Positions 1-64,000 of a stretch of DNA of 64,000 bases are shown here, piece by piece (the first letter of the stretch is position 1; the number at the start of each line of letters is the position of its first letter). Origin of the DNA: Lachnospiraceae bacterium NK4A144 (GTDB lineage: Bacteria; Bacillota; Clostridia; Lachnospirales; Lachnospiraceae); the NCBI GenBank assembly GCA_000424365.1, contig AUJT01000016.1:1-64000 (forward strand), written 5' to 3'. A program made the translations under genes and the position numbers. Under the pieces are notes generated by a model. That model had not been told where the DNA came from. It was given only the letters and a program-made list of their open reading frames with translations, and did not search any database.

Positions 1-171
1 AGAATCATCCGGGATGGCCTTCCCGATGATCTTGTGATTTGGTATGTTGTACTTCCTGTCAGCATGATACTGACGTCCTACAACATACCTTATATATGTC
101 GTATTTCCCTTCTTAAATCGCCCGATTTTTCCGGGCAGATCCGGTATCGGAACCGTGAAATCCAGATACAT
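1..171 (-). CDS. Transposase, N-terminal part (runs off window)
   Basis: Fifty-seven codons read leftwards from an ATG at 171-169 and continue past position 1. The start follows AGAGGTG on the minus strand. The peptide opens MYLDFTVPIPDLPGK and goes on with a YIRYVVGRQYHADRKY stretch and NIPNHKIIGKAIPDD. This pattern of a Tyr-rich strand followed by the IP-IGK-PDD motif is what I know from the beginning of IS1634/IS4-like DDE transposases in Clostridia. Catalytic residues lie outside the window, so activity cannot be judged. Family is an inference from the N-terminus only. Confidence 0.6.
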   Translation of the reverse strand, partial: MYLDFTVPIPDLPGKIGRFKKGNTTYIRYVVGRQYHADRKYNIPNHKIIGKAIPDDS

Positions 172-218
172 TTGGCACCTCTTTTGGATGAATAATTGAG
201 CGCTACTTTTCACTCATT

Positions 219-247
219 ATTATACCATTTCTCTGGAATTTTCACAA
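219..247 (-). promoter_or_regulatory. Promoter of the transposase gene
   Basis: On the minus strand TTGTGA (247-242), a 17-nt spacer and a perfect TATAAT (224-219) lie about 50 bp before the transposase ATG. This is a sigma-A type arrangement. Confidence 0.5.
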
Positions 248-294
248 ATGTTTTTGCCTGGAAACCCGCTATTTTCCTGACTTTTTTGGTGTCA

Positions 295-320
295 CTCACT
301 CAGCATTCTCATTGAGTGAG
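295..320. repeat. 8-bp inverted repeat upstream of transposase
   Basis: CTCACTCA (295-302) and TGAGTGAG (313-320) form a perfect 8-bp stem with a 10-nt loop. There is no T-run. It could belong to the end of the insertion sequence. The rest of 172-385 shows nothing else beyond the transposase promoter. Confidence 0.4.
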
Positions 321-385
321 AAATCTCGCAGGAAGTTCAGGAAGACATATATACACGGGCTGAACGTAGAGTGCGAAAAAATGTA

Positions 386-414
386 TTGACATCAGCACAA
401 AGCAGAAGTATATT
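386..414 (+). promoter_or_regulatory. Promoter of the GntR-ABC operon
   Basis: TTGACA (386-391), a 17-nt spacer and TATATT (409-414) make a near-consensus vegetative promoter. Transcription would start around 421, inside the palindrome described next, leaving a leader of about 150 nt before the regulator gene. Confidence 0.65.
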
Positions 415-419
415 ACGAG

Positions 420-440
420 TGTACTAATACTTCTAGTACA
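420..440. promoter_or_regulatory. Palindromic operator, probably for the GntR regulator
   Basis: TGTACTA (420-426) and TAGTACA (434-440) are a perfect 7-bp inverted repeat separated by 7 nt. It covers the expected transcription start, where a bound dimer would block the polymerase. The adjacent GntR/YtrA-type gene makes autoregulation the obvious reading; the pairing of protein and site is inference. Confidence 0.55.
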
Positions 441-573
441 GTTGATACACAGTAAAAGTGCAGACCGTACAGAAGGAAAAGTAAGCAGGAGATGTGCCTC
501 TCCTGCTGTCACAGGGAAAAGCCGGTGCAAAAAAGGGACGGAAAAACACCGTGCAAAGATTTAGAAAGGATGG

Positions 574-969
574 GTGGAGCGGATGACACCGATCGATTAC
601 CAAAATCCCAGACCAATATACGAGCAGATCAGCGAATACTACAAAACGCTGATACTAAAAGGGATTTTGCAGCCGGATGAGCAGATGCCGTCTGTTCGAA
701 GCCTTGCCGTCGAGTTGGGAACCAATCCCAATACGATACAGAGGGCGTACGCAGAATTAGAGCGACAGGGATTTTTATATGCAGTAAAGGGCAGAGGAAA
801 TTTTGTCAAGGAGAATGATAATCTCATGGAAGCAAAAAAAGAAGAACTGGTTGGGCGTTTGTGTGAGATCCTCAAAGAGGGTCGGGAATTTGGAATCAAA
901 GTAGATGAACTTCTTTCCAAGGCGGCGGAAAAAGCTGCAATAGATAAAACGAAAGGAGACAAGGCGTGA
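574..969 (+). CDS. GntR-family regulator, YtrA subfamily
   Basis: 131-residue regulator. The winged helix-turn-helix fills residues 5-75: a PIYEQI helix, then PSVRSLAVELGTNPNT and IQRAYAELERQGFLYAVKGRGNFV, a textbook GntR DNA-binding domain. The C-terminal tail is only about 50 residues, too short for a FadR or UTRA effector domain, which is the mark of the YtrA subfamily. The start is GTG at 574, 4-5 nt after AGAAAGGA; an ATG at 583 with GGTGGAG before it is an alternative. Its stop overlaps the GTG of the ABC ATPase gene, so the two are translationally coupled. YtrA-type proteins usually repress their own ABC operon, sometimes in response to cell-wall-active antibiotics. The operator at 420-440 fits this. 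Confidence 0.88.
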   Translation: MERMTPIDYQNPRPIYEQISEYYKTLILKGILQPDEQMPSVRSLAVELGTNPNTIQRAYAELERQGFLYAVKGRGNFVKENDNLMEAKKEELVGRLCEILKEGREFGIKVDELLSKAAEKAAIDKTKGDKA

Positions 970-1871
970 TCAGGACAGAAAATCTGGTGAAGACATTTGA
1001 CGGTGTAAAAGCCGTAAATGATATAACCATCACCCTAAAAGACGGTGAGATCTTTGGTCTCACAGGAACAAACGGAGCAGGAAAAACCACGCTCCTCAGG
1101 ATCCTCGCAGGCGTACTGAGACAGGATTCAGGAGCGGTGATCATAGATGATGAACCGGTATTTGATAATAGAAAAGTAAAAGAAAGTCTTTTCTTTGTGC
1201 CGAGTGATCTGTATTTCTTCCCGAATTCTTCACCGAAGGACATGGAAGAATACTATATGACAGAGTACAAAAATTTTAACAAAGAAAGATTCGAGAAGCT
1301 CGTGGAAGACTTTGGGCTCGGAATGAAAAGACGTATTCAGACCTATTCAAAGGGAATGAAGAGGCAGCTCGCCATAATCATCGGACTGTCTGCGGGAACA
1401 AAATATCTGTTTCTCGATGAAACCTTTGACGGACTGGATCCGGTCATGAGACAGGCAGTAAAAAGTCTTATTGCAGAAAACATGTCCGACTATGGCCTTA
1501 CACCGGTCATAGCATCACATAATCTGCGAGAGATCGAGGATCTGTGTGATCACGTAGGTCTGTTACATGAGGGAGGCATACTCCTGTCTGAGGATGTCTA
1601 TGATATGAAGTCAGAGATACGAAAGCTGCAGTGTGTATTTCCGACGGATGAAGAACAGCGAAAGGCAGAAAAAATACTCAGTGTCCTTAACTGTAAGGCA
1701 GAAGGAAGACTTAGAACTTACACAGTCAGAGGCACGGAAGAAAACATACAGGAAAGCCTTAAAGAAATAGAAACAGTATATGCAGAGATCCTTCCGCTCA
1801 CATTGGAGGAGATCTTTATCAGTGAAACGGAGGCAGCCGGTTATGATGTTAGAAAACTCATTCTGGATTAA
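966..1871 (+). CDS. ABC transporter ATP-binding protein
   Basis: 301-residue cytoplasmic ATPase, starting with GTG inside the stop of the preceding regulator gene. Walker A is GTNGAGKTT near residue 37. The signature loop is degenerate (YSKGMKRQ instead of LSGGQ), followed by Walker B (LFLDETFDGLD) and a switch histidine in ASHNL. Residues beyond about 215 form a C-terminal extension typical of export-type ATPases of the CcmA/YtrB kind. It overlaps the permease start by 29 bp. With the one-component regulator in front and a large permease behind, this is a YtrA-YtrB-like exporter. The substrate cannot be read from sequence. Confidence 0.9.
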   Translation: MIRTENLVKTFDGVKAVNDITITLKDGEIFGLTGTNGAGKTTLLRILAGVLRQDSGAVIIDDEPVFDNRKVKESLFFVPSDLYFFPNSSPKDMEEYYMTEYKNFNKERFEKLVEDFGLGMKRRIQTYSKGMKRQLAIIIGLSAGTKYLFLDETFDGLDPVMRQAVKSLIAENMSDYGLTPVIASHNLREIEDLCDHVGLLHEGGILLSEDVYDMKSEIRKLQCVFPTDEEQRKAEKILSVLNCKAEGRLRTYTVRGTEENIQESLKEIETVYAEILPLTLEEIFISETEAAGYDVRKLILD

Positions 1872-4023
1872 AGAATGGAAACTCCTGAAAAGAAGAGGTG
1901 CGCTGGTATTTTTTACAATAGGCGTGCTGATCTTTCTACTTCCCTTTGCGACAGTAATGACCGTCGTCAGGAGTGACCAGGTTTGCAGGGCAAGTGAATA
2001 CAATGAAGTAATGACAAAGCTCATGAGAGTCTATGAAGTAAATCAGGTTCTCGGAATAGAGCACCTGTGGCCGGTAATGATCATAGGACTTGCGGTGATC
2101 ATCGGTATCAGAAGTTTCGCATGGCTCTTCAGCGCGGAAAAAGTTGACTTTTATGAAAGCCAGCCGGAAACCAGAAAAGAAAGATACTGGCTTTTTTATA
2201 TAAATGGTATCGTGATGTTCGTAGTACCGTTTATCGTACTCTATGCTATATCCATCGGACTTGCCTTTCTTATGGATGGATTGACAAAATCCGTACTTGC
2301 GGCAATTATCTTTGAGGCTCTGCGTATATTCGGAGTATATTTCGCAACCTATAGTCTGTCGGTAGCTTCGGTTATGCTCACCGGAAACGCAATATTCGCT
2401 CTTTGCGGCGTTGGTTTTTTTCTGTGCGTTGAAATGGTGTTTTCCTTTCTGTATTCGATGTTTGCAAGTACATTTTTTGCCACATATATGTGGAGTTCAT
2501 CGGTCAGCAAAAAAATAATACTGTCACCACTTTACGGATACATAAATGAATTTGCATGCCTGGAAGTAAATAACAATATATATTTCGGTGATAATTATAT
2601 GAGACCGAAGGCAATGATACTCGGAATGATCAGAGATCTCATGCCTGAAACGATAGTATTCTTTGCTGTCGGCGCTATTGTCATGTTTATTGCACTTCGC
2701 CTGTACAAAATACGTCAGTCAGAAGCAGCCGGAAATACCGTGATCTATAAACCTGTACGTATCGTATCGAGACTGATCGTATCGTGGGCAGGTGCACTTG
2801 GATGTATGCTGGTTTTTATGTTATGGATGATGGCCAGATCTGTAGCGGGAACCGGAATGATGATATTTATGTGTGTGATTGCTGCTATAATCGCCATTGT
2901 CCTTTCAGGAATAGTGGAGAGCCTGTTCGAAGCAGACATCAAAAAGTTTTTTAAGGACTATTGGGTGACTGCTGCAGCAATAGTGCTCTCATGTGTATAT
3001 ATATTTGTATTCGGACTGGATCTCATCGGATTTGACAGCTATATACCTAAAGCATCAGCCGTAAAAGATGCCGTGCTTATAAATGATGGCAACGAGGATA
3101 TGACATATACAGATGAAAATGGTTTATCAGATCAGATGGAGAAACAAGCCTATATCGAAAAGTATATGCATATCACGGATGTAGAAGCTATGCAGAAGAT
3201 CGCAGAAGCAGGACAGAGTCATATGAGAGAGACATTTCACTCTGACTCTGATGAATCGACCGGATGGTATTCAGAACTTATCTGGAATATGAAAGACGGT
3301 CGAAAGATCCACAGACAGCTGTATATCCCGTATGATATAGATGAAAATGTCATGGATCAGGTGGTCGGAAGTGACGGATATTGCAGAGCATATTTCCCGA
3401 TCTTTAATGACGGATACTTTGAGAAAAACAAAAAAAGATACAATATTTTCTACTCAAACGGTGCTGATGTGACAGAGACAGACGGTGAAAAGTATACGGA
3501 ATTTGCGGATGCATATCGAAAGGATGTAGAAGAGAATTACGACTTTACGCTTGCCCGTGATGAGTACCCGGTTGGAGAGATAAACATAGGTGGAAAGGAC
3601 AACTGGGGACTCAGCGAGAGCTACAATGTCTATAAGGGATATAAGAATACCATTGCTTTCCTTAATAAAAACAATATGTGGCTGGATCCAATCGATGAGG
3701 TGACAGATGTGACGAAACTCACCATCAGTGGGTATATAGATGATGTAGGTGAGTACAGAGATGTAGATTTTGAAGATCCGGATGAGATAAAAAAGATACT
3801 GAAAAACACTGTAATGTCGGACTATAACAGTGAATGGAAAAAGGCTTCAGATTATGATTATGATTTTTCTGTAGAAGTCGAGACAGATAAGAGAAAACCG
3901 GATGGATATATGACTGCTGCGGGCCTGTTTTTTAGAAACGGTGATGTTCCGCAGGATATATTGGCGAGATTAATAGATAAAGGTCAGCTGGTTGAAACCA
4001 GCGGCGATGAAATCGTATACTGA
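1843..4023 (+). CDS. ABC transporter permease with large extracytoplasmic domain
   Basis: Membrane protein of 726 residues. The ATG at 1843 is chosen because GGAGG lies 9 nt upstream; longer frames to 1780 lie inside the ATPase gene and lack a site. A first hydrophobic segment near residue 20 is followed by several more up to about residue 300, then two around 310-365 and one near residue 390. The last 300 residues are hydrophilic, rich in Asp and Tyr, and most likely lie outside the membrane. This resembles ABC-2 family permeases of YtrA-controlled operons, but no precise family is recognised. It ends just before a strong terminator and closes the operon. Confidence 0.75.
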   Translation: MMLENSFWIKEWKLLKRRGALVFFTIGVLIFLLPFATVMTVVRSDQVCRASEYNEVMTKLMRVYEVNQVLGIEHLWPVMIIGLAVIIGIRSFAWLFSAEKVDFYESQPETRKERYWLFYINGIVMFVVPFIVLYAISIGLAFLMDGLTKSVLAAIIFEALRIFGVYFATYSLSVASVMLTGNAIFALCGVGFFLCVEMVFSFLYSMFASTFFATYMWSSSVSKKIILSPLYGYINEFACLEVNNNIYFGDNYMRPKAMILGMIRDLMPETIVFFAVGAIVMFIALRLYKIRQSEAAGNTVIYKPVRIVSRLIVSWAGALGCMLVFMLWMMARSVAGTGMMIFMCVIAAIIAIVLSGIVESLFEADIKKFFKDYWVTAAAIVLSCVYIFVFGLDLIGFDSYIPKASAVKDAVLINDGNEDMTYTDENGLSDQMEKQAYIEKYMHITDVEAMQKIAEAGQSHMRETFHSDSDESTGWYSELIWNMKDGRKIHRQLYIPYDIDENVMDQVVGSDGYCRAYFPIFNDGYFEKNKKRYNIFYSNGADVTETDGEKYTEFADAYRKDVEENYDFTLARDEYPVGEINIGGKDNWGLSESYNVYKGYKNTIAFLNKNNMWLDPIDEVTDVTKLTISGYIDDVGEYRDVDFEDPDEIKKILKNTVMSDYNSEWKKASDYDYDFSVEVETDKRKPDGYMTAAGLFFRNGDVPQDILARLIDKGQLVETSGDEIVY

Positions 4024-4031
4024 ACAAGAAA

Positions 4032-4066
4032 CCCCACAGCAGAAAATGGACTGCTGTGGGGTTTTT
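4032..4066 (+). terminator. Intrinsic terminator of the ABC operon
   Basis: CCCCACAGCAG (4032-4042) pairs perfectly with CTGCTGTGGGG (4051-4061), with an 8-nt loop and TTTTT at 4062-4066. Confidence 0.9.
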
Positions 4067-4234
4067 AACTTAATGAAAGGTTCGACGAGTGGAGAACGGT
4101 TCAAAAAAGTATTAAATAAAATCCAAAAATAAGGTCAGCAAAAAAGCCGGGGTATCCGAAAACAATGATATAATTCATTATGCATGAATAAGGGAAAACT
4201 GCGCGCTTTAGAGAGTAAAAAAGATAGATTTTAC

Positions 4235-4380
4235 GTAACAGTTCACACGTAAACGGAGCACTACGCTGCGGAGTTTACGACCAAGAAAGATGAAAAGCCA
4301 TTGGATTTTGCCCATCGCCGGAGGCGATTTAATTGGCAAAATCCGTTACGTGAGCGAGCTGGAAGCGAGTGAACAGTAAC
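4235..4380 (+). mobile_element. Small non-autonomous element (MITE-like), copy 1
   Basis: A 146-bp element beginning GTAACAGTTCACACG and ending CGAGTGAACAGTAAC; the two ends are imperfect inverted repeats (12 of 15 positions). It is flanked by GATTTTAC at 4227-4234 and again at 4381-4388, an 8-bp target duplication (9 bp if the next G is counted). The interior contains a nested hairpin: outer GGATTTTGCC/GGCAAAATCC and inner ATCGCC/GGCGAT at about 4297-4353. It has no coding capacity. GTAA ends with 8-bp duplications are typical of the IS66 family, so mobilisation by such a transposase is a reasonable guess. Related copies are at 9623 and 14336. Confidence 0.85.
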
Positions 4381-4426
4381 GATTTTACGGTAATTAAAGA
4401 ACTTAATGCGCAGAGCGGAGAAAAAT

Positions 4427-4714
4427 ATGAATGATAATGAATTAAGAAATATGCTTACCGGGCGTCTCATAGAGGCGTATGGTTTTGATGCGGGTTTACG
4501 GGTTGCGAATGTAATGCTCCCGTCTGTTCTCACGGATTTTGCAATGGTCATGAATAAGGCAAGAGAAGGTGAGAAAGCCTCGGAGGATTACCAGACAGAT
4601 GATGAAAAGGTAATTATCCGTCTGGAAGGTATACGGAGTGGAAAGCCCGGTGCAAAGCAAAATTACAAGATAACCGGAGCATTTTTCAACGGAGAAAAGC
4701 TTGAAATCGGGTAA
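4427..4714 (+). CDS. Hypothetical protein, 95 residues
   Basis: I do not recognise a family. The chosen ATG at 4427 has GCGGAG about 8 nt upstream; a start seven codons earlier has no ribosome site. The protein is soluble and mixed-charge: a first half of probable helices (LRNMLTGRLIEAYGFDAGLRV) and a second half that looks beta-rich, ending with ITGAFFNGEKLEIG. The gene sits 46 bp after the mobile element and 56 bp before another unknown small gene on the same strand, so the two may be cotranscribed. In front, TATAAT at 4169-4174 and a perfect ATTCAT-N5-ATGAAT palindrome (4173-4189) may be its original promoter region, now separated by the insertion. Function unknown. Confidence 0.6.
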   Translation: MNDNELRNMLTGRLIEAYGFDAGLRVANVMLPSVLTDFAMVMNKAREGEKASEDYQTDDEKVIIRLEGIRSGKPGAKQNYKITGAFFNGEKLEIG

Positions 4715-4770
4715 TTGTTCGCCATAGTCAGGAGACGGTTACGCGGAAGTATCGAACCGGGAGGTGCAGT

Positions 4771-5145
4771 ATGACAGGAGATTTTGATCAGTGGAAGGAT
4801 TTTTATATTGCGGATCAGAAGCCGAACCTTTCGGAGTATGTGATCGAGGAAGCACTTCAGATCCCCGGAACAAACGAGATGGATTTTGTGAAGCTCACGC
4901 TGCTGCAGGCATTGGATATCGGGCATATCTCAGTGTATCTGGCAGATCGCGTGCGGACTATCGTAACTCTTTCGCTCCTTACGGGAAAGAGACCGGCGGA
5001 AGGACTGCATGACCTGATAATTGAGGAAATAGAACTCAATGACCAGTCTATCATCAATCTGGTATTTGGAAGCAAGGCGCCGATGAATGCAAAGAAGGAT
5101 GTGAAGGCAGATACCTGGTGGGCTGAAGAGGCACTAAAGAAGTGA
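4771..5145 (+). CDS. Hypothetical protein, 124 residues
   Basis: Unrecognised soluble protein. ATG 4771 follows GGGAGGTG with good spacing. The chain looks largely helical, with hydrophobic repeats such as VKLTLLQALDIGHISVYLADR and IVTLSLLTGKRPAEGL. It has an acidic stretch (LIIEEIELNDQSI) and a basic, Trp-containing end (DVKADTWWAEEALKK). No signal peptide, membrane segment or metal motif is visible. It follows another unknown small gene on the same strand and precedes the glnS promoter. Both small genes have normal ribosome sites and probably are real, but no role can be assigned. Confidence 0.65.
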   Translation: MTGDFDQWKDFYIADQKPNLSEYVIEEALQIPGTNEMDFVKLTLLQALDIGHISVYLADRVRTIVTLSLLTGKRPAEGLHDLIIEEIELNDQSIINLVFGSKAPMNAKKDVKADTWWAEEALKK

Positions 5146-5162
5146 TGAAAAGCCTTACAAAA

Positions 5163-5191
5163 TTGATTTTTAAACGCCGTTATTGTATGAT
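5163..5191 (+). promoter_or_regulatory. Promoter of glnS
   Basis: TTGATT (5163-5168), a 17-nt spacer and TATGAT (5186-5191) stand about 55 bp before the glnS ATG. No T-box specifier or antiterminator motif is visible in the short leader. Confidence 0.5.
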
Positions 5192-5244
5192 ATTTCTGAT
5201 ATTTCGGCTTAATTAGTGCCGGTTAGAAACAGGAGAAATTAAAA

Positions 5245-6915
5245 ATGGAAAACACAGAAGAATCCAGGAATTTTATCGAGAGGGAAATCGATAAAAACCT
5301 TGCAGACGGCGTTTATGATACGGTACATACACGTTTCCCTCCGGAACCGAATGGATACCTTCATATCGGACATGCAAAGTCTATAGTACTTAATTCAGGC
5401 ATTGCAAAGCAGTACGGAGGAAAATTCAATCTTCGTTTTGATGACACTAATCCGACAAAGGAAAAATCCGAATTTGTCGAGTCCATAAAGAATGACGTAG
5501 CATGGCTCGGAGCAGACTGGGAAGACCGCCTTTTCTTTGCATCAGATTACTTTGATCAGATGTATGAATATGCTGTAAAGCTCATAAAGAAGGGAAAGGC
5601 TTATGTATCTGATCTCAATGCAGAGCAGATACGCGAGTACCGTGGTTCTCTTACAGAACCCGGAAAGGACGATCCAAACAGAAATCGTCCTATAGAAGAA
5701 AGTCTGCAGATGTTTGAGGATATGAAGGCAGGAAAGTATGAGGACGGAAGTCTCGTACTCAGAGCAAAGATCGATATGGCGAGCCCGAATATCAACATGC
5801 GTGATCCGATCATCTACAGGATCGCACATCTTACACATCAGAATACAGGCGATAAGTGGTGCATCTACCCTATGTACGATTTCGCACATCCTCTTGAGGA
5901 TGCTATCGAGGGAATCACACATTCCCTTTGTACACTGGAGTTTGAGGATCACAGACCTCTTTATAACTGGGTTGTAGAGGAATGTGAATTTGCACACCCG
6001 CCGAGACAGATCGAGTTTGCAAAGCTCTACCTGAATAATGTGGTAACAGGTAAGCGTTATATTAAAAAGCTTGTAGAGGACGGTATTGTAGACGGATGGG
6101 ATGATCCGAGACTTGTTTCTATCGCAGGTCTTCGCCGCCGCGGTTATACACCGGACTCTATCCGCAAATTTGTTGAGCTCTGTGGTATTTCAAAGTCACA
6201 GTCTACTGCAGAGATGGATATGCTCGAGTATTGCATCAGAGAGGATCTGAAGCCGAAGGCAAAGAGACAGATGGCTGTACTTAATCCACTGAAGCTCATT
6301 ATCGATAACTATCCCGAGGGACAGTCAGAGCTTCTGGATGCGGTTAATAATCCTGAGAATGAAGAACTCGGAAGCCGCCAGATCTCCTTTAGCCGTGAGC
6401 TCTGGATCGAGCAGGATGACTTTATGGAAGAACCGCCGAAGAAATATTTCAGACTCTTCCCGGGAAATGAAGTTCGTCTCATGAATGCTTATTTCGTAAA
6501 GTGTGTTGGATGCGATAAGGACGAAGAGGGAAATGTCATCGCAGTACACTGCACCTACGATCCGGCAACCAAGCAGGGACCGGATTTTAAGGCTGATCGC
6601 AAGGTAAAGGGAACCATCCACTGGGTAAATGCAGCGGATGCGGTCAAGGTGACAGCAAGACTTTACGAAAATATCGTGGATGAGGAAAAGGGCGTATATG
6701 ACGAAGAGGGAAACGTCAACGTTAATCCTAATTCACTGACTGTATGTGAGTGTTATGTTGAACCTGCTCTCGCAGAGGCAAAGCCTTATGAGAGTTTCCA
6801 GTTTGTACGTAATGGTTTCTTCTGTGCAGACTGTAAGGATTCAAAGCCGGGCGCACCGGTATTTAACCGGATCGTTTCATTAAAGAGCTCTTTCAAGATG
6901 CCGGTTAATAAATAA
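5245..6915 (+). CDS. glnS: Glutaminyl-tRNA synthetase
   Basis: 556 residues, the usual length. It charges tRNA-Gln with glutamine in the cytoplasm. The class I signature lies near residue 35 ([15 protein letters not shown]), followed by the FDDTNP motif that binds the amino acid and acceptor stem. The long [19 protein letters not shown] segment and CIREDL match GlnRS rather than GluRS. The KMSKS loop reads [10 protein letters not shown], a variant I associate with clostridial GlnRS. The C-terminal beta-barrel anticodon domain is present through to [13 protein letters not shown] 5245 follows ACAGGAGAA. Single-gene transcription from the promoter at 5163 is likely. Confidence 0.95.
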
Positions 6916-6981
6916 GGAGTTGGGGGATAACGGATGCCGAAGGATGGCATCCGGAGTGTAAAGTTAGGAGGTTAAGTTAAT

Positions 6982-7842
6982 ATGGGACTGTTTGACGGAA
7001 TGGACCAGATGGGTCTGAAGAAGATTTCACAGGAAGATCTTTTTAAGGCTGATGAGCCTGCTAAGAAGGGAGCTCCTGCGGCTGCAGAAGTCAAAGCTAA
7101 GCCGGCTGTTACAGAAGAAAACTATCTCCTGGAACGAACCATGGATTGTCCTGTCTGCGGTTCGAAGTTCAAGGCTAAAGCTGTTAAGAGCGGACGAGTA
7201 CGAAGGATCGGTCAGGATAAAGACCTTCGTCCTCGTTTCGAGCAGATGGATACTTTAAAGTATGATGTAGTTGTTTGTCCGGAATGCGGCTATGCTGCAA
7301 TGACCCGTGATTTCAAGAATATCATGGAGCCTCAGAAGAAGCTGGTGCTTGAAAATATCAAGCCGGGTTTCAAATATGAGGAACCCGGAAGCATTTATTC
7401 ATATGATGATGCGATAAAGAGATACCAGATCGCGCTTGTAAATGCCATGACCTGTGGAAGAAAAGATTCTGAAAAGGCATATCTGTGCCTGAAGATGGGC
7501 TGGGTCATCAGAGGTAAGGGCGAGAGTCTTGATAAAGAAGCTGAGGACTATGAAGCACAGTTGAAGAAGTGCAACGATGACGAAAATGAAGCTCTGAAAC
7601 TTGCGTATGAAGGATTTAAGACAGCCCGCATGAAGGAAGAATTCCCGATGGCAGGAATGGAACAGACTACGTTTGATTATGTGCTATCTGTTTTATGTAT
7701 GAGATTTGAAGATTACCTTAATGCAGCAAAATTGGTTTCAGGTATTATAGGCAGCAGAGTTGCCGGTCCGAAGATAAAGGATATGGCTCGCGACCTGAAG
7801 GAAGAGATTATAGAACACCAGAAGGCAAAAGAAGAAGGCTAA
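6982..7842 (+). CDS. DUF2225 zinc-ribbon protein
   Basis: 286-residue cytoplasmic protein. After a flexible Ala/Lys-rich start, two CxxC pairs (DCPVCGSKF near residue 53 and CPECGYAAMTRDF near residue 98) form a probable zinc ribbon. The remaining two thirds are helical and TPR-like (YQIALVNAMTCGRKDSEKAYLCLKMGW). This is the DUF2225 architecture; the function of the family is not established. AGGAGG at 6967-6972 defines the start. In the 66-bp gap after glnS, GGATGCC/GGCATCC forms a 7-bp stem without a T-run, so glnS read-through into this gene is possible. Confidence 0.82.
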   Translation: MGLFDGMDQMGLKKISQEDLFKADEPAKKGAPAAAEVKAKPAVTEENYLLERTMDCPVCGSKFKAKAVKSGRVRRIGQDKDLRPRFEQMDTLKYDVVVCPECGYAAMTRDFKNIMEPQKKLVLENIKPGFKYEEPGSIYSYDDAIKRYQIALVNAMTCGRKDSEKAYLCLKMGWVIRGKGESLDKEAEDYEAQLKKCNDDENEALKLAYEGFKTARMKEEFPMAGMEQTTFDYVLSVLCMRFEDYLNAAKLVSGIIGSRVAGPKIKDMARDLKEEIIEHQKAKEEG

Positions 7843-7860
7843 CAGTCTGAAACATAATTA

Positions 7861-7892
7861 AAAGCCCGTGCTTCGTAAGAGGCACGGGCTTT
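7861..7892. terminator. Bidirectional terminator
   Basis: AAAGCCCGTGC (7861-7871) pairs perfectly with GCACGGGCTTT (7882-7892). It lies between the converging DUF2225 gene and the small membrane protein gene at 7931-8293. Confidence 0.85.
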
Positions 7893-7930
7893 ATTGCGGT
7901 GCGCCTAGCGACGCGGATATTTGTTATTTT

Positions 7931-8293
7931 TTATTCCTCTTCTGAGTCAAAGCTTGAGAAGCTGAAAGTTGAAAACTTGTCGGAAGAAGGATCCTTCTCG
8001 ACATTGTTTTCTGCAGGCTTTGCTGTTTCGCCGATGATCTTGTCTTCTGTGGAAGCTGTCTCAACAGTTTCCTTTGAGAAGTTGAGCGGTACATACTCAC
8101 GCTTTGCAGCAGGAGATACGTCCTTTGCCTCTGCTTCGCTCTTAAGGAATTCCTCAAGATCATCATTTACATCGCGGTCGGAATCTTCAAAGGAATCTTC
8201 GTTATCGCGTTCTTTCAGGTAATAATATGTTCCTGCGGCAGCAGCGCCTGCAAGAAGTGCAAATGTAATTAATCTACCGAGTTTTTTCATCAT
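7931..8293 (-). CDS. Small membrane-anchored hypothetical protein
   Basis: 120 residues. The start (ATGATG at 8293) follows AGAGGGA on the minus strand. Residues 5-25 (LGRLITFALLAGAAAAGTYYYL) form a single membrane span. The rest is hydrophilic and acidic, with clusters such as DNEDSFEDSDRDVNDDLEEF and a Ser/Asp/Glu-rich end. A basic MMKK start suggests the acidic tail lies outside. No family recognised. The low-complexity tail suggests a disordered linker rather than an enzyme. It is transcribed divergently from the PPIase lipoprotein gene. Confidence 0.65.
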   Translation of the reverse strand: MMKKLGRLITFALLAGAAAAGTYYYLKERDNEDSFEDSDRDVNDDLEEFLKSEAEAKDVSPAAKREYVPLNFSKETVETASTEDKIIGETAKPAENNVEKDPSSDKFSTFSFSSFDSEEE

Positions 8294-8443
8294 TCCCTCT
8301 TTCCTTGTTACAAAGAAAACGAACAGTGCTTTTATACCTTATACCAATTCAGTATTATAGGTTATTTCAAAAAATAAGTAAAGAATCTGCATTTATGGTA
8401 TCATTATCCTATTGTTTATAGGGTTTATAGAAAAGAGGATGTT

Positions 8444-9505
8444 TTGAGACGTTTATCATATAGATTATTTGCGATATTTGTAATGACTGTGTTGAGTGCG
8501 ACAGCACTTACAGGCTGTAACGGAGGAGAAAAGCAGGAAATTGTCCTGACTTCGGAATTTAAGGATGATGAGATCCTTCGTATAGATACGGAAAGCTGTT
8601 CCAGATCGGAATTGCTGGTTTACCTTTATTCTTCTGCGGATAGTTATGAAAAGGCATTTGGCGATGGTATCTGGGACAGAGAGATTGACGGAGTGACCCT
8701 GGGTAATGAGTTGAAGGACACGACTCTTGCGCGGATCGCCCAGGTTAAGTCCATGAATCTCCTTGCTGCAGACTGGGGGATTAATCTGGATATTGATGAG
8801 CAGGCTGATGTGAAGAAGGCAGCAGAGACATATTTTGGCAGCATTTCTGATAAAGAAAAGTCATCTCTCGGTATCACAGAAGAGATGATCCAAAATATGT
8901 ACACCGAGTATGCGATTGCGGATAAGGTTTATAATCAGATCACTCAAAATGTAAATCCGGAAATCAGTGATGATGAAGCCCGGACTATCACAGTTAAGTG
9001 CATTCTGATACGAAGCAGCTCGACAGACGAGAACGGAGAAATTGTACCTCTGAGCGATGAGGAAAAGGCTCAGGCGGAAAAAAAGGCACAGGAAGTTCTT
9101 ACAAGAGCACAGAATGGTGAAGATTTTGACAGCCTCACAGAAGAATATAATGAAGACTCGGTCAGCACCTACACCTTTGGTAAGGGAACGATGCCGGAGG
9201 CATTTGAAAAAGCGGCATTTAATCTGGACACAGATGAGATAAGCGGTATCGTCGAGACAGAGTACGGTTATCACATCATCAAGTGCGTAAGTACCTTTAA
9301 TGAAGTTGAGACTGATGCAAACAAGGAAAGGATCGTAAAGGTCCGTAAGTCCGAGGCATTTAACAGAGTCTACAATGATTTCGCAAGAAAGCTCCATGTA
9401 ATGTTGAACCGTGATCTTTGGAACAGCGTCAAGATGGACTCGGACGCTGAGTTTGCAGATAAAGGCTTCTTTGAAGTGTATGATGATGTTTTTGGCGTAG
9501 AATAA
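8444..9505 (+). CDS. Parvulin-type peptidyl-prolyl isomerase lipoprotein
   Basis: 353 residues, starting with TTG at 8444, 5 nt after AAAAGAGGA. The first 25 residues form a lipoprotein signal peptide with lipobox LTGC, so the mature protein should be anchored to the outer face of the membrane. Residues about 190-290 carry a PpiC/parvulin domain: CILIRSSS, a long helical insertion, GEDFDSLTEEYNEDS, GTMPEAFEKAAFNLDTDEISG and ETEYGYHIIKCVS. Family members (PrsA type) help fold exported proteins. The N-terminal helical region before the domain fits the SurA/PrsA-like chaperone arm. No close operon partner. Confidence 0.88.
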   Translation: MRRLSYRLFAIFVMTVLSATALTGCNGGEKQEIVLTSEFKDDEILRIDTESCSRSELLVYLYSSADSYEKAFGDGIWDREIDGVTLGNELKDTTLARIAQVKSMNLLAADWGINLDIDEQADVKKAAETYFGSISDKEKSSLGITEEMIQNMYTEYAIADKVYNQITQNVNPEISDDEARTITVKCILIRSSSTDENGEIVPLSDEEKAQAEKKAQEVLTRAQNGEDFDSLTEEYNEDSVSTYTFGKGTMPEAFEKAAFNLDTDEISGIVETEYGYHIIKCVSTFNEVETDANKERIVKVRKSEAFNRVYNDFARKLHVMLNRDLWNSVKMDSDAEFADKGFFEVYDDVFGVE

Positions 9506-9622
9506 ATTTAAAACATTGGTCTTACTCAGTGCAGGTCATATATTCAAAGTGTGAGCTTAGTGTCTGTCCGAGCCGTGACAAGAGATAACTACATCCCCGT
9601 ACGTGCCTGCATACATTGCTAG

Positions 9623-9769
9623 GTTACTGTTCACTCGCTTTCAGCTCGCGACAGTAACAGGTTTTGCCAATTAAATCGCCTTCGGCGATGAGCAAAACCT
9701 ATATGGCTATTCATATTTGTTGGTCACAAACTCCGCAGCAAAGTGCTCCGTTTGCGTCTGAACTATAAC
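9623..9769 (-). mobile_element. MITE-like element, copy 2 (inverted)
   Basis: A 147-bp copy in reverse orientation, GTTACTGTTCACTCGC to GAACTATAAC. Flanks ATTGCTAG (9615-9622) and GTTGCTAG (9770-9777) are an 8-bp target duplication with one change. The internal hairpin is kept with compensatory changes relative to copy 1: outer stem AGGTTTTGC/GCAAAACCT in the element's orientation. Its right-hand duplication overlaps the left arm of the CIRCE operator of htpG, so the element inserted immediately upstream of that operator. The stretch 9506-9622 before it shows nothing recognisable except TGTGAGCTTAGTG (from 9551), also present in copy 3. Confidence 0.85.
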
Positions 9770-9773
9770 GTTG

Positions 9774-9800
9774 CTAGCACTCTATTTAAAAGAGTGCTAA
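9774..9800. promoter_or_regulatory. CIRCE operator (HrcA binding site)
   Basis: CTAGCACTC, 9 nt, GAGTGCTAA. The CIRCE consensus TTAGCACTC-N9-GAGTGCTAA is matched at 17 of 18 arm positions; the first base differs. HrcA is the known heat-shock repressor acting on CIRCE. The element stands just before the htpG promoter. Confidence 0.92.
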
Positions 9801-9807
9801 AAATTCA

Positions 9808-9836
9808 TTGACTTTTATTTTATAGGGAATTAAAAT
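9808..9836 (+). promoter_or_regulatory. Promoter of htpG
   Basis: TTGACT (9808-9813), 17-nt spacer, TAAAAT (9831-9836), starting 7 bp downstream of CIRCE. Transcription would begin near 9843, about 55 nt before the ATG. Confidence 0.6.
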
Positions 9837-9898
9837 TATTTTTGTTGAGACAAAAATACCGCGCAAGGCGGAAAAATGTGGAAAGGACGTGCAAAACT

Positions 9899-11959
9899 AT
9901 GGCAGAAAGACACGGAAATCTTTCAATAAGCAGTGAAAATATATTCCCTATCATAAAGAAATGGATGTACTCCGATCAGGATATCTTTATCCGTGAGCTC
10001 GTAAGTAATGGATGCGATGCGATCACAAAGCTGAAGAAGCTCGAGATGATCGGTGAGTATCAGGCTCCGGCAGAAGAAACAGACGGAACAGAGGGATCAG
10101 GTCTCAAAGGCAGAGTTGACGTACAGGTCGACAATAAAGCAAAGACTCTGAAATTCATCGATAATGGTATCGGAATGACCATGGATGAGGTAGATAAATA
10201 CATCAACCAGATCGCTTTCTCCGGTGCAACGGAATTCCTTAATAAATATAAGGACAAGGCTGATAATGATCAGATCATCGGTCACTTCGGTCTCGGTTTC
10301 TACTCAGCATTTATGGTAGCCGATAAGGTAACGATCGACTCACTCTCATATCAGAAAGATGCAACACCGGTACATTGGGAGTGCGAGGGTGCAGGCACAA
10401 ACTATGATATGACAGATGGTGACCGTACACGCGTAGGTACAGAGATCACACTTTACCTCAATGATGACAGCCTTAAGTATTGTAATGAGTACGGCGTTCG
10501 TGAAGTACTTGATAAGTACTGCTCATTCATGCCGACAGAGATCTATCTCAAGGATGTAAATGCAGAGCCGCCCAAGCCTACAAAGGATAAGGACGGAAAC
10601 GAAGTACCGCCTGCAGCACCGACTCCGATAAACGATACAAATCCTCTCTGGACAAAGACTCCTAAGGATTGCACAGAGGATGAGTATAAGGACTTTTACC
10701 GTAAGGTATTCCAGGACTACAGAGAGCCTCTTTTCTGGATCCACTTGAACATGGACTATCCGTTCAACCTTAAGGGAATCCTTTACTTCCCTAAGATCAA
10801 CATAGAGTACGAGTCTATCGAGGGAAAGATCAAGCTCTACAATAACCAGGTGTTTGTAGCAGATAATATCAAGGAAGTAATCCCTGAGTTCCTGATGCTC
10901 TTAAAGGGTGTCATCGACTGTCCGGATCTGCCGCTTAACGTATCCAGAAGCGCACTTCAGAATGACGGCTTTGTGACAAAAATCGCAGACTACATCACAA
11001 AGAAGATCGCTGAGAAGCTTTCCGGCATGTGCAAGACCGATAAGGAAAATTACGAGAAGTACTGGGATGATATAGCTCCCTTCGTAAAGTACGGCTATCT
11101 CAGAAATTCAAAGTTTGCTGAGAAGATCAATGACTTCATCCTGTTCCACGATATCAATGGAAAGTACCTCACACTTCCTGAGTGTCTGGATCTCCCGACA
11201 GAAGCTGCTGATGAGACAGAAGCAGTTGATACCGAGACCGGCGAAAAGGTTGAGGCAGAGGTTGTAGATGAGTCTGCAGAAAAGAAGGACGAGTCAGAGG
11301 AAGAAAAGAAGGACGAGTCAGAGGAAGAAAAGAAAGAGACGATCGTATATTATGTAACTGACGAAAAGCAGCAGGGTCAGTACATAAATATGTTTAAGCA
11401 TGCAAAGATGGACGCAGTTATCCTTAAGAATAATATCGATACTCCGTTCATGCAGCAGCTCGAAGCAAAGAATCAGGGCGTAAAGTTCCTCCGTATCGAC
11501 TCAAATGTAACCGATGCAATGGCTTCCAAGGAGTCAAAGAAGGAGCAGGAAGAGTTTGCAAAGTCAGCAGAGACTGTACAGGGACTTCTTCGCAAGGCTC
11601 TTAAGAAAGAAAAGCTCGAGGTTAAGATCCAGAAGCTCAAGAACAAGAAGGTAGCTTCCATGCTTACCAGATCCGAGGAGACCCGTCGTATGCAGGATAT
11701 GATGAGAATGTACTCTGCAGGAAGCGGTGCAATGGATGATATGTTTAAGGATGATGACGGACAGACGCTCGTCCTCAACGCAAACCATCCGCTGGTAAAG
11801 AAGGTGATGGAGAATCCTGATGAGGAAAAGAGTAAGCTCGTAAGTGAGCAGCTTTACGATCTGGCACTCATTGCAAATAAGCAGCTCTCACCTGATGAGA
11901 TGGCAGCATTCATCGAGAGATCAAATACGATCATGATGTCCTACAGCGGACTGAACTAA
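9899..11959 (+). CDS. htpG: Hsp90-family chaperone HtpG
   Basis: 686 residues, longer than the usual 620-640. The start at 9899 has AGGA 11 nt upstream, while upstream codons lie in the leader. The N-terminal GHKL ATPase shows RELVSNGCDAITKL, DNGIGM and GHFGLGFYSAF; the middle domain has the PLFWIHLNMDYPFNLKGILYFP strand and the conserved LPLNVSRS. An acidic Lys/Glu insertion near residues 430-480 contains two copies of a 24-bp repeat (KKDESEEE). It interrupts the middle domain just before the IVYYVT strand, not at the position of the eukaryotic charged linker. ATP-driven cytosolic chaperone. CIRCE upstream implies heat-shock control by HrcA. Confidence 0.96.
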   Translation: MAERHGNLSISSENIFPIIKKWMYSDQDIFIRELVSNGCDAITKLKKLEMIGEYQAPAEETDGTEGSGLKGRVDVQVDNKAKTLKFIDNGIGMTMDEVDKYINQIAFSGATEFLNKYKDKADNDQIIGHFGLGFYSAFMVADKVTIDSLSYQKDATPVHWECEGAGTNYDMTDGDRTRVGTEITLYLNDDSLKYCNEYGVREVLDKYCSFMPTEIYLKDVNAEPPKPTKDKDGNEVPPAAPTPINDTNPLWTKTPKDCTEDEYKDFYRKVFQDYREPLFWIHLNMDYPFNLKGILYFPKINIEYESIEGKIKLYNNQVFVADNIKEVIPEFLMLLKGVIDCPDLPLNVSRSALQNDGFVTKIADYITKKIAEKLSGMCKTDKENYEKYWDDIAPFVKYGYLRNSKFAEKINDFILFHDINGKYLTLPECLDLPTEAADETEAVDTETGEKVEAEVVDESAEKKDESEEEKKDESEEEKKETIVYYVTDEKQQGQYINMFKHAKMDAVILKNNIDTPFMQQLEAKNQGVKFLRIDSNVTDAMASKESKKEQEEFAKSAETVQGLLRKALKKEKLEVKIQKLKNKKVASMLTRSEETRRMQDMMRMYSAGSGAMDDMFKDDDGQTLVLNANHPLVKKVMENPDEEKSKLVSEQLYDLALIANKQLSPDEMAAFIERSNTIMMSYSGLN

Positions 11960-11991
11960 TATTCAAAAATGGTATAAAAGTAATGCAGGAG

Positions 11992-12038
11992 AGCCCTGCG
12001 GAAGGTGTGTAAAAAAGCACTTTTCGCAGGGCTTTTTT
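11992..12038 (+). terminator. Terminator of htpG
   Basis: AGCCCTGCG (11992-12000) pairs with CGCAGGGCT (12025-12033); the inner GAAGGTG/CACTTTT region can extend the stem. TTTTTT follows. Confidence 0.85.
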
Positions 12039-12141
12039 ACGATCAAATCCCTAATGAAACACAAAGAATATGTCGAAAATAATCAGAGGAACACCGTTGG
12101 TATATCTTAACAAGTTTGATCATGTAAAGAGCGAGGTGCAA

Positions 12142-14316
12142 ATGTCTGACGAAAAATATCTGATCTCTGTGATAACACCTTTTCGAAATACAGAAAAAGA
12201 GCTTTTTAAGAGAGGTTTTGAATCGTTAAAAAATCAGTCCATCGGATTTGAAAATCTGGAATGGATCATTGTGATCCATAATTCTGAGAAAAAGTACCAG
12301 ACATTCGTAAAAAAGATGACTGAGGGATATGAAAACATCCGTGTATTTATTCTTAATGACGAATATATGACACCTTCAAGTCCGAGAAATCTCGCTTTGG
12401 AAAAAGCTACGGGAAAATATATAGCTTTTATGGACTCTGATGATTACTTTATGGAGAATGGTCTGGAAGACGTCTATAGGTATATAGAGAAAAAACATGC
12501 CGATGTAGCATCTTTCCGTGCAGAAACTGAAAAAGAAGACGAGTTTATCGATCTGAATCTCGATATGAGAACTTTCTATGATCAGACAGAAGACTGTATA
12601 TGTATAGAAAAGGGAAATCCGGAGATAAAGAAGCTGATCACCATAGCGAATATGACAGTATGGAGCAAGATGATCAGGAGAGATCTGATAAAACGCGCAA
12701 ATCTCAAGTTTGACCTGTCTCTTAGGTACAGTGAAGGTGCATTTTTTTGCCTGACCGCGCTCATAGCATCAAAGAAGACTATCATTCTCCCAAAGATCAT
12801 TGCATATGTTCATTATCTAAATCACGCAGCAGTGACACAGCAGCAGATCTTTTCGAGGGATGACATCATGACATTCAAGGATGATGTATTGGAATGTGTG
12901 AGTTTATCCATCACAAATGGCATTGGGTCGCCTTACTATGCCTGGACTGTACTGGGACTCATAGCGAATATTGTTGAGTCATCGGCGCGGCTTTCAAAAG
13001 AAGACAAAAATGCCATTGCGGAAGACGTAAAGATGATCATTGAACTGGTATCACCGCTTAGAGTATCAACAAAGTTTTTTGGCGGAAACGAAGCAGAAAA
13101 AGAGATGCTCAGAGTACGTCGTGTACTTCTGGGTGAATATAGCGAGCATAAGATCACAGATGAAGAAAATCTTCAGCGGATACTGAACGAAAACAAGGGT
13201 TGTGAGCTTGGACGTAAGTATGGATTTTCGCTTATCAGATCAATAAAAGAGTATCAGGACAGAGTACCTGTAAGTACATATGCAGACTATAAGCCATATA
13301 TAGATCTCACCACGAAACTTGGGGAATCGGAGATTTTCTATGACGGCAGGATAGTGTCGTATATCAGTTACAAAGATTCTAAGGGGAATTGCATATTAAT
13401 GCCCCAGTCTGCTCAGGTCATAAGCAGAAACCGTCGTTTCTTTATAAGCGCACTTCGAGGAACAGAGGGAAGCACCTTTGCAATGTTTGAAGGTATGCCT
13501 GTAAATGAGCGCATCAAATTTAAGGACGGCGGAGAACTGAATACCATATGGGGAGAAGTGCTTGATGAACGCAAGGGACGTGACGTATTTAACTCTCATC
13601 AGAGACAGAATAAATATGGTACATTAACCTGTCCTTACGAAATAATGTATCCTCAGGAAAGAGCTGATTTCACATATGTGAGGTTCTTATTTGCGTTGGC
13701 AGAAGAAAATGTTACTCACATTATGGCTACATCAGCGCAGATGGTCTATGAGCATCTGGAGTATCTGGAAAAGAATTACGAGAGCCTGATAAATGATCTC
13801 GAGAAAGGTGAGATAACAGGTGGTGCTGAGATTCCGCCTCAGGTTAAAAAGACTCTGAAAAAGCAGTTAAAGGCACAGCCGGAGAGAGCGGCTGCGCTTA
13901 GAAAGATTTTTGATCAGGGCTTTGACGATATACTGTTAAAGATCTGGCCGGGATTAAAGCGGATATCCGCAATAGGAACAGGGAGTTTTGCGGAATACGT
14001 GACAAAGATAAAGCGTTTCGGTAAAGATGTGCCTTATAATAACGGATATCTGTTGACAGCTGAAAGTATAATCGCGGAAGCAGAGGAAGATAATACAGAT
14101 GTATATACGCTTCTGGAAAATGAATCATTTATCGAATTTGCGCCGGAAAGCGGTAGAGGAAAGATCGTGTCGGCTGAAGGCGTAAAGCCCGGACGGCGGT
14201 ACGAGATACTGCTTACCAGTGAGTCCGGACTATATCGCTTCAGAACCGGAGATATAGTAGAAATAGACAGGGTCAGAGACGGACATGTGTACTTAAGATA
14301 TTGTGGGCGGTTATAA
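12142..14316 (+). CDS. Family 2 glycosyltransferase fused to a GH3-like domain
   Basis: 724 residues. ATG 12142 follows GCGAGGTG; a frame opening at 12070 has no ribosome site. Residues 8-130 are a GT2 fold: ISVITPFRNTEKEL, SPRNLALEKATGKYIAFMDSDDYF with the DxD-type metal site at about 98. Residues about 340-724 follow the GH3 (auxin-responsive promoter) acyl-adenylate family: GRKYGFSLIRSIKEYQDRVP, then GYLLTAES, and finally GLYRFRTGDIVEI. The ATP-binding SGTT-type loop is replaced by ISYKDSKGNCILMP and the A5 motif is weak. The chain stops at LRYCGRL, where GH3 proteins normally continue for 100 or more residues. An aminoacyl- or acyl-conjugating role is only inference. A mobile element lies 19 bp downstream. 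Confidence 0.8.
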   Translation: MSDEKYLISVITPFRNTEKELFKRGFESLKNQSIGFENLEWIIVIHNSEKKYQTFVKKMTEGYENIRVFILNDEYMTPSSPRNLALEKATGKYIAFMDSDDYFMENGLEDVYRYIEKKHADVASFRAETEKEDEFIDLNLDMRTFYDQTEDCICIEKGNPEIKKLITIANMTVWSKMIRRDLIKRANLKFDLSLRYSEGAFFCLTALIASKKTIILPKIIAYVHYLNHAAVTQQQIFSRDDIMTFKDDVLECVSLSITNGIGSPYYAWTVLGLIANIVESSARLSKEDKNAIAEDVKMIIELVSPLRVSTKFFGGNEAEKEMLRVRRVLLGEYSEHKITDEENLQRILNENKGCELGRKYGFSLIRSIKEYQDRVPVSTYADYKPYIDLTTKLGESEIFYDGRIVSYISYKDSKGNCILMPQSAQVISRNRRFFISALRGTEGSTFAMFEGMPVNERIKFKDGGELNTIWGEVLDERKGRDVFNSHQRQNKYGTLTCPYEIMYPQERADFTYVRFLFALAEENVTHIMATSAQMVYEHLEYLEKNYESLINDLEKGEITGGAEIPPQVKKTLKKQLKAQPERAAALRKIFDQGFDDILLKIWPGLKRISAIGTGSFAEYVTKIKRFGKDVPYNNGYLLTAESIIAEAEEDNTDVYTLLENESFIEFAPESGRGKIVSAEGVKPGRRYEILLTSESGLYRFRTGDIVEIDRVRDGHVYLRYCGRL

Positions 14317-14335
14317 CCGGCAAAGCTAAATAAAT

Positions 14336-14536
14336 GTAACAGTTCACACGTAAACGGAGCACTACGCTGCGGATGCTACGAACACTTAGCGAACGAATGT
14401 GAGCTTAGTGAGAGTGTATGCTTTAGCTGGTTACGACCAAGAAAGATGAAAAGCTATTGGATTTTGCCCATCGCCGGAGGCGATTTAATTGGCAAAATCC
14501 GTTACGTGAGCGAGCTGGAAGCGAGTGAACAGTAAC
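14336..14536 (+). mobile_element. MITE-like element, copy 3 with internal insertion
   Basis: 201 bp, with the same ends as copy 1, flanked by perfect 8-bp duplications AAATAAAT (14328-14335 and 14537-14544). It is nearly identical to copy 1 except for about 55 extra bp between GCTGCGGA and GTTACGACC. The extra part can fold (CACTTAGC against GCTTAGTG) and contains TGTGAGCTTAGTG, also found at 9551. Position: directly after the GH3 fusion gene and 15 bp before the end of rsuA. Confidence 0.85.
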
Positions 14537-14551
14537 AAATAAATAGCTGCA

Positions 14552-15274
14552 TTACCAAACATCCTGAAGTGCTTCGATCTCTTCGGCAGAAAGCTTTCTG
14601 CATTCGCCCGGAGCGAGGGTTTCATCCAGACGGAGCGGGCCCATGGAGATACGGCGGAGATAAGTGACACGTTTGCCAACTGCCTTGAAAAGACGTTTTA
14701 CCTCGTGGTACTTACCTTCCTGTAAAGTTACTTCGATTTCAGAAACACCATTACCTGCTGATAAGATCTTTAAGTCAGCAGGTAATGCTTTAAATGCGGG
14801 CCCTTCATCATCGTCAATTAATATACCTGCTGCAAATTTCTGTACATCTTCAGGTGTGACTTCGCCATCGATCTCTGCAAAATAAGTCTTATCTACGTGA
14901 TGCTTAGGTGACAGCAGACGGTGATTCAGATCGCCGTCATTAGTGATGAGGAGAAGTCCTTCTGTATCACGGTCGAGTCTGCCTACGGGAAAAAGATCCG
15001 TGCGATGAGGCAGGGGGAGCAGATCCAGAACAGTCTCCATGCGCTTGTCCTCTGTAGCGGTGATCACGCCGGCAGGTTTATTCATGAGGAAATACTGCAT
15101 TGTTTCGTACAAAACAGTGACACCGTCAAGTGTGACGGTGTCATTTTCTGTAACCGACATGGAGGAATCGCGAACGATCTCTCCATTGACGGTTACTCTC
15201 TTTTTTCTAATGGCGCTTTTCAGGTCGCTTCGTGACCCTGCGCCCATATCTGCGAGAAATTTATCTAATCTCAT
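14552..15274 (-). CDS. rsuA: RsuA-type 16S rRNA pseudouridine synthase
   Basis: 240 residues. An N-terminal S4 RNA-binding domain (MRLDKFLADMGAGSRSDLK through VNGEIV) precedes the RsuA/RluB/E/F catalytic domain. The catalytic aspartate sits in PVGRLDRDTEGLLLITNDG near residue 105. Further motifs are YFLMNKPAGVITATED, HHVDKTYFAEIDG and EGKYHEVKRLFKAVGKRV. Size and motifs fit the small-subunit enzyme that makes pseudouridine 516, though separation from RluB/RluF on motifs alone is not absolute. It is 69 bp downstream of the PBP gene on the same strand and may be read from it. Confidence 0.88.
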   Translation of the reverse strand: MRLDKFLADMGAGSRSDLKSAIRKKRVTVNGEIVRDSSMSVTENDTVTLDGVTVLYETMQYFLMNKPAGVITATEDKRMETVLDLLPLPHRTDLFPVGRLDRDTEGLLLITNDGDLNHRLLSPKHHVDKTYFAEIDGEVTPEDVQKFAAGILIDDDEGPAFKALPADLKILSAGNGVSEIEVTLQEGKYHEVKRLFKAVGKRVTYLRRISMGPLRLDETLAPGECRKLSAEEIEALQDVW

Positions 15275-15343
15275 ATCATACCTTTTATTGCTTTTTACTT
15301 TTGTATGTCCTCAGCAGTTTGTGCTTTGGGATGTTTTTTATGG

Positions 15344-17959
15344 TTATTGTCCGTTTTCCTCACCTGCAAGGAGTCCGTTTTCTTCGCCAACAGCGTTGTT
15401 TACATTAGCTGCATCACCGTTTACTGCGGGAGCAGCAGGTGCTGTGGGAGTAGGTGTGAGTCCCAGTGCGGCGGTTACATCAGCAGTATGAGGACAGGTT
15501 CCTGTGCCCGGGATAACTGTACCCGGTACTTTGAACGGGCAGCTGTCCAAAGCTTCCAGCCCGGTTGCGGAGCAGATATATCCGGAATGAATGCTCGTAT
15601 GTGAATAATCACAGTAGTCGGTCGGAGCGTTGTCTGATGCAAAATATTCAGAGTAAGTGTTTCCATCTGCTGTACAGACACCGTCTACCGCGAGCTTTCC
15701 GGATTGCTTGCAGACAACCTTTGAAACAATGCCGGAAGGCTGAACGAATTCTTTACGGTTTAAGTTTTCATGGATCTTTTCCATGACACCACGCCACATT
15801 GTGCGTGCGAGGCGCTGCTGATCCTTGGTAGTGAGGTCCACATTGTTGTCAAATCCAGCCCAGGTCGTGCAGGTGTAGTACGGTGTGTATCCTGCGAACC
15901 AAACGTCGTTTTCATCAGAGGTTGTACCGGTCTTACCTGCAATTGGCTGTGTTCCGAAGTTTACGGAAGCGCCGGTTCCCTTTGTTACAACGTCCTCCAT
16001 GGCGCTGGTAAGCAGCCATGCTGTAGTGGGTTTTATTACCTCATGAGTATCCGGCTCGTATTCCAGGAGCACATTTCCGTCGTGATCCAGGATCTTTGTA
16101 TAAAAAGTAGGTTCAATGTATGTACCGCCGTTAGCGATAGCAGCGTAGGCTGCGTTAAGCTCGATATTTTTTACACCGTCCGTAATACCGCCGAGTGCGA
16201 GAGCCTGTGAAATATCGGACAGAACCTTGCCGTCTTTTGTAACCCGGTTCTCAACAAGGGTTGTGAAACCGAACTTTTTCAGGTAATCAAAACCGAGCTG
16301 CGGTGTGATATCTGTAAGAGTCTTTACAGTAACGATATTAAGTGACTGCTCGATACCGTAACGTAGAGTACAGATGCCCTTGTAGCCTTTGTACCAGTTG
16401 GAGACCGGTCGGCCGTTTGAGTAGTTAAAAGGTTCATCCACCTGTGTGGTGGCGAGTGTCATTCCGCCGGCATCCAGTGCAGGTGCATAGGTAGAAACAA
16501 CCTTAAATGTAGAACCGGGCTGACGCATGGTATCGGTCGCACGGTTAAGAGTGAGGCTCGCTTCTTTTTTACCGCGTCCGCCGACGATCGCTTTTACATA
16601 TCCTGTAGACTGATCGGCAACCGTCAGAGAAATCTGGGGCTGCGGAGCCGTGGAAAGATTGTCGGATACGAGAGTGTAGCCCTGGTTCAGGATGGAAGCC
16701 TTGTAAGCATCGGCAGCCGCCTGCGCCTCTTCCTTACTGTCAAAGAGTCGGTGTTTATTGTAGCCGTTTTCAGCAAACCATATAGCCATCATCTCTGATG
16801 AATAGTTTTCGTAATTACCCTCGGAATCCTCCACTGTAAGTCTGTAATCCAGGAGATATTTTGTTCCAGCCGGGTAGTTTTCTTCGTTGCCTGTGAAATC
16901 ATCACAGATCTTTTGAATCTTAGGATCCTGAGTCGCATAGATGCTGAGGCCGCCGGAGTAAAGCTGGTTGTAGGCCTGTGTATCGGTGTATCCGAGCTTT
17001 TCTGTGAGATCTGAGAGGATCTGTTTTGTCAGAGCATCTACAAAATATGAATTAACAGTATTGTTCTCAGTCTGAGCATTTATAGTCTGGATACGAGAAT
17101 AAACATCATCATTTATCGCTTCCTCGTATGCTGCCTCAGTGATATAACCCTGCTCCAGCATGTTGTTCAGTACTTTCTTACGGCGGACTGAATTGTTGTC
17201 AGGATGTGAAATAGGATTGTAACGCGATGGATTCTGGGTGATAGCAGCGATTACAGCATCTTCTGAAAGGTTTAGATCAGAAACATTTTTATTGAAGTAA
17301 CGGAGCGATGCAGCCTGTACACCGAGAGTATTCTGACCGAGGTTTATGGTATTCAGATAGAGCTCGAGGATAGTCTCTTTTGTGACATTATCCTGCTGCT
17401 CGAGCTCAACTGCCAGGAACTGTTCCTGTATCTTTCGCTTGAGCTTCTCAGAAAATGACGACTCCTTTATCCATTCTGTGAAGACGTTATTCTTTATGAG
17501 CTGCTGTGTTATGGTACTGGCGCCCTGTGAGAAATCGTGCGACTTTATACCGGTTACGGCAGCACGTACGATACCGCGCAGATCGATTCCGTTATGCTCA
17601 TAGAAACGTTCATCCTCGATAGCGACAAACGCATGCTGCAGATCCAGAGGTATCTTGTCGATGGTCTGATAGATACGGTTTGAATCGGCTGCTACGAGCT
17701 TCGTTATCTGATTTCCCTCCGCATCATATACGATGGAAGAATAACCGGAAGGCCGTATAACACTTTCATTGATCTCGGGAGAGGAAGCAAGGATTCCTCT
17801 GAATACGCCGAGACCACCGGCGGTTCCGGCTGTTCCAATTGCGATGCAGCCAAAGACCACGCACGCAAATGCAGCAGCAATGAATAAGTGTATGAATTTT
17901 GGAAGAAGTGATGACAGCTGACGCTGACGCCTTTCAACTCCGTGTTTTCCGTAGTTCAT
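15344..17959 (-). CDS. Class A penicillin-binding protein (PBP1A type)
   Basis: 871 residues, start with AAAGGAAACT upstream. A short cytoplasmic, basic start leads into one membrane span (residues about 25-50). The glycosyltransferase 51 domain shows EDERFYEHNGIDLRGIVRA with the catalytic Glu and GASTITQQLIKN. The transpeptidase has RQPGSTFK (active Ser and Lys), SLN and KTGTTSDEND. The tail has a Cys-containing segment (VCKQSGKLAVDGVC) and a Pro/Ala/Asn-rich end. It polymerises and cross-links peptidoglycan outside the membrane. GAGTCA/TGACTC surrounds a TATAAT about 55 bp upstream on its strand, a possible controlled promoter. Confidence 0.95.
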   Translation of the reverse strand: MNYGKHGVERRQRQLSSLLPKFIHLFIAAAFACVVFGCIAIGTAGTAGGLGVFRGILASSPEINESVIRPSGYSSIVYDAEGNQITKLVAADSNRIYQTIDKIPLDLQHAFVAIEDERFYEHNGIDLRGIVRAAVTGIKSHDFSQGASTITQQLIKNNVFTEWIKESSFSEKLKRKIQEQFLAVELEQQDNVTKETILELYLNTINLGQNTLGVQAASLRYFNKNVSDLNLSEDAVIAAITQNPSRYNPISHPDNNSVRRKKVLNNMLEQGYITEAAYEEAINDDVYSRIQTINAQTENNTVNSYFVDALTKQILSDLTEKLGYTDTQAYNQLYSGGLSIYATQDPKIQKICDDFTGNEENYPAGTKYLLDYRLTVEDSEGNYENYSSEMMAIWFAENGYNKHRLFDSKEEAQAAADAYKASILNQGYTLVSDNLSTAPQPQISLTVADQSTGYVKAIVGGRGKKEASLTLNRATDTMRQPGSTFKVVSTYAPALDAGGMTLATTQVDEPFNYSNGRPVSNWYKGYKGICTLRYGIEQSLNIVTVKTLTDITPQLGFDYLKKFGFTTLVENRVTKDGKVLSDISQALALGGITDGVKNIELNAAYAAIANGGTYIEPTFYTKILDHDGNVLLEYEPDTHEVIKPTTAWLLTSAMEDVVTKGTGASVNFGTQPIAGKTGTTSDENDVWFAGYTPYYTCTTWAGFDNNVDLTTKDQQRLARTMWRGVMEKIHENLNRKEFVQPSGIVSKVVCKQSGKLAVDGVCTADGNTYSEYFASDNAPTDYCDYSHTSIHSGYICSATGLEALDSCPFKVPGTVIPGTGTCPHTADVTAALGLTPTPTAPAAPAVNGDAANVNNAVGEENGLLAGEENGQ

Positions 17960-18013
17960 AGTTTCCTTTCGTGTCTGCTTCTTTCAGACGGGATTTTTAC
18001 TTATAGATATACA

Positions 18014-18032
18014 GAGTCATTATAACTGACTC
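18014..18032. promoter_or_regulatory. Palindrome over the -10 region of the PBP gene
   Basis: GAGTCA (18014-18019) and TGACTC (18027-18032) flank TTATAAC; on the minus strand this contains TATAAT. A clear -35 is not seen. It may be an operator. The remaining 18033-18300 is AT-rich with no gene I can support. Confidence 0.35.
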
Positions 18033-18342
18033 CTTTTTAAAAGTACACTTTGAAATAACCAGGATAAAAATGATGAGATATAAGTCGTTTTAATGGTCAG
18101 ATGTATCCAACTGAAGAGTGCGTGAATATGTAAAAATATACGATGGCAAAAACGACTGAAAAATAGCGGGTTGTTAGGGGAAATATAAACAAAGTGCATT
18201 AAGTACAACGAAAATTTAAGTGAAAAGATGACCGTACAACTCGATATGTACCACAAAAGATACAAATTCTGTGCGAACCTCACAAAAATATTGAAAAACC
18301 TCGTATAATTCGTCTATACACATTACGGAGGAAGTTGTTCTT

Positions 18343-18432
18343 TTGTCGGAAATTGACTCTAAAATTAGTATTCTTTACTACATGAAACATTTCATATGTG
18401 GACAATGTACAGAATACAGAATAAATGTATAG
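18343..18432 (+). CDS. Possible small leader ORF, 29 residues
   Basis: TTG at 18343 stands 8 nt after a strong GGAGGAAG (18327-18334). It opens a 29-codon frame starting MSEIDSKISILYYM and containing CGQC, ending with TAG at 18432. TATAAT at 18304-18309 lies just upstream, without a good -35. The frame precedes ppdK by about 150 bp. It may be a small protein, a leader peptide, or chance. The coupling of a near-perfect ribosome site with an open frame is the only evidence. Confidence 0.3.
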   Translation: MSEIDSKISILYYMKHFICGQCTEYRINV

Positions 18433-18462
18433 AACAAGTCGTGATTTTTTTACAATTTATAT

Positions 18463-18491
18463 TTGTTTCAAGTTGTACATTGTGCTACAAT
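18463..18491 (+). promoter_or_regulatory. Probable promoter of ppdK
   Basis: TTGTTT (18463-18468), 17-nt spacer, TACAAT (18486-18491), about 95 bp before the ppdK ATG. Confidence 0.4.
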
Positions 18492-18585
18492 AGGCAACGG
18501 AGATTCACCGAAGTGCATTAATATTCATACATGATTGGAATCGGTGCATCAAACTTGTTATTTATCTTATGGAGGAAACAAAAAA

Positions 18586-21222
18586 ATGGCAAAGTGGGTT
18601 TATATGTTCAGCGAAGGCGACATGACCATGAGAAACCTTCTCGGTGGTAAGGGCGCTAACCTCGCAGAAATGACATCAATCGGTCTTCCTGTTCCGCAGG
18701 GATTCACAATCACAACTGAGGCATGTACTCAGTACTACGAAGATGGACGCAAGATCAACGACGAGATCATGGCTCAGGCTATGGAAGGCGTAAAGAAGAT
18801 GGAAGAAATCAACGGCAAGAAGTTCGGCGATCTTCAGAACCCGCTTCTCGTTTCCGTTCGTTCCGGTGCTCGTGCTTCCATGCCGGGTATGATGGATACT
18901 ATCCTGAACCTCGGTCTTAATGACGAAGTAGTAGCAGCTATGATCAAGGGAAATCCTGATCCTGCATTCGAGCGTTTCGTATACGATTCATATAGAAGAT
19001 TTATCCAGATGTTCTCCGACGTAGTTATGGAGGTTGGTAAGAAGTACTTCGAGCAGCTCATTGACAAGATGAAGGCAGAGAAGGGTGTTCAGTACGACGT
19101 TGATCTGACAGCAGCTGACCTTAAGGAGCTCGCTGAGCAGTTCAAGGCTGAGTACAAGAAGCAGCTCGGCAAGGACTTCCCGTCTGATCCGGTTGAGCAG
19201 CTGAAGCTCGCTATCGAGGCTGTATTCCGTTCATGGGATAACCCGAGAGCAAACGTATATCGTCGTGATAACGATATCCCGTACAGCTGGGGTACTGCTG
19301 TAAACGTAATGCCGATGGTATTCGGTAACCTTAACAACGAGTCAGGTACAGGTGTTGCATTCACACGTGATCCTGCTACTGGTGAGAAGAAGCTCATGGG
19401 TGAGTTCCTTAAGAACGCACAGGGTGAGGACGTAGTTGCTGGTGTTCGTACACCTATGCCGATCGCTCAGATGGAGCAGGAGTTCCCTGAGGCATATGCT
19501 GACTTCATCAAGGTTTGTGAGACTCTTGAGAATCACTACCATGATATGCAGGATATGGAGTTCACTGTTGAGAATAAGAAGCTCTACATGCTTCAGTGCC
19601 GTAATGGTAAGAGAACAGCACAGGCTGCTCTGAAGATCGCTTGCGACCTCGTTGATGAGGGTATGAAGACCGAGAAGGAAGCAGTAGCTATGATCGATCC
19701 TCGTAACCTTGATACACTGCTTCACCCTCAGTTCGATGCTAAGGCTCTGAAGGCTGCAACTCCAATCGGAAAGGGACTTGGTGCTTCACCGGGAGCTGCT
19801 TGCGGTAAGGTTGTATTTACAGCTGATGATGCTGTTGAATGGGCTGCAAAGGGTGAGAAGGTTATCCTTGTTCGTCTCGAGACATCTCCTGAGGACATCA
19901 CAGGTATGAAGTCTGCAGAAGGTATCCTTACAGTTCGTGGTGGTATGACATCTCACGCAGCAGTAGTTGCTCGTGGTATGGGTGAGTGCTGCGTATCCGG
20001 ATGCGGCGACATCAACATGGATGAGGAAAATAAGAAGTTCACACTTGGCGGCAAGGAGTTCCACGAGGGAGACTTCATCTCCATCGATGGTACAACAGGT
20101 AACATCTACGATGGCGTTATCGAGACAGTAGATGCTCAGATCGCAGGTGAGTTCGGCCGTATCATGGAGTGGGCTGATAAGTATAGAAAGCTCAAGGTTC
20201 GTACAAACGCTGATACACCGGCTGATGCAAAGAAGGCTCGTGAGCTCGGTGCAGAGGGTATCGGTCTCTGCCGTACAGAGCATATGTTCTTCGATGAGGA
20301 GAGAATCGCAGCATTCCGTGAGATGATCTGCTCTGATACTGTAGAAGAGAGAGAAGCAGCTCTTGCAAAGATCCTTCCTTACCAGCAGGATGACTTTGAG
20401 CAGCTCTTCGAGGCTATGGAGGGTAACCCGGTTACTATCCGTTTCCTGGATCCGCCTCTTCACGAGTTCGTTCCTAACACAGAGGACGAGATCAAGAAGC
20501 TCGCTGATGCTCAGGGCAAGACAGTTCAGCAGATCAAGGACATCATCACAGGCCTTCACGAGTTTAACCCGATGATGGGTCACAGAGGATGCCGTCTGTC
20601 CGTAACATATCCTGAAATCGCAGCTATGCAGTCCCGTGCTATCATCCGCGCAGCTATCAAGGTTCAGAAGGCTCACGCTGACTGGTCTGTAGTTCCGGAG
20701 ATCATGGTTCCGCTCGTAGGCGAAGTTAAGGAGTTCAAGTTCGTTAAGGATATCATCGTAAAGGTAGCTGATGAGGAGATCAAGGCTGCAGGCGCTGACC
20801 TTAAGTATGAGGTTGGTACAATGATCGAGATCCCGAGAGCAGCTCTTACAGCTGATGAGATCGCTAAGGAAGCTGACTTCTTCTGCTTCGGTACAAACGA
20901 TCTGACACAGATGACATTCGGATTCTCCCGTGATGATGCAGGTAAGTTCCTCAATGCTTACTATGATGCAAAGATCTACGAGAACGATCCGTTCGCAAAG
21001 CTTGACCGAGCAGGTGTAGGTAAGCTCATGGATACATGCCTGAAGCTTGGCCGTCCTGTAAACCCGAAGCTTCACGCTGGTATCTGTGGTGAGCACGGCG
21101 GAGATCCTTCTTCCGTAGAGTTCTGCCACCAGATCGGTCTTGACTATGTATCCTGCTCACCGTTCCGTGTACCGGTAGCAAGACTCGCAGCAGCACAGGC
21201 AGCTATCGCCGAAGAAGCATAA
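18586..21222 (+). CDS. ppdK: Pyruvate phosphate dikinase
   Basis: 878 residues, standard length. ATG 18586 follows GGAGGAAA. It interconverts pyruvate, ATP and phosphate with PEP, AMP and diphosphate, used in anaerobes for PEP formation or pyrophosphate-linked glycolysis. N-terminal ATP-grasp: LLGGKGANLAEM, SVRSGARASMPGMMDTILNL. The central phosphohistidine lies in TVRGGMTSHAAVVARGMG. C-terminal PEP/pyruvate barrel: GIGLCRTEHMF, GTNDLTQMTFGFSRDD and ICGEHGGDP, the last with the catalytic Cys-Gly-Glu-His. Codon use is more uniform than in its neighbours (CTT, GCT, CGT), as expected of a highly expressed gene. Confidence 0.97.
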   Translation: MAKWVYMFSEGDMTMRNLLGGKGANLAEMTSIGLPVPQGFTITTEACTQYYEDGRKINDEIMAQAMEGVKKMEEINGKKFGDLQNPLLVSVRSGARASMPGMMDTILNLGLNDEVVAAMIKGNPDPAFERFVYDSYRRFIQMFSDVVMEVGKKYFEQLIDKMKAEKGVQYDVDLTAADLKELAEQFKAEYKKQLGKDFPSDPVEQLKLAIEAVFRSWDNPRANVYRRDNDIPYSWGTAVNVMPMVFGNLNNESGTGVAFTRDPATGEKKLMGEFLKNAQGEDVVAGVRTPMPIAQMEQEFPEAYADFIKVCETLENHYHDMQDMEFTVENKKLYMLQCRNGKRTAQAALKIACDLVDEGMKTEKEAVAMIDPRNLDTLLHPQFDAKALKAATPIGKGLGASPGAACGKVVFTADDAVEWAAKGEKVILVRLETSPEDITGMKSAEGILTVRGGMTSHAAVVARGMGECCVSGCGDINMDEENKKFTLGGKEFHEGDFISIDGTTGNIYDGVIETVDAQIAGEFGRIMEWADKYRKLKVRTNADTPADAKKARELGAEGIGLCRTEHMFFDEERIAAFREMICSDTVEEREAALAKILPYQQDDFEQLFEAMEGNPVTIRFLDPPLHEFVPNTEDEIKKLADAQGKTVQQIKDIITGLHEFNPMMGHRGCRLSVTYPEIAAMQSRAIIRAAIKVQKAHADWSVVPEIMVPLVGEVKEFKFVKDIIVKVADEEIKAAGADLKYEVGTMIEIPRAALTADEIAKEADFFCFGTNDLTQMTFGFSRDDAGKFLNAYYDAKIYENDPFAKLDRAGVGKLMDTCLKLGRPVNPKLHAGICGEHGGDPSSVEFCHQIGLDYVSCSPFRVPVARLAAAQAAIAEEA

Positions 21223-21256
21223 AAAACATATAAACACATTGTCCATACGATAAAAG

Positions 21257-21297
21257 TCCCTCGGATCGCAGAATAGCTGCGGTTCGGGGGATTTTTT
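21257..21297 (+). terminator. Terminator of ppdK
   Basis: A 14-15-bp stem with three G-T pairs: TCCCTCGGATCGCAG (21257-21271) against CTGCGGTTCGGGGGA (21277-21291), AATAG loop, TTTTTT at 21292-21297. Confidence 0.9.
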
Positions 21298-21299
21298 AC

Positions 21300-21362
21300 G
21301 TAGTTCATACGCACAGCCCATTCGCGTTTGGGATCTGCTCTTGACCTGTGCGTTAGAACTAC
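21300..21362. other. Long imperfect hairpin in intergenic region
   Basis: GTAGTTCATACGCACAG (21300-21316) and CTGTGCGTTAGAACTAC (21346-21362) can pair at 15 of 17 positions. Between them CCCA/TGGG forms a small inner stem. No T-run follows. It may be a structured RNA, the relic of a mobile element, or an IS end. The rest of 21363-21622 shows no gene. Confidence 0.4.
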
Positions 21363-21622
21363 ATAAGCGGCATATCTTGCCGGGCGATTCCGAGATAGCT
21401 TACCTTATGGAGACACAACCCGCATACCTTACGTAGTGGCAGTTGGTGAAAAACGTTACAGTTCATGAGTAGTAGGATAGTACCGAATCAATAAAACACT
21501 CACTATGTGGGGGCGAGTCAGGTTGTTATACAAAAAGCTACCTTTCCACTGACAATAAAGTTGTTTAGGCAATATTGCGGAAGAGAAAGGGAACTATGGC
21601 GAAGAAAGAATATTCGCTCAAA

Positions 21623-22495
21623 TCAATCGCATTCAGTTTCTGATATTACATAGTCTGCTATGTCTTCGTCGTCCCAATCCGGATACTTTTCGATAGCTTC
21701 ACGGGTGCAGTGTAAGAATTCAGGAGTGATTTTCAAAAGCTTGACTAGGATTTCATCAGATACTAATTCGTTACTGTCGCGGATTAGTTCAACAACTTTA
21801 CTGTATTTACCCAACACCCGTTCATCTGTGGCAAACACGTTTAAGTTCATATACTCATTCCTCCTCTCTTGATTTCCTTTAACCTTTTTCACCGCATTAT
21901 CAAGCATCTTAGCGTAATCGGATTCCGGTGCATTTCCGTCCATGTAGGACAGCATATCTTTGATCTCATCGCTTACTTCGTGACCTTCTTTATCTTTTGT
22001 TCCCTTGGTATTAAGGATGATCCTTTTTGCGTGGTCTTTCATCTTTATGCTGCTGTCCCAGCTGCATATTGTTTCAAAGGGATACATGTACCAGCTTTTA
22101 CCGAAAGGGTCATATGTTGTTATAAAGATGATAAAACTATCCTTGAGAACACCGTAGTCATCACCTTTATTTACGATATCGACATCTATCGAACCCTGAT
22201 AATACCTAAACCGCTTACCAAGAAATCTTCTTTTGGATGCCTGCATTTCCACATCATAGACCGTGTTCTCATCATCTTCCACATATACATCCATGCGGAT
22301 TCCTCTGGAATCATAGCCGGTCTCGATGGTTTTCTCTGATGTAAGCACCTCTATCTTGCGGATTTTCTTTTCGAGGACCATTTCCAGCAATGGTCGTACA
22401 TACTTTGGATCCGCCATCACCGTCTGAAACATATAGTTATCAGTGATGGTGAGTTCATCAAAGGGTTTCTTGGTTCTCTTTTTCTGTTCGGTCAT
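21623..22495 (-). CDS. Rpn-family nuclease / PD-(D/E)XK putative transposase
   Basis: 290 residues. The N-terminal pattern FDELTITDNYMFQTVMAD, followed by a PD-(D/E)XK core GIRMDVYVEDDENTVYDVEMQ (Asp, then Glu-x-Gln) and FRYYQGSIDVDIVNKGDDYGVLKDSFIIFI, is that of the Rpn/PF12784 family. Those proteins are endonucleases that promote recA-independent recombination; many are multicopy and mobile. The C-terminal half carries the usual helical tail (NLNVFATDERVLGKYSKV). It marks the left side of the accessory region. No inverted repeats characteristic of an IS were found around it. Confidence 0.85.
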   Translation of the reverse strand: MTEQKKRTKKPFDELTITDNYMFQTVMADPKYVRPLLEMVLEKKIRKIEVLTSEKTIETGYDSRGIRMDVYVEDDENTVYDVEMQASKRRFLGKRFRYYQGSIDVDIVNKGDDYGVLKDSFIIFITTYDPFGKSWYMYPFETICSWDSSIKMKDHAKRIILNTKGTKDKEGHEVSDEIKDMLSYMDGNAPESDYAKMLDNAVKKVKGNQERRNEYMNLNVFATDERVLGKYSKVVELIRDSNELVSDEILVKLLKITPEFLHCTREAIEKYPDWDDEDIADYVISETECD

Positions 22496-22848
22496 TAATT
22501 ATGTTGCCTTTCTCTAATACTATCATTTAGTGACGAGTGTCTCAATAACCGTACATAGAGGCGTTTAATAAGATGCTATGTGCAGCCGTTTTTCGATTAA
22601 TTATTTATATTGAAAATATTGTATAAGGGAATTTTGTGAGCGAAATGCTCAAGACACCTCTTATGTAAGAAATTGAGGCTTTTCGACTATAGCACTTGTT
22701 GAAGAGGCTGTAAAGAACCGAGATAGAAAATCATTGCTGTGAAAATATGTTGGACTTCAACACTATGATGATAGGGAGGGATGAAAGGACGCTGAATTCT
22801 TCTATTATTTTATGTAATGAATAACATACTGTCTGGCAGCACATTGTG

Positions 22849-22890
22849 GGAGGCGTTATCCTCAGATTATTTTCGGCGGATAACGCCTCC
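22849..22890. repeat. Perfect 13-bp inverted repeat
   Basis: GGAGGCGTTATCC (22849-22861) and GGATAACGCCTCC (22878-22890) with a 16-nt loop, no T-run on either strand. It lies in the 520-bp gap between the nuclease and the ATPase gene. A TATAAT at 22972-22977 just before the ATPase gene may be that gene's -10. Nothing else is seen in the gap. Confidence 0.5.
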
Positions 22891-23019
22891 TTGACTGTGT
22901 GTCTCGGAAAAAAGGGGAGCAAAAGTTTACAAAATATTATTATGTATAATTTGCAAAGATGCTTGATGTGCTATAATATACTTGATTTTGCAAATAACTC
23001 GTAAATGGAGGGCATAATC

Positions 23020-24333
23020 ATGCTTTTAGAATTCAAAACTAAGAATTATAAGTCATTTATAGATGAGATGGTATTTTCTATGACTCCTGCACCAAAACAG
23101 AAGGGCTTGGATTATAGTATTTTTTCTATGAAATCAGGCACTAGGTCATATAAAGGACTGAGTACTGCGGTAATTTATGGTCCGAATGCGTCTGGAAAAA
23201 CAAATGTGATAGGGGCAATGGATACTTTTAGGTCGATTGTACTTCGCGGAAGTATTCGTAATACGGATGTTGCATCGCCAAATGCGGCCGCATCAGCATT
23301 GGAATTAATTCCTAATTGCAATGGGACAAAGGAGAGTACAGATTTTTCCTTAAGATTTCTGGATGATGGCTTGTTAGTAGAATATTCAGTCAAGGCTGAT
23401 CTGGGTTCTTTTATGGATACTGAATATCCACGAAAAATTTTAGAAGAAAAGCTGACAGTGAATGAGAAGCAGGTGTTTTTAAGAAATGATGAATTGGTTG
23501 TGAATCTTCCGTCTGTGATCAAAGAGTATGTGAATAAAAGTATAAAACGGAAGACAGCAAAGATGCTTGAATTAGCTGTGGACAGTCTGTCTGATACGGA
23601 GCTTTTTTTGTGCAATGGATTTAAGTCAATCTATGCACAGGAACTGGTGAAGAGAATTTTGTCTTGGTTCAATGATAAGTTTATTGTAGTATATCGCTCC
23701 GATGACATGAGGTTGGTAAGGAAGTTTGCTGATCCGAAATCAAATACTGTTTATGTTGAGACAACACTTACAGAGGCGGCCAGAGAGTTTGGTATTACCG
23801 GTAATGCATTGGGATATAAGTCCACAGGGAATGATGACGCAGAAGATACAGTTCTTTGTTCGATTATTGGAAATAAACTGCTTCCTGCTGAGTTGTTTGA
23901 ATCATATGGTACTATTCGTTTCATCAATGAGTTTCCGTTGGTTATCCGTGTATTACTAAATGGCGGTACTCTTGTTATGGATGAATTTGATGCGTCTATT
24001 CATCCAATGGCGCTTATGAACATTATCAATGTATTTCATAATGATGATATCAATAAGAACCATGCCCAACTTATATTCAATACGCATAATCCTATCTTTC
24101 TGGATTCGTCTCTGCTTAGGCGTGACGAGATAAAATTCGTAGAGAGAGAAGATGAGACTGGTAACAGTATTCATTATGCACTTTCTGATTTTAAGACGGC
24201 AGATGGCATTCGTAAGGGCGAGGACTATATGAATAATTATTTTGTCAGCAGGTATGGCGCGATAAAGGATGTCGATTTCAGCCCTATGCTCGAAAAGGTT
24301 ATCGTAGGAAACGAGGTGCCTGGAGATGAGTGA
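23020..24333 (+). CDS. RloA/AbiLi-like AAA ATPase (anti-phage type)
   Basis: 437 residues. ATG 23020 is preferred because GGAGGG lies 7 nt before it. An ABC-like AAA-15/21 fold: N-terminal FKTKNYKSFIDE, Walker A YGPNASGKTN at about 53-62, then the signature half with LVMDEFDASIHPMALMNI (Walker B) and FNTHNPIFLD. The end FVSRYGAIKD is typical of the RloA/AbiLi group. In known systems it acts with a RloB (TOPRIM-like) partner to abort phage infection. Its 3' end overlaps a RloB start by 8 bp, but that partner is cut to 43 codons. The system therefore looks inactive as such. Confidence 0.82.
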   Translation: MLLEFKTKNYKSFIDEMVFSMTPAPKQKGLDYSIFSMKSGTRSYKGLSTAVIYGPNASGKTNVIGAMDTFRSIVLRGSIRNTDVASPNAAASALELIPNCNGTKESTDFSLRFLDDGLLVEYSVKADLGSFMDTEYPRKILEEKLTVNEKQVFLRNDELVVNLPSVIKEYVNKSIKRKTAKMLELAVDSLSDTELFLCNGFKSIYAQELVKRILSWFNDKFIVVYRSDDMRLVRKFADPKSNTVYVETTLTEAAREFGITGNALGYKSTGNDDAEDTVLCSIIGNKLLPAELFESYGTIRFINEFPLVIRVLLNGGTLVMDEFDASIHPMALMNIINVFHNDDINKNHAQLIFNTHNPIFLDSSLLRRDEIKFVEREDETGNSIHYALSDFKTADGIRKGEDYMNNYFVSRYGAIKDVDFSPMLEKVIVGNEVPGDE

Positions 24334-24457
24334 GAAGCTGGAAACAAAGAAATACGTCTTTACAGTTGAGGGTGAAACAGAGCAGTGGTATCTGCAATGG
24401 CTGCGGGATCAGATTAATCAATGTGAAATCGAAATTTGTGAGGATAATGCAAAATGA
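24326..24457 (+). pseudogene. RloB-like effector, truncated to 43 codons
   Basis: ATG 24326 overlaps the ATPase gene by 8 bp. The peptide has KKYVFTVEGETEQWYLQWL, the conserved beginning of RloB proteins with the VEGxTE acidic motif of the TOPRIM-like fold. Full RloB is around 200 residues; here a TGA comes at 24455-24457. The next gene starts within that stop (ATGA at 24454). The remaining 80 percent of rloB is absent downstream. This looks like a deletion or replacement that joined the rloB start to an acetyltransferase gene. Confidence 0.7.
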
Positions 24458-25104
24458 ATTATAAGGTTATAGATAAAGAGACTTACTATAGAAAGGGCGT
24501 CTTCCGGCACTTTACAGAGGACTGCACATGTTCGACTTCTATGATAGCGAGGATTGATGTTACTGATCTTGTTCGTTATTCCAAAATGACCGAGACAAAG
24601 TTCTACATCAACTTTCTTTATATCCTGTCAAAGGTTCTAAATTCTCGCGAGGATTACAGGATGGGGTATCTTAGGGAAAAAGACGAACTGATCTGTTATG
24701 ATGTGATCAATCCCATACAGTATATCTTTCATAAAGATACAGAAACCTTCACGCTTGTCTATACGGAATACGATGAAGATTATGAGAAATTCTACGCTGC
24801 GGCTCTGCGGGATGCTGAAGAGGCAAAAAAGACCAGAGAATACGGTTTTGATATTATGAATCATCCCAACTGGTTTGATGCGTCATGTATACCTTGGTTG
24901 TCCTATGATTCCATGCATCTTGAATTGCCCGACGTTCATATGTTTTTTGCGCCAGTCGTCAACTGGGGAAAATACAAGGAAGAAAACAGCAGACTTGTCA
25001 TGCCTGTTACTGTCCGTCTGAATCATGCGATTGCTGATGGCTACCTGGTAGCGAACGTATTCCGTCTCCTGGAGCAGGAAATTCAGTTGTTTGCCGGGCT
25101 TTAA
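24454..25104 (+). CDS. Chloramphenicol acetyltransferase-like protein
   Basis: 216 residues, the normal length of a CAT monomer. It follows the CAT fold: MNYKVIDKETYYRKGVFRHF at the start, FYINFLYILSKVLNSREDYRMGY in the middle, and NHAIADGYLVANVFRLLEQE at the end. The CAT active motif HHxxxDG is NHAIADG here: the second, catalytic histidine is kept, the first is Asn. The start overlaps the stop of the truncated rloB, so it is translationally coupled to the ATPase operon. True chloramphenicol resistance cannot be asserted; several CAT-like proteins acetylate other substrates. Confidence 0.82.
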   Translation: MNYKVIDKETYYRKGVFRHFTEDCTCSTSMIARIDVTDLVRYSKMTETKFYINFLYILSKVLNSREDYRMGYLREKDELICYDVINPIQYIFHKDTETFTLVYTEYDEDYEKFYAAALRDAEEAKKTREYGFDIMNHPNWFDASCIPWLSYDSMHLELPDVHMFFAPVVNWGKYKEENSRLVMPVTVRLNHAIADGYLVANVFRLLEQEIQLFAGL

Positions 25105-25131
25105 TCAACAACTTCCTGTTTGTTGAGTTCT

Positions 25132-25218
25132 TGACTGACATTGTCTCGTTTTGTCTCGTCTCGACCGACATTAGCACTTTTCTTATAGATTTAACGGTAC
25201 TATTATTATCATAGACAA
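25132..25218 (+). repeat. Direct repeat A, left copy
   Basis: About 87 bp shared with 31832-31928, which has about 10 extra bp in the CTCGTTTTG part. Landmarks: GACATTGTCTCGTTTTG, TCTCGACCGACATTAG, ACTTTTCTTATAGATTTAAC and CTATTATTATCATAGACAA. It begins 27 bp after the CAT gene. The two copies bracket the toxin-antitoxin and redox genes. Confidence 0.8.
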
Positions 25219-25221
25219 CTA

Positions 25222-25270
25222 AATACTGAAAGCCGATGACATGTATGAAGTCATCGAGATGCCTGAATGA
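25222..25270 (+). repeat. Repeat B, left copy
   Basis: AATACTGAAAGC, GATGAC-N9-GTCATC hairpin and CCTGAA. It matches 26098-26146 over about 49 bp with a few differences. The two copies lie on either side of the toxin-antitoxin pair. Confidence 0.6.
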
Positions 25271-25274
25271 AGAT

Positions 25275-25333
25275 AAAAGAAAAATACACCTACTATGTGC
25301 CAATAAAGAGGATTACGTACATAGTAGGTGTAT
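25275..25333 (-). terminator. Terminator of the toxin-antitoxin operon
   Basis: ATACACCTACTATGT (25284-25298) and ACATAGTAGGTGTAT (25319-25333) form a perfect 15-bp stem. On the minus strand the stem is followed by a T-rich run, so it ends leftward transcription. Confidence 0.75.
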
Positions 25334-25356
25334 ATGATTTTGCAGTTAAATCTGAA

Positions 25357-25686
25357 TCAGGTCAGATTTTCCTCAAAGAATTTTTCGAGGTCCATTGCTC
25401 CAAAAGGGATACGGACAATCTCTACGCGTTCACGGTCTTCGTCAACCAGATAGAGAACAGCATAATTGTCAACGTTCATGCGTCTCATACCGAGACTTGA
25501 TCAAGGCTCATAAGGAACAAGAGGATTCTTTTTCGGAAATTTGTTGAGCTTTTTTATAGCGTCACGGATACGATTGATTTGTCCTTCAGCATTGTCTCTC
25601 GAACCTAAATTATATGCGATGTACATAAAAATGTTACGAAGATCGTCTTTTGCCTCATCAGAGTAGCAGACAAAAAAATCACTCAT
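25357..25686 (-). pseudogene. ParE/RelE-type toxin with an internal stop codon
   Basis: Reading leftwards from ATG 25686, the frame encodes MSDFFVCYSDEAKDDLRNIF to KKNPLVPYEP, then TGA at 25503-25501. It continues in the same frame with SSLGMRRMNVDNYAVLYLVD and VRIPFGAMDLEKFF, to a stop at 25359-25357. The continuation is the conserved C-terminal half of ParE/RelE toxins, which often have Trp after the VPYEP-type motif, so a TGG to TGA change is likely. The truncated 61-residue product lacks the last strands and is presumably harmless. The ATG overlaps the antitoxin stop (ATGA). Confidence 0.75.
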
Positions 25687-25988
25687 ATGCCAAATTCCTC
25701 AGAGAGCATGCGATCAACGTCTTCAACAGAATGTGTGCGTCCATTTTTGATGGAATCAACACCTTTTTGCAGCTCTGCATCAAACTCAGCTTTTGTGATG
25801 CCTTGAGCAGAGAACTGATTTATGTCAGGGAGCTTTGGTTGAAAAGGCATTCCTTTGACGAGAACTATCTGGCTATAAAGCATTTTAATCGCCTCTGAAG
25901 GAGAAATTCCAAGCTGTGAGAGGATTGCTTCGGCGTTTTCTTTGAGTCCGGTATCTATACGGGCATAAACTGGTGCTGTATTTGCCAT
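25683..25988 (-). CDS. RelB/DinJ-family antitoxin
   Basis: 101 residues. ATG 25988 is chosen because GGAGCGTG precedes it; the frame is open 16 codons further but has no ribosome site. The N-terminus PVYARIDTGLKENAEAILSQLGISPSEAIKMLYSQI is the ribbon-helix-helix of RelB/DinJ antitoxins. The rest wraps the toxin in known complexes. It comes before the toxin with a 4-nt overlap, the usual order. The toxin reading frame is interrupted, so the antitoxin may now be a solitary regulator. The element seems imported: it is bracketed by repeat B copies. Confidence 0.88.
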   Translation of the reverse strand: MANTAPVYARIDTGLKENAEAILSQLGISPSEAIKMLYSQIVLVKGMPFQPKLPDINQFSAQGITKAEFDAELQKGVDSIKNGRTHSVEDVDRMLSEEFGI

Positions 25989-26026
25989 AATAATCACGCT
26001 CCTTTCATTCAAATATCTTTGATGAA

Positions 26027-26055
26027 AGTATAACATTCTGTGATTGCAAATGCAA
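26027..26055 (-). promoter_or_regulatory. Promoter of the toxin-antitoxin operon
   Basis: On the minus strand TTGCAT (26055-26050), 17-nt spacer, TATACT (26032-26027), about 40 bp before the antitoxin ATG. Confidence 0.55.
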
Positions 26056-26097
26056 GCATACGCAAGCGGAACGAACTGATAACCAGAAATACAATTT

Positions 26098-26146
26098 AAT
26101 ACTGAAAGCTGATGACAAATTATGAAGTCATCGAACTACCTGAAAG
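26098..26146 (+). repeat. Repeat B, right copy
   Basis: AATACTGAAAGC, GATGAC-N10-GTCATC, CCTGAAAG. Partner of 25222-25270, in the same orientation, 876 bp apart. Confidence 0.6.
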
Positions 26147-26150
26147 TTAA

Positions 26151-26194
26151 AGCTCTCTGAAGTGTCAATAAAAGGCACTTCGGCAGGGCTTTTT
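26151..26194 (+). terminator. Orphan rho-independent terminator
   Basis: AGCTCTCTGAAGTG pairs imperfectly with CACTTCGGCAGGGCT (26076-type core GAAGTG/CACTTC at 26159-26164 and 26176-26181), then TTTTT at 26190-26194. No rightward gene directly precedes it, so it may be left from a lost gene. Confidence 0.55.
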
Positions 26195-26277
26195 CTTATA
26201 CGGCCGTATATTCAAAGTCAGTCGACGGGCTTTGGATTTGTAACTAAAAACTGTTTTTATGAGAAAGGAGATCCAAG

Positions 26278-26482
26278 ATTACAACCGCAATGAAGAGAAA
26301 CATAAGAAGCGTGAATTCCGTTGCCATGATCCAAGAGGATATCTCGAAGGCGCTGAAAAGCACCAAAGAGCGGATATATATAAGTGGCTAGGAGTATACA
26401 TTGACATCTATGGATACTATGCTAAAATTGTTTTTAGTAAAACATATTTTAGCAAAGATAGTTTTAGTAAAGAGAATTATTA
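26278..26482 (+). pseudogene. Possible decayed Phd/YefM-type antitoxin gene
   Basis: After AAAGGAG (26264-26270) a frame through ATG 26290 reads MKRNIRSVNSVAMIQEDISK, ALKSTKERIYISG, then TAG at about 26389, then EYTLTSMDTMLKLFLVKHIL in the same frame. The order (basic start, ISKxxKxTKExxYI, SMDTMLKL) resembles Phd/YefM antitoxins, with an internal stop. An overlapping 74-codon frame from 26259 is open but has no recognisable protein. Three 15-bp TTTTAGTAAA-like units (about 26430-26475) end the stretch. Low confidence. Confidence 0.3.
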
Positions 26483-26497
26483 GTGGGAGAAATAAGT

Positions 26498-27895
26498 ATG
26501 TTTATAGGAAGAGAACATGAAATGAGTGTGCTGGAGGAAACATATAATCAGCCGGGTTTCCAAATGACTGTTATTTATGGTCGCAGACGTATAGGTAAAT
26601 CTACCCTTATCACAGAATTTATTAAGGATAAGAGAGCGTCATATTATATAGCAGCAAAATCTAGCTTAGAAGATAATGTTAAAAAATGGAGTGCACAATT
26701 CATTTCTGATATCGTACCAGAGATGGAAGGTGTAGAGTTTTCGGATTTGGAAGGCTTCTTTAAGTTTGTAGGTAATATTTGTAAGGATGAAAAAACTGTA
26801 ATCGCTTTGGATGAAATACCATATATTGCCGAAGTGGACGAGTCTTTTCTATCAAGATTTCAAGGTGCGATTGATTCAATTCTTAGTAAGAAAAATATAT
26901 ATCTTATTATTAGTGGCTCTGCAATTAGTTTTATGAAAAAAAAGATCTTGAGTGAAAAGAGCCCACTGTTTGGCAGACGTGATAATCAAATTTTTTTAAA
27001 ACCATTTGATTATCTAGATTCTGCTAAATTCGTGCCTAAATACAATAATGAGGAAAAGGCTGTTGTATTTGGTGTAACTGGAGGAGTCGCAAAATACTTA
27101 ACACTTTTTGATGACTCTGTTTCGTTAGATGATAATCTAATTAATAATTTTTTTAAACCATCCGGTTACCTCTATGAAGAACCATACAATTTGCTTATGC
27201 AAGAGTTTCGAACGGTTAACACATACAATACAGTGATTGAGGCGTGCTCAGGTGGAGCAAATAAAGTAAATGAAATTGCTGACAAAGTACATGAGTCGAC
27301 CGCTGCGGTTTCATATACTATAAAGAATCTTACTACAGTTGGAGTTTTGGCAAAAGTTTCCGCCATAACAGATGAAAAGAACAAAAAGAAGGTTAACTAT
27401 GAAATCGTTGATGGCATGTATCGGTTTTGGTATAAATTCATACCTAAGGGGCGTGCGGCCATCGAGATGAACCGCGGAGAAGTTTACTATAATACGTACG
27501 TGAAGAACAATTTGCATGATTTCATGGGTGAGATTTTTGAAGATATGTGTAGATATTACGTTCTTTCACACGGGCTAAATGGAAAGCTGAAATGCATGAC
27601 TACAAATGTAGGAAAATGGTGGGGGATGGGACATGATCGTATTCCAACAGATATTGATGTTGTTGGAATTGATGAAATTGGAAAGAAGGCAATTCTTGGA
27701 GAGTGCAAGTTCAAAAATGAACAGATAGATAAGCCGGTTTATGAAGACCTGATGAACAGAAAGGGGCTCATTGATAGAAAATTCGAGGAAGTTCAGTATA
27801 TGTTTTTTTCTTTGTCAGGCTTTTCTAAGTGGGTTATTGAGAACGCTGATGCTGAGAAGGTATCATTGCTAACATTAGATGATTTGTATAGCTGA
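26498..27895 (+). CDS. AAA ATPase with DUF234 nuclease-like C-terminus
   Basis: 465 residues. ATG 26498 has GGGAGA 7 nt upstream. N-terminal P-loop: FIGREHEMSVLEETY and VIYGRRRIGKSTLITEF (Walker A), Walker B TVIALDEIPYIAE, sensor IYLIISGSAISFMKK. A winged helix follows (NEIADKVHESTAAVSYTIKN). The last 100 residues hold a PD-(D/E)XK-like motif: TDIDVVGIDEIGKKAILGECKF (Asp, Glu-x-Lys). This is the archaeal-ATPase/DUF234 family; its role is not established, and it is scattered on mobile DNA. The gene is AT-rich compared with the core genes here, consistent with transfer. Confidence 0.85.
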   Translation: MFIGREHEMSVLEETYNQPGFQMTVIYGRRRIGKSTLITEFIKDKRASYYIAAKSSLEDNVKKWSAQFISDIVPEMEGVEFSDLEGFFKFVGNICKDEKTVIALDEIPYIAEVDESFLSRFQGAIDSILSKKNIYLIISGSAISFMKKKILSEKSPLFGRRDNQIFLKPFDYLDSAKFVPKYNNEEKAVVFGVTGGVAKYLTLFDDSVSLDDNLINNFFKPSGYLYEEPYNLLMQEFRTVNTYNTVIEACSGGANKVNEIADKVHESTAAVSYTIKNLTTVGVLAKVSAITDEKNKKKVNYEIVDGMYRFWYKFIPKGRAAIEMNRGEVYYNTYVKNNLHDFMGEIFEDMCRYYVLSHGLNGKLKCMTTNVGKWWGMGHDRIPTDIDVVGIDEIGKKAILGECKFKNEQIDKPVYEDLMNRKGLIDRKFEEVQYMFFSLSGFSKWVIENADAEKVSLLTLDDLYS

Positions 27896-27970
27896 ATGCG
27901 AAAAAAACATTAGGTGATATATATTGATAGATAAATTTAAGTTTATCGTTTTTATAAAGGGTGATGGCTA

Positions 27971-28366
27971 ATGGAAAAAATAATAGCGGCTTGTGGAAAT
28001 GATTGTGCTGCCTGTCCAAGGTATGTTGCACATCCAGGTTATAAGACGAGCGGAGAACTCCGTCACACTGCAGAGTTGTGGATGAAAATTGGGTATCGTG
28101 ATCATTTGGTGACGAATGAAGAGATTTCATGTACGGGGTGTAAGCCGGAAAATTGGTGCAGATACCGCGTAGTTAAATGCTGCGTGGACAGAGGGATTGA
28201 CACATGTGCTGATTGCAGGGAATATCCTTGCGACAATATTAAAGAGTGTTTCGAGGTAACAAGGTCTTTTATGTCTAAATGCCGCGAAGTTTGCACAGAT
28301 GAAGAATATCAGCAATTAAACACAGCCTTCTTTGAGAAAGAAAAGAATCTTTCATATATGAAATAG
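27971..28366 (+). CDS. DUF3795 cysteine-rich protein
   Basis: 131 residues with 13 cysteines. The order CGNDCAACPRYV, ISCTGCKPENWC, VVKCCVDRGIDTCADCREYPCD and EVCTDEE is the DUF3795 pattern, probably a metal-binding module (zinc or iron-sulfur). The family has no proven function. It starts with ATG after AAAGGGTGATGG. It stands alone between the ATPase gene and the convergent LysR gene. Confidence 0.85.
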   Translation: MEKIIAACGNDCAACPRYVAHPGYKTSGELRHTAELWMKIGYRDHLVTNEEISCTGCKPENWCRYRVVKCCVDRGIDTCADCREYPCDNIKECFEVTRSFMSKCREVCTDEEYQQLNTAFFEKEKNLSYMK

Positions 28367-28430
28367 AATTCTTAAATAATACACCGTCACCGTTTTTTAC
28401 TTTCTAAATGACATTGGAACTGGGAGCGGT

Positions 28431-29318
28431 TCATAGAGGAAACGCAACAGCTTCGTTGTATAGCTTCTGTAATACTCTAATAAAAGTATCAAGACTCTGA
28501 CGTTGGTCTGCTTTATGAGTGCAGAGGACACATGAAAAAGTATCTTCGCAATTATAGGAAATCCATGCAAACTGTCCGCTGTGGTCATTAAGAAAACCGG
28601 GAGCAAGGCAGATCCCTTTACCGGAAGCAACGTTAGTAAGTGTGGTGTCATGATCTGGGCTATTAAAATACTCAATCTTTCCTGATGAAATAAGCTTTTG
28701 CTGAACTGAGCGGAGAAGTGTCGGTGAACCGCCACCTACCATAAGAGTGCGACCGTAAATGTCTTCATCAGTAATAAGATTTTTAGATGCAAGAGGATCA
28801 TTCTTATCACAAATTAAATAAATATGACTCTGAAACAGCTTGTGGACAGTGGTGCCTGCAAGCTGTTTTGTCTGTTCTTCCAAGGCAAATACAATGTCGG
28901 ATTCATTTTTCAAAAAGCTATCTATGCCGTTTTCATATTGGAATAGAGGTGTTATTTGCACTCCAGGTTCATTCTTTTCGAAGTCCTTTATGGCTTCAGG
29001 GAGAAAGTAAAGAGCCTGTCTAACCATAAGACTGATAGTGATATTGTCCTGATATTTCGCACTGAAGTTTTGAGCCTGTTCAATGGCTCTTTTGAGCTCT
29101 TCACGCATATTTGAAAGGTAGGTTACAAACTGTTCTCCGGCAGGAGTAAGAGTAGCCCCTTTTCCATTTCTAACAAAAATCTCAAAACCAACTTCCTCCT
29201 CAAGAAGTTTTATCTGATATGAAAATGTAGGCTGGCTTACAAACATATTCTCAGCACCTCTGGAAAAGCTCTCTGTACGAGCCAGTTCTATACAATAATC
29301 TATTTGTTTTGTTGTCAT
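28431..29318 (-). CDS. LysR-family transcriptional regulator
   Basis: 295 residues. N-terminal winged helix: YCIELARTESFSRGAENMFVSQPTFSYQIKLLEEEVGFEIFVRNGKGATLTPAG is canonical LysR. Residues 90-295 make the periplasmic-binding-like effector domain. It is transcribed away from the flavodoxin operon with 149 bp between the starts, the classic arrangement in which the regulator controls the divergent operon. The neighbours are redox proteins and the inducer may be a stress signal, which is inference only. Confidence 0.93.
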   Translation of the reverse strand: MTTKQIDYCIELARTESFSRGAENMFVSQPTFSYQIKLLEEEVGFEIFVRNGKGATLTPAGEQFVTYLSNMREELKRAIEQAQNFSAKYQDNITISLMVRQALYFLPEAIKDFEKNEPGVQITPLFQYENGIDSFLKNESDIVFALEEQTKQLAGTTVHKLFQSHIYLICDKNDPLASKNLITDEDIYGRTLMVGGGSPTLLRSVQQKLISSGKIEYFNSPDHDTTLTNVASGKGICLAPGFLNDHSGQFAWISYNCEDTFSCVLCTHKADQRQSLDTFIRVLQKLYNEAVAFPL

Positions 29319-29467
29319 AGAACACCTCTGATATTTAAAAATTAAATCAACTGTCGAATGTTTCTATTGGATATCATAAAGCCTACGTGAGATAATGTAA
29401 ACAACAAAGGACAAAACCAATTGGTATAAACAGCTATCTATAGAAAATTTAGATGGAGGAAATACAA

Positions 29468-29989
29468 ATGGCAAAAACATTAATCGCTTTCTTCTCAAGA
29501 GCAGATGAAAACTATTTTGGTGGAGCAATGAGATATGTAAAGGTCGGTAACACAGAAATTGTTGTTAATCAGATGAAAGAACTGATAAATGCAGATACAT
29601 TCAAGATTGAGATGTTAAATCCTTATTCTCCGGTGTACATGACCTGCATTGATGAAGCGAAGAAAGATTTAAGAGAAAATGCTCGCCCAGAGCTTACAAA
29701 TTACTTGGACAATGTTGATGAGTACGACACCATTGTGCTTGCTTATCCAAATTATTGGGGAACATTTCCAATGGCAGTTGCAACATTTCTTGAAAGATAT
29801 GATTTTACAGGAAAGACCGTACTTCCGCTTTGTACCAATGAAGGAAGTGGAATGGGTTCTAGTGAACGTGATGTAAAAAAGTATGCTAAGGGCGCAGATG
29901 TGAAAAATGGACTTGCAATTACCGGAAGTCAGGCTGCAAATGCGAAAGCATCCGTGGAACAGTGGTTTGCGGCAAATGGATTAATGTAA
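29468..29989 (+). CDS. Flavodoxin-family protein
   Basis: 173 residues. ATG 29468 follows GATGGAGGAAAT. The fold begins AKTLIAFFSRADENYFGGAMRYVKVGNTEIV, where the FSRxxENY loop takes the place of the phosphate-binding loop. YDTIVLAYPNYWGTFPMAVATFLERYDFTGKTVLPLCTNEGSGMGSS continues with flavin-contacting loops and a gap at the 90s region. It matches the flavodoxin-like group found with aldo/keto reductases in Clostridia. First gene of a four-gene operon, presumably switched on by the divergent LysR regulator. Confidence 0.88.
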   Translation: MAKTLIAFFSRADENYFGGAMRYVKVGNTEIVVNQMKELINADTFKIEMLNPYSPVYMTCIDEAKKDLRENARPELTNYLDNVDEYDTIVLAYPNYWGTFPMAVATFLERYDFTGKTVLPLCTNEGSGMGSSERDVKKYAKGADVKNGLAITGSQAANAKASVEQWFAANGLM

Positions 29990-30014
29990 ATAGATAGAGA
30001 CGGAGGAAAGATTA

Positions 30015-30599
30015 GTGGATTACCCAAAAGGATATGTTTTTGAATTAATGGCCCAGGGTGGACCTACTGATAATAGAGAGCCTTATTTTAAGGATGCAGT
30101 TGATGAAATGATGAGAGCCAGAACTCTTTGCGCAAAGGCGAATGCCTGCATGCCGGATGATCCGTCATATGTAGGTTACTTAGAAGAACTCTTTGGTAGA
30201 AAGCTTGATGATGTAAGAATCCTTACACCATTTACCTGTGACTTCGGAAATACGGTAAAGTTTGGCAAAGGGGTATTTATCAACCATTCAGCGATTTTGT
30301 CATCATCCGGTGGAATAGAATTTGAGGATGGTGTAATGGCTGCACCTGGACTTAAAATTGCAACGATTAATCATGATGTGAACGAGCGTCACACGAAATA
30401 TACCTATGGAAAAGTCACTGTAAAGAAAAATGCATGGCTTGGCCTTAATGTAACTATCTGTCCTGGCGTAACCATCGGAGAATATGCAGTCGTTGGAGCG
30501 GGAGCTGTTGTTACAAAAGATGTACCTGCATATGCGGTTGTAGGTGGTGTACCTGCTAAGGTAATCAAGATGCTGGATCCAGCGGAACAGAAGGAATAA
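30015..30599 (+). CDS. Sugar O-acetyltransferase (left-handed beta-helix)
   Basis: 194 residues, GTG start after CGGAGGAAAG. N-terminal helices precede the hexapeptide-repeat beta-helix: GNTVKFGKGVFINHSAILSS, GIEFEDGVMAAPGLKI and NHDVNERH with the catalytic His of the maltose/galactoside acetyltransferase group. It ends with VTICPGVTIGEYAVVGAGAVVTKDVPAYAVVGGVPAKVI. Acetyl-CoA-dependent transfer to a sugar or related hydroxyl group is expected; the true substrate is unknown. Second gene of the redox operon, 25 bp after the flavodoxin gene. Confidence 0.9.
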   Translation: MDYPKGYVFELMAQGGPTDNREPYFKDAVDEMMRARTLCAKANACMPDDPSYVGYLEELFGRKLDDVRILTPFTCDFGNTVKFGKGVFINHSAILSSSGGIEFEDGVMAAPGLKIATINHDVNERHTKYTYGKVTVKKNAWLGLNVTICPGVTIGEYAVVGAGAVVTKDVPAYAVVGGVPAKVIKMLDPAEQKE

Positions 30600-30603
30600 T
30601 GTT

Positions 30604-30972
30604 ATGGGTGAAGAAGCAAAAATTTCAGAACTATATAAAGACTACTGGGATTATATGATAGAGAAAAACATAGAAGGTCTCAGAAGTCTTATGTCTTCAG
30701 ATTATTGTCTTTATCATATGACTGGTGTGAAGCAGTCTACTGATGAATTTATAGATGGATTAAGGAATGGTACTTTCAATTATTATTCAGCCGAGCATGA
30801 GGACATTGTAGTAAGTGTTGATGGCGATGAGGCAACCATGACAGGAAAAAGTAGAGTAGTTGCTGCGGTTTACGATGGAGGAAAGGGAAGCTGGAGATTG
30901 CAGGGAGATTTTACACTTAGAAGAAAAAATGGAAGCTGGAAGTTTACAAGTTCCAGAGCATCAATGTATTAA
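30604..30972 (+). CDS. NTF2-like (SnoaL/DUF4440) protein
   Basis: 122 residues. A small alpha-beta cone protein: helices SELYKDYWDYMIEKNIEGL and STDEFIDGLRNGTFNYY, then alternating strands EDIVVSVDGDEATMTGKSRVVAAVYDG, GSWRLQGDFTLRRKNGSWKFTS. The strand with WRLQ and the closing WKF are typical of the NTF2/SnoaL fold. Such proteins act as small-molecule isomerases, cyclases or just ligand binders. No catalytic residues can be named. It starts 4 bp after the acetyltransferase gene and ends 13 bp before the reductase gene, so it belongs to the operon. Confidence 0.78.
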   Translation: MGEEAKISELYKDYWDYMIEKNIEGLRSLMSSDYCLYHMTGVKQSTDEFIDGLRNGTFNYYSAEHEDIVVSVDGDEATMTGKSRVVAAVYDGGKGSWRLQGDFTLRRKNGSWKFTSSRASMY

Positions 30973-30985
30973 GGAGGATTTACAA

Positions 30986-31825
30986 ATGGAAAACATCGTA
31001 TTAAATAATAAATTAGAATGCCCAGTAGTGGGAATTGGCACATTTATGTTATCGCCTGCAGATGCAGAAAATAGTGTGCGAGAAGCACTTAAGATGGGAT
31101 ACAGATTGGTAGATACAGCGAATGCTTATGTGAATGAGAGGGCTGTAGGTCGAGGAATTAAGGAAAGCGGAGTAGATAGAAAAGATGTATTTTTATCTAC
31201 AAAGCTTTGGCCATCAGAGTATGAAAACGTAAATGCGGTAGACGAAACTTTGGAGCGCCTGGGCGTTGACTATGTAGATTTACTTTACATTCATCAGCCT
31301 GCTGGGAACTGGCTCGCAGGATACAGACAGCTTGAAAAAGCATACAAAGAGGGTAAGGTTAAGGCTATTGGCATCTCAAATTTCGAAGGAAAGTATATCG
31401 AAGAGCTTGAGACTAAATGGGAAATTGTACCTCAGTTTATTCAGGTAGAAGCACATCCATATTTTACGCAGACAGAGCTTCGTAAGACTTTGGACAAATA
31501 TGATATTAAGCTTATGAGCTGGTATCCACTTGGACATGGTGACAAGTCTCTTATTAACGAGCCTGTATTTGCTGAGCTGGGTAAGAAATATGGCAAGTCA
31601 TCAGCACAGATTATTCTTCGCTGGCATACACAGATGGGATTTGTTGTAATTCCTGGAAGCAAGAATGTGGAGCATATCAAGGATAATTTGGATATTCTGG
31701 ATTTTAAACTTACAGATGATGAGATGGCGCAGATAGCAAAGCTTGATAAGAATGAAAGATATTATCATAGAACAGATGAACAGCTTATTCAGTTTGCTGG
31801 TTGGAAACCGGATTTTGAAAAATAA
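30986..31825 (+). CDS. Aldo/keto reductase
   Basis: 279 residues. ATG 30986 follows AAGGAGGATT; upstream in-frame codons lie inside the previous gene. A TIM barrel with the catalytic tetrad Asp-Tyr-Lys-His visible: RLVDTANAYVNERAVG (Asp, Tyr), VFLSTKLWP (Lys), DLLYIHQP (His). NADPH phosphate contacts lie in VIPGSKNVEHIKDN. It reduces aldehydes or ketones with NADPH (2,5-diketo-gluconate-reductase-like group). Last gene of the LysR-controlled operon. The direct repeat follows within 7 bp of the stop. Confidence 0.93.
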   Translation: MENIVLNNKLECPVVGIGTFMLSPADAENSVREALKMGYRLVDTANAYVNERAVGRGIKESGVDRKDVFLSTKLWPSEYENVNAVDETLERLGVDYVDLLYIHQPAGNWLAGYRQLEKAYKEGKVKAIGISNFEGKYIEELETKWEIVPQFIQVEAHPYFTQTELRKTLDKYDIKLMSWYPLGHGDKSLINEPVFAELGKKYGKSSAQIILRWHTQMGFVVIPGSKNVEHIKDNLDILDFKLTDDEMAQIAKLDKNERYYHRTDEQLIQFAGWKPDFEK

Positions 31826-31831
31826 AGTATG

Positions 31832-31928
31832 TGACCGACATTGTCTCGTTTTGACTCGTTTTGTCGCGTCTCGACCGACATTAGTACTTTTCTTATAGAT
31901 TTAACGGTGCTATTATTATCATAGACAA
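31832..31928 (+). repeat. Direct repeat A, right copy
   Basis: Same sequence as 25132-25218 with an extra CTCGTTTTG-like unit. It begins 6 bp after the reductase gene; like the left copy it directly follows a gene and precedes a hairpin. Confidence 0.8.
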
Positions 31929-31967
31929 GTGAGAGGTAAACAAAAGCCACTCACTTGTTTTTCTTTT
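31925..31967 (+). terminator. Terminator after the redox operon
   Basis: ACAAGTGAG (31925-31933) pairs perfectly with CTCACTTGT (31950-31958); an A-A mismatch and GG/CC extend it. TTTTTCTTTT follows. Confidence 0.8.
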
Positions 31968-32138
31968 ACACTTCATGATGTTAGGGAGGCTCTTAGAAGA
32001 GCTGATGTGATTTGTGCAAATAATGAGAGGGATGAGAAAGTATCTCTTCAATATAAGGGATATACCTATTACAGAGATAATCCGGCCCTGTCTATTCATG
32101 ATGCGATAGGTGTGATATTTAATGATTGCGAAATTTGA
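31929..32138 (+). pseudogene. Possible gene fragment, 69 codons
   Basis: A frame from GTG 31929 runs through the terminator hairpin, then reads LHDVREALRRADVICANNE, RDEKVSLQYKGYTYYRDNP and ALSIHDAIGVIFNDCEI. The second part looks like real protein sequence, but no ribosome site precedes it and its front is the terminator. It is best explained as the 3' remnant of a lost gene. Family not recognised. Confidence 0.3.
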
Positions 32139-32191
32139 TGCGAGGACTATGAACAACAGAAAATAGTAATAGGAAGGTGATACTTCAAGTT

Positions 32192-32698
32192 ATGAAATTT
32201 AAAACAAATAATCGCTATCGTATAGTTTTATGGGTTTGCGCTTTGTTTTATTCGGCAATAGCAATGGGAATGCTTTATGCCCTTGACTACAATATTGAAA
32301 AGGGTGATACTGCAAATGTAATGTTCATAATTCTGATCCTTGCATTCTTTATTCTCTTTGATCTGTGGCTTATAGCAGTAGCTACTGAAAGTATTGAAGT
32401 GAACGAGGGCTTTATAACGATCCGATATCTTTTCTTTTATAGAAGGACTATTGGCGTAGGGCAGATTACAGAAGTTTTCATCAATACCATGCGTCAGAGA
32501 AACATGACCAACAGCTGCGTTGGAATCTATATTGATGGAAAAAGATTGCTGCTTCCGATACAGCCGCACCAATTATGGATAAACTACATAGAGTGGAAGG
32601 ACTTTGTAACTTCGCTTGGCGTCCCAGTGATACATGAAAATGGAACGAATGAGTGTTGGCCGATTGGTATATTGGGGAAGAGGAGGATAAAAAATTGA
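32192..32698 (+). CDS. Membrane protein with PH-like domain
   Basis: 168 residues from ATG 32192 (GGAAGGTGAT upstream; a GTG at 32177 overlaps that site). Two spans, YRIVLWVCALFYSAIAMGML and VMFIILILAFFILFDLWLIAV, are followed by a compact beta-rich domain: TESIEVNEGFITIRYLFFYRRTIGVGQITEVFI, GIYIDGKRLLLPIQPH. This is the layout of small bacterial PH-domain (bPH) membrane proteins. Function unknown. The stop overlaps the TTG of the nitroreductase gene, so the two are coupled. Confidence 0.7.
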   Translation: MKFKTNNRYRIVLWVCALFYSAIAMGMLYALDYNIEKGDTANVMFIILILAFFILFDLWLIAVATESIEVNEGFITIRYLFFYRRTIGVGQITEVFINTMRQRNMTNSCVGIYIDGKRLLLPIQPHQLWINYIEWKDFVTSLGVPVIHENGTNECWPIGILGKRRIKN

Positions 32699-33219
32699 AC
32701 GAAACCCTGAAGGTATTGGAAAACAGAAGAAGCTGCAGAAATTTTAAGCCGGATATGGTAAAGGAAGAGGAGCTGAAAGCAATCCTCGAAGCAGGCACTT
32801 ATGCTGCGACCGGTATGGGAAAGCAGAGTCCGATCATCATCGCGGTAACAGATAAAAAGCTTCGTGATGAGATCGCCGAGGAAAACAGAAAGATCGGCGG
32901 CTGGCAGGAAGGATTTGATCCGTTTTACGGCGCGCCTGTGATCTTGATCGTACTTGCGAAAAAAGAAGTAGGAACGTACCTGTACGATGGATCTCTCGTA
33001 ATGGGTAACCTCATGAATGCAGCTGAGAGTCTTGGAGTAGCAAGCATCTGGATCCATAGAGCAAAGGAAGAGTTTGAGTCTGATTTCGGAAAGAATATCC
33101 TGAAAAAACTTGGTATCGAAGAAGAGTATGAGGGAATAGGTCACTGCGCACTTGGATACGCTGCAGAGCCGGCAAAAGATCCCGCTCCCAGAAAAGATAA
33201 TTACGTTTATTACATCTAA
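32695..33219 (+). CDS. Nitroreductase-family protein
   Basis: 174 residues starting with TTG at 32695, 8 nt after AGGAGG. FMN-binding motifs: RRSCRNFKPDMVKEEELKAILEAGTYAATGMGKQS at the start and NLMNAAESLGVASIWIHRA later. GHCALGYAAEPAKDPAPRK is the usual C-terminal segment that ends at the flavin. It reduces nitro, quinone or flavin compounds with NAD(P)H. Coupled to the membrane protein in front. Confidence 0.92.
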   Translation: MNETLKVLENRRSCRNFKPDMVKEEELKAILEAGTYAATGMGKQSPIIIAVTDKKLRDEIAEENRKIGGWQEGFDPFYGAPVILIVLAKKEVGTYLYDGSLVMGNLMNAAESLGVASIWIHRAKEEFESDFGKNILKKLGIEEEYEGIGHCALGYAAEPAKDPAPRKDNYVYYI

Positions 33220-33240
33220 TGATGTAAGAGTTAGTGCTAA

Positions 33241-33280
33241 AAAGCCCTGCGGCCGAAAAAGACCGCAGGACTTTTCTTTT
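33241..33280. terminator. Terminator between converging genes
   Basis: AAAG-C-CCTGCGG pairs with CCGCAGG-A-CTTT (33241-33252 and 33263-33274; one mismatch), followed by a T-rich tail. It separates the nitroreductase gene from the leftward zeta-like gene. Confidence 0.8.
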
Positions 33281-33317
33281 TGCTATTTGGAATCACAAAA
33301 TTACCGGTTTGGATGAA

Positions 33318-34406
33318 TTATGCTGCGTTTTCGAGTTCTTCATCTTCTTCGTCATAGCCATAAGGTATGCCCTTTTTGTTGAGCATAGGAGCGAGCTTGT
33401 TATAGACTTCCTCAGGTTTTGTTCCAAAGGAGAAAACAACTGCACTATTGATGATCCTGCCTGTTTCCAGCTCTCTTGCTACGTTTCGTGCCATACTGAC
33501 ATTTTCTTCGCAGGGAACGAACTTTGCTCTTACGTTATATCCTGCATCTTCAAAAGGTTTGATATAGGTTTCCATAAGGGAATCGTAATCATCGGCAACC
33601 AGAGGGATGATCACGTTGGTTCCTTTCAGCTCTCCTTCAGTAAAGGTTTTTATTGCCTTGTCCATGATCATAACGCTTTCCATGTGAACGGCGTCAGCAG
33701 CACATCCGTGAGATTCCTTATATTCAGGTATCAGTTCCTTTATGACATCGCAATCAAGGATGAAAGACTGTGATTCTTCGCTGTCAGGATCGGTAACTTG
33801 GGTGGATTTTCCGGAAGCGGGGAGACCAAGTACCAGTTCCATCTCAAAGTTTTTCTTAAGAGGACCGTCGTAAACGTATTTTGCGCGTCCGGTGTCCGGA
33901 TCTGTGCTCTCGGTTCTGGCAGAACCTATTGTGAGAAATTCATTTAAGACATCTTCGCGAATCTGGTTACGTTCCGGAGTATCGATCTCGGAGGTCTTTC
34001 CGTAAAGTGCGATATAGTACGCAGAAAGAGAATCGATCTGCGCGACCACAGGGTGGGCCTTAAGCTCCTCAAGTGACGGATAGTCTTCGGATTTTATGCG
34101 GTCATAGAGTTCTTTCGCTTCGTCGGTCTCTATGATCAGGTGCTCGGATGAGGGTTCCCATGTTACGGGAACCGCGCCCTCAACAAGTAAACTTTCAGGT
34201 GACTCGTCGGATGCGGTACTTTCGGATGCTGCGCTTGCTTCAGTGGCTGCAGCAGTGTCCTGAACCTCGACGGCAGCAGTGCTTTCTACTGCTTCGGCAG
34301 CGGTTGTGCTCTGCGTGACATCTGAGGCAGGTGCTGAGCTTCGGCAGCCTGTGAGGATCATTATTGCTGATATTGTGACACAAAGTGATTTGATTTTTTT
34401 ACTCAT
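33318..34406 (-). CDS. Lipoprotein with zeta-toxin-like kinase domain
   Basis: 362 residues. Residues 1-21 are a lipoprotein signal peptide (basic start, hydrophobic core, lipobox LTGC, Cys21). Residues 22-75 are a Thr/Ser/Ala/Glu-rich linker. A helical part (90-185) leads to a P-loop kinase: ELVLGLPASGKST (Walker A about 194-202), FILDCDVIKELIPEYKE with the two acidic residues of the zeta active site, GTNVIIPLVADDYDSL, then MARNVARELETGR with candidate arginines. This follows the zeta-toxin/AAA-33 family, cytoplasmic kinases known to phosphorylate UDP-GlcNAc in the case of zeta. Export of such a kinase is unexpected. No epsilon antitoxin gene is next to it. Confidence 0.78.
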   Translation of the reverse strand: MSKKIKSLCVTISAIMILTGCRSSAPASDVTQSTTAAEAVESTAAVEVQDTAAATEASAASESTASDESPESLLVEGAVPVTWEPSSEHLIIETDEAKELYDRIKSEDYPSLEELKAHPVVAQIDSLSAYYIALYGKTSEIDTPERNQIREDVLNEFLTIGSARTESTDPDTGRAKYVYDGPLKKNFEMELVLGLPASGKSTQVTDPDSEESQSFILDCDVIKELIPEYKESHGCAADAVHMESVMIMDKAIKTFTEGELKGTNVIIPLVADDYDSLMETYIKPFEDAGYNVRAKFVPCEENVSMARNVARELETGRIINSAVVFSFGTKPEEVYNKLAPMLNKKGIPYGYDEEDEELENAA

Positions 34407-34567
34407 TGTTTTCCCCCTCGTGATTATTGTTAACGTTATTATTTATCGGCTTTGGATATTCAAAAATTTAGAGGTCATAGACAATGATGTAAGAAACGGC
34501 TGTGGGTCTTTTTTTAAACAATTTTCCTCAAATCTGTCTCTTATTTGTTAAAGGCTATCAGCCGATG

Positions 34568-34600
34568 AAAAAATTGGGAATATCAATTTTTTGTTTTTTT
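34568..34600. terminator. AT-rich hairpin with T-run before the chemoreceptor gene
   Basis: AAAAAATTG (34568-34576) and CAATTTTTT (34584-34592) with GTTTTTTT after. GCCGATGA at 34561-34568 resembles a sigma-D (motility) -10 box, but the -35 (TAAA) at the right spacing is poor. Confidence 0.4.
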
Positions 34601-34632
34601 CAACTTTGGAATAGGGGTACCAGGAGGTTTTT

Positions 34633-36654
34633 ATGGCTAAGGAAAAGTCCAAAAGATCATCGGTTACATTTATGAACAGTGTAAAAACGCGATTGATCGC
34701 AGTAATGATGCTGATATGCGTAGTTCCCATGCTTATTTCTCTGACTATAAGCTATAGGAGTGCAATGTCCAGAGATATAGCTGATGCGCAGGTCAAAGGA
34801 TATCAGCTTGCGCAGATAGTGGAAAATGAGTTTGAAGCTATATTTATTCAAAATGTGCGCATGATGGAATCCATATCACACAGTAAACAAGTGAAGGAAC
34901 TGCTTCTTGACCCTGATCATAAAGATATTGATGCTGTTCAGAAGTATCTGATAACCCTTAATGATCATCTCGGCGATGGCAATGACATCATCGTTGAGGA
35001 TGCGACAGGTCAGCAGATAGTCAGGACATCTGGAACACTGGTTGAAGTCGGCGACCGTGACTTTTTTAAAGAGGCTATGACCGGTAAAGAAGTTATTTCG
35101 GAAGTACTTATATCGAGATCTACAGGGTTAAAGATCGTTGTTTTGGCTATTCCGATAAAGGACTTAGAAGATAAAGAAGTTATCGGTGTTGTTCAGAAGT
35201 CCTACGATCTATCTTTCCTGCATGGGTTCCTTTCGGGAGCAGTTGATTCTTCAGTCGGAGAGGAAGCGTTCATCGTTGACAGAGATGCAAATCTTATAGC
35301 TCATTCGGGATATGAAATACCTGTAGATGAAGAAGCAGCCAATTACAGCAGCTCCGGTTTCATCACTCAGGGTCAGGAGAGCGGAAAATATATTGGAAAT
35401 GCTGACGGAAGAAAAGTCATAGTAGGCTACAAGAAGGACGATACCACAGGGTGGACAGTAGTTGCAGCGATGGACTACAACCAGACAACATCAGCTGCCC
35501 GTAAGAGTGCATGGCTGACTGTCAGTATCGGTATCTTGCTGCTGATCATGGCGATCGGTATTTCCTTTACAATGGCAAATTCTTTCACGAATCCGCTTCA
35601 CTTACTGAACGATTGTATAAGCCACCTTGCAATAGGTGTATTCGCTCCTATTGAAAAATATACGGATCGTAAGGATGAATTTGGAGAGATAATAAATAAT
35701 ACAAATTCTGTTATAGGTACGTTAAGTGAAATTATAAGTAATATCAAGATTTCTACGCATGAGGTTAATAACTCATCGGAGGATGTGGCAGAGACTGCAA
35801 ATCAGATCTCACAGACCGCAGAGAGCGTAGCGAATGCTGTTCAGGAAATCTCCTCCGGTGCGGCTCAGCAGGCAGATGAGATCCAGAATGTAACAGAAAA
35901 TGTTGAAAAGATCAGTGAAGCAAATGGTAAGGTTCAGCACAATACCAGAAGACTGGCAGAGCTTACGACAGACATGCAGAAGGCAAGTACAATTTCTTCT
36001 GACAATCTGGGCTCGCTCCAGAAGAGCAGCGAAAAGATGAGTGAGAGCATCACTCAGATTTCCGAAAAAGTCGGTGCGACAGGTGTTGCAGTTGAAAATA
36101 TCAATTCGAAGGTTGAAGAGATCGCATCTATCGCAACTCAGACGAACCTGTTGTCACTCAATGCTTCTATTGAGGCAGCCCGTGCAGGTGAGGCAGGACG
36201 CGGATTTGCAGTAGTTGCAGAAGAAATCAGTAACCTTGCTGATAACTCAAAGAATCTCGCAAGTGCGATCAGAGCAGAGATGGATGTGCTCCTGTCAGAA
36301 TCCAGCTCGGCAGTTGAGATGGCTGATGCAGTCAGAAAAGAAAACGAGCAGCAGCAGGAGATCATTAATACAACTGTTGATAGTGTAAAGGGAATGATCG
36401 ATGACATCGAGAATACCGTAAAGAGAGTAAAGACTATCGATGAAGCGGTAGAAGGATGTGTAAGTGCCAACGGTATCGTAGCAGATGCGATGACATCGCT
36501 GTCAGCTGTCAGCGAAGAAAATGCCGCATCAGCACAGACCACAGGCGCAGCAGTAGAAGAACTGTCTGCAACAGTAACGACACTCGCAGGAAGCGCAGAC
36601 TCCCTGAAGGTAATATCCGACAAGCTCAATCAGGATATGTCATTCTTCCAGTAA
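34633..36654 (+). CDS. Methyl-accepting chemotaxis protein
   Basis: 673 residues, AGGAGG before the ATG. First span near residues 17-42, then an extracytoplasmic dCache-like sensor of about 250 residues ([52 protein letters not shown]). Second span [25 protein letters not shown] domain and the cytoplasmic signalling hairpin with [21 protein letters not shown] and [14 protein letters not shown], which contacts CheA/CheW. The ligand is unknown. Presence implies a chemotactic, probably flagellated organism. Confidence 0.95.
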
Positions 36655-36681
36655 CAATAAGAAATACCGGAAATATCAACT

Positions 36682-36720
36682 CCCCCGGAACTGAAAGAGG
36701 TTCCGGGGGGACAATTTTTT
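36682..36720 (+). terminator. Terminator of the chemoreceptor gene
   Basis: CCCCCGGAAC (36682-36691) pairs with GTTCCGGGGG (36700-36709), 8-nt loop, TTTTTT at 36715-36720. Confidence 0.92.
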
Positions 36721-36828
36721 GCAAAACAGCCACTCAATAAACAGCCCGTACATGATATAATCACGATAACTCGCAGAAAGCAAAATCCGTATCAGGGGAA
36801 AATGATGCGGGCATAAAGGAGGTTAAAT

Positions 36829-37503
36829 ATGCAGTACAGAATAGATGGCGATAATCTTCCGGTGGTAAAGATAGCACTTAACCCCGGTGAAACAGTGTCC
36901 TGTGAAGCAGGCGCAATGAGCTGGATGGACGAAGGAATAGAGATGGTAACAGAAGGCGGCGGACTCGGAAAGATGTTCGGACGTATGATGACAAACGAAA
37001 ATGCCTTCTTAAACCACTACACAGCAAGTAGAGGCGGAGAAATAGCATTTGCTTCCAAAATGCCCGGATCAATAAGAGCGATCGAAGTAACACCCGATAA
37101 TCCGTTAGTGATCCAGAAAGGTGCATTCCTTGCGTCATACGGAAACCTTGATTCAAAAGTATTTTTCCAAAAGAAAGTCGGAACAGGCTTCTTTGGCGGT
37201 GAGGGCTTCCTCATGAGACAGTACTCAGGTCAGGGACTCGTATTCCTTGAGATCGACGGCAGCGCACATGAATACGATCTTCAGCCCGGAGAAAAGAAGA
37301 TCATAGACACAGGATATCTGGCAGCAATGTCAGCAAGCTGCTCAATGGATGTAGTAACTGTAAAAGGAATCAAGAACGTGCTCTTCGGAGGCGAAGGACT
37401 CTTTAACACAGTTATAACAGGACCCGGTCATGTGATCCTCCAGAGTATGCCGATATCATCCCTTGCAATGACCTTGGCAGCACACATACCATCATCTAGA
37501 TAA
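36829..37503 (+). CDS. AIM24 / TIGR00266 family protein
   Basis: 224 residues, AAAGGAGG before the ATG. The pattern LNPGETVSCEAGAMSWMDEGIEM, a Gly/Met-rich turn (GGGLGKMFGRMM), ASRGGEIAFASKMPGSI and FFGGEGFLMRQYSGQGLVFLE matches the AIM24/TIGR00266 family. It has a double-stranded beta-helix fold made of repeats rich in Gly. The role in bacteria is unknown. Single-gene unit between two terminators. Confidence 0.92.
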   Translation: MQYRIDGDNLPVVKIALNPGETVSCEAGAMSWMDEGIEMVTEGGGLGKMFGRMMTNENAFLNHYTASRGGEIAFASKMPGSIRAIEVTPDNPLVIQKGAFLASYGNLDSKVFFQKKVGTGFFGGEGFLMRQYSGQGLVFLEIDGSAHEYDLQPGEKKIIDTGYLAAMSASCSMDVVTVKGIKNVLFGGEGLFNTVITGPGHVILQSMPISSLAMTLAAHIPSSR

Positions 37504-37604
37504 ATCGTCGATATTATAGATATCGCCGATTAATAAACAAGTATAAAAAATGCAATTATATATAATTTAAACAAAAACAGATAATCATTTTTGGGATTAT
37601 AAAC

Positions 37605-37657
37605 GAAAAGTGCAATATAGCATTGCAATAAAAAGATTGCAGTGCTATATTCTTTTC
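37605..37657. terminator. Long hairpin before the maltodextrin operators
   Basis: AATATAGCATTGCAAT (37614-37629) pairs with ATTGCAGTGCTATATT (37636-37651), 16 bp with one G-T pair. GAAAAG and CTTTTC extend it beyond a TGC bulge. It may terminate the AIM24 transcript about 110 bp downstream of that gene or act on either strand. Confidence 0.6.
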
Positions 37658-37663
37658 GAAAGG

Positions 37664-37703
37664 TCGGAAACGTTACCGATAACGATACCGACAACGGTTC
37701 CAA
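37664..37703. promoter_or_regulatory. Triple LacI-type operator of the maltodextrin operon
   Basis: Site 1, TCGGAAACGTTACCGA (37664-37679), is a near-perfect 16-bp palindrome. Two weaker versions follow at 37676 (CCGATAACGATACCGA) and 37688 (CCGACAACGGTTCCAA), each shifted by exactly 12 bp. A fourth, TCGGAACCGTTTCCGA, stands before the permease genes at 39218. The LacI-type regulator at 42610 is the obvious ligand. Confidence 0.75.
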
Positions 37704-37741
37704 ATTGTATAAGTTTTAATACAGAAAGGAAAAGGGAGAAA

Positions 37742-39133
37742 ATGAAAAAGAAGGTTGTAAGTGTATTACTTAGTACAGCAATGCTCGCAACAATGCTTGC
37801 AGGATGCGGAAATAAAGCAGCAGCACCGGCAGGAGGAGATGCACCGGCATCCGAGGCAGGATCAGAAGCAGCATCAGCAGAGGCAGGCGCATCTGAGGCA
37901 GGCGCATCTGAGGCAGCTGCACCGGCAGCAAACGCAGGAGAAGGAAAGGTTTATTACTTAAACTTCAAACCGGAAGCAGATGAGCAGTGGCAGAAGCTCG
38001 CAGCAGATTACACAGCAGAGACAGGTGTTCCGGTAACTGTAGTAACAGCAGCAAGCGGTGAGTACGAGACAACTCTTCAGTCTGAGATTGCAAAGAGCGA
38101 AGCACCGACAATGTTCCAGGTAAACGGACCTGTAGGTCTCAGTAACTGGGTAGACTACTGCTACGATCTCTCTGATGCAGAGATCACAAAGGGACTTACA
38201 AGCGATGACTACGCACTTAAAGATGCAGACGGTGTAACACGTGGTGTTGCATACGTTATTGAGTCCTACGGTATCATCACAAATAAGAAGCTTCTTGAGA
38301 AAGCAGGATATTCAGTAGATAAGATTCAGTCATTTGATGATCTGAAGAAGGCAGCAGAAGATATCACAGCTCGTAAGGATGAGCTTGGATTCTCGGCATT
38401 TGCATCAACAGGTATGGATTCTTCATCAGACTGGAGATTCAAGACACACCTTGCAAACCTTCCTATCTACTTTGAGTATCAGGAAGATGGAATTAATTCC
38501 ACAGAGGCTATCAAGGGCACATACCTTGATAACTACAAGAATATCTTTGATCTGTACATCAACAATTCCACATGCGATCCGAAGGAGCTCTCCGCAAAGA
38601 CAGCAGATGACGCAAGAAACGAGTTCCTCGATGGAAAGGCAGTATTCTATCAGAACGGTTCATGGGAGTACAGCAGCCTTGCTGAGAAGTTCTCAGATGA
38701 CGAGCTTGCAATGCTTCCTATCTACATAGGAGTTGGTGATGAAGCAAATCAGGGTCTCTGCACAGGTACAGAGAACTACTGGTGTGTAAACTCTGAGGCA
38801 TCTGAAGAAGATATCGCTGCAACACTCGCATTCATGAACTGGTGCGTAACAAGCGAAGAAGGCACAAAGACAATGGCTGAGGATATGGGCTTCACAATCC
38901 CGTTCAAGACAGCAGAGGCATCTCCTAACGTATTCGTAAAGCAGGATGCAGACAACACAGCAGCAGGCAAGAAACCGGTATCATGGAACTTCACAACAAT
39001 GCCTTCTGAAGAGTGGAAGAATACACTTGGTTCTGCACTTACAGCATATGCAGCAGGAACAGGCAGCTGGGATGATGTAAAGACAGCATTTGTTGACAAC
39101 TGGGCAACAGAGTACTCACTCGCAAACGAGTAA
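37742..39133 (+). CDS. malE: Maltodextrin ABC transporter binding lipoprotein
   Basis: 463 residues. ATG 37742 follows AAAGGAAAAGGGAG. Signal peptide with lipobox LAGC (Cys22), then an Ala/Glu/Ser-rich tether containing 27-bp-type repeats (AGASEAGASEAA). The mature part is a cluster B/D sugar-binding protein: AADYTAETGVPVTVVTAASGEYETTLQSEIAKSEAPTMFQV, GVAYVIESYGIITNKKLL. Captures sugar outside the cell for the two permeases downstream. Sugar type is inferred from malQ and the LacI regulator in the same cluster. The short name is by role; exact substrate is unproven. Confidence 0.85.
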   Translation: MKKKVVSVLLSTAMLATMLAGCGNKAAAPAGGDAPASEAGSEAASAEAGASEAGASEAAAPAANAGEGKVYYLNFKPEADEQWQKLAADYTAETGVPVTVVTAASGEYETTLQSEIAKSEAPTMFQVNGPVGLSNWVDYCYDLSDAEITKGLTSDDYALKDADGVTRGVAYVIESYGIITNKKLLEKAGYSVDKIQSFDDLKKAAEDITARKDELGFSAFASTGMDSSSDWRFKTHLANLPIYFEYQEDGINSTEAIKGTYLDNYKNIFDLYINNSTCDPKELSAKTADDARNEFLDGKAVFYQNGSWEYSSLAEKFSDDELAMLPIYIGVGDEANQGLCTGTENYWCVNSEASEEDIAATLAFMNWCVTSEEGTKTMAEDMGFTIPFKTAEASPNVFVKQDADNTAAGKKPVSWNFTTMPSEEWKNTLGSALTAYAAGTGSWDDVKTAFVDNWATEYSLANE

Positions 39134-39174
39134 GAATAAATGTAAAAAAGATGTCGGAAACTGACATCAAAAAG

Positions 39175-39233
39175 TGGGCAGGCAATAAAAAAAGCCTGCC
39201 CATATCACTGAATTTTTTCGGAACCGTTTCCGA
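39175..39233 (+). promoter_or_regulatory. Intercistronic hairpin and second operator
   Basis: TGGGCAGGC (39175-39183) pairs with GCCTGCCCA (39194-39202), followed 10 bp later by TTTTTT. The T-run merges into the palindrome TCGGAACCGTTTCCGA (39218-39233). A small stem GATGTC/GACATC precedes at 39150-39168. The stem probably limits read-through or protects the abundant binding-protein mRNA. Confidence 0.65.
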
Positions 39234-39329
39234 TAAAAAAGATATAAGCCATCAGGCATACAAAAAGACGCATTATCACAAAAACACGAGTTACATACTG
39301 TCATCTAAGTTAGAAAGGCGGAAAGCCAC

Positions 39330-40181
39330 ATGGAGAAATCAGTTAGAAAATACTGGCCGGTATTTTTATTACCGACACTCATCGCATTCACAATAGGCTT
39401 CTTATGGCCGTTTATCTGGGGTATTTACCTTTCATTCTGCAAATTCAATACCGTTAACAAAGTAAAGTTTGTCGGTATTTCAAACTATACAAGAGTCTTT
39501 TCAGACAGCACCTTTGTACACGCATTCTGGTTTACTGCGCTCTTCACATTAGCATCCACAGTGCTCATAAATGTAATAGCATTCCTGATCGCAGTACTTC
39601 TCACACGCGGTATCAAAGGAACAAACATATTCCGTACCATCTTCTTTATGCCAAACCTCATCGGAGGAATCGTACTTGGTTATATCTGGCAGATCCTTTT
39701 GGACGGACTTCTTTCAAACTGGGGACTTCCTCTCCTTGCCCTCAATGAAAAAGCCGGTTTCACAGGACTCCTGATCCTCATGGGATGGCAGCAGATTGGA
39801 TATATGATGATCATTTACATCGCAGGACTTCAGAACGTAAGCCCGGATCTCATCGAAGCTGCCGAGATCGACGGAGCTACTCCGTGGCAGATCCTCACAA
39901 AGATCAAGATACCTATGGTAATGCCCAGTGTAACGATCTGTACATTCCTTACACTTACAAATTCATTTAAGCTCTTTGACCAGAACCTGTCTCTTACAGG
40001 CGGTGAACCTGCAAAGAAGTCACAGATGCTCGCCCTGAATATCTACGATACATTCTATGCCCGTTCCGGCGGTCAGTGGAAGGGAATCGGTCAGGCTAAG
40101 GCAGTTGTATTCTTCCTGCTGGTTGTAGTCATCGCACTGATCCAGCTCAGAGCTACCAGAACAAAGGAGGTTCAGGCATAA
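39330..40181 (+). CDS. malF: Maltodextrin ABC permease, MalF type
   Basis: 283 residues with six predicted spans, beginning KYWPVFLLPTLIAFTIGFLWPFIWGIYLSF. The EAA loop that docks the ATPase is EAAEIDGATPWQILTKIKIPMVMPS near residue 195. It is shorter than E. coli MalF, lacking the large periplasmic loop, as in most Firmicutes. ATG follows AAAGGCGGAAAG. Its TAA shares one base with the ATG of the next gene. No ATPase gene is present in the locus; a shared MsiK-like ATPase elsewhere is likely. Confidence 0.9.
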   Translation: MEKSVRKYWPVFLLPTLIAFTIGFLWPFIWGIYLSFCKFNTVNKVKFVGISNYTRVFSDSTFVHAFWFTALFTLASTVLINVIAFLIAVLLTRGIKGTNIFRTIFFMPNLIGGIVLGYIWQILLDGLLSNWGLPLLALNEKAGFTGLLILMGWQQIGYMMIIYIAGLQNVSPDLIEAAEIDGATPWQILTKIKIPMVMPSVTICTFLTLTNSFKLFDQNLSLTGGEPAKKSQMLALNIYDTFYARSGGQWKGIGQAKAVVFFLLVVVIALIQLRATRTKEVQA

Positions 40182-41053
40182 TGGCAGTTGTAAATATGGA
40201 AAAAAAGCAGGAATCAAAAAAGACACGGATAATAAATATGATCCTGTCAGTAGTATTTGCGCTGGTCTGTGTCGTATACGTTTACCCGATATTTCTGATC
40301 GTAACAAATTCACTGAAAATCGAGTCTGCTATATCAACAAATACAGCATTTAAGCTCCCGACAGCAGATACATTTGCAGGAATCGCTAACTATATATACG
40401 GCGTTACAAAGATGGACTTCCTTTCATCTTTCCTGTACAGCCTTTTTATCACAGTATCATCAGTAGTACTCATAATCCTTTGCTGCTCAATGTGCGCATG
40501 GTATATCTCCAGAGTAAATACACTGGCATCAAAGGCAATGTACTACCTTTGCATCTTTTCAATGGTCGTTCCTTTCCAGATGGTAATGTTTACCCTGGCA
40601 AAGACAGCAGATACATTAAAGCTCAACACACCTTTCAATATCTGCATAATCTATCTCGGATTCGGCGCAGGTCTTGCTGTATTTATGTTTACAGGATTTA
40701 TGAAATCCATGCCTCTTGAAATTGAAGAAGCAGCGATGATCGACGGATGTAGTCCGATACAGATGTTTTTTCGCGTAGTTATGCCGATAACTAAACCGAC
40801 AACAATTTCTACTGCAATCCTCGAGACCATGTGGGTATGGAACGACTATCTCCTGCCAACACTGGTACTTGATATCAAGAAGTACAGGACTATCCCTATG
40901 GATATCCAGTATTTCCGCGGAAGTTACGGAAGTGTGCAGATGGCGCCGATGATGGCATGTATCGTTATCACGATCATTCCTGTGATCCTTCTCTATCTTT
41001 TCTGCCAGAAGTATATCATCGAGGGTGTAGTTGCCGGAGCAGTAAAGGGGTAA
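40181..41053 (+). CDS. malG: Maltodextrin ABC permease, MalG type
   Basis: 290 residues. Six spans: MILSVVFALVCVVYVYPIFLIV first, then LYSLFITVSSVVLIILCCSM and others. EAA loop EEAAMIDGCSPIQMFFRVVMPITKPTT. The MalG-type KxxxxxI and the last span VITIIPVILLYLFCQKYIIEG with the GVVAGAVKG end are canonical. It forms the channel heterodimer with the preceding permease. ATG overlaps the previous stop by one base and malQ starts 7 bp later, so translation of all three is coupled. Confidence 0.92.
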   Translation: MAVVNMEKKQESKKTRIINMILSVVFALVCVVYVYPIFLIVTNSLKIESAISTNTAFKLPTADTFAGIANYIYGVTKMDFLSSFLYSLFITVSSVVLIILCCSMCAWYISRVNTLASKAMYYLCIFSMVVPFQMVMFTLAKTADTLKLNTPFNICIIYLGFGAGLAVFMFTGFMKSMPLEIEEAAMIDGCSPIQMFFRVVMPITKPTTISTAILETMWVWNDYLLPTLVLDIKKYRTIPMDIQYFRGSYGSVQMAPMMACIVITIIPVILLYLFCQKYIIEGVVAGAVKG

Positions 41054-41059
41054 TTGATT

Positions 41060-42547
41060 ATGAAAAGAAGCGCAGGTGTATTAATGCCGATAGCATCACT
41101 ACCTTCTGAGTACGGTATCGGCAGTTTTTCAAAAGAAGCATATGAATTTGTAGACAACGTGGCAGAGTCAGGACTCAATTTGTGGCAGCTCCTGCCTCTA
41201 GGGCCGACGAGCTATGGTGACAGCCCGTATTCTTCTTTTTCAACCTTTGCGGGAAACCCATATTTTATCGATCTTGACAGGCTTGTAGAGAAAAAGTGGC
41301 TTACAAAAGCGGAAATCGCGGAATATGATTTCGGAAAGAATAAAGACCGTGTAGATTACGGAAAAATCTACACTTCACGGTTTAAAGTGTTGAAAAAAGC
41401 CTTTGAAAAAAGTAATATAGAAAAATCGGCTGATTTTAAGGCTTTTGTAAAAGAAAATGCCTTTTGGCTTGAAGACTATGCTTTATATATGGCAGTTAAA
41501 AATTCCTTTGACGGACTTAGCTGGCTCAAATGGGATGAACCAATAAGACGCAGGGAAGAAAAGGCGCTTGCCGAAGCCAGAAAAAAGTTTGCTAAAGAGA
41601 TCGTATTTTACGAGTTTCAGCAGTTCGAATTTGCGGAAGAATGGAAAGCTCTGAAAGAATATGCTAATGAAAAGGGCATACGTCTTATCGGTGATATTCC
41701 GATCTACGTAGCTATGGACAGCGCAGATGCGTGGGCTCATCCGGAGATGTTCCAGTTTGATGAAAATCTGGAGCCAAAGGCTGTTGCAGGCTGCCCGCCT
41801 GATGGATTTTCCGCAACAGGACAGCTTTGGGGAAATCCTCTTTACGACTGGGATTATCATAAAGAAACCGGTTTTGAATGGTGGATGAAGCGCTTAAAGA
41901 AGTGCTTTGAACTTTATGATATTGTTCGTATTGATCATTTCCGCGGTTTTGACGCATATTATTCCATTCCTTATCCTGCAAAGGATGCAAGGGGCGGAAA
42001 GTGGAAGAAGGGACCGGGCTATGAGCTTTTTGCAGAGATGAAAAAGCAGCTCGGAGAACGTGAAGTTATCGCGGAAGATCTGGGATTCCTGACTCCTTCG
42101 GTTCGAAGGCTCGTAAAGAGGACAGGGTATCCCGGTATGAAGATATTGGAATTTGCGTTTGATTCCAGAGATGAATCTGACTATCTGCCTCATAATTATG
42201 AGCATAATTCTGTAGTTTATACAGGAACTCATGACAATGATACCGTGCTCGGATGGTACAGATCTATCTGTGCAGCGGATCGCAGATTTGCGGAGAAGTA
42301 CATGGATCTAAAGGGAGTTCCGGAAGAAGAGATCCCATGGAAATTCATAAGAGCCGCGTTTGCAAGCGTGTCCGATATCTGTATCATACCCATGCAGGAT
42401 TTTCTCGGACTTGGCGGAGAAGCGCGTATCAATACACCGTCAACTCTCGGCAAAAACTGGGAATGGCGTATGCGTAAGAGTGCTTTTTCTAAAAAAATCA
42501 GGAAGCGGATAGCCGAGTATGTAAAGCTTTATGCCAGAAATAGATAA
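41060..42547 (+). CDS. malQ: 4-alpha-glucanotransferase (GH77)
   Basis: 495 residues, AAGGGG 9 nt before ATG 41060. GH77 signature: SGLNLWQLLPLGPTSYGDSPYSSFSTFAGNPYFID at the start, IPIYVAMDSADAWAHPEMFQFD, nucleophile Asp in VRIDHFRGF, acid/base Glu in VIAEDLGFLTP, and THDNDT with the transition-state Asp. Transfers glucan chains between maltodextrins in the cytoplasm, releasing glucose. Last gene of the uptake operon, ending in a terminator; it confirms alpha-glucan use. Confidence 0.95.
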   Translation: MKRSAGVLMPIASLPSEYGIGSFSKEAYEFVDNVAESGLNLWQLLPLGPTSYGDSPYSSFSTFAGNPYFIDLDRLVEKKWLTKAEIAEYDFGKNKDRVDYGKIYTSRFKVLKKAFEKSNIEKSADFKAFVKENAFWLEDYALYMAVKNSFDGLSWLKWDEPIRRREEKALAEARKKFAKEIVFYEFQQFEFAEEWKALKEYANEKGIRLIGDIPIYVAMDSADAWAHPEMFQFDENLEPKAVAGCPPDGFSATGQLWGNPLYDWDYHKETGFEWWMKRLKKCFELYDIVRIDHFRGFDAYYSIPYPAKDARGGKWKKGPGYELFAEMKKQLGEREVIAEDLGFLTPSVRRLVKRTGYPGMKILEFAFDSRDESDYLPHNYEHNSVVYTGTHDNDTVLGWYRSICAADRRFAEKYMDLKGVPEEEIPWKFIRAAFASVSDICIIPMQDFLGLGGEARINTPSTLGKNWEWRMRKSAFSKKIRKRIAEYVKLYARNR

Positions 42548-42558
42548 TGAAATTAAGG

Positions 42559-42582
42559 GCGGGGCGTGCAAGCCCCGCTTTT
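42559..42582 (+). terminator. Terminator between malQ and the regulator gene
   Basis: GCGGGGC (42559-42565) pairs with GCCCCGC (42572-42578), loop GTGCAA, then TTTT. It lies upstream of the chosen regulator start, supporting that start. Confidence 0.7.
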
Positions 42583-42609
42583 AACGGGGGAAGGAAGAGT
42601 AACGGCCTG

Positions 42610-43644
42610 ATGAATTCTGTGAATATAAGAGATATAGCCAGGATGTGCGGAGTGGGTGTAAGCACGGTATCCCGGGCTATAAATAATCATCCGGACATAA
42701 ATCCGGAAACAAAAGAAAAAATACTTCAGTGCATTGCGGATAATAATTATATTCCAAATAACAGTGCACGAAATCTTAAAAGACAGGAATCAAGGGTCAT
42801 TGCTGTTTTGATCAAGGGTCTGACAAATACCTTCCTTATAGAAATGATCCAGTTATTGGAAAAAGAAATTAAGCGTCATGGATACACTATGGCGCTTGAA
42901 CGTGTTCATTTTGATCAGGACGAAGTGGATATCGCCCTTGAGCTCGTAAAGGAAAAAAGACTTCGTGGCATCATCTTCCTCGGAGGAGATTTTGAGAACC
43001 GCGTAAGTAAACTTAAGGAGCTTGATGTTCCTTTTATCCTCAGTACAGCAGGATCACAGCCGGAAGACATCAGCGAAGATGAGTATTCCTCAGTATCGGT
43101 AGCGGATATGGAGGAAGGCTATAAGATGACAGAGTACCTCATAAAGAACGGACATAAGAGGATCGCAATGATCTCCGCTAAAACAGATGATGAGAGTATA
43201 GGTAAGCTGAGACTTCGCGGATATAAAAAGGCGCTCGAGGATAATGGTATCCCGTTTGATCCCGAACTTGTAATGTTTATGAGACCGGATATCGAAGACT
43301 ATTCCATGGAAAACGGCTATGAGGTCACAAAGCAGTTTCTGGCAAAAAAAGTGCCCTTTACAGCTCTTTTTGCCGTATCTGATACGTTGGCGATAGGCGC
43401 GATAAGAGCTTTTTACGAAGCGGGGATAAAAGTACCGGATGACGTATCTTTAGTGGGATTTGATGGAGTGGAAGCCGGAAAATTTTCCTGTCCTGCCCTT
43501 ACTACTATGGGACAGCCGGTGCGCGAAATGGCAAAAGAAACTGTAGATATCCTTTTCGGTATCATAGACGGACATGGCGAACACAAGCACAAGATCTGTC
43601 AGGCACATCTGGTAGAAAGAGAATCCGTAAAGAAGATAAACTAA
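42610..43644 (+). CDS. LacI-family regulator of maltodextrin genes
   Basis: 344 residues. ATG 42610 is chosen because GGGGGAAGGAAG precedes it and the frame upstream crosses a terminator. N-terminal helix-turn-helix: NIRDIARMCGVGVSTVSRAINNHPDINPETKEKI, with hinge PNNSARNLKR. Residues 60-344 form the sugar-binding domain (VIAVLIKGLTNTFLIEMIQLLEKE to LTTMGQPVREMAKETVDILF). Probably a MalR-like repressor binding the TCGGAA-type palindromes at 37664-37703 and 39218. Its own promoter is not evident; some transcription may read through the malQ terminator. Confidence 0.9.
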   Translation: MNSVNIRDIARMCGVGVSTVSRAINNHPDINPETKEKILQCIADNNYIPNNSARNLKRQESRVIAVLIKGLTNTFLIEMIQLLEKEIKRHGYTMALERVHFDQDEVDIALELVKEKRLRGIIFLGGDFENRVSKLKELDVPFILSTAGSQPEDISEDEYSSVSVADMEEGYKMTEYLIKNGHKRIAMISAKTDDESIGKLRLRGYKKALEDNGIPFDPELVMFMRPDIEDYSMENGYEVTKQFLAKKVPFTALFAVSDTLAIGAIRAFYEAGIKVPDDVSLVGFDGVEAGKFSCPALTTMGQPVREMAKETVDILFGIIDGHGEHKHKICQAHLVERESVKKIN

Positions 43645-43691
43645 AAGTTTCTGATTATTTAATTTGTTGCGTAGAGCAGATAAGAGTATAC

Positions 43692-43724
43692 TTAGGAAAG
43701 ACTGGGAAAATCGGTCTTTCCTAA
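43692..43724 (+). terminator. Terminator of the regulator gene
   Basis: TTAGGAAAGAC (43692-43702) and GTCTTTCCTAA (43714-43724), perfect 11-bp stem; tail is only partly T-rich. Confidence 0.65.
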
Positions 43725-43751
43725 TATTCTTTTAAAACAAATGGAGACCAT

Positions 43752-44237
43752 ATGGAAAATCGTGAAATTGAGCGTAAATGGCTCGTAAAGAAAGTCCCTT
43801 TTGAACTGGATGGTTATGAATGTCTTGAAATTGAGCAGGCATATCTCTCGTCATCTCCGACGGTCAGAGTACGTAAGGAGAACGATCACTTTTATCTCAC
43901 TTACAAAGCGGCCCGCAATACACCGGGAAATAACGACATCTCGCATGAGGAATATAATCTGCCGCTTGATGAGAGAACCTACCTTCATTTAAGAAAAAAA
44001 AGAGACGGCAGGCTCATAACCAAAAAAAGGTATGTGATCCCTATAGAAAATTCGCTGAAGATCGAGCTTGATATATTTGAAGGCGATATTGCGCCGCTGA
44101 TCCTTGCTGAAGTTGAATTTCAGTCAGAGGAAGAAGCGCTTGCGTTTACAGGACCGGAATGGTTCGGAGAGGATGTTTCCTTTGACCGCAGATACAAAAA
44201 TGCAGTCATGGCAACAGATGAAAACTGGAAGTTATAA
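43752..44237 (+). CDS. CYTH-domain protein (triphosphate tunnel metalloenzyme)
   Basis: 161 residues. The CYTH motif ExExK is EIEIERK-type at the very start (NREIERKWLV). Basic and acidic strands of the tunnel follow: PTVRVRKENDHFYLTYKA, ISHEEYNLPL, RLITKKRYVIPIENSLKIELDIFEGDIAPLILAEVEF. Such enzymes usually hydrolyse inorganic triphosphate or other triphosphorylated compounds with a divalent metal. ATG after ATGGAGACC. It precedes the DJ-1 gene by 26 bp on the same strand, so probably one transcript. Confidence 0.9.
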   Translation: MENREIERKWLVKKVPFELDGYECLEIEQAYLSSSPTVRVRKENDHFYLTYKAARNTPGNNDISHEEYNLPLDERTYLHLRKKRDGRLITKKRYVIPIENSLKIELDIFEGDIAPLILAEVEFQSEEEALAFTGPEWFGEDVSFDRRYKNAVMATDENWKL

Positions 44238-44263
44238 ACTATCGTTTTTCGAGGAGGGTTATC

Positions 44264-44815
44264 ATGGAAAAAAAGGCAGTAGTATTTCTTGCGGACGGAT
44301 TTGAAGAAATCGAGGGTCTTACAACGGTAGATTTCTTAAGACGTGCAGGAGTTGATCTCATCACTGTTTCGATAATGGACAGCACGGAGATCATGGGTTC
44401 TCACGGTATTCCGATAGAAGCTGACATGATGATGAACGAGCTTAAGTATGATGATGTTGATATGTTCATCCTGCCGGGCGGCGGAGTCGGAACAGAGAAT
44501 CTGGAGCAGAGCGATAAGCTCAGAGACATCCTTATAAAAGCAAATAAGGCAGAAAAATTTATCTCAGCTATCTGCGCGGCACCGAGAGTTATCGGAAAGC
44601 TGGGATTCCTAAATGGAAAGAAGGCAACCTGTTATCCCGGAAATGAGAAGTTCCTCGAGGGAGCAGAGTATCATCCTGAGGAAAAAGCTGTTACAGACGG
44701 AAGATTTGTGACATCAAGAGGTATGGGCGCATCCATAGAGTTTGCAGCAGCAAATTGTGCGCAGCTTCTCGGACAGGAGAAAGCAGATGAGATACTGGCA
44801 CAGATTCAGTATTAA
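44264..44815 (+). CDS. DJ-1/PfpI-family protein
   Basis: 183 residues, strong GAGGAGGG before the ATG. The nucleophile Cys lies in ISAICAAPRVIGK near residue 104, the supporting Glu in GFEEIEGLTTVD near residue 15. This is the closest to human DJ-1/YajL rather than to the longer PfpI enzymes. Proposed roles in the family are redox sensing, glyoxalase or chaperone activity. Probably cotranscribed with the CYTH gene. Confidence 0.93.
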   Translation: MEKKAVVFLADGFEEIEGLTTVDFLRRAGVDLITVSIMDSTEIMGSHGIPIEADMMMNELKYDDVDMFILPGGGVGTENLEQSDKLRDILIKANKAEKFISAICAAPRVIGKLGFLNGKKATCYPGNEKFLEGAEYHPEEKAVTDGRFVTSRGMGASIEFAAANCAQLLGQEKADEILAQIQY

Positions 44816-44875
44816 TGCCCGTATTTAGTCAGATAAAATTGTGAAAAATGTATATGTTGTTTACAGTTTTTTAAC

Positions 44876-44904
44876 TGGATATTTGATTTCTGCTGTGTTA
44901 TACT
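44876..44904 (+). promoter_or_regulatory. Probable promoter of the tig operon
   Basis: TGGATA (44876-44881), 17-nt spacer, TATACT (44899-44904). No promoter fits between the hairpin described next and the tig ATG. Confidence 0.45.
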
Positions 44905-44938
44905 ACCTTGGTTATGACTGATAGTGCGCGCTGATATC

Positions 44939-44979
44939 ATGAGTCGCGCATCGAATCGCGAAATACGCGACTCATTTTT
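44939..44979 (+). terminator. Terminator-like hairpin in the tig leader
   Basis: ATGAGTCGCG (44939-44948) pairs with CGCGACTCAT (44966-44975), then TTTT. A second TCGCG (44956-44960) in the loop can compete for the same CGCGA, giving a short alternative stem. It may end DJ-1 transcripts or attenuate tig. Confidence 0.6.
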
Positions 44980-45010
44980 CTATATTTAAAACTGGAGGTT
45001 AGGAATTAAA

Positions 45011-46321
45011 ATGAGTTTACAGGTTGAAAAACTGGACCACAACATGGCAAAGCTTACCATCGAGGCAGCTGCAGAGGATTTTGAAAAGGCTGTTCAGCAG
45101 GCATATCTGAAGAACAGAGGAAAGATTTCTGTTCCGGGATTCCGTAAGGGTAAGGCACCCCGTGCCCTGATCGAGAAGATGTACGGCAAGGGAGTATTCT
45201 TTGAAGATGCGGCCAACGACCTGATTCCTGAAGCATATCAGAAGGCTGTTGAGGAGCATACAGAGCTCGATATCGTTTCCCGTCCTAAGATCGATGTTAC
45301 ACAGATCGAGAGCGGAAAGCCTTTCATCTTCACAGCAGAGGTTGCTCTTAAGCCTGAGGTTGAGCTTGGTAAGTACAAGGGCGTTAAGTGCGATGCTGTA
45401 GATACTTCTGTAACAGATGAAGAAGTTGACGCAGAGATCGAGAGACAGAGACAGAACAATGCACGTATGGTAGACGTTGAAGGTCGTGCTATCCAGGAGA
45501 AGGATATCGCCACTATCGACTTCGAGGGATTTGTTGACGGTGAGGCATTCGAAGGCGGAAAGAGCGAGAACTATGACCTTGAGATCGGTTCTCATTCCTT
45601 CATCGATACATTCGAAGATCAGCTGATCGGTAAGAACGCAGGCGATGAGACAGAAGTAAACGTTACATTCCCTGAGGATTATCAGGAGAAGTCTCTTGCA
45701 GGCAAGGCTGCTACATTCAAGGTAACAGTTAAGGGTATCAAGGAGAAGGAGCTTCCGGAGCTTAACAATGAGTTCGCTTCAGACGTTTCCGAGTTCGAGA
45801 CTCTTGCCGAGTTCAAGGAAGATACAAAGAAGAAGATCGCTGAACGTAAGGAGAACAACGCTAAGGCTGCTAAGGAAGATCAGCTTATCCAGGCTATCAT
45901 CGATGATTCCAAGATGGACATCCCGGATGCAATGATCGAGACAGAGGCAGATCAGCTTCTTCAGAACTATGCTATGAGACTTTCTTCTCAGGGCCTTTCA
46001 CTCGATATGTACCTTAAGTACACAGGTATGACAGTTGACAGACTCAGAGACCAGATGAAGGATCAGGCTGTTAAGAATATCCACAGCCGTCTCGTTCTCG
46101 AGGCAGTTGTTGCTGCAGAGAAGCTTGAGGCTACTGATGAAGAGTACAACAACGAGCTTCAGAAGATGGCTGACCAGTATAAGATGGAGATCGACAAGCT
46201 TAAGGATCTCGTAGGAGATAAGGAAGCAAAGAATATCAGAACAGATATCGCTATCCAGAAGGCTGTTGATCTGATCGTAGCAGAGGCTAAGGAGACAGCA
46301 CCTGAGAAGTCTGCTGAATAA
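45011..46321 (+). CDS. tig: Trigger factor
   Basis: 436 residues. Ribosome-bound chaperone and prolyl isomerase. The L23-binding signature GFRKGKAPR lies at residues 44-52. The FKBP-like domain runs from about 160 to 245 (IATIDFEGFVDGEAFEGGKSENYDLEIGSHSFIDTFEDQLIG), followed by the helical C-terminal arms. GGAGG before the ATG. First of the classical tig-clpP-clpX-lon-engB gene order. Confidence 0.97.
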   Translation: MSLQVEKLDHNMAKLTIEAAAEDFEKAVQQAYLKNRGKISVPGFRKGKAPRALIEKMYGKGVFFEDAANDLIPEAYQKAVEEHTELDIVSRPKIDVTQIESGKPFIFTAEVALKPEVELGKYKGVKCDAVDTSVTDEEVDAEIERQRQNNARMVDVEGRAIQEKDIATIDFEGFVDGEAFEGGKSENYDLEIGSHSFIDTFEDQLIGKNAGDETEVNVTFPEDYQEKSLAGKAATFKVTVKGIKEKELPELNNEFASDVSEFETLAEFKEDTKKKIAERKENNAKAAKEDQLIQAIIDDSKMDIPDAMIETEADQLLQNYAMRLSSQGLSLDMYLKYTGMTVDRLRDQMKDQAVKNIHSRLVLEAVVAAEKLEATDEEYNNELQKMADQYKMEIDKLKDLVGDKEAKNIRTDIAIQKAVDLIVAEAKETAPEKSAE

Positions 46322-46345
46322 TTAACCACCTGGTACGATGTGTGA

Positions 46346-46372
46346 CTGTATAATGGATCGTCCATTATACAG
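46346..46372. repeat. Perfect hairpin between tig and clpP
   Basis: CTGTATAATGGA (46346-46357), TCG, TCCATTATACAG (46361-46372). No T-run. It contains a TATAAT on the plus strand, so it could be a promoter element, an operator or a processing site. Confidence 0.55.
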
Positions 46373-46413
46373 TTGCTGTAAGAGTGCAAATAATGAGAAA
46401 GGTGTGTTGAGAA

Positions 46414-47025
46414 ATGTTAGTACCGACCGTCATAGAAACAACCAATAGAGGCGAACGGGCATTTGATATTTATTCCCGTCTGTTGAAGGAACGTATTATT
46501 TTCCTTGGAGATGAGGTTAACGATCAGACAGCAGGTCTTGTTGTTGCCCAGATGCTTTTCCTTGAAGCAGAAGATCCGGAAAAAGACATTCATTTTTATA
46601 TCAATAGTCCGGGCGGATCTGTAACAGCCGGCATGGCTATCTACGATACAATGAACTATATCAAGTGCGATGTATCCACTATTTGTATCGGAATGGCTGC
46701 ATCAATGGGAGCCTTTCTTCTTGCCGGTGGTGCAAAGGGCAAGCGTCTCGCACTTCCTAATGCCGAGATCATGATTCATCAGCCGTCAGGCGGAGCAAGA
46801 GGTCAGGCAACAGAGATCGAGATCACTGCAAGACAGATCCTTAAGACTAAGGAAAAGCTGAACAGGATCCTTTCCGAAAATACCGGTAAGCCGTTTGAAA
46901 CTGTCGCACAGGATACAGAGCGTGATAACTGGATGACAGCGGATGAGGCAAAGGAATATGGTCTGATCGATAGTATCGTTATCAGCCGTAGAGCTGCCGA
47001 AGAGGCTGCTGAGAAGCAGAAATAA
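46414..47025 (+). CDS. clpP: ATP-dependent Clp protease proteolytic subunit
   Basis: 203 residues, the normal size. Catalytic triad visible: Ser97 in GMAASMGAF, His122 in MIHQPSGG, Asp171 in TERDNWM. Forms the tetradecameric barrel fed by ClpX, encoded 31 bp downstream. AAGGTGTG upstream of the ATG. The IGF-loop hydrophobic clefts are present by family. Confidence 0.97.
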
Positions 47026-47056
47026 TACAGATAATGTATGAAGCAAGTGAGGGAAT

Positions 47057-48358
47057 ATGGCAAAAAACGGAGATGGAAAGATCAGATGCTCTTTCTGCAA
47101 TAAAACGCAGGATCAGGTTAGAAAGCTGATCGCAGGCCCTAACGGAGCTTATATTTGTGATGAGTGTATTGCAATCTGTGCCGACATCATTGAGGAGGAG
47201 ATGGACGAAAGCCCCATCCTCTCAAATGATGCGCAGATCAATCTGCTGAAGCCAAGAGAACTTCATGATTTTCTTGACCAGTATGTAGTAGGTCAGGAAG
47301 AAGCAAAGAAGGTTCTTTCGGTTGCGGTTTACAATCACTATAAGAGGATCATGGCGCCGAAGGACAATGATGTCGAGCTTCAGAAGAGTAATATCCTGAT
47401 GCTTGGTCCGACAGGTTCAGGAAAAACTCTTTTAGCACAGACACTTGCAAAGGTTCTTAATGTACCCTTTGCCATTGCTGATGCGACAAGTCTTACAGAA
47501 GCCGGTTATGTGGGTGAGGATGTTGAAAATATCCTCTTAAAGCTTATACAGGCTGCTGATTATGATATAGAGCGTGCTCAGGTTGGTATTATCTATATTG
47601 ATGAGATCGACAAGATCACACGTAAGGGTGAGAATGTTTCCATTACCCGTGATGTATCAGGTGAAGGAGTTCAGCAGGCATTGCTGAAGATCCTTGAGGG
47701 AACGGTTGCTTCCGTTCCTCCTCAGGGTGGAAGAAAGCATCCTCATCAGGAACTTATTCAGATTGATACTACAAATATTCTCTTTGTTTGCGGTGGTGCG
47801 TTCGAGGGACTCGACAAGATCGTCGAGACCAGACTCGACCAGAAGTCCATCGGCTTCAATGCTGAGATCGGCAAGAAGCGTGAGGACAATATCGGAGCTG
47901 TGTTCCACAAGGTTCTTCCCGGCGACCTTACAAAGTTTGGTCTTATCCCGGAGCTTGTAGGACGTCTCCCGGTAACTGTTGCACTGGATAACCTCGAGAG
48001 AGCTGATCTGGTCCGCATCCTTACCGAGCCTAAGAATGCTATTACAAAGCAGTACGTAAAGCTTCTTAGCCTCGATGATGTAAAGCTCACCTTTGAATCA
48101 GGTGCAGTTGAGGCGATCGCAGATAAGGCTCTTGCGCGCAAGACAGGTGCGAGAGGACTTCGTTCTATTCTCGAATCAACAATGATGGATGTTATGTACA
48201 GTGTTCCGTCAGATGAGTCGATAAGCGAAGTTATCGTTACAAAAGAAGCGGTTGAAGGTGTCAGCAATCCGTTACTCGTTCACTATGAACAGAGTGAGAG
48301 ACAGGCAAAGAAACCCGCAAAGAAAAAAATCAGAAAAGCTGGCGAGAGTTTAGCTTGA
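47057..48358 (+). CDS. clpX: ClpX ATPase, substrate unfoldase
   Basis: 433 residues. N-terminal C4 zinc-binding domain: [28 protein letters not shown]. Walker [13 protein letters not shown], Walker [14 protein letters not shown], pore loop GYVGED, sensor 2 [13 protein letters not shown]+ hexamer that unfolds tagged substrates for ClpP. Ends with a basic tail ([10 protein letters not shown]). Confidence 0.97.
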
Positions 48359-48363
48359 TGTTT

Positions 48364-48405
48364 AACGGCAGGAAGGAGGCATGTACTTCATCCTGCCGTT
48401 TTGTT
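48364..48405 (+). terminator. Terminator-like hairpin between clpX and lon
   Basis: AACGGCAGGA (48364-48373) and TCCTGCCGTT (48391-48400), followed by TTGTTAT. Partial termination would lower lon relative to clpX. Confidence 0.7.
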
Positions 48406-48445
48406 ATAACATACTTATCAAAAACAAATAGGAAGCGGAGACAAT

Positions 48446-50815
48446 ATGGAAAAAAATGAAATTGAGATTATCAGAAAAGTTCCATGCGTGATCCTAAGCG
48501 GAATGTCAATCCTTCCGAATGTCCTTATCCATTTTGATCTGGATGATGAGAGATCAGTTGCTGCTGTCAACGCAGCTATGCTGGATGCTCAGGAGATCTT
48601 TCTTGCAACAGTTAAGACTGAGGAAGAAGAGAAGGATGAGGCTGAATTAAAAGAAGATGATCTGCATCAGATCGGCACGCTGGCAAAGATACGTCAGGTA
48701 ATAAAGATGCCGGGACACGTGGTCCGTATCATGATCGAGACACTGGAGCGTGGCCGCCTCATTAAATTTGCAGAGGAAGAAAAGTACAGGGTCGTAGAGG
48801 TAAAGACTTTTACTGAAGCGGAAGTGAATGATGTTGAGGATATAAAGGCAGAAGCCATGCGCCGCGATATCGAGGAGCTTTTTGCAGAGTTTATCAGTTT
48901 CTTCCCGAGGGTAGGTAAGGCATTCGGTAAGCAGTTTGAAGAGATAAAGGTTCTGTCTGAGCTGATGGATGCAGTTATCGCCAACATGCCTCTGGAATAT
49001 GATAAGAAGCAGATGGTCCTGGAGGCTGTTCCCTGCTCCGAGAGATATGAGAAAGTAAAGGAAATTCTCAGACAGGAAGTAGAAGTTGCCAGGATAAGAA
49101 GTGAGCTCGCAGAAAAGGTTCAGGGTAAGGTCGATGAGGACCACAAGGACTATATTCTGAGGCAGCAGATGCAGTATATTCGTGAAGAACTTGGTGAGAA
49201 GAGCGCTGAGGATGAAGCGGATAAGTATGAGAGGGAATGTCAGAAGCTCGATGCATCTGATGAAGTAAAGCAGCGTATCAGTAAGGAAATCGACAGATTT
49301 AGAAATACTCCGTCAGGTTCGTCAGAGAGCGGCGTAGAACAGCTTTATATAGAGACCTTACTGGAGATGCCGTGGAATAAAAAGTCTGTTGAAAATAAAT
49401 CTCTTGACCACGCGAAGGATATCCTTGAGAAGGATCATTATGGTCTCGAAAAGGTCAAGGAGCGTATGCTCGAATTTCTGGCAGTCAAAAATCTGACAGA
49501 AAGCGGACAGAGTCCTATAATACTTCTGGTGGGACCTCCGGGAACAGGAAAGACAAGTATAGCAAAGTCTATTGCAAAGGCTTTGGGACGTAAGTATATC
49601 CGTATAGCCCTTGGCGGTGTCAGGGATGAAGCGGAGATCCGTGGACATAGAAAGACCTATGTAGGAGCTATGCCTGGAGTGATAGCGTCAGGACTTCAGC
49701 ATGCGGGAGTCAGTAATCCGCTGGTCCTTCTTGATGAAGTAGACAAGGTCAGCTCTGAGTATCAGGGTGCAACAGCATCCGCTCTTCTCGAGGTACTTGA
49801 TTCTGAGCAGAATAAATTTTTCAGAGATCACTATATTGAGATACCGATAGATCTGTCTGATGTTCTCTTTATCGCTACGGCTAATACGACACAGAGTATA
49901 CCGGCGCCTCTGCTTGACCGTATGGAGGTCGTTGAGGTTTCCAGTTATACGGATAATGAAAAGTTTCATATAGCGAAGGATCATCTGATAAAGAAGCAGA
50001 TTAAGAAGAATGGGTTAAAGGCATCTAATCTAAAGATCTCAGACGCGGCTATACGTGGGATAATAGAGTCCTATACCAGAGAAGCCGGAGTCAGATCACT
50101 GGAACGCCGTATAGGAGAGATCTGCAGAAAAACCGCGCGGATCGTGTATACCGGTGAGAAAAAATCTGTCAGTGTATCGCCTAAAAATCTGGAGTCTTAC
50201 TTAGGCAAGGCAAAGTATCTGCCGGAAGATAAGGCAGGCACAGATTCTGTCGGAATCGTAAGAGGTCTTGCGTGGACTGCTGTTGGCGGAGTGACTCTGG
50301 AGATCGAAGTAAATACCATGCCGGGTAAAGGCAGCATGATGCTTACCGGACAGCTTGGTGATGTAATGAAAGAGTCAGCACAGGCGGCACTTTCTTATGT
50401 CAGATCGATCTGCTCGGATTATGGGGTAAAGACAGATTACTTCCATAAGCATGATTTTCATCTGCACATTCCGGAGGGAGCTGTCCCGAAGGATGGACCG
50501 TCGGCAGGTGTCACTATGGCGACGGCTCTTTTCAGCGCGGTGACCTGCAGCAAGGTTAGAGCGGATATTGCCATGACCGGAGAGATAACTCTGAGAGGAA
50601 GGGTACTCCCTATCGGAGGACTAAAGGAAAAGCTCCTGGCAGCGAAAAATGCAGGCATGAAGACGGTACTCATACCGGAAAAGAACAGACCGGATCTCCT
50701 GGAAATATCAGATGAGATCACCGGTGGCATGGATATAAAATGCGTGAAAGAGATGGCAGAGGTTCTGAATTTTGCCATCGTAAAGATGCCAAAAAGGGTA
50801 ATTGTTCACACATAA
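48446..50815 (+). CDS. lon: ATP-dependent Lon protease
   Basis: 789 residues. N-terminal substrate domain, with an acidic insertion (KTEEEEKDEAELKEDD) near residue 60. AAA+ module: Walker A LVGPPGTGKTSIAKS, Walker B PLVLLDEVDKV. C-terminal protease with catalytic Ser about 686 in KDGPSAGVTMA and catalytic Lys in GGLKEKLLAA. Degrades damaged and regulatory proteins. GGAAGCGGAG before the ATG. Confidence 0.97.
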   Translation: MEKNEIEIIRKVPCVILSGMSILPNVLIHFDLDDERSVAAVNAAMLDAQEIFLATVKTEEEEKDEAELKEDDLHQIGTLAKIRQVIKMPGHVVRIMIETLERGRLIKFAEEEKYRVVEVKTFTEAEVNDVEDIKAEAMRRDIEELFAEFISFFPRVGKAFGKQFEEIKVLSELMDAVIANMPLEYDKKQMVLEAVPCSERYEKVKEILRQEVEVARIRSELAEKVQGKVDEDHKDYILRQQMQYIREELGEKSAEDEADKYERECQKLDASDEVKQRISKEIDRFRNTPSGSSESGVEQLYIETLLEMPWNKKSVENKSLDHAKDILEKDHYGLEKVKERMLEFLAVKNLTESGQSPIILLVGPPGTGKTSIAKSIAKALGRKYIRIALGGVRDEAEIRGHRKTYVGAMPGVIASGLQHAGVSNPLVLLDEVDKVSSEYQGATASALLEVLDSEQNKFFRDHYIEIPIDLSDVLFIATANTTQSIPAPLLDRMEVVEVSSYTDNEKFHIAKDHLIKKQIKKNGLKASNLKISDAAIRGIIESYTREAGVRSLERRIGEICRKTARIVYTGEKKSVSVSPKNLESYLGKAKYLPEDKAGTDSVGIVRGLAWTAVGGVTLEIEVNTMPGKGSMMLTGQLGDVMKESAQAALSYVRSICSDYGVKTDYFHKHDFHLHIPEGAVPKDGPSAGVTMATALFSAVTCSKVRADIAMTGEITLRGRVLPIGGLKEKLLAAKNAGMKTVLIPEKNRPDLLEISDEITGGMDIKCVKEMAEVLNFAIVKMPKRVIVHT

Positions 50816-50833
50816 CCGGAAAGGAAATGATTT

Positions 50834-51427
50834 ATGGTAATCAAGACAGTTGACCTGGAAACAGTAGTTGGCGTAACAACAAAAAAACTTCCGCGAACAG
50901 GACAGCCGGAGATTGCTTTTGCGGGCAGAAGTAATGTAGGAAAATCCTCACTTATTAATGCCCTTATGAATAGAAAAAACTATGCAAGGGTATCGGAAGT
51001 ACCGGGAAAAACCCAGACAATAAACTTTTATCACATAAATAATGAGTTTTATCTGGTGGATCTCCCGGGATACGGATATGCAAAAGTAAAGATCAATTTC
51101 CGTTCTTCATGGGGCCCGATGATCGAGGGATATTTCAATGATACTCCTACATTAAGGGCGATCTTTTTACTGTTGGACATCAGGAGAAAGCCCTCAGAAG
51201 ATGACATGATGATGTATAATTGGATCTGCAATGCCGGATTTCGTCCGATCGTTATAGCGACGAAGTCCGATAAGCTCAATAAAACAGAACTTCGAAAGGC
51301 AGACAGTCGTCTCCGTGCGGATCTGGGAGCGGATGAAACACTTACGATCATTCCTTTTTCTGCAAAATCAAAAGCAGGAAGAGATGATATATATGCACTT
51401 ATGGATGAGATCCTGGCTGAGAAATAA
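50834..51427 (+). CDS. engB: Ribosome biogenesis GTP-binding protein EngB (YsxC/YihA)
   Basis: 197 residues, 18 bp after lon. G1 GRSNVGKSSLINAL, G2 around GKTQTINFY, G3 LVDLPGYGYAKV, G4 TKSDKLNK, G5 FSAKSKAG. Small GTPase needed for assembly of the large ribosomal subunit. AAAGGAAATG gives the start. Placement at the end of the lon block is conserved in Firmicutes. Confidence 0.96.
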   Translation: MVIKTVDLETVVGVTTKKLPRTGQPEIAFAGRSNVGKSSLINALMNRKNYARVSEVPGKTQTINFYHINNEFYLVDLPGYGYAKVKINFRSSWGPMIEGYFNDTPTLRAIFLLLDIRRKPSEDDMMMYNWICNAGFRPIVIATKSDKLNKTELRKADSRLRADLGADETLTIIPFSAKSKAGRDDIYALMDEILAEK

Positions 51428-51482
51428 AGGCCGGACCGGTAGTTTGCCTGATTTTTTTTCAGGTAGAATGTGAGGAAATGTA

Positions 51483-52649
51483 ATGACAAAGGTAGATATT
51501 ATTTCCGGTTTCCTTGGAGCCGGAAAGACAACTCTTATCAAAAAACTTATAGCTGAGTCCTTCGCTGGACAAAAAGTTGTACTTATAGAAAACGAGTTTG
51601 GTGAGATCGGTATCGATGGAGGATTCCTCAAGGATGCAGGGATCAATGTTACTGAGATGAATTCCGGATGCATCTGCTGCTCTCTTGTAGGTGATTTCGG
51701 AAAGGCACTTAAGGAAGTGGTAGATCAGTACCATCCTGACCGTATCATCATCGAGCCTTCAGGTGTCGGTAAGCTTTCTGATGTAGCACGTGCTGTAGAA
51801 AACTCCGAGGACGGAGCAGAGCTCAAGATCAACAGCATGGTTACAGTAGTAGACGGAACCAAGGCAAAGATGTATATGAAGAACTTTGGTGAGTTCTTCA
51901 ATAACCAGGTTGAGACAGCAGGAACTGTTATCATCAGCCGTTCACAGAACCTTAAGCAGGAGAAGCTTGATGAACTTACAGAGCTTATCCGCGAGCATAA
52001 TAAGGAATCTGTTATCATTACTACTCCGTGGGATGATATCACAGGTGATCAGATAATCGCTGCCATGGAAAAGGGGCATACACTCGTTGATTCCCTGATA
52101 GCTGAGATCATGGCACAGCCTCATGACGAGCACGAGCATCATCACCACCACGATCATGACGAGGATGAGCAGGAGCATCATCATCACCACGATCATGACG
52201 AGGATGAGCACGAGCATCATCATCACCACGATCATGACGAGGATGAGCATGAGCATCATCATCACCACGATCATGACGAGGATGAGCATGAGCATCATCA
52301 CCATGATCACGAGCATTGCCATGATGAGAATTGCAGCTGCCATCATCACCACGATCATGATGCAGATGAAGTATTCCAGAGCTGGGGCGTAGAGACATCC
52401 CATAAGTTTACTGAGGAAGAACTCACAGCTATCCTTGAGAAGCTCAAGGCAGAACATGATGAGGAGTTTGGAATCGTACTTCGTGCAAAGGGATATGTGC
52501 CGAGACCGGAAGGCGGAGAGTGGCTTCACTTTGATCTTACTCCGGGTGAATTTGAGGTTCGTCACGGTTCTGCAGACTACACAGGAAGGATCTGTGTTAT
52601 CGGTTCCGGAATAAATGAAAAAAAGCTTAAAGAACTCTTCGGAGTGTGA
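51483..52649 (+). CDS. CobW/COG0523 GTPase with His-rich repeat region
   Basis: 388 residues. P-loop GFLGAGKTTLIKK, metal-binding CxCC in GCICCSLVG (Cys63, 65, 66), IEPSGVGKLSDV. After the GTPase domain, residues about 215-300 are almost only His, Asp and Glu, built of four 13-residue units, ending HCHDENCSCHHHH. The C-terminal CobW domain follows (LRAKGYVPRPEGGEWLHFDL, GSGINEKKLKELFG). COG0523 proteins are metal chaperones; the His/Asp repeats point to zinc, nickel or cobalt storage or delivery. The next gene is a second member, 29 bp away. Confidence 0.92.
   Translation: MTKVDIISGFLGAGKTTLIKKLIAESFAGQKVVLIENEFGEIGIDGGFLKDAGINVTEMNSGCICCSLVGDFGKALKEVVDQYHPDRIIIEPSGVGKLSDVARAVENSEDGAELKINSMVTVVDGTKAKMYMKNFGEFFNNQVETAGTVIISRSQNLKQEKLDELTELIREHNKESVIITTPWDDITGDQIIAAMEKGHTLVDSLIAEIMAQPHDEHEHHHHHDHDEDEQEHHHHHDHDEDEHEHHHHHDHDEDEHEHHHHHDHDEDEHEHHHHDHEHCHDENCSCHHHHDHDADEVFQSWGVETSHKFTEEELTAILEKLKAEHDEEFGIVLRAKGYVPRPEGGEWLHFDLTPGEFEVRHGSADYTGRICVIGSGINEKKLKELFGV
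52134..52289 (+). repeat. Four tandem 39-bp units in the CobW gene
   Basis: Four units of 39 bp (52134, 52173, 52212, 52251) encode EHHHHHDHDEDEQ/H, nearly identical at nucleotide level, then a degenerate fifth. Length may vary by slippage or recombination. Confidence 0.9.
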
Positions 52650-52678
52650 TGCCGTTAGGCAGGAAAATGGTGTAAAAT

Positions 52679-53629
52679 ATGTTTAAGAAAAGAGAAATCC
52701 CCGTATATCTTTTTACCGGTTTTCTGGAAAGCGGTAAGACCAGTTTTATCATTGAAACAATGAAAGAGGGACAGTTCGAGGACGGAATGAAGACTGTCTA
52801 TATCGTCTGTGAAGAAGGTATGGAAGAGATCGACAAGGAACTCCTCGAAAAGAACAAATTCAAGGTTTATACATTTGAGGAAGAAGAGAATCTCACAAAA
52901 GAGGCGCTTACAAAGATCGACAAGAGTGTACATCCCGACCGTGTTATCCTCGAAGCAAACGGAACCTGGGATGTAGATCGTATCCTGGATTCACTTCCGC
53001 CACAGTGGCTTCTTGGAGAAGGTATTGCCACAGTTAATGCAGCGACCTATGAGACTTATCTTGGCAACATGAAGATGATGATGCTTAATCAGTTCATGTA
53101 TGCGGATCTGATCCTTTTCAACCGTTGTACAGAAGATATGGATCTTGCTATGTATAAGAGAACAGCAAGGGCAAAAAACAGACGTGCACAGGTTATCTTT
53201 GAGATGACGGACGGTACTATGAATAATGACGTAAAGGAAGAACTTCCTTACGACATAAATGCCTCTGAAATCCAGATTGAGGACGATGACTTTGGTATCT
53301 GGTATCTGGATGCGTTCGACAATATGGATAACTACATTGGCAAGACCGTTAAGTTCAAGGGGCAGGTTTATCATCCGAAAAATTCTAATCCCGATATGTT
53401 TGTACCGGGCAGATTTGCGATGACCTGCTGTGCTGCAGACATTCAGTTTGTTGGTTTCCCTTGCAGATTTGAGGGTGCAAAGAAGTTAAAGGAGAAATCA
53501 TATGTGACAGTTACTGCCGAAGTGCAGTCTGCCATGAGCAAAAATTACGACAAGCCGGCTCCTGTTCTCATAGCGAAGTCTGTTGAAGAAGCAGAACCTG
53601 CAGAGGAAGAAGTCGTATATTTCTCTTAA
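52679..53629 (+). CDS. CobW-like GTPase fused to a DUF1980/TIGR03943-like domain
   Basis: 316 residues. P-loop variant YLFTGFLESGKTSFIIETM; the CxCC motif is missing. Middle part VILEANGTWDVDRIL corresponds to the EPSG step of the COG0523 fold. Residues about 215-275 (GKTVKFKGQVYHPKNSNPD, FVPGRFAMTCCAADIQFVGF) match the C-terminal domain of TIGR03943/DUF1980 proteins, which normally pair with a DUF318 permease. Such a fusion suggests a metal-trafficking role with the preceding His-rich CobW. The TCC pair could bind metal. Acidic C-terminal tail. Confidence 0.75.
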   Translation: MFKKREIPVYLFTGFLESGKTSFIIETMKEGQFEDGMKTVYIVCEEGMEEIDKELLEKNKFKVYTFEEEENLTKEALTKIDKSVHPDRVILEANGTWDVDRILDSLPPQWLLGEGIATVNAATYETYLGNMKMMMLNQFMYADLILFNRCTEDMDLAMYKRTARAKNRRAQVIFEMTDGTMNNDVKEELPYDINASEIQIEDDDFGIWYLDAFDNMDNYIGKTVKFKGQVYHPKNSNPDMFVPGRFAMTCCAADIQFVGFPCRFEGAKKLKEKSYVTVTAEVQSAMSKNYDKPAPVLIAKSVEEAEPAEEEVVYFS

Positions 53630-53673
53630 ACGGGAATACTCTTTCTGAATAATTGGGAAGAGGGTACAAAAAT

Positions 53674-54882
53674 ATGAATAATAAAAAGCCGCTGACTTTT
53701 TATACAGGACTTCTAACGGTATTACTATGCCTATCGGTAATACTTAATGCAGTCTCGTGGAAGTCTGCGGCTTTTTCTGACTGGATACGAAAATATCCCT
53801 TTAAGGTGCTCCAGATCATAATGTCACATATAAGCAATCTGCTTCCTTTCTCTATTGGCGAACTCCTTCTGCTCGCTGCACTTCTTTTTATCCTGTGGAA
53901 TTTAATTTTATGGGTTGGAGATGGTATAATTTTTGTACATAAGGCTATCGTCCTAAAAAACAGGAAAGCGAAAGAACCGGGGCTTACTGAGAGGCTCAGA
54001 CAGAGATTTCCGCATTATGATCGCTTGTATCGGGTATTTGAGATGGGCTTTGCGGTGACAGCACTGATAATGACCATAACCTGTTTTACACTGTATCATT
54101 GTACTGAGATCGGGGATTCCTTTGAGAAATCGGACGGAGATTATACTTTTGAGGAACTTGCGGAACTCAGAGATGCGCTCGTAGCAGAAGCAAATCAGCT
54201 TTCTAAAGTGGTTACACGTGACAAAAACGGCATACCGCACTATGAAGGTGATCTAAAGAAGAAAGCAAGAGAAGCCATGGGAGAATATGCAGAGGATGAT
54301 CAGGTATTAAGCGGTTACTATTCGATACCGAAGCCGTTACGCTCATCGGGATTCCTCTGTCAGCAAAATATGTGCGGATATTACTTTCCGTTCACAATGG
54401 AAGCAAATTACAATACCATGATGACTGAGATAAACGTACCTTTCACCATGTGTCATGAGCTTTCGCATACAAAAGGATATATAAGAGAGGACGAGGCAAA
54501 CTACATAGCATGTGTTGCGTGTCTTGGCTCAGATGACGATTTTTTTAGATACAGCGGAGTACTCGGAGTACTTTACTATGTAGATAATGATTTTTTAGCA
54601 GCCTGTGGTGGTAAAAACGAGCTCTACAAGATGCATCCGGCGATTTCCTCTCAGGTAAAAAAGGATAACGTATTTATCACGGAAGAAACAAAGGACAAGA
54701 TAGAAAAAAAGGCTGTTGTGTCATCGGATACCGTCAGAAAGGCAACTGAGACCTATATAAATACAACGCTCAATATTAACGGTATAGCGAGCGGGAAAGT
54801 TAGCTACAGTGAAGTGGTAGGACTGCTTCTCGGTTTAAACAGGGAGAAAGGTCTGGCGATAGCAGACAATAGTAGGGGGTAA
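53674..54882 (+). CDS. DUF3810 membrane metallopeptidase-like protein
   Basis: 402 residues from ATG 53674 (AAGAGGG upstream). Three probable spans: FYTGLLTVLLCLSVILNAV, LLPFSIGELLLLAALLFILWNLI and FEMGFAVTALIMTITCFTLYHC. The exterior part contains VPFTMCHELSHTKGYIREDEANYIACVACL, with HELSH in place of HExxH and a downstream EDEAN Glu, as in zinc gluzincin-like peptidases. Family DUF3810. A peptidase role is inferred from the motif. It precedes a membrane glycosyltransferase gene by 50 bp. Confidence 0.85.
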   Translation: MNNKKPLTFYTGLLTVLLCLSVILNAVSWKSAAFSDWIRKYPFKVLQIIMSHISNLLPFSIGELLLLAALLFILWNLILWVGDGIIFVHKAIVLKNRKAKEPGLTERLRQRFPHYDRLYRVFEMGFAVTALIMTITCFTLYHCTEIGDSFEKSDGDYTFEELAELRDALVAEANQLSKVVTRDKNGIPHYEGDLKKKAREAMGEYAEDDQVLSGYYSIPKPLRSSGFLCQQNMCGYYFPFTMEANYNTMMTEINVPFTMCHELSHTKGYIREDEANYIACVACLGSDDDFFRYSGVLGVLYYVDNDFLAACGGKNELYKMHPAISSQVKKDNVFITEETKDKIEKKAVVSSDTVRKATETYINTTLNINGIASGKVSYSEVVGLLLGLNREKGLAIADNSRG

Positions 54883-54932
54883 AATTTACTTTTGACCCTG
54901 ACATCATCAAAATATATGGGAGACAAAATTAA

Positions 54933-56366
54933 ATGAATCTGACCAGGAGAGAATATGGAGTACTGGTGATCTTATTAATGATCGCAGTTGTGATGGGGGC
55001 GGTTTATATACATAAGAGGACAAAAAAAGACGGCATCCTTATCGGAACTCTTATAACTGCTTTCATAATAAGGCTTTTTTATATAATGTATACGCCGACC
55101 TGGGAGCGGCAGCATGATGTTATTGGATTTAATAACGGAAAAGGAATAGGACAGGCAGCACTTATCGAGTGGCTTGCGGAAAATGTTAAACTTCCGGATT
55201 TTGACCCGAGGACAAGGTGGGGATTTTTTCAGCCGCTTTTGCATCATATCATCTCGGCAGCATGGCTCAAAATAAATCTGTTTATTGGTGTAAATTACGA
55301 TAAAGCGTGCGAAAACATACAGATATTGACGTTTGTTTACAGTATGATATTTGTATTTTTCGGTATCAGACTTTTGCGGGAGATGAAGCTATCAGGCATG
55401 CCATTCAGGGCAGCGGCATTTCTTATCGCACTTCATCCGTCATTCATTTTGATGTCAGGTTCCGTAAATAATGATATGCTTTGCCTCACTCTTTTGATTA
55501 TGTCTGTTTTTTATGCCATTTGTTGGTATAATGATAGTACGTATGGAAATATTGTAAAGACAGCATTCTGTATCGGCGGAGCAATGATGGCAAAATTGTC
55601 AGGTTTCTTAGCTGCTCCCGCGATCGCATTCCTTTTCCTCATGAAACTTATAAGATCAGGAAAAAAGGAAGCCTTTGGATATCTTAAGCAATTCGTGCTG
55701 TTTGGCTGTATTTCATTTCCAATCGGTTTGTTTTTCCCACTCAGAAATTTCATACTGTTTGGTGTTCCGCTGATGTATATGCCGGAAGTCGGAGAACCGG
55801 TAGGTGATCATAGCATCATTGCCAGGATCTTTGATGTGCGTGTAACTTCGCCTTATTCCAGTATGGTCAAAAACGGAAATGCCTTTGATGAATTCAATGT
55901 GCCTGTTGCGATGATAAAAACGTCGCTGACAGGTGAGTATGATCTTGGTGCGGTAAACCGCTATATAACACCTTTTGCATGGATCCTTTTTGCGACCGGA
56001 GCATTGCTGGCGGTCATTGCGTTTTTGGCAACGATCCGTTATACGCTTAGGACTGTCAAAAAAATGAACAATAAAGGAATTAACGATGAAGAATTATTAT
56101 TACAGGATCCGGTAATAAGGATCTTCTGGCTGATCCTTTATGCAACAGGTTTGATATTTTATTTACGACTTGCGTTTTCAGTACCGAATTTCAGCTCGGA
56201 AGACTTTAGATATGTAGCATATCTGATAGTTCCGGAAAGCCTTTATATAGGGCTGCTCCTTACAGAGCTGGAAAAACGAAAAAAAATGAGAGCGGTACTT
56301 GGCATGATAATAGCAGCATTTGGAGTTTCGTCGCTTGGAGTATACTTTTTACTTGGGCTGCCTTGA
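54933..56366 (+). CDS. Multi-spanning membrane glycosyltransferase (PMT/GT-C-like)
   Basis: 477 residues with about 10-11 hydrophobic segments. An acidic/polar loop after the second span (TPTWERQHDVIGFNNGKG) and the RTRWGFFQPLLHHIISAAWLKI and FILMSGSVNNDMLCLTLLIMS stretches are in the arrangement of GT-C dolichol/undecaprenyl-phosphate-sugar-dependent transferases such as PMT/ArnT-like proteins. No assignment to substrate. ATG after ATATGGGAGAC. Confidence 0.75.
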   Translation: MNLTRREYGVLVILLMIAVVMGAVYIHKRTKKDGILIGTLITAFIIRLFYIMYTPTWERQHDVIGFNNGKGIGQAALIEWLAENVKLPDFDPRTRWGFFQPLLHHIISAAWLKINLFIGVNYDKACENIQILTFVYSMIFVFFGIRLLREMKLSGMPFRAAAFLIALHPSFILMSGSVNNDMLCLTLLIMSVFYAICWYNDSTYGNIVKTAFCIGGAMMAKLSGFLAAPAIAFLFLMKLIRSGKKEAFGYLKQFVLFGCISFPIGLFFPLRNFILFGVPLMYMPEVGEPVGDHSIIARIFDVRVTSPYSSMVKNGNAFDEFNVPVAMIKTSLTGEYDLGAVNRYITPFAWILFATGALLAVIAFLATIRYTLRTVKKMNNKGINDEELLLQDPVIRIFWLILYATGLIFYLRLAFSVPNFSSEDFRYVAYLIVPESLYIGLLLTELEKRKKMRAVLGMIIAAFGVSSLGVYFLLGLP

Positions 56367-56367
56367 T

Positions 56368-56414
56368 GCTGCGAAAGAGGGATAAGTCATTGGATTTTGC
56401 TCATCGACAGAGAT
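56368..56414 (+). mobile_element. Remnant of the MITE-like element
   Basis: GCTGCG, then GATAAGTCATTGGATTTTGC and TCATCGACAGAGAT match the centre of copies 1 and 3 (GCTGCGG, GAAAAGCCATTGGATTTTGC, CCATCGCCGG) over about 45 bp. Both ends are missing and no duplication is seen. It fills the 60-bp gap before the next gene. Confidence 0.6.
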
Positions 56415-56436
56415 AAAAAAGAAAATGGAGGGTATG

Positions 56437-57690
56437 ATGAAAATAATTCACTGTTCGGATATACGGCTGAATGCATCACCGGAAATGTCGTTGGGGCGGG
56501 AAAAAGCCGAAGAAAGAAACAGCGAAATATTGCTGACTTTTGTTCGGATGGTGCGGTATGCGGTAAAAAATGACGTTACAGCAATTATGATCACAGGAAA
56601 CCTGTTCGTGCCCGGAGCGATTTCGGAAAATTCATTAAACATAGTAAAAGAATGTATAACAGGTAATCCGGGTATAGATTTTTTGTATATAAGCGGCAGG
56701 CACAGCAGAGATGAATTTACAGAAGCCATGCGTCCGTTTCCTAAAAATTTCAAAAATATGTCGGAGTTACCCGGTGGGATACGCTATGAGGGTGATGTAG
56801 TGATATCAGCACCGGACCGTGCTGAGGATTTAAGGCTTTCCGCAACCGATCTAAATATAGTTATGCACTATGGACCGATAAATACAGGTGCCTGGGAGGG
56901 AAAATACATAGATTACCTCGCGTCCGGAGGCTCTGAAGCCCTTGACGAGGGAGCACTTGGAAACCGCGGGCGGTACTGCTACTCAGGAACATTGGAGGGC
57001 AGGCATTTCCCGGAGTGCGGTCCGAGAGGATTTATCAGACTGGACATATCCGGCAGTACTATAGAACCGGTATTTGTTCAGGCGGCAAAGCGTCTCTTTT
57101 TGGAGGCGGATCTGACTGTCGGAGAGGAACACGGAGAAGAATTAAAGGAAAAGATCGACAAAACGATAGCTGAAACGGAAGCATCAGACAGAGATATCCT
57201 GAGACTCAGACTCAATGGCAGAAGCTTTGACAGATATGAGCTGGATGAAATCCGAAGCATATACGGTGAAAAATTTTATTTCTTCTGTCTGGAAGCGCCG
57301 GAAAGGCAGGATGAACCGCCTAAACCTGAGGCGGGGATGGTGGAGATACCCAGGATCATGCCGCTGAAAAAAGAAGAACGTGAATTTATGGATGACCCGT
57401 TCTCGATTTCAAAAGATGAACCGGCGGAAGAACCTGAGGAAGAACCAAAAGAAGAACCTGAGGAAGAACCAAAAGAAGAAATAAAAGAAGAACTTAAAGA
57501 AGAACCGGAAAGACCTGTTTATTCAAGACCTATAAAGATAACCAGACAGGAAAACACGGAACAGAAAATCGGGACATCATTAAAAGATGAATTTATACGG
57601 ATCGTTCGTGAGTCAGCCGGATCACAGGACGATCGGGAAGAGATCATACGTATAGGACTAAACGCACTGGGAGGTGGTGAGAAGGAATGA
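56437..57690 (+). CDS. Degenerate SbcD/YhaO-like phosphoesterase
   Basis: 417 residues; ATG 56437 is 4 nt after GGAGGG. It follows the SbcD/YhaO exonuclease layout but lacks key metal ligands: DxH is SDIRL (His to Arg), GDxxD is GNLFV, GNHD is GRHSR, GHxH is GGSE. Only H of MHYGP is kept. YSGTLEGRHFPECGPRGFIRL is the well-preserved lid strand. Residues about 325-365 are Glu/Pro/Lys repeats (EEPKEEPEEE). Probably inactive as a nuclease, perhaps a structural partner of the ATPase whose ATG overlaps its stop. Confidence 0.8.
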   Translation: MKIIHCSDIRLNASPEMSLGREKAEERNSEILLTFVRMVRYAVKNDVTAIMITGNLFVPGAISENSLNIVKECITGNPGIDFLYISGRHSRDEFTEAMRPFPKNFKNMSELPGGIRYEGDVVISAPDRAEDLRLSATDLNIVMHYGPINTGAWEGKYIDYLASGGSEALDEGALGNRGRYCYSGTLEGRHFPECGPRGFIRLDISGSTIEPVFVQAAKRLFLEADLTVGEEHGEELKEKIDKTIAETEASDRDILRLRLNGRSFDRYELDEIRSIYGEKFYFFCLEAPERQDEPPKPEAGMVEIPRIMPLKKEEREFMDDPFSISKDEPAEEPEEEPKEEPEEEPKEEIKEELKEEPERPVYSRPIKITRQENTEQKIGTSLKDEFIRIVRESAGSQDDREEIIRIGLNALGGGEKE

Positions 57691-59237
57691 AGATCCTCAC
57701 ATGTAATGTAGAAAATTTTGGAACACTCCATCATGTGCGATGCGATCTGGATAACGGATTAAATGCTCTGAACGAAGGAAATGGCTGGGGAAAAACAACG
57801 TTTGCCGCATTTATCCTGTCAATGCTTTATGGAATGTCCGAAATGAATTTTGCTGAATCCGGAAATATCAGAGAACGATATATGCCGTGGCAGGGTGGAA
57901 AGTTCGGAGGCAGCATAACCTTTGAAACAGAGAACGGAAGATATACCGTGACCAGATATTTTGGTATGAGTAAGGTAGATGATACCTGTACTGTTACGGA
58001 TGAGACCGGACAGGATATCACGGACAGATTTTCAAATCCTGGAGAAGATATCCTTGGCGTTGACTCTGAGGGATTTCGAAGCAGTGCATTTATCTTTCAG
58101 AATGACCTGAGGCTCGGTGACGGAGAAAGTATCAGACAGCGCCTTAGAGAGCTTGCAGGTGCATCCGGTGACCGAAAGAGATATGAAAACGCGATAAAGG
58201 ATCTCGCAAATGAAGCAGGATCCCTCCGGGAAATCCAATCGTCACAGAGTGACACAGCTGATAAGTCCGGGGATGAACCTTGCAAAGATGAGGAAATACA
58301 GAAAAAAATAGAGGAACTCCGTTCAAAGAGAGAAAATATCAAGGACATCGAAAAGGAACTTGGTAAGAAAGAAAAAGCTCTTTTAGAGGCGACGGAAGAA
58401 CTTGAAGAATTTATGAACCGTACCGGAAGAAAGGGAAACAGAAACGTTCAGCTGGTATTCGGTGTGCTGATCCTTATCATATCTTTTGCATCTATTTTTT
58501 GCGGAGCCTTTGTCATGCGTCTTGTCGATGGCTATTTCCGTGTAGGTGTCACCATGGCATCCGTCGGCATAGTACTTTTGATCATCGGTGTACTGCTCCT
58601 TCTAAACCGTACAAACAGGCTCAGGGAGCGGGAATATGACGAGGAAGTCCACGAAACACGCGAAAATGCAGCGAGAAGAGCCCGTGATGAAGCCCGTGAC
58701 CGCCTTGACAGGATAACTCAGGAAATAAAAGAGCTGGAGACATATGAAGAAAAGGCAGAGGAGCTTAGAAAAAAAGGTGCAGAACAGAAAATAGACAAGG
58801 AGTATGCCGCGAAGAAGCTTCAGCTTGTCGAAAAAGCGAAAGAAGCGCTTGAAAAGGCGATGGAAGAGCTGACGCAGCATTACCTTGATCCGATCAGGGA
58901 AAGATTTCAGGAGTTTTACAGTGTTCTTTATCCTGACGGTCCGAGAGTTGAGATAAGGGACGATTTCACCATCTCGGTAGAGGGATTCGGAGAAATGAGA
59001 GAGCTTGACTCCCAAAGCCGGGGAACGCAGGACCTAATAGAACTTTGTGTGAGATTTGCTCTGGTTGATGTCCTTTACAATGAGGAAAAGCCCTGCATGG
59101 TCCTCGATGATGTATTAAATAATCTGGATGACGTCCGGGTTAGTAAGGTTATCCGTGCATTGGAAAAGATGGCGGAAAGATTTCAGATAGTTTATCTTAC
59201 CTGCAATACAGACAGAATGCCTGTAAATAAGAAATAG
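57687..59237 (+). CDS. Membrane-spanning SbcC/YhaN-like AAA ATPase
   Basis: 516 residues, overlapping the preceding gene by 4 nt (ATGA). N-terminal SMC/RecN-type head: ILTCNVENFGTLHHVRCDLDNGLNALNEGNGWGKTTFAAF, Walker A with Trp (GNGWGKTT). Coiled coils flank two membrane spans (about residues 252-276 and 282-306: LVFGVLILIISFASIFCGAF and VTMASVGIVLLIIGVLLLL). C-terminal head with SRGTQDLIELCVRFALVDVLY (signature) and MVLDDVLNNLDD (Walker B with Asp where Glu is usual). Short for the family (B. subtilis YhaN is about 960). Probably a membrane-anchored, DNA-related or structural ATPase working with its neighbour. Confidence 0.82.
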   Translation: MKILTCNVENFGTLHHVRCDLDNGLNALNEGNGWGKTTFAAFILSMLYGMSEMNFAESGNIRERYMPWQGGKFGGSITFETENGRYTVTRYFGMSKVDDTCTVTDETGQDITDRFSNPGEDILGVDSEGFRSSAFIFQNDLRLGDGESIRQRLRELAGASGDRKRYENAIKDLANEAGSLREIQSSQSDTADKSGDEPCKDEEIQKKIEELRSKRENIKDIEKELGKKEKALLEATEELEEFMNRTGRKGNRNVQLVFGVLILIISFASIFCGAFVMRLVDGYFRVGVTMASVGIVLLIIGVLLLLNRTNRLREREYDEEVHETRENAARRARDEARDRLDRITQEIKELETYEEKAEELRKKGAEQKIDKEYAAKKLQLVEKAKEALEKAMEELTQHYLDPIRERFQEFYSVLYPDGPRVEIRDDFTISVEGFGEMRELDSQSRGTQDLIELCVRFALVDVLYNEEKPCMVLDDVLNNLDDVRVSKVIRALEKMAERFQIVYLTCNTDRMPVNKK

Positions 59238-59257
59238 AAAAAAGGAGAAACAGCAAC

Positions 59258-59980
59258 ATGGAAACGATGGACGATCTTAAGAAAGAGCTTGATGAATCCT
59301 ATAAGAAGCTGGAATCCGGAGATGTAATGTCCGGTAAGGTTGAGGATGAGGATCAGGCAGAACAGAACCTCGCATGGGCAAAGGTTAAGGAATTAAAGGA
59401 AAGCGGCGAGGCTATAACGGTAAAGATCGGAGGAGTTGTAAACGGCGGACTTATAGCTTACATTGATAATTTAAGAGGATTTATCCCTGCATCACAGATC
59501 TCGCTGAGCTTTGTTGAAAATCTGGATGAATGGCTTGGGAAAGATCTGAAAGTCAGAGTTATCACAGTAGACTCCGGCAGAAAGAAGCTGGTTCTTTCCG
59601 CAAAGGTACTCTTAAAAGAGGCAGAGAAGAAGGCAAAGGATGATAAGCTCAATGCTCTTAAAGTCGGTGAGGTAAAAGAAGGAACAGTTGAGACTATCCA
59701 GCCTTACGGCGCATTTGTAAATATCGGAGATGATCTTACGGGACTTCTTCATGTTTCACAGATTTCCGAGAAGCGCTTAAAGAGCCCCGGTGAAGTGCTG
59801 AAAGAAGGTCAGAAAGTAACAGTTAAGGTTACGGGTATAAAAGACGGAAAGATCTCTCTTTCCATGAAAGCTTTGAACGAAAACACAGGAGAAGGCGCAG
59901 CGGAGGAAGAAATTGAGATTCCTGAAACAGCACCTGTAACAACTTCTCTTGGAGATCTCTTAAAGGGTTTCAAACTTTGA
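59258..59980 (+). CDS. S1 RNA-binding-domain protein, two S1 repeats
   Basis: 240 residues. First S1 domain residues about 50-110 (GEAITVKIGGVVNGGLIAYIDNLRGFIPASQIS), second 130-200 (GEVKEGTVETIQPYGAFVNIGDDLTGLLHVSQISEKRL, KISLSMKAL). Resembles the short ribosomal-S1-like proteins of Firmicutes (YpfD/CvfD type), which regulate translation. AAAAGGAGAAA before the ATG. Follows the ATPase gene by 20 bp, likely one operon. Confidence 0.92.
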   Translation: METMDDLKKELDESYKKLESGDVMSGKVEDEDQAEQNLAWAKVKELKESGEAITVKIGGVVNGGLIAYIDNLRGFIPASQISLSFVENLDEWLGKDLKVRVITVDSGRKKLVLSAKVLLKEAEKKAKDDKLNALKVGEVKEGTVETIQPYGAFVNIGDDLTGLLHVSQISEKRLKSPGEVLKEGQKVTVKVTGIKDGKISLSMKALNENTGEGAAEEEIEIPETAPVTTSLGDLLKGFKL

Positions 59981-59997
59981 TCATAGAAGTGCGATAG

Positions 59998-60035
59998 AAA
60001 AAGGATGTTTCCTCTGATAGGGAAACATCCTTTTT
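59998..60035. terminator. Strong bidirectional terminator
   Basis: AAAAAGGATGTTTCC (59998-60012) pairs perfectly with GGAAACATCCTTTTT (60021-60035). It separates the converging S1 gene and DUF5721 gene. Confidence 0.95.
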
Positions 60036-60044
60036 CTGATGATA

Positions 60045-60515
60045 TCACTCATCAAAACTGATCTCTGATGAGATGATCTTTTCTCGTAAGTAGTCATCCC
60101 AGTAATGGTCAGCGTCTTTATCGAGACTGAAAGTCTTTTGAGAACTGCCGGTGGTGATAGTCAGCTCTCCGGCGCGGAACTGCACCATAAATAACAGGGC
60201 CTTCACATTGTCCCTGTCCGGAAGCTCGGGAAGTGTATCTATATCATAATGAAAAACAAACTTCATGTAGAGCGGTGTATTGCGCCCGCGTATCAGTGAC
60301 AGACAGGACGGGCGGACCATCTTCCAGCGTATTAATTCTGTCTTTTCTACAGCATCTGCTTCATCGCCGAAAAAAGACGGATTGAAGTGTCCGTCGATGG
60401 AAAAGTCTGCAAAAGTGCGTATAGTAGCTTCCTCAAGAAAACAATTGTCGAGATTTTCGGAAGCGAATAAGAGATTCATGAATTTTTTTATATCTTTAAT
60501 TTTAAGTGCGATCAT
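60045..60515 (-). CDS. DUF5721-family protein
   Basis: 156 residues from ATG 60515. Starts MIALKIKDIKKFMNLLFASE and proceeds LEEATIRTFADFSIDGHFNPSFF, WKMVRPSCLSLIRGRNTPLYMKFVFHYD. This is the DUF5721 family of Lachnospiraceae; function unknown. It has no signal peptide. The start has no strong ribosome site, so a position 12 codons upstream is not excluded. Followed by a shared terminator. Confidence 0.75.
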   Translation of the reverse strand: MIALKIKDIKKFMNLLFASENLDNCFLEEATIRTFADFSIDGHFNPSFFGDEADAVEKTELIRWKMVRPSCLSLIRGRNTPLYMKFVFHYDIDTLPELPDRDNVKALLFMVQFRAGELTITTGSSQKTFSLDKDADHYWDDYLREKIISSEISFDE

Positions 60516-60574
60516 GACTAATATTTTACCGCGGGAATCGTGTACATACAAGAAGGATATCCTATCGTATTATA

Positions 60575-60603
60575 TTGTTAGCATAGATATCATATGCTAT
60601 AAT
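60575..60603 (+). promoter_or_regulatory. Promoter of the DegV gene
   Basis: TTGTTA (60575-60580), 17-nt spacer, perfect TATAAT (60598-60603), 75 bp before the start. Confidence 0.65.
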
Positions 60604-60677
60604 ATGTGGTATTCAAAACTACTTGATGGGAACGTGTAATTTCAGACTTCCTATTATTGATTACCGAGGAGTATGTA

Positions 60678-61523
60678 ATGAAAATCAGATATGTAGGGGA
60701 CAGCTGTTGTGAATTTCCGGAAGATTTCAAAAAAGAGCACGATTGCGTGAATGTACCGCTGACCATTATGGTCGGAGATGATGTGATAATTGATGATGCT
60801 TCCTTTGATCAGGCGGATTTCCTAAAAAAAGTCGCAGCTTATCCGAAGTGTCCAAAATCTTCATGCCCTTCTCCTGAGCAGTATATGAGTGCGTTTGAGG
60901 GAGATGTGGATATTGTCTTTGTAACCACGCTTTCAAGTGAGCTTTCCGGTTCATATAACTCAGCGGTGCTTGCAAAGCAGCTGTACGAGGAAGATCATCC
61001 GGATGAGAAAAAGAAGATTCATGTCTTCAATTCTTACTCTGCATCCTGCGGAGAAATGCAGGTACTTTTGAAAGCAGCAGAACTTGTAGAGCAGGGACTG
61101 TCCTTTGAAGAGGTTGTCGAGAAAACACAAAAGTTCGCTTATGATGATCTGAAGACATATTTTGTTCTGGAGAGCCTTGAAACACTTAGAAAGAACGGCA
61201 GACTTTCTACAATGAAAGCACTTGCAGCGACAGCTCTCAGCATAAAGCCGGTTTGCATTGGAAACCACGGTGTTATCGAGCAGGTTGCTATCGCAAGAGG
61301 CATGAAAAAAGCACTTGAAAAGATGGTATCCCATAGCCTTGAGCAGGTATCTTCAACAGAGGACAGGGTGCTTTTCGTAGCTCATTGCAACTGCGAAAAA
61401 AGGGCAGAAGAAGTTACTGCGCTTTATATCGCAAAAGCAAAATTTAAGGAGATACGTATCATTAATACGGCAGGCATCTCCTCTCTGTATGCTTGTGACG
61501 GTGGTATCATCGCCACATTCTAA
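60678..61523 (+). CDS. DegV-family fatty-acid-binding protein
   Basis: 281 residues; ATG 60678 follows CGAGGAG. N-terminal KIRYVGDSCCEFP with the DSxCD-type loop, VPLTIMVGDDVIIDD, SCPSPEQYMSAFEG, VTTLSSELSGSYNSA, the classical DegV contacts to the fatty-acid carboxylate, and GRLSTMKALAATALSIKPV. The family (FakB-like) binds fatty acids for activation by a DAK-domain kinase; that kinase is not in this window. Confidence 0.92.
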   Translation: MKIRYVGDSCCEFPEDFKKEHDCVNVPLTIMVGDDVIIDDASFDQADFLKKVAAYPKCPKSSCPSPEQYMSAFEGDVDIVFVTTLSSELSGSYNSAVLAKQLYEEDHPDEKKKIHVFNSYSASCGEMQVLLKAAELVEQGLSFEEVVEKTQKFAYDDLKTYFVLESLETLRKNGRLSTMKALAATALSIKPVCIGNHGVIEQVAIARGMKKALEKMVSHSLEQVSSTEDRVLFVAHCNCEKRAEEVTALYIAKAKFKEIRIINTAGISSLYACDGGIIATF

Positions 61524-61527
61524 AAGA

Positions 61528-62253
61528 TCATTTGGATTTTAGCTGTGCATATTTTTTCCAGGATTTTTGAATCATGGATTTACGGAAAAGTGAATAACGT
61601 ATGATGGCACCGTCAGACATGCGGAAGCTGTTTCCCTGAGCGGATACGACTTCTGCCATGTTTATGACGGTGTTTTTTGATGTTTCGAGAAAGTGGAGAG
61701 TGGAGGAATCGAGAAGATTCTCAAAGGCAAAGAGATCCCCCAAAAAATGGAAGGAGCGGTCACCCTTCAAAGCAACGGCAACATAACCGTTCATTTCACG
61801 ACCATAGAGGATTTCGGCTGTGGGAACATAGATGGTTCCGTTTTCGTTCCGAAGCTCGACCCGTTCCGGAAGATTTTCCTTTGCGGAAAATGCGTAATCG
61901 ATAAGGGTCGTATAGTCACGAGCCTGTAAGGGCTTTGTACGGTACAGGAGGTCTAAGGTGTTTTCGTATTTATCACTGTAACTGATAGATCCGGAGCAGA
62001 GAACGATCGGAACAGCGATATTCATTTGCCGCAGAGATACAGCAACCATCATTCCGTCTCGGGGAGTTATGACATCAATAAAGAAGAGGTCATATTTTTC
62101 TGCAAAAGGCATCATCGCAGATTCACTTCCGTAAATATCTGTATAAATAACCTGCCCTGTTTCGTTTCTACGTGAAGATTCACGAGTTAAAAGGCGTTCT
62201 GCCTGTTTTCTGTCTGCCGGATTTTCGTCCAGTACCGCAATATAAAGTGCCAT
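61528..62253 (-). CDS. LytTR-family response regulator
   Basis: 241 residues, GGGGGAATATT before the start. Receiver domain: LYIAVLDENPADRKQAERLL, acceptor Asp in DLFFIDVITPRDGM, Lys in YRTKPL. LytTR domain about 135-235: ELRNENGTIYVPTAEILYGREMNGYVAVAL, FHFLGDLFAFENLLDSSTLHFLE, and SFRMSDGAIIRYS at the end. No histidine kinase gene is adjacent. The gene ends 4 bp from the convergent DegV stop. Confidence 0.9.
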   Translation of the reverse strand: MALYIAVLDENPADRKQAERLLTRESSRRNETGQVIYTDIYGSESAMMPFAEKYDLFFIDVITPRDGMMVAVSLRQMNIAVPIVLCSGSISYSDKYENTLDLLYRTKPLQARDYTTLIDYAFSAKENLPERVELRNENGTIYVPTAEILYGREMNGYVAVALKGDRSFHFLGDLFAFENLLDSSTLHFLETSKNTVINMAEVVSAQGNSFRMSDGAIIRYSLFRKSMIQKSWKKYAQLKSK

Positions 62254-62300
62254 AATATTCCCCCAATAGACCCATGATTTTGTCGGATTCTTTATAAGTC

Positions 62301-62330
62301 AAAAATCCCCCGGCGTGAAAACCGGGGGAT
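62301..62330 (-). terminator. Terminator of the argG-DUF1294 unit
   Basis: ATCCCCCGG (62305-62313) and CCGGGGGAT (62322-62330); on the minus strand it is followed by TTTTT (62305-62301). Confidence 0.9.
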
Positions 62331-62334
62331 AAAA

Positions 62335-62634
62335 TTACATAAATGTTATTTTATAAGGCGCAAAAAATACAACTCCAAGGACCAGAGCAGTCTGTATGCA
62401 AAGAACTACGGGCATTCCGATAGTAAATTTTGAATGTCTGGTTTTGTGATGAAAAATGTACATACCAAGCAGACATCCTATCGTACCGCCGAAGAATGCA
62501 GGGATAAAAAGCCCAAATTCACTGACACGCCAGAAGTTGCGTTCTGCGCGCTTTTTATCGATCCTCATAAGGATAAGTCCCCAGAGGTTAACTGCTATGA
62601 AATAAACACCGATTACTGTAAGAAATGTCCGCAT
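62335..62634 (-). CDS. DUF1294 membrane protein
   Basis: 99 residues, AGGAAAATATA before the start. Three predicted spans: LTVIGVYFIAVNLWGLILM, LFIPAFFGGTIGCLLGMYIF and IGMPVVLCIQTALVLGVVFF. The strictly conserved DKxxA-Rx-RVSE (RIDKKRAERNFWRVSE) and HHKTRHSKF mark DUF1294. Function unknown. Placed 24 bp after argG, probably cotranscribed with it. Confidence 0.92.
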   Translation of the reverse strand: MRTFLTVIGVYFIAVNLWGLILMRIDKKRAERNFWRVSEFGLFIPAFFGGTIGCLLGMYIFHHKTRHSKFTIGMPVVLCIQTALVLGVVFFAPYKITFM

Positions 62635-62658
62635 TATATTTTCCTGCCGCCTGTATGA

Positions 62659-63903
62659 TTATTTAGTGTTGGCGTTCTTTAAGTCCTTTTTGATCTCAAG
62701 CTGCTTGAGGGCACGTACCTTTGTAGAAAGACCAAAGAGTGTGATGAAGCCCTGTGCATCATGATGATCATACATATCACCTGTCTTAAAGGATGCCAGA
62801 CTTTCATTATACAGGGAATACGGAGAAGTTTCACCTGCTTTAATGATATTTCCCTTATAAAGACGGAACTTTACTTCGCCTGTTACATATTCCTGAGTAA
62901 CGGTCACAAATGCGCGGAGAGCTTCGCAAAGAGGTGTGAACCACTTTCCTTCGTATATGAGCTGTGCGAGCTCATCACTGATCCGCTTTTTCTCGCGTGC
63001 GCACTCACGGTCGAGGATCAGCTCCTCGAGCTGCTGATGTGCGGCATAGAGGATTGTTCCGCCGGGAGTCTCGTAAACGCCGCGGCTCTTCATGCCGACA
63101 ACACGGTTCTCTACGATGTCGATGATGCCGATGCCGTGCTTTCCGCCGAGTTTATTTAAGGTGCGGATGATGTCGGAAACCTTCATCTCCTGACCGTTGA
63201 TGCTTGTGGGGATACCCTTTTCGAAAGTCATTGTTACTTCTTCGGCTTCATCCGGTGCATCTTCGGGGCGGTTACTCAGCATGAGGACATGCTTGTAGTT
63301 AGGTCCCTGTGAAGGATCTTCGAGTTCCAGACCTTCGTGGCTTATGTGCCAGAGGTTACGGTCACGGCTGTAGGATGACTCGGGATCGAAAGGCAGATGG
63401 ATACCGTGCTTCTCGCAGTATGCGATCTCTGACTCACGTGAGTCCATATCCCAGTTAGGATCACGCCATGCAGCGATGATCTTGAGGTCAGGCGCGAGTG
63501 CCTTGATACCGAGCTCAAAACGGATCTGATCATTTCCCTTACCGGTAGCACCGTGACAGATAGCAACTGCATTTTCTTTACGCGCGATCTCTACCAGCTT
63601 CTTTGCGATAAGCGGACGAGCCATCGATGTACCGAGGAGATATTCGTTTTCATAAACTGCATGAGCCTGTACGCAGGGAACGATATACTCATCAGCAAAC
63701 TCATCTATTACATTTTCGATGTAAAGCTTTGCGGCACCGCAGGACTTTGCGCGTTCTTCCAGTCCGTCGAGTTCTTCTTCCTGTCCGCAGTCAACACAGA
63801 CACAAACTACATCATAATTGTAGTTTTCTTTGAGCCAGGGGATGATAGTTGTAGTATCAAGTCCGCCGGAATAAGCGAGGATAACCTTTTCTTTATCTGC
63901 CAT
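62659..63903 (-). CDS. argG: Argininosuccinate synthase
   Basis: 414 residues. ATG 63903 follows GGAGAAA. N-type ATP pyrophosphatase loop: ILAYSGGLDTTTIIPWL. CVDCGQEEELDGLEERA, AICHGATGKGNDQIRFE, then ESEIAYCEKHGIHLPF and SRGVYETPGGTILYAAH contribute citrulline and aspartate sites. Joins citrulline and aspartate with ATP in arginine synthesis. argH is not within the window. Confidence 0.97.
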   Translation of the reverse strand: MADKEKVILAYSGGLDTTTIIPWLKENYNYDVVCVCVDCGQEEELDGLEERAKSCGAAKLYIENVIDEFADEYIVPCVQAHAVYENEYLLGTSMARPLIAKKLVEIARKENAVAICHGATGKGNDQIRFELGIKALAPDLKIIAAWRDPNWDMDSRESEIAYCEKHGIHLPFDPESSYSRDRNLWHISHEGLELEDPSQGPNYKHVLMLSNRPEDAPDEAEEVTMTFEKGIPTSINGQEMKVSDIIRTLNKLGGKHGIGIIDIVENRVVGMKSRGVYETPGGTILYAAHQQLEELILDRECAREKKRISDELAQLIYEGKWFTPLCEALRAFVTVTQEYVTGEVKFRLYKGNIIKAGETSPYSLYNESLASFKTGDMYDHHDAQGFITLFGLSTKVRALKQLEIKKDLKNANTK

Positions 63904-63975
63904 GATATTTCTCCAATCTGCGCAAAAGCGCCGGTGCATCTATCAGGATGATGTATATGCCTGAATATATGCAGT

Positions 63976-63987
63976 GTATATTTATAC
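63976..63987. promoter_or_regulatory. Possible operator upstream of argG
   Basis: GTATATTTATAC, an imperfect palindrome about 75 bp before argG, next to TGAATATATGCA. AT-rich sites of this type are compatible with ArgR boxes, but the match is weak. Confidence 0.25.
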
Positions 63988-64000
63988 TGTTATTCCGGCT

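What the first reader, a model, noticed from the sequence alone, without database searches (positions are those of the whole stretch)
33318..34406. Lipoprotein carrying a zeta-toxin-like kinase domain
The signal peptide (LTGC, Cys21) and the long Ser/Thr/Ala linker clearly belong to an exported lipoprotein, yet the following domain has Walker A GLPASGKST and the LDCD/EY motifs of zeta-like kinases, which need ATP and are cytoplasmic. Options: a contact-dependent toxin delivered to neighbours, a kinase of an extracellular substrate, or a catalytically dead binding protein. No epsilon-like antitoxin is adjacent, which fits export as self-protection.
Basis: partly seen in the sequence, partly recalled or inferred. 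Interest (0 to 1): 0.75.

Follow-up and report, generated by a model that had tools for sequence, protein, structure and literature searches.

The report
Cell-surface kinase paired with a nucleotidase
Some rumen bacteria export an enzyme built like a toxin kinase that normally works inside cells, anchor it to their surface in several different ways, and often pair or fuse it with an enzyme that breaks down extracellular nucleotides, which suggests an unrecognised chemistry outside the cell rather than a poison.

Summary
Window 33318-34406(-) encodes a 362-aa lipoprotein (ribosome-binding site, signal peptide, LTGC lipobox, linker) carrying a zeta/PezT-fold kinase domain (AF2 pLDDT 92; best PDB matches zeta and PezT, Z about 13). 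Export is not a start-codon artefact. All 19 family members read, from Lachnospiraceae, Ruminococcus and relatives (many from rumen), begin with an export signal, against 0 of 29 P-loop controls. They are held outside in different ways: lipobox, plain signal peptide, membrane helix, LysM, or sortase NPxTG. Walker lysine, catalytic Asp and two arginines are invariant; domain dN/dS is about 0.09, so it is not a dead relic. The E116/T118 UDP-sugar contacts of true zeta toxins are absent, so UDP-GlcNAc is a doubtful substrate. No antitoxin, immunity gene or delivery domain was seen. The new clue is repeated association with a secreted UshA/CD73-type 5'-nucleotidase: adjacent in four loci, fused in two. 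The window itself lacks the adjacent nucleotidase through a clean 1,830-bp indel. Best reading: a surface phosphotransferase working in extracellular nucleotide chemistry, not a toxin. The substrate is unknown and no activity was tested.

The parts
33318..34406 (-). CDS, 362-aa exported lipoprotein with a zeta/PezT-fold kinase domain
   Evidence: ORF; Pfam; fold
34413..34419 (-). ribosome-binding site GAGGGGG upstream of the export start
34344..34406 (-). signal peptide with lipobox LTGC, Cys21
   Evidence: sequence; signal test (family 19/19, controls 0/29)
34173..34343 (-). low-complexity Ser/Thr/Ala/Glu linker, residues 22-78, weakly constrained (dN/dS 0.36-0.57 with the signal peptide)
   Evidence: sequence
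33849..34172 (-). conserved helical pre-domain and beta-hairpin, residues 79-186; partly shared with mobile-element relatives
33357..33848 (-). P-loop kinase core, residues 187-350 (dN/dS about 0.09 for residues 79-362)
33801..33827 (-). Walker A GLPASGKST, K200 = zeta K46
   Evidence: K200 18/18; zeta numbering via bridge L035
33747..33755 (-). D218-C219-D220; D220 = zeta catalytic base D67
   Evidence: both Asp 18/18; mapping; role
33597..33605 (-). P268-L269-V270 in the place of zeta E116-G-T118 (UDP-GlcNAc contacts not conserved)
   Evidence: mapping via L035; P 16/18, Q 2/18
33456..33488 (-). LID arginines R307, R311 (= zeta R158) and R317 (likely zeta R171)
   Evidence: R307 and R311 18/18, R317 14/18; mapping, R171 by inference
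34423..34424 (.). junction of a clean ~1,830-bp indel: relatives MC2017 (L028) and L013 carry a 5'-nucleotidase lipoprotein gene here, directly upstream of the kinase gene

Best explanation
The gene encodes a surface-anchored phosphotransferase with the zeta/PezT kinase fold. It is exported through the Sec/lipoprotein route and held on the outer face of the membrane by Cys21 and a flexible linker. There it most likely binds an environmental NTP (ATP or similar, for example from lysed rumen microbes) and phosphorylates a small extracellular molecule, probably a nucleotide, nucleoside or nucleotide conjugate. It would work beside an exported UshA/CD73-type 5'-nucleotidase that removes phosphates from the same pool. 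It is not a toxin-antitoxin toxin and probably not a weapon. Shown here: export signals across the whole family, zeta/PezT fold, intact phosphotransfer residues under purifying selection, physical linkage and fusion to the nucleotidase. Inferred: that it is enzymatically active outside the cell, the donor, the acceptor class and the biological benefit.
For: Export: 19/19 family members have a signal at an RBS-supported start and 0/29 PF06414-matching control proteins do. Anchors differ: lipobox (window, L013-L017, L019, L028, L029), signal peptide plus extra N-domain (L018, L020, L021), C-terminal LysM (L025 Pfam 45.7 bits; L054 by eye), N-terminal membrane helix (L026), 5'-nucleotidase fusion plus NPxTG sortase motif (L022, L023). 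Fold: AF2 pLDDT 92.4; zeta 1gvn Z 13.0, PezT 2p5t Z 12.9, AvrRxo1 Z 11.7. Site: K200, D218, D220, R307, R311 invariant in 18/18; dN/dS 0.08-0.10 for the domain against 0.36-0.57 for signal plus linker. Nucleotidase link: adjacent upstream on the same strand with a ~23-bp gap in L013 and L028, adjacent upstream in L018, adjacent downstream in L015, fused in L022 and L023. These genomes hold only 0-2 such genes each, 14 of 18 having any. Counting four independent arrangements, chance is about 1e-9. The nucleotidases match UshA and ecto-5'-nucleotidases better than 3'-nucleotidases and keep their metal motifs (the L018 copy is called only from its middle).
Against: No activity is shown. Extracellular ATP is scarce compared with cytoplasm. 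Four relatives (L017, L019, L024, L029) carry Q in place of the likely R171 equivalent, which is essential in zeta. Twelve of the 18 genomes, the window's own included, do not have the nucleotidase next to the kinase, and four have no detectable PF02872 gene. A kinase and a phosphatase acting on one pool could be futile unless they act on different positions. Adjacency does not prove a shared substrate.
Confidence: 0.55

Rival explanations
1. It is an envelope-modifying kinase: it phosphorylates a sugar of the cell wall, teichoic acid or lipid-linked precursor on the outer face, a surface version of zeta chemistry on N-acetylglucosamine.
For: Zeta and PezT phosphorylate the GlcNAc part of UDP-GlcNAc; several family members are anchored in the wall by LysM or a sortase motif.
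Against: The UDP-sugar contact positions E116/T118 are replaced by P/V. The recurrent partner is a nucleotidase, not a wall enzyme. Anchoring only places the protein.
Confidence: 0.17
2. It is a shield enzyme that phosphorylates and inactivates an external antimicrobial (nucleoside antibiotic, chloramphenicol-like or other) at the cell surface.
For: P-loop kinases of this broad class include drug-modifying enzymes (general knowledge); surface location and patchy distribution (4 of 48 genomes of the genus) would fit.
Against: No resistance gene or biosynthetic cluster stood out in the flanks examined (not annotated gene by gene); the linkage to a nucleotidase is not explained.
Confidence: 0.1
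3. It is a nucleotide-binding or sensing protein with little or no catalysis, for example a surface receptor for ATP.
For: Four relatives have lost the R171 equivalent (Q in L017, L019, L024, L029); zeta E116, proposed to hold Mg2+, is replaced by Pro in nearly all of the clade.
Against: K200, D220, R307 and R311 are invariant in all 18 rows, more than binding alone would be expected to demand; mobile-element relatives share the same P-x-V-G motif, so it may be another active-site design rather than decay.
Confidence: 0.12
4. It is a toxin for neighbours, delivered by contact or release.
For: The fold is that of a toxin kinase and related zeta-like domains occur in large mobile-element polyvalent proteins.
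Against: No delivery or processing domain and no immunity gene; the C-terminal domain is conserved, not variable; the producer anchors it in its own wall or membrane in several ways; the zeta UDP-sugar contacts are missing.
Confidence: 0.06

Closest known systems
Zeta/PezT toxins of epsilon-zeta and PezAT toxin-antitoxin systems (PF06414; PDB 1gvn, 3q8x, 2p5t)
   Same: Kinase fold (Z about 13), Walker A lysine, catalytic Asp, LID arginines
   Different: Exported and surface anchored; no antitoxin; E116/T118 UDP-GlcNAc contacts replaced by P268/V270; extra N-terminal helical and hairpin region
AvrRxo1 (zeta-like kinase reported to make 3'-NADP, PMC5087710; PDB 4z8t family)
   Same: Zeta-like kinase fold (Z 11.7); a zeta-like kinase that acts outside the producing cell
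   Different: Injected effector with a partner protein; here a Sec/lipoprotein surface protein in rumen bacteria; structural identity only about 16%
Zeta-like domains inside mobile-element large polyvalent proteins (L034: 2,459 aa with LPD38 and ddrB-ParB)
   Same: Nearest non-exported sequence relatives: same P-x-V-G motif and similar pre-kinase region (TPER.xLR)
   Different: No export signal seen; part of giant mobile-element proteins; 20-33% identity
Cell-wall or periplasmic ecto-5'-nucleotidases (UshA, Nt5e, AdsA, CD73-like)
   Same: The partner or fused protein is of this kind, with the same motifs and sortase-type anchoring
   Different: No kinase domain is mentioned on them in the review read (PMC10454023: 'kinase' 0 occurrences)

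Membership tests
Zeta/PezT kinase fold family (PF06414) | Profile match and P-loop kinase fold | tested here: met
   38.3 bits against cut-off 22.3; Z 13 to 1gvn and 2p5t, top of list
Zeta/PezT kinase fold family (PF06414) | Walker A lysine (K46), catalytic Asp (D67), LID Arg R158 and R171 | tested here: met
   K200, D220, R311 invariant; R317 present in the window, Q in 4 of 18 rows; mapping, R171 by inference
UDP-GlcNAc-phosphorylating zeta toxin | E116 and T118 contacting UDP-GlcNAc/metal | tested here: not met
   P268 and V270 at those positions by gapless comparison with L035, which aligns to PezT
UDP-GlcNAc-phosphorylating zeta toxin | UDP-GlcNAc 3'-kinase activity, toxicity in the cytoplasm | not testable with these tools
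   needs biochemistry
epsilon-zeta / PezAT toxin-antitoxin system | Adjacent epsilon or PezA-like antitoxin gene | tested here: not met
   neighbours are a nitroreductase-like gene and a chemotaxis gene; no conserved small antitoxin-like neighbour across 17 loci (ORFs of 90 aa or more)
epsilon-zeta / PezAT toxin-antitoxin system | Cytoplasmic toxin without export signal | tested here: not met
   export signals in 19/19
Bacterial lipoprotein | n-region, h-region, lipobox with Cys | tested here: met
   MSKKIKSLCVTISAIMILTGC
Contact-dependent / polymorphic toxin | Delivery domain, variable C-terminal toxin, immunity gene | tested here: not met
   none found in the architectures or neighbours
UshA-type ecto-5'-nucleotidase (partner gene, not the window gene) | PF00149 + PF02872, dimetal motifs, export | tested here: met
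   (L018 copy called only from its middle, at a contig edge)

The most novel reading that the evidence does not exclude
Rumen Lachnospiraceae and Oscillospiraceae carry a previously undescribed ecto-kinase/ecto-nucleotidase system: a zeta-fold kinase taken from the mobile-element pool, exported, fixed to the surface in several alternative ways, and used with a 5'-nucleotidase for ATP-dependent small-molecule phosphorylation outside the cell.
Probability: 0.45. Interest if true: 0.8.

Novelty: new variant of a known kind. Interest (0 to 1): 0.66.

Why it matters
Zeta kinases are known as intracellular toxins and, in AvrRxo1, as an injected effector. A chromosomal family that is displayed on the producer's own surface, with an apparently intact active site, and fused to an ecto-5'-nucleotidase, would mean kinase chemistry on extracellular small molecules in gut bacteria. 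Bacterial enzymes that use ATP outside the cell are rarely considered. It would bear on what happens to nucleotides, NAD or nucleotide sugars in the rumen, and it warns against reading 'zeta toxin family' annotations as toxin-antitoxin systems. The fusion gives a concrete lead for substrate screening.

Tried and rejected
Viral contigs: two scans gave no relative. Plasmids: none. Phages: only a 28% match in a cyanophage PSS2 head-protein gene. Close sequence matches in the PDB: none, only a spurious L7Ae or K3 match. Hits in G010, G016 and G026 covered only the signal/linker and were dropped. A search of the genus of Ruminococcus YE71 added nothing. Promoter and terminator scan: no better than chance. 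PF06414 as a census tool: not usable, since it rings on many ~450-aa P-loop proteins that look like Ffh-type GTPases; they serve as a control for the signal test but are only partly zeta-like. Considered and rejected: start-codon artefact; pseudogene or dead domain; toxin-antitoxin module; recent horizontal cargo (window, L013 and L028 share flanking synteny). Literature: no description of an exported zeta-domain or zeta/5'-nucleotidase protein found in the open-access library, which is not proof of absence. Structure of the L022 fusion: domains fold but their arrangement is uncertain (pLDDT 77.8, pTM 0.58), so no inference about inter-domain channelling was made.

Full report
CHECK. The ORF at 33318-34406 (minus) is real and well formed: ATG at 34404-34406 with GAGGGGG upstream, signal peptide MSKKIKSLCVTISAIMILTGC with a consensus lipobox, a low-complexity linker to about residue 78, then a conserved domain to the end. 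Pfam Zeta_toxin matches residues 190-320 at 38.3 bits, cut-off 22.3. Pfam alone is weak here, because PF06414 also exceeds its cut-off on many other P-loop proteins of the same family of bacteria. The AlphaFold2 model of residues 74-362, made with 18 family sequences, has mean pLDDT 92.4. Foldseek ranks zeta toxin first, and VIA-align puts zeta 1gvn (Z 13.0, 187 residues, 3.3 A), PezT 2p5t (12.9) and UDP-GlcNAc-bound zeta 3q8x (12.9) at the head, AvrRxo1 next (11.7), polynucleotide kinases after that (about 10-11).

FAMILY. Orthologues at about 94% identity occur in two genomes of the same genus, and in all 4 of 48 genomes of the genus carry the gene. More distant members (53-70% in the domain) were found in Lachnospiraceae and Oscillospiraceae (Ruminococcus, Ruminiclostridium), many from rumen sources by their record titles. 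One extra copy lies in G1108 (L054). Every member starts with an export signal at a start codon preceded by an RBS-like sequence. A simple hydrophobicity/charge test of 19 exported and 0 of 29 PF06414-matching controls. This is my own heuristic, not SignalP, and most controls look like Ffh-type GTPases. The strongest point is that the way of being held outside differs: lipobox in the window clade and L014-L017, L019, L029; plain signal peptide with an extra N-terminal domain in L018, L020, L021; signal peptide with two extra N-terminal repeats in L024; a C-terminal LysM domain in L025 (Pfam 45.7 bits) and, by eye, in L054; an N-terminal membrane helix in L026; and a secreted 5'-nucleotidase in front plus an NPxTG sortase-type tail in L022 and L023. 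On the family tree these architectures need at least 7 changes of state, the mobile-element outgroup state included. A start-site error cannot explain this.

ACTIVE SITE. Invariant in 18 of 18: K200, D218, D220, K223, P227, E228, H241, E243, R307, R311; R317 is R in 14 and Q in 4 (L017, L019, L024, L029). To name zeta equivalents I used L035, a canonical relative that aligns to 1gvn and 2p5t: K46 = K200, D67 = D220, R158 = R311; R171 = R317 is inferred. D67, E116, R158, R171 and K46 are essential in zeta, while E100 and T128 are partly dispensable (PMC6356619). Asp67 contacts the 3'-OH of UDP-GlcNAc and Thr118 its beta-phosphate (PMC3062530). L035 has the canonical (D/E)-x-(S/T) there; counting without gaps to the shared AGY, the window has P268-L269-V270 instead. 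Mobile-element relatives L011, L031 and L034 share this P-x-V-G type motif. So phosphotransfer residues are kept and UDP-sugar contacts are not: it probably works like a zeta-fold kinase without being a UDP-GlcNAc kinase. Selection: dN/dS is 0.08-0.10 over residues 79-362 and 0.36-0.57 over the signal and linker among window, L013 and L028, arguing against a dead domain in this lineage.

NUCLEOTIDASE LINK. In L013 and L028 the gene directly upstream, same strand, about 23 bp away, encodes a lipoprotein with PF00149 + PF02872. The same kind of gene is directly upstream in L018, directly downstream in L015 (with its own PKTG-type tail), about 6 kb downstream in L020, and fused in front of the kinase in L022 and L023. 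PDB and NCBIfam comparisons place it with UshA, Nt5e and CD73-like 5'-nucleotidases rather than CpdB 3'-nucleotidases, none above the curated equivalog cut-offs, so exact specificity is open; the PF02872 name does not fix it (PMC10454023). These genomes carry 0-2 such genes; 14 of 18 have one. With 2,000-3,500 genes, four independent neighbour/fusion arrangements among 14 genomes have a chance probability near 1e-9; that assumes independence, which I reduced by counting L013+L028 and L022+L023 once each. In the window the nucleotidase is missing: window and L028 align on both sides (93.6% and 93.9%) of a clean indel of about 1,830 bp that removes just that gene, leaving the kinase RBS behind the region upstream of the lost gene. 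Loss in the window is the simpler reading because the pair recurs elsewhere, but insertion in the relatives is not excluded. The window genome keeps another nucleotidase lipoprotein on C32 (58% identical).

ORIGIN. The nearest non-exported relatives are mobile-element proteins: L034 in a 2,459-aa protein with LPD38 and ddrB-ParB domains, L011 and L012 near a CD1107-like mobile element gene, an M23 peptidase and a topoisomerase. The exported members form one side of the tree against these (99/97), but the outgroup branches are long, so a single origin from that pool is plausible and not proven.

MECHANISM. Best reading: a surface phosphotransferase that takes a phosphate from an external NTP and puts it on a small extracellular molecule, with the 5'-nucleotidase acting on the same nucleotide pool. 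Shown: export signals, fold, conserved catalytic residues, linkage. Inferred: activity outside, donor, acceptor, benefit. Rivals (envelope modification, drug shield, sensor, toxin) are listed with tests. The toxin reading has the least support.

KNOWN OR NOT. No paper in the open-access library describes exported zeta-domain proteins or this fusion; subscription papers and AlphaFold DB were not searchable. I file it as a new variant of a known kind: zeta-fold kinase by fold and catalytic residues, but failing the antitoxin, location and UDP-sugar contact tests of zeta toxins.

Noticed in passing
window 34423/34424 against L028 6152-7983 and L013: Clean ~1,830-bp indel removes only the upstream 5'-nucleotidase gene, with its junction between two RBS-like G-rich stretches.
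   Followed up: yes
L017, L019, L024, L029 (position of R317): These relatives read GGQ where the others read TGR: the arginine likely equivalent to zeta R171, essential there, is Gln. L024 was not firmly grouped with the other three on the tree.
   Followed up: partly
L018 1712-3022, L020 7563-8867, L021 7563-8867; L024 7029-8858: Extra exported N-terminal domains in front of the kinase (about 90 aa in three, a duplicated ~140-aa unit in L024) without a Pfam match.
   Followed up: no
L054 (G1108 C87) and L025: LysM-tailed versions of the kinase; G1108 has both this and the N-domain version (L020).
   Followed up: partly
L056 3951-5882 (G000 C32): The window's genome carries another 5'-nucleotidase lipoprotein, upstream of what looks like a MoxR/von Willebrand-type gene cluster.
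   Followed up: partly
L079 1747-9129, L080: Zeta-like kinase domains lie inside mobile-element large polyvalent proteins and neighbouring mobile-element genes, and are the nearest non-exported relatives.
   Followed up: partly
L017 103-7821 and L029 354-7646: Giant secreted proteins directly upstream of the kinase gene in two relatives; the L017 one has Calx-beta, CARDB and dockerin domains.
   Followed up: no
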